Of a stretch of DNA of 24,498 nucleotides, positions 1-24,498 are shown piece by piece (position 1 is the stretch's first letter; each line of letters starts with the position of its first letter). The stretch is from a virus, in the IMG/VR virus record IMGVR_UViG_3300048929_000747, positions 1-24,498 of that record, one strand, 5' to 3'. The notes under the pieces are model-generated. The model worked only from the letters and a program-made list of their open reading frames with translations, had not been told where the DNA came from and did no database searches. The position numbers were made by a program, and so were the translations under genes.

Positions 1-183
1 ATGAGACCACCGATGACCGATGACGAAATCACGTTACTGAAAGCGGACCTCGATAAGCTGGGGGAGAGCCAGCTGGTGGGGATTGAGGCCTATGAGGCGC
101 TGCATCTGTTGGAGATCCGCAGGATGACGGCGAAGCTGGAGCACATTAAGCGGCTGCTGGGGAGCGAAGAGAACGAAGTGTAA
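1..183 (+). CDS. Small hypothetical protein, possibly truncated by the window edge
   Basis: An open frame of 60 codons begins at the first base of the window, with a second possible ATG at 13. The product is acidic and looks mostly helical (alternating Leu/Glu/Lys, for example around residues 30-52). I do not recognise a family. The stop lies about 110 bases before the hairpin of the immunity-RNA-like leader, so it could belong to the same satellite remnant. Because the upstream sequence is missing, the true start and promoter cannot be judged, and the gene may be longer. Confidence 0.4.
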   Translation: MRPPMTDDEITLLKADLDKLGESQLVGIEAYEALHLLEIRRMTAKLEHIKRLLGSEENEV

Positions 184-289
184 CGCCGGGCAGGTTCCCT
201 GAAGTTTTGCGAGAAGGGTTCCAGTTTCGAAACGAGGCGCTACTATAGAGCGGTTTTCCCTTGCCGATTGTAGGGTTTTCTTTTTATTG

Positions 290-405
290 TTTGGGCGCGC
301 CTGCCACAGCAGGCGTCGGGATTAGCCTCCTGGAAACCTTCATCGGCAACAGAGCAGTTCTGTTGTGCGCTCGGTTACATCTCAATGGTGGGCCGGGCAG
401 GGGCG
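290..405 (+). ncRNA. P4 CI / P1 C4-like immunity RNA region
   Basis: This leader has a perfect 7-bp hairpin (CGCCTGC at 298-304, GCAGGCG at 309-315) and a second hairpin AACAGA/TCTGTT around 349-365. The segment GGGATTAGCCT (318-328) is complementary, with one bulge, to AGGCTAACCC at 439-448, and GGAAACC (332-338) is perfectly complementary to GGTTTCC (420-426). A second copy of ATTAGCCTC lies at 472-480. P1 C4 and P4 CI RNAs act by pairing with such downstream target segments to cause early termination or translation block. I recognise the family by sequence feel and pairing pattern, not by a search; the ends are approximate. Confidence 0.5.
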
Positions 406-520
406 TCGCGAGACGCGCCGGTTTCCGATGGGCCGGTAAGGCTAACCCTGTCTGGCTCCGCCACCCATGAGATTAGCCTCTCTGCTGGCGGAAATAATGA
501 CTGCCATTGGAGAATGTCTT
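385..520 (+). pseudogene. Broken Ash-type reading frame overlapping the immunity-RNA targets
   Basis: The frame starting at 385 encodes MVGRAGASRDAPVSDG, a pattern I associate with the N-terminal part of Ash-family proteins of P4-like elements. A neighbouring frame (261-470) carries the matching upstream and alternative parts, ending in GKANPVWLRHP. The continuous Ash frame is therefore split between two frames, and the 385 frame runs on out of register through the SymE-like gene. It more likely marks conserved RNA-pairing sequence or a decayed gene than an expressed protein. Confidence 0.35.
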
Positions 521-787
521 ATGACGAAAACCCTTACCAAAACCCAGCGCCACTGTATTGTCGGCTACCGCCCGAACCGCGGCGACACCAGCACACCCGC
601 CCTGCAACTGAAAGGCAAATGGCTGCGCGAAGCAGGCTTTGAAACCGGCGTGCATGTTACGGTGCAGATATCGAAAGGCTGCATTGTGCTTATTCCCGAT
701 AATGACACCGTGCATGAACTGCGTGTGCAACTGGAACAGGCCAGAGCGGTGATTGATTGCGTAAGGGAAGGGGTGAGGGGCGTTTAG
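521..787 (+). CDS. SymE-like type I toxin family protein
   Basis: The 88-aa product has the SymE-family core: HCIVGYRPNRGDT near residues 11-23, the LKGKWLREAGFETG segment near 30-43, and the VTVQISKGCIVLIPD strand pair near 46-60, as expected for the AbrB/MazE-like fold of SymE. E. coli SymE (about 113 aa) is an SOS-induced toxin held in check by the SymR antisense RNA. An upstream in-frame ATG at 467 would add 18 residues, but 521 is preferred because the family match begins there and GGAG lies about ten bases upstream. No LexA box is visible before the gene; instead the immunity-RNA-like leader precedes it. I see no clear antisense promoter. It could be a decayed or repurposed family member. 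Confidence 0.75.
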   Translation: MTKTLTKTQRHCIVGYRPNRGDTSTPALQLKGKWLREAGFETGVHVTVQISKGCIVLIPDNDTVHELRVQLEQARAVIDCVREGVRGV

Positions 788-1134
788 AGTTGGGGGGGAT
801 TTTATTTAATGGTTTAGAAGGCTTAATTGACGGTAGCCTGGTAACTCGAAACCAGTCAAAAGGGGCGGTAAACGCCCCTGAGTAGATTCTGATTTATGCA
901 TTAATAGTTTGTATGAGATTAATTGCGCAGGTTCGCATCTTTAGTCATCCTTTTATTCCTGCTACGCATTTGTGGCAGTAAGAATCATCAAGGCAACTAG
1001 TTTAGAGGGACTTAATCCGCAAACTGCGCTTTATGATAAGCAATGCGTCCTTACTCTATTAATATTCAAGCAACGACTTTTAAGTCCACAATCTAACCAT
1101 AAATACTAGCGATGATAAGCAAATCATAAAATCT
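788..1134. other. Intergenic stretch without a recognisable gene
   Basis: About 350 bases separate the SymE-like stop from the NACHT gene stop. The only clear structure is the hairpin at 861-879. The rest becomes progressively AT-rich toward the NACHT gene, and I see no supported coding frame, tRNA or repeat array. Confidence 0.6.
861..883 (-). terminator. Candidate terminator hairpin
   Basis: AGGGGCG (861-867) and CGCCCCT (873-879) form a perfect 7-bp stem with a 5-base loop. Read on the minus strand the stem is followed by TTTTG, so it could end minus-strand transcripts coming from the NACHT gene about 260 bases away. On the plus strand no T-run follows. Confidence 0.4.
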
Positions 1135-3087
1135 TTAATCAAACCCTTCAAGTAAGTCATTTACACCATTGGATGTATCTAAAATAATATCGTTAAGGAT
1201 CTTGCCCGCAGCTTGTTTATATATTACGGGAGTCATGAGAGTATGCCTAAATTGGAGTATTATCCCTATAATGTCTGGGATAATTTCATTGCTAAAAACT
1301 ACAACATCTCCATCTTTAGTAGAGATTATTGTGTTTTCTGGTAATTTTAATGTATCAAAATACAATCTATCGTAATAATCTTTTTCTTTGAAAAAATATT
1401 CCGGATTTCTTAATCTAATTATTTCAAAAACAGTGCTCCTGAGAGATGTTGGATATGTTATATGGGTTACATAGTCACGAAAACCTATAAAACTGTTCTC
1501 GAAAGTATTGTTGGAAGAGGCCTCATCTCCGAAAACGTCAAAGTCACCGAGGCTTGTGTTGCTATAAGGCGTCAATAGTAGTCGCATATCAGTAAAATAG
1601 CTTATGCTCGTCCAGATTTCCTTATCACTTTCACTGAGAACATTAAGAGAGTCTATTTTTTCTGCATGGGTGAAATACTCATCCAGACATTTTCGCAATA
1701 TAGATTTTCTAAAAGAGGCGTAATCTATATCAGAACAAAGTTCAATAATATTTTTGAATTTCACCGAGCTATTACTTTCATACATTTTTAATAATAGCTG
1801 ATCTCTTTTATCTTTAACCTCGATACAAATAAATTCAGCGCAAAAGTATTCCATAAGTGATTTATGAGACCAGCGATATAGCGCTCCTTCCTTTATAAAC
1901 AGGGGGACTGAATATGTAAGATCACTGATGAAAGTTATTGGTTTGACACTTATGCCTTTAAGTTTTCCTGTTATTTCAGTTAGGGCCCTTTCAAGTTCCC
2001 CTCTACTAAACTCTAATCGTCCATTGTTTTTTAAACACCAAAAAGCTAACCGGCGCAAAATTATGCTAAAATCCGTTATATCCAGTCCAGATTCTTTTCT
2101 TCTAACGTAACCCGTTTCTTTACTAAGGTCGTGAGTCTCAAAAAGTGCCTCAAAAACTTGACTATAAAAAAGATCTTTACGACGTGGAATAACTGGTTTG
2201 TATTTATAAGAGCAAAAAAGGAGCGAAACATATAAAGGAGTTGTTAAAAACTCAATGATGGCACTATTATCTTTCTCTTTCATTAATTTTATTTCAGAAA
2301 TCAATTTATTAGAAAGTATTAGGCTGTTACCAATCTTTGATGAATTAATATCATACAATCTTATTAAATTGTAAGACTGGTTTATATCTAATGGTTTTAT
2401 TTTGAATCTGTTAAAAGCGTGTAACTCGAGAAGTGATTGGTCTGGCCTTGATGTAATGATTATTTTTGAATCAGGCATTTCATCACTAAAAGTTTTTATC
2501 CTTTTAATTAAATCGTTTTTTATATCAAAGGGAATTTCATCTACGCCATCAAAGAAATAAATAAATGGAATTTTTTGTAGTATGTTATCGTCGTTGAGGC
2601 TATCTAATCCGATTAAACTTTTTATTTGCTCATTAATCGGTGCGTTAGTGAGAGTTCTTAATTCTATGTATATAGGAACTTCTTTTGAGTAGTCAATAAC
2701 ATCGATGACAATTTTTTTCATTAACGTGGATTTGCCCATTCCAGCGTTATCTATAATTAGTATGTTCTGAAACCGACTTAAGAGACTATCACCTCTATGA
2801 ACCACATACTCACTTATCTCTCTAGAGTCTAATGTTGAAAGAGTTAATGGGACGTATATATCATTAACTTTTTTTAGAATATTTGGAAACGCTAGAGAAT
2901 TAATAAGTGAACATTGCGCCCTTGTTTTTGCTAAATAATCAGACATCTGACTTTTAAGCTTGATTATATTTTTTTCTTTATTATAAAAATCTATACCCCT
3001 GTTAAAGATAAAGGGGAGGATTTTTTCTTCAAATAGTTTTGCAGCCCAAGGCTTGGCTAATTCGACAGCATGCTCAATAGTTATCAT
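1135..3087 (-). CDS. NACHT-domain STAND NTPase, probable anti-phage defence protein
   Basis: The 650-aa product has a Walker A motif DNAGMGKST at 113-121 (K119), a Walker B of NACHT type FFDGVDE at 178-184, and the sensor segment IIITSRP at 209-215. A SHKSLMEYFCAEF motif near 407-419 matches the conserved winged-helix region after NACHT modules. The N-terminal 95 residues are helical and include FPNILKKVNDIYVPL, an arrangement I associate with bacterial NACHT proteins. The last 230 residues have no recognised repeats and may form the sensor. Bacterial NACHT proteins are NLR relatives and several protect against phage; a defence role here is inference. The start has GGGAG about seven bases upstream. 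The gene is far more AT-rich than the prophage, a sign of transfer. It stands alone, with no partner gene visible. Confidence 0.85.
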   Translation of the reverse strand: MITIEHAVELAKPWAAKLFEEKILPFIFNRGIDFYNKEKNIIKLKSQMSDYLAKTRAQCSLINSLAFPNILKKVNDIYVPLTLSTLDSREISEYVVHRGDSLLSRFQNILIIDNAGMGKSTLMKKIVIDVIDYSKEVPIYIELRTLTNAPINEQIKSLIGLDSLNDDNILQKIPFIYFFDGVDEIPFDIKNDLIKRIKTFSDEMPDSKIIITSRPDQSLLELHAFNRFKIKPLDINQSYNLIRLYDINSSKIGNSLILSNKLISEIKLMKEKDNSAIIEFLTTPLYVSLLFCSYKYKPVIPRRKDLFYSQVFEALFETHDLSKETGYVRRKESGLDITDFSIILRRLAFWCLKNNGRLEFSRGELERALTEITGKLKGISVKPITFISDLTYSVPLFIKEGALYRWSHKSLMEYFCAEFICIEVKDKRDQLLLKMYESNSSVKFKNIIELCSDIDYASFRKSILRKCLDEYFTHAEKIDSLNVLSESDKEIWTSISYFTDMRLLLTPYSNTSLGDFDVFGDEASSNNTFENSFIGFRDYVTHITYPTSLRSTVFEIIRLRNPEYFFKEKDYYDRLYFDTLKLPENTIISTKDGDVVVFSNEIIPDIIGIILQFRHTLMTPVIYKQAAGKILNDIILDTSNGVNDLLEGFD

Positions 3088-3300
3088 CTATGCTCCCTTT
3101 TCAAAAAAATAATTTAACAATAATATATTACACTTAACCTATTAAAGAGAAAACTACTAAAGGCTGCATTTCTTATATCCTTTCAAGCAAGAAAAGTGCT
3201 TACAATTGGTATGACCCCTTAAAAGGGCACAAAGTATAAGGGATAAAGCATAACGCTAACGAAAGGACCTGGCCGATTTGTACTGTGACAGACAGACAAC
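3088..3300. other. AT-rich upstream region of the NACHT gene
   Basis: The 213 bases between the NACHT start and the ssrA terminator contain no supported gene. Promoter-like hexamers for the minus strand are weak (a TAATAT box with poor -35 partners), so I do not mark a promoter. Confidence 0.5.
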
Positions 3301-3335
3301 AAAAAAGCCCGCAGGGCTTACGCCGTGCGGGCTTT
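3301..3335 (-). terminator. ssrA (tmRNA) transcription terminator
   Basis: AAAGCCCGCA (3304-3313) and TGCGGGCTTT (3326-3335) make a perfect 10-bp stem, and the minus strand continues as a run of six T. Stem sequence and distance from the tmRNA CCA end resemble the E. coli ssrA terminator. This shows that the left flank is the original host sequence downstream of ssrA. Confidence 0.85.
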
Positions 3336-3379
3336 CAGGACTTCGTTGACTGGCTCTGGTGACCATCAACCAAGAATTT

Positions 3380-3423
3380 TGGTGGAGCTGGCGGGAGTTG
3401 AACCCGCGTCCGAAATTCCTACA
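3380..3423 (-). other. ssrA: ssrA 3'-end remnant, prophage attachment site
   Basis: The minus strand reads TGTAGGAATTTCGG followed by the tmRNA T-arm and acceptor end in CCA, identical as far as I can recall to the last 44 bases of enterobacterial tmRNA. Beyond 3423 the match stops and phage sequence begins. The ssrA 3' end is a classic integration target for tyrosine recombinases. Because only the 3' fragment with its native terminator is here, the complete ssrA, restored by the phage copy of the core, should lie at the other end of the prophage, beyond the window. Confidence 0.85.
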
Positions 3424-3436
3424 CTCTTATATGTCA

Positions 3437-3468
3437 TCATTGAAATCAATAATTTATCATTAAAATCA
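3437..3468. repeat. Direct repeat near attachment core, candidate integrase arm sites
   Basis: TCATTGAAATCA (3437-3448) and TCATTAAAATCA (3457-3468) differ at one base and are spaced exactly 20 bp. Their position just inside the attachment core fits arm-type Int or Cox/Xis sites, which is an inference only. Confidence 0.4.
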
Positions 3469-3476
3469 TATAATTA

Positions 3477-3505
3477 AGTGACAATTGCTAACATTGGTTG
3501 TCACT
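3477..3505 (-). terminator. Inverted repeat after the lysogeny operon
   Basis: AGTGACAA (3477-3484) and TTGTCACT (3498-3505) are perfect 8-bp arms around a 13-base loop. It lies just beyond the end of the membrane-protein gene; on the minus strand it is followed by an AT-rich stretch, so it may be a terminator of the cI-int operon or a protein-binding site. Confidence 0.4.
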
Positions 3506-3534
3506 CGTTTATGGAGTCTGTGGACGTAATATGG

Positions 3535-4575
3535 TCATGCATGCGAGGTATAGTCGATGAATTTAGGTTTGTAGACTGTTGTCTGATGCTGGGGTATAAC
3601 AGTCTCAGTTTTCCAAAGATCATGGTTCTCAAGGTGTGTATAATTTATTTTTGAAACCAAGTATTTATCAATATTAGTATAATCACTTTTTTTCAATATG
3701 ACTTCATTTCCAATAAGAAAAATGTCATTTGTTAACACCCAGAAACATTTAATAATGTTTCTTAAATCATTCTCACTTTGAATTCCTGTATGTAACGTAA
3801 AATTTTTATGATTATAGATTTGAAAAGTATATTTAAATTTAATTTCATCAAGGAAAAGTTTTCTACTTAATTTTCTTATGCAAAGTTCTAAAGAGTGTAT
3901 GTTTTTTGCTTGGCGCGTTTTATAATTTCTTTTCTCACCGGGAATATCTTTATAATTTTTTTTATCTAGTAAGATGTTTATTTTTATCCATGTTGATTTT
4001 ATTGAGTTGATATATTCTTTGGATAGAGTGAAATTATTATCAATGGGTGAAGATTGCGGAAAAAGTTTTTGATATAACTTATAGGTGTGTTTTACCTTAA
4101 TGAAACGCTCTTCATGTGTGTTTTGCCGTGGGTTACCTGCTTTTAGAGTATATTGAATATGTGTTGAGAAATATTCAATTGTATTTTTTTGATGCGAGTA
4201 AAATAAGTCTGACAGATTTTTCTTCTTGGCTTCTTTTATTTGTGCGTCAGTCTGTATTGTTCTGTGGATATTATTTATAACAGCTAAGAAAGGAATGCTT
4301 AGTGATAACAATCCTAAAGGCAATTTACCTCTTTCAATAAAATTTGAAAAGCCTTTGGATGTAAAGTTAGGTGGGTGGCCACACCATGCGAAAAATCCAA
4401 AGAAAATAAATGAAATTAATGGAACTCTTATGGCTGCTCTGAAAAGTAATTGTTCTGATAGAGGTTTCTCATTCATAGAAAAACCGCTCCTTCTTTTTAG
4501 TGTTTTATACTCAATAAATAAATAGATGGCATAAATAACTAAAGCTAATGTTGAATGTGTAAAATAATTTTTCAT
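3535..4575 (-). CDS. Membrane-anchored protein of unknown function, prophage cargo gene
   Basis: The 346-aa product has three hydrophobic segments near residues 7-23, 51-65 and 85-101, followed by a Lys-rich, probably cytoplasmic region of about 240 residues. After the third segment, NNIHRTIQTDAQIKEAKKK and a Phe/Tyr/His-containing helix recall the general architecture of membrane-anchored abortive-infection candidates, but I cannot assign a family. The start codon overlaps the int stop as ATGA (4572-4575), so translation is probably coupled to int and the gene expressed in the lysogen. Its base composition is much more AT-rich than the neighbouring phage genes. Position between int and the attachment core, in the lysogenic operon, suggests lysogenic conversion such as superinfection exclusion or defence; this is inference. 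Confidence 0.8.
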   Translation of the reverse strand: MKNYFTHSTLALVIYAIYLFIEYKTLKRRSGFSMNEKPLSEQLLFRAAIRVPLISFIFFGFFAWCGHPPNFTSKGFSNFIERGKLPLGLLSLSIPFLAVINNIHRTIQTDAQIKEAKKKNLSDLFYSHQKNTIEYFSTHIQYTLKAGNPRQNTHEERFIKVKHTYKLYQKLFPQSSPIDNNFTLSKEYINSIKSTWIKINILLDKKNYKDIPGEKRNYKTRQAKNIHSLELCIRKLSRKLFLDEIKFKYTFQIYNHKNFTLHTGIQSENDLRNIIKCFWVLTNDIFLIGNEVILKKSDYTNIDKYLVSKINYTHLENHDLWKTETVIPQHQTTVYKPKFIDYTSHA

Positions 4576-5588
4576 TTTTTTAAACCGTATAATGGATTTT
4601 TTGTTACTGCATCTTCTAAATGTGTTGGTGCGAAGTGCGCATATATCATAGTCATTTTGATATCTGAATGGCCTAATATTTCCTTAAGTACGAGAATATT
4701 ACCTCCATTCATCATAAAGTGGCTCGCGAACGTATGGCGGAGAACGTGTGTGCATTGGCCTTCTGGAAGTTCGATACCTGCCTTTATTATAACCCTTTCA
4801 AATGTTTTTCTACATGGAGTAAATAAGCGGCCTCGTTTTTTGGGGATTTCATTATAAAGTTCTTTTGAGATTGGAACCGAGCGAACCTTTCCGCTTTTTG
4901 TATTTTTATATGTTATGCGGTAGGGAGTAACTTGTGCCCCTTCTAGATTTTCGGCCTCACTCCATCGTGCTCCAGTTGCGAGACATATTTTTGATATAAT
5001 TAGAACGCTGGAACTATTAGACTCAGCTAAATGATCCAATAATATTTGGATCTCTTGAGGATAGAGAAACGAAACCATTTTTTCATCGACTTTGAAAGTT
5101 GGGATTCCAGCTACGGGATTTGATAGAGGCCAGTGTCCTAGTTTTTTCAAAGTGCCAAAAACGGCTGATAAGTTACGCTGTTCATGATTTACAGTTTGCG
5201 GTTGGATTGGCATGCATCGCCCCTTAATATCTGGTATCTCTCCCTTTAGCCTGCCTTCACGGTATGCGCTAAAATCAGCAGCCGTGATACTTGAAGCAAC
5301 CGGGTTACCCATACCAGCGCAGATGCCCTTCAATTTAGACATCATCCGATCCGCATCGGAAAGAGTTCGTCCATACAATGCATACCATTGTTCAATTAGG
5401 TCCGATAGTCGCCTATTGTCCTGCTTTTCCCCTAGCCATGGTTTATTTTCAAGTTCATTTGAAATGAATTTTTCATAAGATAAGGCTTCTCCCTTTGTTG
5501 CAAACTTTTTGCGTATACGTTTCCCTTTTACACCGTTAGGGCGCAAATCACAGATCCATTCCCCTTCCTTTGTTTTTCTTACTGTCAT
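4572..5588 (-). CDS. int: Phage integrase, tyrosine recombinase
   Basis: The 338-aa protein carries the tyrosine-recombinase residues R208 (TGARWSEAE), the H281-x-x-R284 pair (HVLRHTF), H307 (GHS) and the nucleophile Y316 (MIYAHF). A Lys in KSGKVR (231-234) is the likely beta-hairpin lysine. The N-terminal 55 residues resemble an arm-binding domain and residues 60-160 a core-binding SAM-like domain. Length matches P2-type integrases. It should act at the ssrA attachment core about 1.1 kb away. Its ATG overlaps the cI stop by one base (TAATG on the minus strand) and its stop overlaps the cargo-gene ATG, so all three appear to be one operon. Confidence 0.96.
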   Translation of the reverse strand: MTVRKTKEGEWICDLRPNGVKGKRIRKKFATKGEALSYEKFISNELENKPWLGEKQDNRRLSDLIEQWYALYGRTLSDADRMMSKLKGICAGMGNPVASSITAADFSAYREGRLKGEIPDIKGRCMPIQPQTVNHEQRNLSAVFGTLKKLGHWPLSNPVAGIPTFKVDEKMVSFLYPQEIQILLDHLAESNSSSVLIISKICLATGARWSEAENLEGAQVTPYRITYKNTKSGKVRSVPISKELYNEIPKKRGRLFTPCRKTFERVIIKAGIELPEGQCTHVLRHTFASHFMMNGGNILVLKEILGHSDIKMTMIYAHFAPTHLEDAVTKNPLYGLKK

Positions 5589-6163
5589 TATTCATAAACC
5601 AAATATGTTGCAACAACTTTCCCAACTAGCGTTACATCAGAAATATTGCAATCCACAGGATATTTTCCCCAATCAATTCGAAGCTTGTTACCTGGAAGCA
5701 GTGTTAACTCTTTAATACTCTTGGTACCTGAATACTCAATCAAGTACTTACCATCAGTTGCTTGATGAGTATGAATGTCTACAAAGTAGGTTATACCCTC
5801 ATCAATTATTATTTGTAGTTCACCTAAGTAGTTCGGCAGCAGAGCTTTATCATAAATATAGGATGCCTGTCGCACTAACTCATTTTTTGAAATTTTGTAG
5901 ACCGGGATTCTTAGAGTATCGCTGGTGAGATGGTCAAATGTAGCTCCTTCCCCGGTAGTTAACCAGTAGATGGATGCTCCGGTTTCTAAAGCACATCTCA
6001 ATACGAGGTCTGATGGGAAATTGTCTCGCATGATCCTTGTGCCCAAAGCACTTGGGGACATTTCCAAGTATTGAGCCAATTGAAGCCTTGAAGTGAAACC
6101 ATACACCTCGCAGATTCTTGCAACAGCCTCTCTGGCGCCTGTTTTGATATTATATTTTGGCAT
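5588..6163 (-). CDS. cI: Phage 186-like CI repressor
   Basis: The 191-aa product is close in length to the 186 CI repressor (192 aa). Residues 10-60 form a helix-turn-helix domain (CI-repressor type, with FTSRLQLAQYLEMSPSALGTRI), followed by a C-terminal beta-rich domain for oligomerisation. I see no Ala-Gly cleavage site with the Ser/Lys dyad of LexA-like repressors, which agrees with 186 CI not being RecA-cleaved. It is expected to repress the rightward early promoter and control its own transcription through the operators at 6165-6231. The Shine-Dalgarno sequence is weak and overlaps the operator copy next to the start codon. Confidence 0.9.
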   Translation of the reverse strand: MPKYNIKTGAREAVARICEVYGFTSRLQLAQYLEMSPSALGTRIMRDNFPSDLVLRCALETGASIYWLTTGEGATFDHLTSDTLRIPVYKISKNELVRQASYIYDKALLPNYLGELQIIIDEGITYFVDIHTHQATDGKYLIEYSGTKSIKELTLLPGNKLRIDWGKYPVDCNISDVTLVGKVVATYLVYE

Positions 6164-6164
6164 C

Positions 6165-6231
6165 TTTGTAGTTCTTAATGGTTGACAAACTACAAACGAC
6201 TACATAGGATTCTTGGTGTTCGTTTGTAGTT
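6165..6231. promoter_or_regulatory. Repressor operator repeats of the lysis-lysogeny switch
   Basis: AACTACAAACGA (6188-6199) and TCGTTTGTAGTT (6220-6231) are perfect 12-bp inverted arms whose centres are 32 bp apart. A third copy of the core TTTGTAGTT lies at 6165-6173, just before the cI start. The arms fall in the spacer of the rightward promoter and beside the -10 of the leftward promoter, as expected for CI (or Apl/Cox) binding sites. Confidence 0.75.
6182..6210 (+). promoter_or_regulatory. Rightward early promoter (pR)
   Basis: A perfect TTGACA at 6182-6187 is followed after 17 bp by TAGGAT at 6205-6210. Transcription would begin near 6217 and read into the Apl/Cox-like and cII genes. 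One operator arm fills the spacer. Confidence 0.8.
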
Positions 6232-6233
6232 AG

Positions 6234-6263
6234 TTTATGTGAATGATAGTAGTTCATTGTTAA
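6234..6263 (-). promoter_or_regulatory. Leftward lysogenic promoter (pL) candidate
   Basis: On the minus strand TTAACA (6263-6258) precedes CATAAA (6239-6234) with an 18-bp spacer, giving a start near 6227 for cI, int and the cargo gene. It faces pR with overlapping promoter regions, an arrangement like the face-to-face pR/pL of phage 186. Confidence 0.55.
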
Positions 6264-6314
6264 CCACTGCCACCATCTGCAAATGGTGGTTACTTCAAAG
6301 TGAGATTTTGCCTT

Positions 6315-6503
6315 ATGAAAACTACCTCCGCAACTTATACAGAGAATCGCTGGATACCTATCAAAACTTTCTGTGAGCGAGTTGGTATCAAATTACGTAC
6401 TGCGCGTTACTGGGTTCACTCGGGAAAACTAAAAATCAAGCCGAAGGAAAACCCAAAAGAACACGTATATGTAGATTGGTACGCATGGAATGCAGACCGT
6501 TAG
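6315..6503 (+). CDS. Apl/Cox-like excisionase and regulator
   Basis: The 62-aa basic product has a compact winged helix-turn-helix of the excisionase type: WIPIKTFCERVGIKLRTARYWVHSGKL in the first half and a VYVDWYAWN wing and tail close to the Cox pattern. In P2 and 186 the first rightward gene (cox or apl) represses the lysogenic promoter and promotes excision with Int. An in-frame ATG at 6300 exists, but 6315 is preferred because AGTGAG lies about ten bases before it and the homologous start pattern fits. It is the first gene after pR. Assignment to Cox versus Apl cannot be settled by eye. Confidence 0.8.
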   Translation: MKTTSATYTENRWIPIKTFCERVGIKLRTARYWVHSGKLKIKPKENPKEHVYVDWYAWNADR

Positions 6504-6535
6504 TAGTTCTTTTTGTCCATTCATCATGATCATTC

Positions 6536-6586
6536 TGTATATGGAATGGGGTAGGAACAATGTTTGATTATCAAACTTCCAAACAT
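6536..6586 (-). promoter_or_regulatory. CII operator and candidate establishment promoter pE
   Basis: ATGTTTG (6560-6566) and CAAACAT (6580-6586) are perfect inverted half-sites with centres exactly 20 bp apart, the unusual spacing reported for 186 CII. The left half-site contains the cII start codon. On the minus strand TATACA (6541-6536) could be the -10, placing the half-sites near -35 and -55. The leftward transcript would run antisense to the Apl/Cox-like gene into cI. Confidence 0.6.
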
Positions 6587-7063
6587 GCACATTTTGATGC
6601 AGCTTGCCGAGCGTTTGTGCTGACGCACAATCTGGAGGATGTGGCCGCTGCCGTTGGTATGCGCCCACAATTACTTCGTAATAAGCTGAATCCATTGCAA
6701 CCGCACCGTCTCACCTGTGAAGACCTGCTGGCCATCACTGATAAGACAGAGGATGGGCGTTTGCTTGATGGGCTGCTCGCACAGATTAACTGCCTTCCGT
6801 CTGTTCCAATCAACAACGCAACAGAAGCCAATATGCAGTTTTGCGCGCTTAGTGCGACTGCATGCGTGGGCGCGATTGCTGGGGAAGCGGTATCAACAGA
6901 TCACATGACAGCTGCCCGTCGCACTCAAATTCTTGATCGTGCTCGCGATGCAATTCGTTCCCTTTCTGTTCTGGCTTACACCGTAGAAAGCCGTCTCCAG
7001 TCTGCGCCGGTTATTGCTGCTGCCGTCGATATCGTGACTACCAGCGCTAGCAGCATGATGTGA
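6560..7063 (+). CDS. cII: Phage 186-type CII regulator
   Basis: The 167-aa product matches 186 CII in length and arrangement (phage regulatory CII / CP76 family). A helix-turn-helix lies near residues 23-45 (LEDVAAAVGMRPQLLRNKLNP) followed by the LTCEDLLAITDKTEDGRLLDGLL segment; the C-terminal half is helical and Ala-rich. In 186, CII activates the leftward pE promoter to establish CI synthesis and lysogeny; it is unrelated in sequence to lambda CII. The start has AGGA six bases upstream (GTAGGAACA). The probable target site overlaps its own start codon. It is followed closely by the Fil-like gene. Confidence 0.92.
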   Translation: MFDYQTSKHAHFDAACRAFVLTHNLEDVAAAVGMRPQLLRNKLNPLQPHRLTCEDLLAITDKTEDGRLLDGLLAQINCLPSVPINNATEANMQFCALSATACVGAIAGEAVSTDHMTAARRTQILDRARDAIRSLSVLAYTVESRLQSAPVIAAAVDIVTTSASSMM

Positions 7064-7072
7064 GGGGAAACA

Positions 7073-7267
7073 ATGAAACCTTTCGTTACCTACCTAAAAA
7101 GACAATCACCGCCAATGCAATTGGCAAGTGGGGGGACTGGCTGGCTTGAATTACCAAACGGCCAGCGCTGGAACCCTGGCCACAAGTACAAATTCGATGG
7201 CCGTTCCTCCCGTCATCCGTTGTGGTTACGTTTGTTCGGGATTAGCAGGAGGCGTCATGGCTATTAG
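7073..7267 (+). CDS. fil: Fil-like filamentation protein (DUF2724 type)
   Basis: The 64-aa basic product has the pattern MKPFVTYLKRQSPP, GWLELPNGQRWNPGHKYKF and a terminal LWLRLFG, which I recognise as the Fil family of 186-like phages. In 186 Fil causes host filamentation when expressed. The gene starts nine bases after cII with a GAGGGGAAAC ribosome site and ends inside the start region of the next gene, so it belongs to the same early operon. Recognition is by pattern memory. Confidence 0.7.
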   Translation: MKPFVTYLKRQSPPMQLASGGTGWLELPNGQRWNPGHKYKFDGRSSRHPLWLRLFGISRRRHGY

Positions 7268-7685
7268 CCCAAAGCAGCAGGAGATCGGCCTTAAGTGGCT
7301 GGGCAATATCCGCCGCAAATACTGGAGTGAGAAAAGCGAAGCCGCTGAATGGTGGGACAGATTAACACCAGAATGGCGCGGGGTGGTTTTACATGCCGCC
7401 GCAGTTGCTTCCGGGAGAGATGTTTTCAAAGCGCACCTGTGTAAATGTTGCTGGTCTGAGTTATTCGACCGTCTGGACTACCGGGCAATGATTCAACTAC
7501 GCCAGGGAATATCCAGAGCGCGTCTGACGTTTGAAGGTTTCGGAAGTTTGAGCGACAACGATTTTTCAAAGCGCAGCGCCAACCGCCAGGTTAAAAAGGC
7601 ACATCCGATCCACAGCAGTAATGGCGTACAGATGATTATCGCGCCTCATATCGTTCATAAGATGCAACAGCAGGAGAATCACTAA
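7257..7685 (+). CDS. Early phage protein, DUF5347-like
   Basis: The 142-aa product begins at the ATG at 7257, which has a near-perfect AGGAGG five bases upstream; the longer frame from 7128 lacks this. It overlaps the end of the Fil-like gene by 11 bases. Features are a Trp-rich N-terminal region (LKWLGNIRRKYWSEKSEAAEWWDRL), two Cys in LCKCCW, and a basic RQGISRARLTFEGFGSLSD segment. It occupies the position of the early host-interfering gene dhr in 186, and I associate it with DUF5347; neither link is proven. Function unknown. Confidence 0.75.
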   Translation: MAISPKQQEIGLKWLGNIRRKYWSEKSEAAEWWDRLTPEWRGVVLHAAAVASGRDVFKAHLCKCCWSELFDRLDYRAMIQLRQGISRARLTFEGFGSLSDNDFSKRSANRQVKKAHPIHSSNGVQMIIAPHIVHKMQQQENH

Positions 7686-8086
7686 TGTCCATTATCTCTG
7701 TAAACGCCAAAGAACTGGGACAGGAGCTGGCGGTGTGGGGTGTTCCACATAATTACGCCATTCTCTTCCTTGAGAAAAGTACAGTCAAAAATGGCCGTGT
7801 AGCGTTACATCCGTTTTTCTTTAACGACACCGATCATCTGACAAACAAGCGGCACTGGCTGGCAGTGAATGCTGCTTACTGGTGCTGTGTTTATCGTGAA
7901 GCGCAAAACCAGTTCCAGCAGGTTGAAGCGCTGGCTAGCATTCGAACCATGTATTTCATTGCCGGGTCATTAGGCGCTGGGGAAGTCAAAGCGCTGATCC
8001 AGGAGTGGTGGCGTAATACCTACGAGCTTCACCAGATATCTGCACCGAACTGCTCAGCCGCGCCCGTTAACGTCTCTTTCCACTAA
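7685..8086 (+). CDS. Early phage protein of unknown function
   Basis: The 133-aa product starts in a one-base TAATG overlap with the previous stop, so it is probably translationally coupled. It has aromatic-rich segments (HPFFFNDTDHL, AYWCCVYREAQNQF, EWWRNTYELHQ) and no signal peptide or transmembrane helix. Its place corresponds to the small genes between cII and the replication gene in P2/186-like phages. I do not recognise a characterised family. GGAG lies upstream. Confidence 0.7.
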   Translation: MSIISVNAKELGQELAVWGVPHNYAILFLEKSTVKNGRVALHPFFFNDTDHLTNKRHWLAVNAAYWCCVYREAQNQFQQVEALASIRTMYFIAGSLGAGEVKALIQEWWRNTYELHQISAPNCSAAPVNVSFH

Positions 8087-8152
8087 TTAATTGCCTGAAT
8101 TTTTGGCCATCCCTGCGGTGGTCGGGGGTTCTATTGCCTTGAGGAAATAAAC

Positions 8153-8386
8153 ATGTTTGGAAAACAACCATCCAGTTCTGATGACGTCACCGGAAAAACC
8201 TTGCTTGACGTATTGCTTAATGCGGCACAGGAAGGAAAAGCAGCGGCTGCTGATTTGTGTTCCATCCGTCTGGATAGGCTGGCTAACCATGCAATTAAAG
8301 AAGGATTATCTGCTACTGAAATTGTTGAGCTGATCCGTGAAGAGGCTGCGGCCATTTGCAGTAAAGGTGGTTCGGCATGGCAGTAA
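8153..8386 (+). CDS. DUF2732-like small early phage protein
   Basis: The 77-aa product contains TLLDVLLNAAQEGKAAAADLCSIRLDRLA and a C-terminal helix ATEIVELIREEAAAI, the pattern of the DUF2732 family found just upstream of gene A in many P2-like phages. It is preceded by TTGAGGAAATAAAC, a good ribosome site. Function is unknown. Its end overlaps a very short frame at 8377-8424. Confidence 0.75.
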   Translation: MFGKQPSSSDDVTGKTLLDVLLNAAQEGKAAAADLCSIRLDRLANHAIKEGLSATEIVELIREEAAAICSKGGSAWQ

Positions 8387-8424
8387 CAACTCCGCTTAAC
8401 TCCATTTCATTGGTTTGCGCATGA
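8377..8424 (+). CDS. 15-codon leader frame coupled to rep
   Basis: ATG at 8377 has AGGTGG about seven bases upstream and opens a 15-aa frame (MAVTTPLNSISLVCA). Its TGA (8422-8424) overlaps the rep ATG at 8421 as ATGA. The rep ATG itself has no evident Shine-Dalgarno sequence, so the short frame may serve to bring ribosomes to rep. It could also be the remnant of a lost small gene; many relatives have a zinc-finger gene here. Confidence 0.4.
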   Translation: MAVTTPLNSISLVCA

Positions 8425-10436
8425 CGCATGTAGCTAATGGCCAACATCACGCCGTCGATGCCTGGCGGCGTGATACCTTCGCGCCAGGCATGCCAGCAAA
8501 TGCGACGATAACAGAACGTCGTTTATGGGCTGTTAATCCGCAGGACTATGAATGGCGCTCCCAATACCTGCATGAAATACCCGACTGGCTGGCCGGGTAT
8601 TTCGGCCACCGCTACGAAAAGCTTTTTAACGGCGTTGATGGCCGTCGCCGTGCCAATACATTCCTGCGTAAAACTATCGCCGGGAATGTATTGCCACGCC
8701 TGCGCAAAGTCATGTCCCGCTATGCCCTCCCTGGTGATATTGACGATCTCCCCTTCGGAAAGGCGCTTGGTCGTCTGCCGTCCCTTGACCGGGCTGAATT
8801 GAAAAAGCTGGCCGGTCGCGTTGCTGCCTGGCTGACCAAGGCATTCTGTGATTTTACAGACACGCTTAATGGAGAGACGCGAGACGAAAAAGAGCTGGCT
8901 AAGCGCGCGGGGCTGGCGTTTGTCCATATGGGCGAACTGGTACAGCAGGTTAACTTCATCGCGCCCTACTGGGGGGCGTTTATTGCTGACAAGCTGACGG
9001 AGCGGCAGGCGCATTCTGGCATTCTGCGTATGATGGCACCTGACTGGTGGTATCTGCGCCTTAAACGTGCCCGCGATCTCCAGCGTGAACATCTGGCCAT
9101 TGCCGTGGGGCAGGTACAAAAAGCCGCAAGCGCATACGTGTCACGCAAAACACTGGGCGAGTGGGTAGAGCAAAAAAAACGGAATACTGAGTTTTTTAAA
9201 AACTTCGACCTCATTAACGAAGACGGCGATCGCGTTGCTCTTGGCGATATGGTTTACGGCAGCGTGGCCAATCCTGCTATCCGTCGCTGTGAACTGATGG
9301 TGCGCATGCGAGGGTTTGAGGACATAGCAAACGAAGAGGGGCTGGCCGGGGAGTTCTATACCATCACTGCGCCGTCAAGCTTCCACGCCGTACACAGCAA
9401 AGGTGGCTTTGTCAGCCAGTGGAACGGATGCAGCCCACAGGACACGCAGCATTATCTCTGCCGTGTGTGGGCTAAGTGCCGTGCTGCCATTTCGCGCGCC
9501 GGTATAAAGGTTTTTGGCTTTCGTGTGGTTGAGCCTCATCACGATGGAACTCCCCACTGGCACATGCTGTTATTCATGTCCCCGCATGATGTTGCCGCTG
9601 TTCGCGACATTCTTTGCTATTACGCCCGTATAGCAGATTCAGAAGAACTTCAGTCACCCCACGCGCTTAAGGCGCGTTTTCACGTTGAGCCTATCGATCC
9701 AGAAAAAGGTTCCGCCACCGGCTATATCGCTAAATACATCTCCAAAAACATTGATGGGTTTGCACTTGAGGGGGAGACGGACGAGGAAACCGGGGAAAAC
9801 CTGCGGGATATGTCCAAAGCGGTTACGGCGTGGGCGTCCCGGTGGCGCATACGTCAGTTTCAACAAATTGGCGGCGCGCCGGTCACGGTCTGGCGCGAGT
9901 TGCGTCGTTTGCGTGATCAGCGGCTGACTGATAACCGCATGGATGCCGTTTTAGCGGCGGCAGATGTGGGCGACTGGGCTGCGTATACGCAGTTGCAGGG
10001 CGGCGCACTGGTAAAGCGCTGTGATCTGGTCGTGCGTCTCGCTTATGAAATCACAGAGCAGGGGAACGAGTACGCAGAAGATGTGCAGCGTGTTCAGGGG
10101 GTTTACTCACCTCTTATTCCTGACTCTGAAGTCTGCACACGTCTCGTCAAATGGCAGAAGGTCGCGAAGTTGGCCGAAGTGCCAGCGGAGGCGGGGGTTT
10201 CTGGCGGCAGCGCCGCCCCTTGGAGTTCTGTCAATAACTGTACGGAGGGTGGAACCCGGAGACGATTAAAACTGGAGCTAAAACAGAGGGGGTTTGCTGG
10301 GACTGATTATGAAATAGACATTTTGCAGCGCGGTGGAGGGCTGGCGTTTGGGGCATCGTCGCTAATTTTCAGTAATGGGAGGCTGCAGGAGAAGCGAAAT
10401 AAGCCACAGAATGAGCAGTGGCCTGGCTGGCAGTAG
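8421..10436 (+). CDS. A: P2 gpA-type rolling-circle replication endonuclease
   Basis: The 671-aa product is a replication initiation endonuclease of the P2 gene A family. The HUH metal-binding motif is HWH at 379-381 within VEPHHDGTPHWHMLLF, and the two catalytic tyrosines are Y435 and Y439 in GYIAKYISKNID, as in P2 gpA. A third conserved block is VTAWASRWRIRQF. The protein nicks the phage origin, expected within its own coding region, to start single-stranded rolling-circle replication with host Rep helicase. It is about 90 residues shorter than P2 gpA (761), mainly in the N- and C-terminal parts. A TTG at 8415 would add two codons, but the ATG in ATGA overlap with the leader frame is preferred. 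Confidence 0.95.
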   Translation: MTHVANGQHHAVDAWRRDTFAPGMPANATITERRLWAVNPQDYEWRSQYLHEIPDWLAGYFGHRYEKLFNGVDGRRRANTFLRKTIAGNVLPRLRKVMSRYALPGDIDDLPFGKALGRLPSLDRAELKKLAGRVAAWLTKAFCDFTDTLNGETRDEKELAKRAGLAFVHMGELVQQVNFIAPYWGAFIADKLTERQAHSGILRMMAPDWWYLRLKRARDLQREHLAIAVGQVQKAASAYVSRKTLGEWVEQKKRNTEFFKNFDLINEDGDRVALGDMVYGSVANPAIRRCELMVRMRGFEDIANEEGLAGEFYTITAPSSFHAVHSKGGFVSQWNGCSPQDTQHYLCRVWAKCRAAISRAGIKVFGFRVVEPHHDGTPHWHMLLFMSPHDVAAVRDILCYYARIADSEELQSPHALKARFHVEPIDPEKGSATGYIAKYISKNIDGFALEGETDEETGENLRDMSKAVTAWASRWRIRQFQQIGGAPVTVWRELRRLRDQRLTDNRMDAVLAAADVGDWAAYTQLQGGALVKRCDLVVRLAYEITEQGNEYAEDVQRVQGVYSPLIPDSEVCTRLVKWQKVAKLAEVPAEAGVSGGSAAPWSSVNNCTEGGTRRRLKLELKQRGFAGTDYEIDILQRGGGLAFGASSLIFSNGRLQEKRNKPQNEQWPGWQ

Positions 10437-10512
10437 TTGGTTAAGTCTGTGAATCGTATGAATTTAGATTTTCATATTATTGATTTTTCATTTCATAACA
10501 TGTGCATTTATG

Positions 10513-10534
10513 TATACTGTGTTTATATACAGTA
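10513..10534 (+). promoter_or_regulatory. LexA-box (SOS) promoter
   Basis: TACTGTGTTTATATACAGTA (10515-10534) fits the LexA consensus CTGT-N8-ACAG with symmetrical TA ends. TATACT at 10513-10518 could serve as the -10 and overlaps the box; no strong -35 is seen. LexA binding here would shut off the gene at 10556 until DNA damage. Confidence 0.88.
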
Positions 10535-10555
10535 TTTGTCGCGTGGGAGGACTCT

Positions 10556-10768
10556 GTGCAAGATTTATTGTTTGAAACTATCGCTGTTCGGCGCATTGCT
10601 TTAGTGGCTAAGTTGGTCACCATCAGTGATTGTTCTGACGAAGAAAAAGATGTAGCGCTGGCCTGGCTGGGAGAATTAACGCATGAACTGGGAAGTCGGC
10701 TTGATGAGTACGAAAAAGAAAACCCCCATAATGGGGGGGCTTTAGGCGGCGGGCGAAGCTTTCAGTAA
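10556..10768 (+). CDS. Small SOS-controlled phage protein of unknown function
   Basis: The gene begins at GTG 10556, which has GGGAGG six bases upstream and lies 21 bases after the LexA box; an upstream in-frame ATG at 10502 would start before the box and is rejected. The product has about 70 residues: an N-terminal helix (QDLLFETIAVRRIALVAKLV), then acidic helical segments to about residue 55, and a Gly-rich tail encoded across the terminator of the opposite operon. It is not a DinI-type sequence. Its control resembles Tum of phage 186, the LexA-regulated antirepressor that inactivates CI, but size and sequence differ, so an antirepressor role is only a hypothesis. It runs convergent to ogr and overlaps its end by 27 bases. 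Confidence 0.7.
   Translation: MQDLLFETIAVRRIALVAKLVTISDCSDEEKDVALAWLGELTHELGSRLDEYEKENPHNGGALGGGRSFQ
10721..10740 (-). terminator. Terminator of the leftward P-Q-ogr operon
   Basis: CCCCCA (10723-10728) and TGGGGG (10732-10737) form a strong GC hairpin with a TAA loop. On the minus strand it is followed by TTTTCTTTTT, typical of an intrinsic terminator right after the ogr stop. It lies inside the 3' part of the SOS-controlled gene; on the plus strand only CTTT follows. Confidence 0.75.
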
Positions 10769-11011
10769 ATCCAGTGCCATCTGTTTCTGATCGGGTGAGA
10801 GATTTTTTAGTAGCGTTTGCACTAACTTATCACCCGTTTTAGCGCTTGGACTCAGAGTGTGGGAAAACGTCAAATTCATAACAAAAGTATGCCCACACTC
10901 TACGTCAGCGCATGCGCAGTAAATATCTGCGATCTGCCTATGCTTCCGGTTGGTCTTTTTAATAACAGCTTTAGAGCCGCACTCCGGGCACTCGATCTTC
11001 AGGACTCTCAT
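10742..11011 (-). CDS. ogr: Ogr/Delta-family late-gene activator
   Basis: The 89-aa product has the zinc-binding pattern C8-x2-C11-x22-C34-x4-C39, exactly that of P2 Ogr, P4 Delta and 186 B. These proteins bind upstream of late promoters near -55 and contact the RNA polymerase alpha subunit. The ATG at 11011 is chosen because GGAGAG lies seven bases upstream and the family match starts there; the longer frame to 11065 has no support. It is slightly longer than P2 Ogr (72 aa) by a C-terminal tail. It follows Q in the same direction, 50 bases downstream, so it may be co-transcribed with the genes it activates; in P2 ogr lies at the far end of the genome. Confidence 0.93.
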   Translation of the reverse strand: MRVLKIECPECGSKAVIKKTNRKHRQIADIYCACADVECGHTFVMNLTFSHTLSPSAKTGDKLVQTLLKNLSPDQKQMALDLLKASPAA

Positions 11012-11061
11012 ATTCCGCTCTCCGGCTGTTAAATGATGCCTGGATTTTAGCCTTTTTTGCC

Positions 11062-12093
11062 TCATGCCGCACCCTCTGTTTGTTGTGGGAAATCAAAGTT
11101 AAGGTGCAGATATTCCGGGATTTCCGGGTCGGCGCTGATGGCCTCCATAAAGCGGCGCTGGAGGGGTAGCACTTCGCTTTTTTTGTAAATGCGCTCTGCC
11201 TTCTCCGGGTCGCCCAGTCCGGCAGCATTCTGTGCAATTTGCCCGGCCAGACCTGCCGGAAAGCGGTGCGCATTCAGCACATCCTGGGCGCTGATGTTCT
11301 TCACGCTCGCAAACTCATCATTGGCAGAAATGTCGCCCATCTGAATAAACTGCACCCCGTCTTTTTGCCCGTTCGGAATATTCACCAGAATCGTGGAGAA
11401 GTTACCGATCCCTTTGCTGTCACGCAGCTGGCGTTCAATTTCTTCTTCCAGTTCGTCGGTCATGCTGGGGTCAGAGGTGTACAGGATGCCGCCCGTATGT
11501 GCGCCGTTGTGGTAGTAGCGGCGGCGGAAAATCACCGCCTCACTGTTAAGCAGCGCGGAGTGAATGCCGCCGATGTAGTCCGGCAGGCCGTAGATATGCT
11601 GTTGCGGGTCATACATACGCAGAAAAACCACGTCTTCCGGCGGATAAATCAGCGGCTCACCCTGTTGCAGCACAGCAAACTCCCCCGTTTTACGACGACG
11701 CGTATACAACCCCGGCAAGGGTGCCAGGGCGATTACGTCACCCCAGCCATTGCGAATTTTTACGATCCCCACATCCCCGAAGGTAATAAAATCAAACACC
11801 GCGGCTTCAAGGTCATCACGGGATAACCCGCCGCCGATATAGTCAGCCAGCACCATGTTTTTACGTGAGTGGATGATGCCGCCGTGCTGGCCATTCAGGT
11901 TAATCAGCTGCGCCAGCGCCAGCCTGTCAATCGGCAGCGTAAAGTGATTGGCCTCGTTGTCATACCATACGTCGCAGTAATCCGTGCCGGTGGTCAGTAC
12001 CGGTTCGGGCTTGCCGAAACGCAGGATACTCATCTTTTTGGCTGGCGCGTTTTTACCTTTACCGCGCGCGGCGGTGTATTTCTTCTTTTTCAT
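11062..12093 (-). CDS. Q: Portal protein, gpQ
   Basis: The 343-aa product matches P2 gpQ (344 aa), the PBSX-type portal family. Recognisable blocks are DYCDVWYDNEANHFTLPIDRLALAQL, the RRYYHNGAHTGGILY segment and DVLNAHRFPAGLAG. Portal dodecamers form the head vertex for DNA entry and tail joining. A Lys-rich N-terminus precedes the core. The ATG overlaps the P stop by four bases, so translation is coupled. It is the second gene of the leftward late operon. Confidence 0.96.
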   Translation of the reverse strand: MKKKKYTAARGKGKNAPAKKMSILRFGKPEPVLTTGTDYCDVWYDNEANHFTLPIDRLALAQLINLNGQHGGIIHSRKNMVLADYIGGGLSRDDLEAAVFDFITFGDVGIVKIRNGWGDVIALAPLPGLYTRRRKTGEFAVLQQGEPLIYPPEDVVFLRMYDPQQHIYGLPDYIGGIHSALLNSEAVIFRRRYYHNGAHTGGILYTSDPSMTDELEEEIERQLRDSKGIGNFSTILVNIPNGQKDGVQFIQMGDISANDEFASVKNISAQDVLNAHRFPAGLAGQIAQNAAGLGDPEKAERIYKKSEVLPLQRRFMEAISADPEIPEYLHLNFDFPQQTEGAA

Positions 12094-13865
12094 GCTGCCT
12101 CTTTCCTGATCCGCCAGCGACTCCGCGGTTTGTTCTCGTAGTTAAGGGGTTCGTTATGCAGTGCATGGGCTATCGCCCAGAAGGATTCCGCGTGTCCGGT
12201 GTCCTGGCTGCGGTCTGCAACAAATGTCATTGCGCCACCGCTTTGCGTGGTGGTGCGGCGTATGGCCATAAAGCTGGCCGGGATCTCTTTCATGTCTTTA
12301 TCCCATTCGATACGCTGGCTCTCCACCACATCAGCGGCTTTCAGGACCAGCTGGTCTTTGGTGTGACGGTCATAGCGGATAGCCACCGCCACACGCAGGG
12401 CAAAATGCTGAATATTTTCATAAACGCCCTGGCCGATGCCGGTCACGTCGATGCCCAGATAGGTGAAGTTGTATTTGTGAAACAACTCCTCGATCTGCTT
12501 TGCCTGCCAGCGAAAATTCATCCCCTTCCAGTTAAAGACGCGCAGCACCCGGTATCGCTCTGCGGCATACTCAGGCGGGGCGACAATCACAAAGCAGCTC
12601 AAATCACCGCTGCGGGCAGGGTCGAAACCGCCCCACACAGGGCGCTCGCCAAATGGCCGCGCTTTTCTGATATCGTGATCCTGCCAGGTGTCCGTTTCTA
12701 CGCCGCAGGCCTCCAGGTCAGAAAACCGGAAAACGCTGTCTTTGCTGTCCACGAACACGCACATATAAAGCATGGAAAAGGTGGCGTCGTTGTAGCGGTT
12801 GCGCAGTTTCTCGATGCTGGCGAGGTTAAAGCCGCCCGCGATCGCATCTTCCATCGTGATGATGTAGCGCCACTGACCATCCGGGCAAAGACGGCCACCG
12901 TTGCGCATATCGTCAAAGGACGGAAAGACCGCCGCCGCGCGCTTTTTACTGCCCTGTTTCCATTCTTCGCCCGTCCAGAACGGATAGGCCTGGTGAGTTT
13001 TGGCCGATGGCGTTGAAAAGTAGGTGGTGCGCCACTTGTCATGCGTGGCCATCGCGCTGGCCACTTCGTTCAGCCTGGCGAAGTTGGGCACCCAGAAATA
13101 TTCGTCACAGTACAGGTGCCCGCTGTATGACTGAGCGGTGTTTTTGTTCGTTGAGAGAAAACGCAGCTCTGCGCCGTTACCCAGGCGAATTGGGTTACCG
13201 GTGAGTGTTATCCCGAAATACTGCTCGGCGATGTTCACGATGTAGGAGCGGAACACCTCGGCCTGCGCTTTGGACGCGGACAAGAAAATTTGCGGATCGC
13301 CGGTCATTACCGCATTTTCAAAAGCCTCATAAGCAAAATACCAGGTCGCGCCGATCTGGCGGCTTTTGAGGATGTTCCTCACCTGCTGGCCGATGTTAAG
13401 CCGCAGGTGCTTCTGGTATTCAAAGAGGTGCTCATCTGCCCAGGCATCAAAATCGTCCTGCGTCAGGGATGAAACATCATTCTTTTTATATTTGCGTTTT
13501 TTGCGCGGCTCCCCGTCGCTGTCCTCCGGGGCGTTGTCGCGCGTCGTTCCCCGGTTTTCGGCCAGCTTCTCTTTATGCTTGTTGCCCTGCGCCCGCAGTT
13601 TGGTGGCATGCGCGATCAGCATGTCCATTTCTTTAAGTTCGGTGTTGCTTTTACCGTCACGCGCAGCAAGCAGCTGGTAACGGCGTTCAATCGCTTCCTC
13701 TGTGCTTTCGTGGCTCAGTAAGTCAGCCCAGCTGTATTTTTCCGCCCAGTAGTAAACGATCCGCGCATTCGGCAGATTTAATTCGGATGCAATTTCTTTT
13801 GGCGTGGCGCGACGCAAATATAATGCACGGGCAACGCCTCTTAATTCTTCTGAGTATTTAGCCAT
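12090..13865 (-). CDS. P: Terminase large (ATPase) subunit, gpP
   Basis: The 591-aa product has the length of P2 gpP (590). An N-terminal helix-turn-helix (TPKEIASELNLPNARIVYYW, 21-40) is followed by the ATPase domain with the unusual Walker A SRQIGATW (168-175) and Walker B LYCDE (251-255). The C-terminal nuclease-like domain has GGFDPARSGD and GIDVTGIGQGVYE. It packages DNA with the small endonuclease subunit gpM, encoded in the divergent operon. It is the first gene of the leftward late operon, opposite gene O, across a 160-base divergent promoter region. Confidence 0.96.
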   Translation of the reverse strand: MAKYSEELRGVARALYLRRATPKEIASELNLPNARIVYYWAEKYSWADLLSHESTEEAIERRYQLLAARDGKSNTELKEMDMLIAHATKLRAQGNKHKEKLAENRGTTRDNAPEDSDGEPRKKRKYKKNDVSSLTQDDFDAWADEHLFEYQKHLRLNIGQQVRNILKSRQIGATWYFAYEAFENAVMTGDPQIFLSASKAQAEVFRSYIVNIAEQYFGITLTGNPIRLGNGAELRFLSTNKNTAQSYSGHLYCDEYFWVPNFARLNEVASAMATHDKWRTTYFSTPSAKTHQAYPFWTGEEWKQGSKKRAAAVFPSFDDMRNGGRLCPDGQWRYIITMEDAIAGGFNLASIEKLRNRYNDATFSMLYMCVFVDSKDSVFRFSDLEACGVETDTWQDHDIRKARPFGERPVWGGFDPARSGDLSCFVIVAPPEYAAERYRVLRVFNWKGMNFRWQAKQIEELFHKYNFTYLGIDVTGIGQGVYENIQHFALRVAVAIRYDRHTKDQLVLKAADVVESQRIEWDKDMKEIPASFMAIRRTTTQSGGAMTFVADRSQDTGHAESFWAIAHALHNEPLNYENKPRSRWRIRKEAA

Positions 13866-14025
13866 AGACTTAATTATGCCGCGCCTGAATACAAAAAACG
13901 GCGGGTGTTATTCGTAACCATTCCACTAAGGGCTGTTATCCGAACTCATAAGAATTAAGTGAGGTGAAGGGATTTACTTATTCCGTAATAATCGCCCTGC
14001 AATATCAGCGAGGCGAGAGGAAATA
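13866..14025. promoter_or_regulatory. Divergent late promoter region between P and O
   Basis: This 160-base gap should hold the two late promoters activated by Ogr. Two related elements are visible: TGTTATTCGTAAC, with GTTA/TAAC dyad symmetry, and TGTTATCCGAACT about 27 bases downstream. I could not match them confidently to the published P2 Ogr site. The O start has GAGAGGAAATA upstream. Confidence 0.5.
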
Positions 14026-14826
14026 ATGTCTCAACTGTTAACAGACTGGCTGTGTATTGCCACCGAAGGAGATACGGTTGACGGACGCCAGATTTATCGC
14101 GACTGGATTATTGATATGGGTGAAACCTATGACTTTAACCATTACAGCGCGAGACTCTGGCCAGAGCATGAGCGTGGGTGGGGGACATTCGGGGAAGTAC
14201 GCGAAGTAATGTGGCAGGACGGAAATGATGGTCTTGCCCGGCTTTACGCAAAAATCAGCCCTGCCATGAACCTTATTCATGCTAATCGCGAAGACCAGCT
14301 GGTTTATTTCTCCATTGAACCCGAAGAGGACTGGCGCGGCACCGGGCGTACCTATCTCAAAGGGCTGGCGGTCACTGACTCACCCGCCAGCGTGGGCACT
14401 ACACGATTACGCTTCTCTGAGCGTAATAAAAATAAATCGGGTTACTACGCGTTTTCAGTAACCACCAACGGAAACCTTAATAAGGTGATAAACATGAAGC
14501 CACAATGGCAAAAATTATTTGGTATCAAGCCACACTTTGAAGAAGAGCCGCAGGAAGAAGTACCGGCCGGCGACGATAAATTGCAGGCGCTTGCAGAAGC
14601 TGTTAACGCACTGGAAACGCGTGTTACAGCGATTGAAGAAAAACTTAATTCCACTGCGGAAGATGTTGATCAAATTGCTGAGGCTGTGGATACGCAGGAG
14701 TTTTCAACGCTGCTGGCGAACATTAAAGACGTGGTGAAAAATTTCAGCAAACTGGATAAACGCGTGACCGATCTGCCGCGCCGTCAGTTCGGCGATAAAA
14801 AAGATAAGCGCTTTAAATTTATCTGA
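14026..14826 (+). CDS. O: Capsid scaffolding protein and protease, gpO
   Basis: The 266-aa product is of the P2 gpO family (284 aa in P2). The N-terminal half is the serine protease that matures the capsid; visible conserved positions are D19 (VDGR), H47 (PEHERGWGTFGEV) and the Ser-containing TDSPASVGTTRLRFSE block around 116-130. The second half (about 165-240) is a helical scaffolding region with QALAEAVNALETRVTAIEEKL heptads, ending in a basic tail. It directs procapsid assembly of gpN and is cleaved during maturation. It is the first gene of the rightward late operon. Confidence 0.95.
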   Translation: MSQLLTDWLCIATEGDTVDGRQIYRDWIIDMGETYDFNHYSARLWPEHERGWGTFGEVREVMWQDGNDGLARLYAKISPAMNLIHANREDQLVYFSIEPEEDWRGTGRTYLKGLAVTDSPASVGTTRLRFSERNKNKSGYYAFSVTTNGNLNKVINMKPQWQKLFGIKPHFEEEPQEEVPAGDDKLQALAEAVNALETRVTAIEEKLNSTAEDVDQIAEAVDTQEFSTLLANIKDVVKNFSKLDKRVTDLPRRQFGDKKDKRFKFI

Positions 14827-14841
14827 TCACCGTTTTCGCTA

Positions 14842-14863
14842 AAAGTCATTCGACTTTATTTAA
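14842..14863 (+). other. Short hairpin between O and N
   Basis: AAAGTC (14842-14847) and GACTTT (14852-14857) form a 6-bp stem with an ATTC loop, followed by an AT-rich stretch. A second small stem CGCG/CGCG precedes the N ribosome site GAGGGAAC. They could act as a weak attenuator or processing site adjusting the scaffold to capsid ratio; nothing proves it. Confidence 0.3.
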
Positions 14864-14890
14864 TAAATCGCGTCAACGCGAGGGAACCGT

Positions 14891-15910
14891 ATGCAATTAA
14901 ATAACCGTGCGCTGGATTATATTGATGCCTTTTCTGCCGGTCTGGCAGAACACTATGGCGTCACCAATCCATCCCGCGCATTCAAATTAACCGATCCGCA
15001 GGAAACAACCCTGCGCGCTGCGCTGCTGGAGTCTGTTGAATTCCTGAGCATGATCACCGTCGCCGATGTTGATCAACTGAGCGGCCAGGTCGTGTCTGTG
15101 GGGGCGTCTGCGCTTCATACCGGGCGCAAGGCTGAAGGTCGTTTTACCAAACGCGTTGGCGTTGACGGTAATGACTACAAACTGGTTGAAACGGACTCCT
15201 GCGCCGCGCTGCGCTGGGATTTGCTTTCCATGTGGGCAAACGCAGGCAGTGAGGGTGAGTTCTTCCAGATGGTTCAGACGTTCTCTAATCAGGCGTTTGC
15301 GCTGGATATGCTGCGTATCGGCTTTAACGGCAAGTCCGTCGCGGTGGACACCGACCCGGAGAAAAACCCGAACGGTGAGGACGTGAATATCGGCTGGCAT
15401 GCCCGTATGAAAACCTTCAACGACGGCTTCCAGATCATGGACACGCCGATCACCCTGGACGACAAAGGTGATTATCGTTCGCTGGATGCCATGGCCTCTG
15501 ATCTCATCAACGCCAAGATTCCGGCGCAGTTCCGCACCGATCCGCGTCTGGTCGTGCTGGTTGGCGCTGACCTTGTGGCCGCTGAGCAGTACCGGCTTTA
15601 CCAGGCTGCTGACCGACCCACGGAAAAAATCGCCGCGCAGTTGCTGGGCAGCACCATCGCAGGCCGTCCGGCGATCATCCCGCCGTTTATGCCGGGTAAG
15701 CGCATGGTGGTAACGCCGCTGAGCAACCTGCATATCTACACCCAGCGCGGCACCCGCCAGCGTAAGGCGGAGTTTGTTGAAGACCGCAAGCAGTATGAAA
15801 ACAAATACCTGCGCAACGAAGGCTATGCCGTCGAAGTGCCGGAGCTGTATGCGGCGATCGACGAAGAGGCTGTGACCATCGGCAAAGTGACCGAACCGGC
15901 TGAGGGCTGA
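14891..15910 (+). CDS. N: Major capsid protein, gpN
   Basis: The 339-aa product belongs to the P2-family major capsid proteins (P2 gpN 357 aa, HK97 fold). Typical segments are the N-terminal delta region LAEHYGVTNPSRAFKLTDPQE, the GRKAEGRF loop, FQMVQTFSNQAFALDMLRIGFNGKS, and the C-terminal NKYLRNEGYAVEVPELYAAIDE. It forms the icosahedral shell after assembly on gpO and N-terminal cleavage. The start has GAGGGAAC upstream. It sits between O and M as in P2. Confidence 0.96.
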   Translation: MQLNNRALDYIDAFSAGLAEHYGVTNPSRAFKLTDPQETTLRAALLESVEFLSMITVADVDQLSGQVVSVGASALHTGRKAEGRFTKRVGVDGNDYKLVETDSCAALRWDLLSMWANAGSEGEFFQMVQTFSNQAFALDMLRIGFNGKSVAVDTDPEKNPNGEDVNIGWHARMKTFNDGFQIMDTPITLDDKGDYRSLDAMASDLINAKIPAQFRTDPRLVVLVGADLVAAEQYRLYQAADRPTEKIAAQLLGSTIAGRPAIIPPFMPGKRMVVTPLSNLHIYTQRGTRQRKAEFVEDRKQYENKYLRNEGYAVEVPELYAAIDEEAVTIGKVTEPAEG

Positions 15911-15913
15911 TAA

Positions 15914-16615
15914 ATGGCACTTTCACCCGCACAGCAACACAGCCAGCGCCTCAATGCGGCGCAACAGTTAAAGCAGCGTAAGGCCATCGAGACGATGGAA
16001 AGCCTGCATATGCAGATCCAGATGCTGAATCAGGATGTGGCGTATGTGCGCGCGCTGCCGACCATTGCCGATCGCGAGGCGTACAAGCGTGATGAGCTTA
16101 TTCCTCGCTGGAAACCGACCATTGAAGCCTATCTGAGTGGCGACAGCGCGTATGAAAACCCGGTCTTTGCCTGGTACGTGGTGTGGATGTTTGATGCGGG
16201 CGATCTGGACGAGGCCTTGCGCCTGGCCGATATCGCCATCGAACAGCAGCAATCGACCCCGGAGGGAATCAAAAGCCGCTTCCCTGTGTTTGTCGCCGAT
16301 ACGGTGATGGCGTGGGCGGAAGATACGGCGGCAGCGGGTGAAAGTGTGGAGCCCTATTTCTCGCAGGTCTTTGAAAAAGTCACGCAGCACTGGCGGCTGC
16401 ATGAAGAAATCACCGCCAAATGGTTCAAGTTTGCCGGTCAGATGCTGCTGCGTGATGACAACGGTCAGCCACGCGCCACGGCAGTTGAGGATGTGGAAAC
16501 GCTGGAAAAAGCCGATGCCCTGCTGGCCAGCGCTGAGCATCTTTACAAGCGCGTGGGCGTTACCACGCTGCGCGCCCAGATTGCCGCACGTATCCGCAGT
16601 CTGACAAAAGAATAA
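15914..16615 (+). CDS. M: Terminase endonuclease subunit, gpM
   Basis: The 233-aa product matches P2 gpM (247 aa), the small terminase subunit with cos-cutting activity. Recognisable blocks are RQKAIETMESLHMQIQMLN-like helices near the N-terminus, YLSGDSAYENPVFAWYVVWMFDAGDLDEAL in the middle, and HEEITAKWFKFAGQMLL toward the end. It works with gpP to cut and package DNA. Only three bases separate it from N, and ribosome binding is probably coupled. Confidence 0.94.
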   Translation: MALSPAQQHSQRLNAAQQLKQRKAIETMESLHMQIQMLNQDVAYVRALPTIADREAYKRDELIPRWKPTIEAYLSGDSAYENPVFAWYVVWMFDAGDLDEALRLADIAIEQQQSTPEGIKSRFPVFVADTVMAWAEDTAAAGESVEPYFSQVFEKVTQHWRLHEEITAKWFKFAGQMLLRDDNGQPRATAVEDVETLEKADALLASAEHLYKRVGVTTLRAQIAARIRSLTKE

Positions 16616-16634
16616 CAACGACTACCGCAAGCCG

Positions 16635-16702
16635 GGCGGGCGCGGAGGAGGGCAAAACACAGCGGTGTTATGCGCCTTGGATGCCGGTCAGCCCGCCTTT
16701 TT
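16635..16702 (+). other. Terminator-like structured leader before L
   Basis: GGCGGGC (16635-16641) can pair with GCCCGCC (16691-16697), which is followed by five T, with a 49-base loop holding a small AACAC/GTGTT hairpin. It looks like an attenuator or a conserved packaging element within the late operon. Confidence 0.4.
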
Positions 16703-16712
16703 CGGGGGAGCC

Positions 16713-17165
16713 ATGTTTAGCGGAAAGCCGATCGACTATCAGGATGTGGCGTTAACCAATGACGGATTCTGGCCGGATCTGAATCTGGCCGATTTTCAGT
16801 CGCAGCGGGCGTTACCGCCTGATATGGACGCCAGCACCCTTGCCAGTGCGTTACTGGCGGCAGTGATGGAAGTGAATGCCGATCTGGCCACGGTGGAGGC
16901 AAAACACCGGGCGGCGGGGCATGAAAACGCCGCTGATGTGCCTGGCCCCGTCATGGATGGCCTTAACGGTCTTTGTGCGCAGTACACCAAAGCGGTGTTT
17001 GCCAGGGCAAAAGCCGATCTGCTGGGTGAGTTCGCCACGCTCGGGCGTCGTGAAACCCATCCGGGGCAGGAGAGCGACGAAACCCGCGCCGGGCTGATGG
17101 CTGAATCCTCAGTGACTATCCGGCATATGAAAGGCCTGAAACGTGCCGGGGTGCGCAAAGTATGA
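16713..17165 (+). CDS. L: Head completion protein, gpL
   Basis: The 150-aa product is of the P2 gpL family (169 aa in P2), which stabilises filled heads. Typical segments are the N-terminal GFWPDLNLADFQSQRALP and C-terminal ATLGRRETHPGQESDETRAGLMAESSVTIRHMKG. The ATG at 16713 is chosen for its strong GGGGGAG site; a frame extension to 16665 overlaps the terminator-like leader and is unlikely. Its stop overlaps the R start by four bases (ATGA). Confidence 0.92.
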   Translation: MFSGKPIDYQDVALTNDGFWPDLNLADFQSQRALPPDMDASTLASALLAAVMEVNADLATVEAKHRAAGHENAADVPGPVMDGLNGLCAQYTKAVFARAKADLLGEFATLGRRETHPGQESDETRAGLMAESSVTIRHMKGLKRAGVRKV

Positions 17166-17662
17166 AAACACAGCTGGAGTCGCTTACCGCATTTTTTACG
17201 CAGAACGTGCCGGAGCGCGCGCGCCTGAGTTTCGACAGCCAGATTGACGGGATGCAGGTGATCTCAGCCGCGCGGGATTTAGGCGCAGGGCAGTACCGCC
17301 TTTCCGTGATGCGGTATAACGCGCTGCTGTCGTGGGAGCGCTTCCCGTTTCGCCTGGTTGCGCCGCAACTGCTGGTTGCGCTGCTTGAAGTCTGGATGGA
17401 TGAACACGCCGCCCCGGTGATGGAAGAGCTGGGGATTGAAAACACGGAGGCCGACTGGGATGTGACGCTTGAGGATGAGGAGACCGCCACGGTGGTGCTG
17501 ACCCTTCCCCTCGCGGATGAACTGGTTATCAGGCCGGATGCCGCAGGCCTTATCCCGTATCGCGGTGAACGCTGGTCACTGGTTGAGCCGGAGATCTGGA
17601 CGGCGCTGAGTGCCACGGTTCACGGCGTGGATGAAGCGGGCGCGCCGGTGGGTGAGTCCTGA
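17162..17662 (+). CDS. R: Tail completion protein, gpR-like
   Basis: The 166-aa product occupies the place of P2 gpR (155 aa) and shares the layout: an N-terminal helical part, a middle with QYRLSVMRYNALLSWERFPF, and the TVVLTLPLADELVIRPD strand region, as in tail-terminator proteins. It likely caps the tail for joining to the head. Sequence resemblance to P2 R is modest. ATGA overlap with L and TGATG overlap with S indicate coupling. In P2, genes X, Y, K and lysABC lie between L and R; here they are absent from this position. Confidence 0.75.
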   Translation: MKTQLESLTAFFTQNVPERARLSFDSQIDGMQVISAARDLGAGQYRLSVMRYNALLSWERFPFRLVAPQLLVALLEVWMDEHAAPVMEELGIENTEADWDVTLEDEETATVVLTLPLADELVIRPDAAGLIPYRGERWSLVEPEIWTALSATVHGVDEAGAPVGES

Positions 17663-18357
17663 TGTTTGCGGGCGGGGAGCTGAACCCGGATCAGCTGGCC
17701 GGACTGCAAAACGCGCTGGCCAGCCTTGATTTGCCGCCCCGCAAGCGTCAGCGGCTTTTATGGCGCCTGGCGAAATACGGCCTGATTGCCGCCGCCAAAC
17801 GCAATGTGCGCAATCAACAGTCGCCCGATGGCAACGCATGGGCGGGGCGAAAGACAAAGCGCCGGGGCAAGATGCTGCGCAACCTGCCAAAGCTGCTGCA
17901 TGTGCGGGAAATGCCGGAAATTGACGCCGTGCGCGTGTATTTGCAGGGCGGTGGCTACCGCAACGGGGCTTCGCCTGTTCCTGCCGGTGTGGTGGGGTAC
18001 TCGCAGCAATACGGCATGTCCGTGCGGGTAAACCGCAGCGGGCAAAGAAGCCGGGCGGAGCCGGGTAAAAAAGCCACCATCGCCCAGGCCAAAAAGCTTC
18101 GGGCGCTGGGGTATGCAGTAAAGCGCGGTAAGCGGTGGAAAAAACCGACTTACCGGCAAATCACCGACACCCTGACTTACGCACAGGCGGGGGTAATTAT
18201 CCGCAGGATGAGCGGCAGGGCGGTGAAGACAAGCTGGGTTATCAACGTCCCTGCCCGCGCATTTCTGGGCATGAATGATGATGAATTTAACAAGGCACTG
18301 GCGCGCCAGCTGCAAGCCATCGGCTTTGGCTGGGATGTGAACGCGCAGGACAGATAA
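17662..18357 (+). CDS. S: Phage virion morphogenesis protein, gpS-like
   Basis: The 231-aa basic product belongs to the phage virion morphogenesis (gpS) family, longer than P2 gpS (150 aa). The typical N-terminus is LDLPPRKRQRLLWRLAKYGLIAAAKRNVRNQQSPDGNAWAGRK, and the C-terminus has VPARAFLGMNDDEF. The extra middle part (about 110-190) is rich in Arg, Lys and Gly. It acts in tail completion with R. Confidence 0.85.
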   Translation: MFAGGELNPDQLAGLQNALASLDLPPRKRQRLLWRLAKYGLIAAAKRNVRNQQSPDGNAWAGRKTKRRGKMLRNLPKLLHVREMPEIDAVRVYLQGGGYRNGASPVPAGVVGYSQQYGMSVRVNRSGQRSRAEPGKKATIAQAKKLRALGYAVKRGKRWKKPTYRQITDTLTYAQAGVIIRRMSGRAVKTSWVINVPARAFLGMNDDEFNKALARQLQAIGFGWDVNAQDR

Positions 18358-18366
18358 GGGGTAAAC

Positions 18367-19494
18367 ATGACCTGGCCAAGTGTGGACGTAAACCAGGTAA
18401 ACCAGTTGCAGGGCGAAGTGACGGAAGTCGAGCGCTGCGTACTGTTTATCGGCAGGGGTAAAAAGGGCACCGGCAAAACGCAGGCGGTAAATACCCAGAC
18501 GGATTTTGATGCGTTGCTGGGCAGTGCAGCGAGTCCGCTGAAAAGCTATCTGATGGCGGCACGGGCAAACGCCGGGCAGAACTGGTGGGCATTCGTGCAT
18601 GTGCTTGCCGATGACGCGGAGCCTGATGCCTGGGCAAAAGCCGTTCACGCGGCGCAGCTGGCGTGCTCCGTTGAAGGGGTGGTGCTGTGTGATGCCGTGA
18701 GCGACAAAGCCGCGATCAATCTGGCCGCCACGCTTCGCGCTGAGCTTATTGCAAAGTACGGGCGCTGGGTATGGTTTCTGCTGGCCGTGGAAGGTTTTCA
18801 GGCAAAAGAGACCCAGGCTGATTATCTGGCGCGGCTGTCAGCGCTTCAGGCAGGTATCGCAGAAAAGGCGGTTCAGCTGGTTCCGTGCCTGTGGGGCAAC
18901 GAGCCGGGTGTGCTGGCCGGTCGGTTGTGTAACCGTGCTGTTACCGTCGCAGACAGCCCGGCGCGCGTGAAAACCGGGGCGCTGCTGAGTAGCGGCAGTG
19001 ACGAAATGCCGGTGGACGGCGCGGGCGAAGCCATCACGGTGGCTACCCTCCAGGCGCTGGAGGCACAGCGTTTCAGTGTGCCGATGTGGTATCCCGACTA
19101 TGACGGGCTTTACTGGTCAGACGGGCGGACGCTGGATGTTGAGGGCGGCGATTATCAGTCGATTGAGACGCTGCGTATTGCTGACAAGGTGGCGCGCCGT
19201 GTGCGACTGCTGGCCATCGGCAAAATTGGCGACCGTTCGCTTAACAGCACTCCGGCGAGCATTGCCGCGCACCAGTCCATTTTCGCCGCGCCGCTGCGTG
19301 AAATGTCCCGATCCGTACAAATCAACGGTGTGACGTTTCCGGGAGAGGTGAAACCGCCGCAGGATGGCGACGTGAAAATCGTCTGGAAAACCAAAAAACA
19401 CGTCGACATTTACATTGTGGTGCGTCCGTATGAAGTACCGCTGCAGATCTCGATCAGTCTTGTGCTCGATCAGACCGTGGAGGCCAGCGCATGA
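18367..19494 (+). CDS. Tail sheath protein, DUF2586/HP1-type
   Basis: The 375-aa product has the N-terminus TWPSVDVNQVNQLQGEVTEVERC followed by an FIGRGKKGTGK loop, a Rossmann-like middle, and a C-terminal sheath-like domain with TFPGEVKPPQDGDVKIVWKTKKHVDIYIVVRPYEVP. I recognise the DUF2586 family used as tail sheath in HP1/K139-type phages rather than the P2 gpFI type. It should form the contractile sheath around the tube. The start has AAGGGG upstream; its end overlaps the next gene by four bases. Confidence 0.82.
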   Translation: MTWPSVDVNQVNQLQGEVTEVERCVLFIGRGKKGTGKTQAVNTQTDFDALLGSAASPLKSYLMAARANAGQNWWAFVHVLADDAEPDAWAKAVHAAQLACSVEGVVLCDAVSDKAAINLAATLRAELIAKYGRWVWFLLAVEGFQAKETQADYLARLSALQAGIAEKAVQLVPCLWGNEPGVLAGRLCNRAVTVADSPARVKTGALLSSGSDEMPVDGAGEAITVATLQALEAQRFSVPMWYPDYDGLYWSDGRTLDVEGGDYQSIETLRIADKVARRVRLLAIGKIGDRSLNSTPASIAAHQSIFAAPLREMSRSVQINGVTFPGEVKPPQDGDVKIVWKTKKHVDIYIVVRPYEVPLQISISLVLDQTVEASA

Positions 19495-19946
19495 GTAAGC
19501 GTATCAGTGGCATGTCATTTGATTTTCTGGTGAACGGTACGCAGGTGCATGCCGAGAAAATCACGCTCTCGATTACCGACAACACCGCCGCCACACAGAC
19601 GCACGGTGTGCCGGATGGCTACGTTGACGGCGATGTGGCGGCAGAAGGTGAGCTGGAGCTGAGTATAAAGTATTTCGCCCTTATCAAAGGGCTGGCGCAG
19701 CAGGCCGGATCATGGCGTGGCATCCCGCCACAGGATTTTATGTTTTACGCCAGAGCCGGTGACGAAGAGGCCAAAGTGGAGGCCTTCGGCTGCAAGATGA
19801 TCATGTCTGACATTCTGGATATCGATCCGAAGGGTGGGGCACTGGCAACGCGAAAAATCCCGTTCAAGGTGACTGACCCGCGTTTTATTAACATCGACGG
19901 CATCCCGTATCTGGAAGCGGAAGCCACGGCAAACCTTATCGGATAA
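19491..19946 (+). CDS. Tail tube protein, DUF2597/HP1-type
   Basis: The 151-aa product (MSKRISGMSFDFLVNGTQVHAEKITLSITDNTAATQTHG, then a GYVDGDVAAEGELELSIKYF stretch) matches the DUF2597 family found directly after DUF2586 sheath genes in HP1/K139-type phages. Alternating beta strands fit a tail-tube fold. It would polymerise inside the sheath on the baseplate. ATGA overlap with the sheath gene indicates coupled translation. Confidence 0.82.
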   Translation: MSKRISGMSFDFLVNGTQVHAEKITLSITDNTAATQTHGVPDGYVDGDVAAEGELELSIKYFALIKGLAQQAGSWRGIPPQDFMFYARAGDEEAKVEAFGCKMIMSDILDIDPKGGALATRKIPFKVTDPRFINIDGIPYLEAEATANLIG

Positions 19947-19954
19947 CGGAAAAA

Positions 19955-20242
19955 ATGCAGGAACATGAAAAAAGTTTGTATTCGCTGCTGGCCATTGGCG
20001 CGCTGATCGCGATTGCCAAAGTGCTGGCCAGCAATGACCCCATCACGCCGCGTCTGTTTGTCAGTCGGGTCATCCTGGGGAGCCTGGTTTCCGTTGTGGC
20101 CGGTGCCATCCTGATTCAGATCCCCGATGCCAGCCCGCTGGCGATTCAGGGGCTGGGGGCAGGGCTCGGGATTGCCGGTTATCAGGCCGTTGAAATGTAT
20201 CTCCGTCGCCGGGCGGGGAGCGAACAGGAAGAAAAACAATGA
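19955..20242 (+). CDS. Holin, HP1/LydA-like
   Basis: The 95-aa product has three hydrophobic segments near residues 8-24, 35-54 and 60-77, and a charged C-terminal tail RRRAGSEQEEKQ, as in class I/III holins. The first gene of a lysis cassette placed after the tube gene resembles the HP1-type arrangement. It would form membrane lesions at a programmed time and release the endolysin. Its stop overlaps the endolysin ATG (ATGA). Confidence 0.82.
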   Translation: MQEHEKSLYSLLAIGALIAIAKVLASNDPITPRLFVSRVILGSLVSVVAGAILIQIPDASPLAIQGLGAGLGIAGYQAVEMYLRRRAGSEQEEKQ

Positions 20243-20580
20243 CCCTGAGCGAAAAACAACAGCTGTTTACGGCGCTGATTGCTGACCTGATCCACTGGGC
20301 GCAGAGCAAGGGCTATCGCCTGACCTTTGGCGAGGCATACCGTACCCCGGAGCAGGCAGCGCTGAATGCGAAAAAGGGCAGCGGCATCAGTAACAGTCTG
20401 CATACCCAGCGTCTGGCGGTGGACTTTAACCTGTTTATCAACGGTGTGTACCAGACGCAGACCGAAGCATACCGCCCCCTGGGGGAATACTGGGAAAGCC
20501 TTGGCGGCTGCTGGGGCGGGCGCTTCAAATCTCGCCCGGACGGTAATCATTTCAGCCTTGAGCATAACGGGGTGCGCTGA
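20239..20580 (+). CDS. Endolysin, M15-family peptidase
   Basis: The 113-aa product is a D-Ala-D-Ala carboxypeptidase/L-Ala-D-Glu endopeptidase type M15 enzyme. Zinc-site motifs are S53-L-H55-x4-A60-x-D62 and a D101-x-x-H104 segment (DGNHFSLEH); EAYRTPEQA near 32-40 is typical of the family. It should cut peptidoglycan peptides after holin action. P2 itself uses gpK, a different type of endolysin, so this is a module difference. No signal peptide is visible, so holin-dependent export is expected. Confidence 0.93.
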   Translation: MTLSEKQQLFTALIADLIHWAQSKGYRLTFGEAYRTPEQAALNAKKGSGISNSLHTQRLAVDFNLFINGVYQTQTEAYRPLGEYWESLGGCWGGRFKSRPDGNHFSLEHNGVR

Positions 20581-20939
20581 TGAGCAGGGCGGCAGTTGCG
20601 GTAATGGCGGGGCTGGCGCTGGCGTTTCTGGCGGGCTGGAAAGTGGCGACGTGGCACCGTGACAGCCTCGATCTGGCCGTGCAGAAAGCGGCCGCCGCTA
20701 CCGGCAACGTGTTCCGGGGCATTGCCAGCGACTCCGCCCGCAGTCTTGAAGACAAGCTGGCGGCGCTTAAGGCCGATCAGCCTGATGAGATTCGCTATGA
20801 AATCGTTAAGCCGGTCTTTACTAACGTCTGTGTGTCTGATGAGTTTGTGCGGCTGTACAACGACGCCGCAGATCGCGCCGAACGTGTCCTATCAGGAAAA
20901 CCTGAAAACAAAATGCCCGGAGAAACTGCCACGCCTTAA
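20580..20939 (+). CDS. Inner-membrane spanin, Rz/LysB-like
   Basis: The 119-aa product has one N-terminal transmembrane segment (AAVAVMAGLALAFLAGWKVATW, about residues 4-24) and a periplasmic helical part with DSARSLEDKLAALKADQ. Position after the endolysin and the overlapping lipoprotein frame identify it as the i-spanin. It starts in a TGATG overlap with the endolysin stop. The two-gene spanin complex disrupts the outer membrane in the last step of lysis. Confidence 0.82.
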   Translation: MSRAAVAVMAGLALAFLAGWKVATWHRDSLDLAVQKAAAATGNVFRGIASDSARSLEDKLAALKADQPDEIRYEIVKPVFTNVCVSDEFVRLYNDAADRAERVLSGKPENKMPGETATP

Positions 20940-21072
20940 CGGCGTAACCGGGGCATATATTGCCGGGGCATTACTGGATTACCAGAATTTATATACAACC
21001 TGTGCAGCGCGTCATAACACGCTGGTCGATGAAATTAATAAACGAGAGGCAATAGTAAATGGAAAAGATTGA
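20797..21072 (+). CDS. Outer-membrane spanin lipoprotein, Rz1/LysC-like
   Basis: In the frame shifted relative to the i-spanin, the ATG at 20797 opens a product of about 91 aa with signal peptide MKSLSRSLLTSVCLMS and a lipobox LCGC followed by TTTP. The mature part has two further Cys and NLYTTCAARHNTLVDEINKRE. Its first 143 bases lie within the i-spanin gene and the last 14 overlap the next gene. An in-frame ATG at 20785 is possible; 20797 gives the better signal peptide. It is the o-spanin partner, anchored by lipid to the outer membrane. Confidence 0.8.
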   Translation: MKSLSRSLLTSVCLMSLCGCTTTPQIAPNVSYQENLKTKCPEKLPRLNGVTGAYIAGALLDYQNLYTTCAARHNTLVDEINKREAIVNGKD

Positions 21073-21316
21073 ATTAATGATTGGCGGCGTTGAGCTGGTA
21101 TTTACGCCTAATACCACGGCATACAATAAATTCATCAACGAAATGTCGATGGATAATAAAGTCGCCCCGGCGGTGAATTATCTGAACCGTATTGTCGCGG
21201 CGGAAAGTAAAGAAGCGCTGGCGGATATTGTGAAACGTCCGGGCGCGGCGCTCCAGCTGGTTGGTAAAATTAATGAGATTTACGCACCTGAGCTGGAAAT
21301 CGAAGTAAAAAACTAA
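21059..21316 (+). CDS. E: Tail assembly chaperone, gpE-like
   Basis: The 85-aa product (MEKIELMIGGVELVFTPNTTAYNKFINEM near the start, a KRPGAALQLVGKINEIYAPELEIEV end) matches the small chaperones encoded before the tape-measure gene; P2 gpE is 91 aa. It ends with V-K-N at a slippery heptamer and stops at 21314-21316. Chaperone proteins of this type bind the tape measure during tail assembly. It starts inside the end of the o-spanin gene. Confidence 0.85.
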   Translation: MEKIELMIGGVELVFTPNTTAYNKFINEMSMDNKVAPAVNYLNRIVAAESKEALADIVKRPGAALQLVGKINEIYAPELEIEVKN

Positions 21317-21504
21317 CGCAGCGGGTTCAGGCGATTGAATCAAATGGACTCTCGCAATATTTAATTTTACGCCGCCATTATCTCCCCCACGGGGAGGACA
21401 CTGTTGATGATATTGCTGCCGCCATCTGGCTGGATAACCGCCACTGGGAATTTATGTCTGCGGCGGTGGGCAATGGCATCGGAAAGGCGTTTAAAGGCTC
21501 CTGA
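21059..21504 (+). CDS. E+E': E-E' fusion by programmed -1 frameshift
   Basis: At the end of E, A-AAA-AAC (21307-21313) is a canonical X-XXY-YYZ slippery site, in phase with the E reading frame and immediately before its stop. A -1 shift enters an open frame from 21313 that gives LTQRVQAIESNGLSQY and runs 63 codons to the TGA at 21502-21504, which overlaps the tape-measure ATG. The fusion would be 148 aa. The E' part has no start codon of its own. P2 E+E' and lambda gpG-GT use the same strategy to make two chaperone forms in a fixed ratio. Confidence 0.88.
21307..21313 (+). other. Slippery heptamer for -1 frameshift
   Basis: AAAAAAC in the phase A-AAA-AAC directly precedes the E stop codon. 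This is among the most efficient slippery sequences known in enterobacteria. No strong downstream pseudoknot is evident by eye. Confidence 0.88.
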
Positions 21505-23510
21505 TGAATGAACTGGATTTTGAATTAAGGCTCATCGACAGATTAACGCGCCCGCTAAGGCAGGCGCAGCGATCGGTAACGGCTTTTGCCGATAAGTCTA
21601 AGGACGCCTTTAACCGCATCGGCATGGGCGCACTGGCGATGTGGGGCGTGGCGCAGACCATTAAGGGGGCGCTGAGTCCTGCTATTGAAATGTATGACGC
21701 GCTTCAGGAGGCATCGGCACGGGGCGTGGACGACAAAGCGCTGAAAACCGTCAGCCGTGATGCCACGCTTTTCAGCATGAAATACGGTGCCAGCGCGGTG
21801 GAGTTTGTGAATTCCACGGCAGAAATTAACGGCGCGATTGCCGGGCTGACCTCAACGGAGCTGCCGAAGGTGACGAAAGTTGCCAACACGCTGGCCTTTG
21901 CGATGAAAGCCACCTCCGCCGAGACCGCTGAATTTATGGGGCAGATGTTCGGTAATTTCCGCAGTGATGCCGAGCGCCTGGGCAAAGTGCAGTTCGCCGA
22001 GCAGCTGGCGGGCAAAATGGCCTTTATGCGCCAGCAGTTTGGCGTTGAACTGGGCACGGTCAAAGACCTGATCGAAGGCGCGCGCGGCGTCGGGACGAAC
22101 TTCAATATCGGCCTCGATGAGCAGCTGGCCGTGCTGGGGCAACTGAGCCGGACGCTGGGCACCGAGGCCAGCGGGGCTTATGAGAGCTTTATCACCGGGG
22201 CAGTGGACGGGGCGAAAAAGCTGGGGTTGTCGTTTGAGGATGCCAACGGCAATCTCCTGTCCATGCCCGCCATGCTGGAAAAATTACAGGGCAAATACGG
22301 CAAGAGCCTCGAAGGGAACCTGAAAGCACAGAAAGAGCTGGATGATGCCTTTGGTGACAGTTCGGCCGTGGTGAAACAGCTTTACGGCAACGTGGCGCTG
22401 ATGCAGCGCAACATCACCGAGCTGGGCGGATCGGACGGGCTGAAGCGTACCCAGGAGATGGCCGCGAAGATGGTTAAACCGTGGGATCGCTTTATGGCCA
22501 TCCTTACCGCGATCCAGACCGTTATTGGCCTGACGCTGATCCCGGTTCTCTATCCGCTGCTGAACCGTCTGGCGGATATGGGCGCGACGTTCGCCAAATG
22601 GATGGAGATGTTTCCTAATATCGCGCGCGTGGTGGGGTATGCCGCGCTGGCCATCATGAGCCTGGCCGGTGCCGGGGCGCTGGCCAATATCGTTATGGGC
22701 GTGTCGTTTTTTATCATGAGCGGCCTGCGGGGCATTATGTCCGCTGTTATGGCGGTCACGAAAGTACATATCGCCGTCATGTGGCTTGTCCGGGGCGCAA
22801 CTGCGGCTTACGCCGCCACACTCTCTGCGCTGCGTGGAGTGCTGCTGGCGGTTCGTATTGCGTCGGTGCTGACCGGTGTGGCCATCAACTTTATGAGCTG
22901 GCCTATTCTGCTGATTATCGGTGCGATTGCCCTGCTGGCCATCGGTTGTTACATGCTGATTAAGCACTGGGACGACGTGAAAGCGGCAGTGATGAACACC
23001 ACGGCGTTTAAGCTGGTTGAGAGATATATTTCGTGGCTGGCCGAAGTCTTTACGGGCGCATGGGAATACATCAGCGAAGGATGGAATAAATTCACGGCCT
23101 TACTGTCCGGTTTTTCCCCGTTAGCGTCGCTGGGGAATATGGCCTCCGGCATTATGGGGTTGTTCGATAATATCTGGAACACGATTAAAGGCGGGTTTCT
23201 TAAGTCGTGGAACTGGATAGTTGAAAAACTAAATAAAATTCCCGGTGTTGATATTTCGCTTGCGGCGGAAACGGCAATTAATACTGTGCCGGTGAGTGCG
23301 CAGGAAATACCTGTGCCGACAGTGACGCAAAATACATTATCCACCGGCGGGCGCTTAACCGATATTGATAAAGGCTGCATCAGCAAAACCATTTCCGCTA
23401 ATACCAGTACCGTGACAGACCGCAGCCAGAAAATCGGCACCCTGAATATTAATACCCAGCAACCGCTGACGCCGGGACAGCTTGCGGAATGGCAGGAGCT
23501 ACATGCATGA
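21504..23510 (+). CDS. T: Tail tape measure protein, gpT-like
   Basis: The 668-aa product starts in ATGA-type overlap with the E' frame. The N-terminal part has RLIDRLTRPLRQAQRSVTAF and a region like the conserved tape-measure domain (about 60-330: ALKTVSRDATLFSMKYGAS, GLDEQLAVLGQLSRTLGTEASGAYESF). Hydrophobic segments lie near residues 370-410 and 455-485, typical of tape measures that cross the inner membrane during DNA injection. It is shorter than P2 gpT (815), suggesting a shorter tail. Length sets the tail tube. Confidence 0.92.
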   Translation: MNELDFELRLIDRLTRPLRQAQRSVTAFADKSKDAFNRIGMGALAMWGVAQTIKGALSPAIEMYDALQEASARGVDDKALKTVSRDATLFSMKYGASAVEFVNSTAEINGAIAGLTSTELPKVTKVANTLAFAMKATSAETAEFMGQMFGNFRSDAERLGKVQFAEQLAGKMAFMRQQFGVELGTVKDLIEGARGVGTNFNIGLDEQLAVLGQLSRTLGTEASGAYESFITGAVDGAKKLGLSFEDANGNLLSMPAMLEKLQGKYGKSLEGNLKAQKELDDAFGDSSAVVKQLYGNVALMQRNITELGGSDGLKRTQEMAAKMVKPWDRFMAILTAIQTVIGLTLIPVLYPLLNRLADMGATFAKWMEMFPNIARVVGYAALAIMSLAGAGALANIVMGVSFFIMSGLRGIMSAVMAVTKVHIAVMWLVRGATAAYAATLSALRGVLLAVRIASVLTGVAINFMSWPILLIIGAIALLAIGCYMLIKHWDDVKAAVMNTTAFKLVERYISWLAEVFTGAWEYISEGWNKFTALLSGFSPLASLGNMASGIMGLFDNIWNTIKGGFLKSWNWIVEKLNKIPGVDISLAAETAINTVPVSAQEIPVPTVTQNTLSTGGRLTDIDKGCISKTISANTSTVTDRSQKIGTLNINTQQPLTPGQLAEWQELHA

Positions 23511-23836
23511 GTGACCTTTTATATATTGATTTACTGATTAATGGCCGGGACTTTGTTTTAAATCCGGGGAATGAGCCGACACTCTGCAATAACAGTAAAA
23601 GCATCGGGCAGGACATTGTTCACGCCATTTTAGAAAGCGGTCTGGCGACTGAGCTTATCGCCGAGCGCAGCCCGACCCTGCGCGGCGACATTCTTACGCG
23701 TCTGGAGCTGCTGATCGAAAGTGATGAGCGTATAGAGCCGGGAACGGTGGTCATCACAGAGGAAAACCTTAAGCGCCTCTGGATCACAGCGGGGACGTGG
23801 GAGTTCGGGGCAATTTCTACCAGGGTGGAGCTATGA
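23507..23836 (+). CDS. DUF2590-like tail protein
   Basis: The product of about 109 aa (MSDLLYIDLLINGRDFVLNPGNEPTLCNNSKSIGQDIVHAILESG) matches the DUF2590 family found between the tape measure and baseplate J in HP1/K139-type phages, with a position like the gpW-type baseplate protein. The ATG at 23507 overlaps the T stop as ATGA; the longer start at 23489 is unlikely. A GGAG sequence lies about eleven bases upstream. Confidence 0.82.
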   Translation: MSDLLYIDLLINGRDFVLNPGNEPTLCNNSKSIGQDIVHAILESGLATELIAERSPTLRGDILTRLELLIESDERIEPGTVVITEENLKRLWITAGTWEFGAISTRVEL

Positions 23837-24498
23837 CAAATAAGCCGCAGGTTGATTTTGAAGAGGTGGTGAAGCAGTCCGGCATGCCGGTGACGGCTGA
23901 GGCGCTGCGCACCCGCTTTAACCATATCGTCGCCGACGAGGGCATTATCACCAATACCTCGCGCATGTCCCCGTTCTGGCGGTTAATCACCGCCATTGTG
24001 ACCACGCCGGTGCTGTGGCTTAAGGATGTGCTGGTAAATACGGTGCTGGCCAGCATGTTTGTGGCCACTGCATCAGGGGAAATGCTGCGGCTGCTCGCCT
24101 GGGCGGTGAATGTCACGCCAAAACCCGCCAGCGCTGCGCTGGGGATGATCCGCTTTTATAAAACGGATGCCATGGCGGTTGTCACGGTGAAGGCGGGAAC
24201 GCTTATCCAGACCGAGCGCATTAACGGCGTGATTTACGTGCTGGCCACGCTGGACGATTTCACCATCACGGCCGACAAGCCCGCTGCGCTTATCCCGGTG
24301 AAAGCCAGTGCGCCGGGCGGTGCCTATAACCTTGCGCCGGGGTATTACCGTATTCTGCCGGTGGCCGTGGACGGTATCAGCCACGCGGTCAACGAAGAGG
24401 ACTGGCTGACGACGCCGGGCGCGGATGAAGAGAGTGATGATGAGCTGCGCGAGCGCTGCCGCAACCAGTTCAATCTGGTCGGTAATTATCACACTGAC
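23833..24498 (+). CDS. J: Baseplate J-like protein, cut by the window end
   Basis: The 222 codons visible begin at ATG 23833 in ATGA overlap with the previous stop and remain open to the window edge. Segments such as EVVKQSGMPVTAEALRTRFNHIVADEG and the beta-rich ASAALGMIRFYKTDAMAVVTVKAGTLIQTERINGVIYV, with ADEESDDELRERCRNQF, identify baseplate gpJ (wedge protein). GGTGGAG precedes the start. The C-terminal part lies outside the window. Confidence 0.92.
   Translation, partial: MTNKPQVDFEEVVKQSGMPVTAEALRTRFNHIVADEGIITNTSRMSPFWRLITAIVTTPVLWLKDVLVNTVLASMFVATASGEMLRLLAWAVNVTPKPASAALGMIRFYKTDAMAVVTVKAGTLIQTERINGVIYVLATLDDFTITADKPAALIPVKASAPGGAYNLAPGYYRILPVAVDGISHAVNEEDWLTTPGADEESDDELRERCRNQFNLVGNYHTD

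Follow-up and report, generated by a model that had tools for sequence, protein, structure and literature searches.

P2-like prophages rank with the richest sources of anti-phage genes known from E. coli and its relatives, and these genes have been found through two fixed places in the genome, the cos-proximal gpA-gpQ interval and a second hotspot that contains fun (PMC9122126, PMC9519451). In Vibrio K139-like phages, which are related to P2, a hotspot lies in the repressor-integrase region, with its cargo between cI and int (PMC9122126). The lysogenic operon of this phage group is known from phage 186, where CII activates pE, CI activates pL, and the operon yields CI and integrase (PMC8538670).

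The locus considered here lies in a viral DNA stretch of 24,498 nucleotides (IMG/VR record IMGVR_UViG_3300048929_000747, positions 1 to 24,498), referred to below as the window, and belongs to a P2-like (ESSI-2/Fels-2/186-type) prophage in the tmRNA gene. Among recorded phages the nearest is Cronobacter phage ESSI-2, with an integrase 87.5% identical to that of the window; the phage 186 integrase is 51% identical. Between int and the attachment site this prophage carries a gene for a membrane protein (Table 1), in an interval that we term the int-attP slot. The slot resembles the P2 hotspots in being a small, fast-turnover cargo locus of P2-like prophages with unrelated anti-phage genes inside (PMC9122126, PMC9519451). 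It differs from them in its apparent membership of the lysogenic operon, in holding usually one gene that is closely coupled to int, and in having its junctions at the NPL codons of int and 111-118 bp from the attachment core. The interval that corresponds to the A-Q hotspot of P2 is occupied in the window phage by an ogr/delta-like zinc-finger gene (10742-11065, minus strand), with replication gene A on one side and the portal gene on the other. The likeness to the K139-like arrangement is that the cargo sits in the repressor-integrase region of a P2-related phage, but in the window it comes after int, on the att side.

The 346-aa open reading frame is confirmed as a real gene: the chance of 346 open codons at 29% GC is about 2e-13, and it is in frame with a protein 92% identical to it and with numerous remoter homologues. 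Codon comparison of the window copy with the 92% identical homologue gave a dN/dS of 0.26 overall, 0.08 over codons 1-140 and 0.39 over codons 141-346, showing that the gene is, as judged from these ratios, under purifying selection. A first-pass annotation of this DNA had described cI, int and the third gene as overlapping by 1 and 4 bases on the minus strand, and the coordinates bear this out (TAATG for cI/int and ATGA for int/membrane gene). Its view of the third gene as translationally locked to the operon holds for the window copy and for roughly ten other loci with the same -4 overlap, but the exact ATGA is variable elsewhere. Start codons in family relatives fall from about -44 to +14 relative to the int stop, so that the exact overlap is no requirement, though close coupling is typical. 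There is no Shine-Dalgarno-like stretch upstream of the ATG (acggtttaaaaaaATG), which fits translational coupling. The foreign, AT-rich composition assigned to the gene was likewise right as to its 29% GC, but cI and int are AT-rich too, to a lesser degree (40-41%), the remaining phage being at 55%.

cI and int are adjacent on the same strand and no terminator separates them from the cargo, so the membrane gene, standing third, should be read in the lysogen; by analogy with phage 186, we infer that it is transcribed there from the CI-controlled lysogenic promoter. A simple promoter scan of the sequence did not locate pL, and its best minus-strand match overlaps the start of cI. The operon had been described as ending at the attachment core. 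The ssrA core does lie downstream, but the operon stops short of it, at the attachment site's P arm, with 111 bp from the last stop codon to the start of the core. The 3' end of tmRNA was matched by Rfam at 3380-3439 (minus strand, E=1e-10), with a score under the gathering cut-off because only this end of the RNA is present. The terminator-like site beyond the core, read from 3319 to 3305 in ssrA-flanking DNA, is the usual enterobacterial ssrA terminator, and in ESSI-2 the phage arm past the core opens with a terminator-like hairpin and a T run in its sequence. Taken together, these two observations indicate that the window contains an integrated prophage end and that the operon meets a terminator in either state.

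Table 1. Features of the cI-int-cargo operon and attachment site in the window
Feature	Coordinates	Strand	Basis
Intrinsic terminator-like site, ssrA flank	3305-3319	minus	best one downstream of the operon (integrated state)
Attachment core, tmRNA (ssrA) 3' end	3379-3426	minus	sequence comparison and Rfam
Attachment site P arm, with repeat-like integrase arm motifs (tccacattttgtccac-type in relatives)	3427-3534		near-constant length from cargo stop to core
Membrane protein gene (346-aa ORF, ATG start)	3535-4575	minus	ORF and PHROG_17460 match
Putative exchangeable cassette: cargo gene and the last, variable int codons (those after NPL)	3535-4589	minus	junction comparison
int (tyrosine integrase; C-terminal end ...KNPL-YGLKK, then stop)	4572-5588	minus	Pfam
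cI (CI repressor; Phage_CI_repr and Phage_CI_C)	5588-6163	minus	Pfam

A survey of variable genes between int and the attachment site had been proposed with the annotation, and the interval proved variable across 72 evaluable relatives. These were drawn from a set of 80 viral contigs, picked for having the most similar integrase and without regard to cargo, which gave 79 distinct loci, 72 of them reaching far enough; the loci are not independent, many coming from related strains. The flanking genes stay the same from relative to relative, and the cargo differs or is missing. The membrane family fills the slot in 23 of the 72 loci (joined in two by GapS1 as second gene), a RES-like family of about 400 aa fills it in 21, and 18 slots are empty, with 130-187 bp between the int stop and the core motif (counted to its GGGTTCAA part). 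GapS1 stands alone in four further loci, making six in all. The rarer contents are a DCD+ThyX pair (two loci) and, in one locus each, a dCTP deaminase, SMEK, a 218-aa membrane protein and an unclassified occupant. Some of these belong to known anti-phage families: GapS1 was matched by NCBIfam (E=1e-133), the anti-phage dCTP deaminase by PADLOC (E=9e-146) and also by E. coli annotation, and SMEK/Aga-REase by a family match. In annotated E. coli prophages the interval carries "hypothetical protein" genes, GapS1 or the anti-phage dCTP deaminase. Cargo GC is 27-34% in loci of 37-50%.

Members of the family of about 400 aa (for example L065 7027-8253, L074 5789-6982 and L111 7023-8234, with 18 others) are 37-54% identical to one another. 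No Pfam family scored over the cut-off, and six of nine members gave a weak RES-domain signal (best E 0.04); that these proteins are divergent NAD-cleaving toxins is, on this signal, possible but unproven. In the DCD+ThyX pair (L090 7044-8611 and L099 7041-8596, with a 4-base overlap in L090), the DCD/dUTPase-like protein bears a C-terminal membrane helix, and ThyX is a thymidylate synthase.

The borders of the slot were compared at junctions across about 40 loci. Integrase is conserved to KNPL in empty and filled loci alike (NPI in one member), the roughly 2-10 residues after it vary with the cargo, and in most loci the core lies 111-118 bp beyond the cargo stop, or beyond the int stop where the slot is empty. 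Some cargo genes, for example those of L002, L065 and L130 and the second one of L019, extend about 30 bp into the arm, with a GGxLAAEH-like tail. The retention of int to KNPL and the near-constant spacing mark a precise cassette slot, whose exchanged unit would run from 4589 to 3535 of the window. No more than homologous recombination within int and within the att arm would be needed for such an exchange, and the slot raises the question of how cassettes can be swapped with such precision next to the integrase while attP stays intact. The cargo appears dispensable, given the empty slots and the membrane family gene broken by an IS5-like transposase gene in L024 and L110. Slot-mates of this kind speak for the status of the membrane gene as cargo but do not make every cargo defensive; judged by these comparisons, it is very probably an exchangeable lysogeny cargo.

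The literature that we searched, outside which many subscription papers lie, contained no description of the int-attP slot, and its limited reach makes any claim of novelty provisional. With that proviso, we tentatively put forward the int-attP interval of tmRNA-integrating P2-like phages as a possible undescribed defence cassette slot with near base-precise borders, which would feed foreign genes into the lysogenic operon and whose two commonest occupants, the three-helix HRTxQT membrane family and the RES-like family, may represent two candidate classes of anti-phage effector. It would be the third such place in P2-like prophages, delimited by the simple rule that it runs from the KNPL codons of integrase to the tmRNA core. 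Its cargo should be expressed in the lysogen without a promoter of its own, and it supplies a list of uncharacterised single genes as candidates for testing.

The membrane protein itself had been reported to have no recognised family. This stands for Pfam, NCBIfam and PADLOC 2.0.0, none of which gave an accepted family, but not for PHROG_17460, which a profile search matched over residues 9-293 (E=1.2e-57). The protein is a direct member of that group, which is annotated as of unknown function and hence explains nothing by itself. A DUF4494 match in Pfam (E=0.002) was below the cut-off, occurred in one member only and was set aside as chance. Besides the 92% identical homologue, found in another viral contig, there are more than 40 further relatives, mostly 20-40% identical. 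Within the family, residues 81-120 are highly conserved and those beyond 140 poorly, and a motif that follows helix 3 at residues 102-130, NxHRTxQTxxQ...KNxxDxYYxHxK, is invariant or nearly so in 20 aligned members.

Three membrane segments and a cytoplasmic part had also been read from the sequence, and this fits the AlphaFold2 model (pLDDT 78.5 for the whole protein), which places membrane helices at 2-28, 43-64 and 73-91, followed by a long helix (93-139) that leaves the membrane and by a mixed helix/strand domain. The cytoplasmic part would begin at about residue 93, and its domain (about 112-312, some 200 aa) gave a pLDDT of 86.6 and a pTM of 0.84 when modelled alone. A three-helix membrane anchor joined to a folded cytoplasmic domain is thus predicted with good model confidence; the charge rule for topology is weakly informative on this protein. 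The AlphaFold/Foldseek comparison proposed alongside the annotation yielded this model and no clear PDB match. Searches of PDB and VIA with the whole model and the cytoplasmic domain, and of BFVD with the whole model, gave no convincing fold match (the top Z was 5.7 with either model, and Foldseek against the PDB gave no E below 0.4), the ferritin-like and HPt-like rows looking like helical-bundle noise, and a sequence search of the PDB found no match.

A resemblance is offered by putAbiC (PF16872), a group of putative phage abortive infection proteins, having membrane helices and then a helical cytoplasmic domain, and homology was considered because of a look-alike motif (FGDYIGGLLNPxLSF against FxNFIExSKLPLxLLSL). 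However, there is no sequence-profile homology to the membrane family: putAbiC was absent in a Pfam scan of 21 family members, and hhalign against 12 putAbiC proteins, which gave probabilities of 3-6% over 11-12 columns only, led us to drop the idea. A putAbiC gene was found beside a P2-like portal gene. The membrane protein matched none of the anti-phage profiles of PADLOC 2.0.0, a 2023 library that may or may not include a model of the validated PD-T7-4 (PMC9519451).

The annotation had suggested a conversion gene of the lysogenic operon, such as superinfection exclusion or abortive infection; the slot survey supports conversion or defence well and does not separate exclusion from abortive infection. 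The slot-mates, and what is known of P2-like hotspots (PMC9122126, PMC9519451), make an anti-phage role for the membrane gene probable. The most economical reading of its mode of action is a membrane-acting sensor-effector, since a strongly conserved membrane module is joined to a fast-evolving cytoplasmic domain, and we regard this mechanism as plausible but a little short of an even chance. In our model, the gene would be a one-gene cassette between the last int codons and the P arm, read as the third gene of cI-int-cargo. The fast-evolving cytoplasmic domain would sense a product of the infecting phage, upon which the conserved membrane module, comprising the third helix and the continuing HRTxQT helix, would disturb the inner membrane, and the damage would result in growth arrest or death of the infected cell before the rival phage multiplies. 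Taken as a whole, the explanation that the gene is lysogen-expressed anti-phage cargo, its product most likely an abortive-infection effector that acts on the membrane and has a cytoplasmic sensor, is one that we consider evenly balanced between right and wrong.

An inner-membrane protein that is made by the prophage, apparently from the lysogenic operon, and that is swapped for other anti-competitor genes could also act by superinfection exclusion, blocking DNA entry of related phages in the lysogen without cell death. The exclusion proteins known so far are for the most part small and work at the membrane or on its periplasmic side. In the predicted topology, however, only a short stretch of about 10-20 aa, the loop that joins helices 2 and 3, would be exposed to the periplasm, and the folded, fast-evolving domain of about 200 aa would be cytoplasmic, so that we consider exclusion unlikely. 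Rather unlikely, too, is a conversion gene that serves host fitness through an envelope, stress or colonisation trait unrelated to phage defence: prophage cargo slots can hold such genes, and the membrane protein has no direct defence homology, but the other recognisable occupants of the slot are mostly defence or toxin-like, and the family occurs in prophage-like contexts wherever the context is readable.

Members of the family are present in about 2% of a family-level genome sample (9/392, two of them seeds) and, at the DNA level, in 21 of 5426 E. coli genomes; a contig scan with alignment A4 gave seven loci. Distant members (profile match of the distant set 99%) are found in Pseudomonas and Xenorhabdus prophages, in a Vibrio inovirus and in a Vibrio tectivirus-like element, where the gene directly follows a LexA-like repressor. 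That it stands next to a repressor in an element of unrelated kind speaks for a role in protecting the lysogen and not in integration. A lysogeny or integration accessory, such as a membrane anchor or regulator aiding integrase, CI or prophage stability, would accord with the usual position beside int or the repressor, the apparent co-transcription and the translational overlap, but we dropped it as highly improbable because the gene is absent from phages with 80-88% identical integrase (ESSI-2, L048, L053, L054), some of them at 85-88%, can have its place taken by unrelated proteins, in some cases encoded on the other strand (dCTP deaminase), and has relatives in elements, among them the two from Vibrio, that lack this integrase.

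Some members of the family have distinctive neighbours. In the Pseudomonas-type loci L040 (4926-7067) and L043 (353-2554), a second conserved membrane protein gene, of 345 aa, follows the family gene, the pair forming part of a P2/CTX-like late-gene region, where in L040 it comes after gpD. In two loci without a recognised tmRNA core, the family gene is followed, about 1 kb further downstream, by a gene for a GtrB-like bactoprenol glucosyltransferase (L026 6929-7867, L057 8981-9919). L003 (CP019275.1), a circular 37-kb "E. coli plasmid" record, is a P2-like phage genome with many frameshifts, and its cargo gene continues across the origin of the circular record, next to a fragment of an NAD kinase.

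In the flanking DNA of the window, outside the prophage and immediately beyond the attachment core, lies a gene for a 650-aa NACHT/STAND-like NTPase (1135-3087, minus strand; phrog_18297; 32% GC), with weak NACHT, nSTAND3 and Avs2 matches. At the equivalent position L008 has an OLD-like ATPase and a small membrane protein, and then the same SymE-like gene that the window retains where its variable flank ends (467-787, plus strand), a SymE-like endoribonuclease gene matched below the cut-off by NCBIfam PRK13605 (E=8e-14). By its gene content in the window and L008, the tmRNA flank is a second variable, defence-like site.
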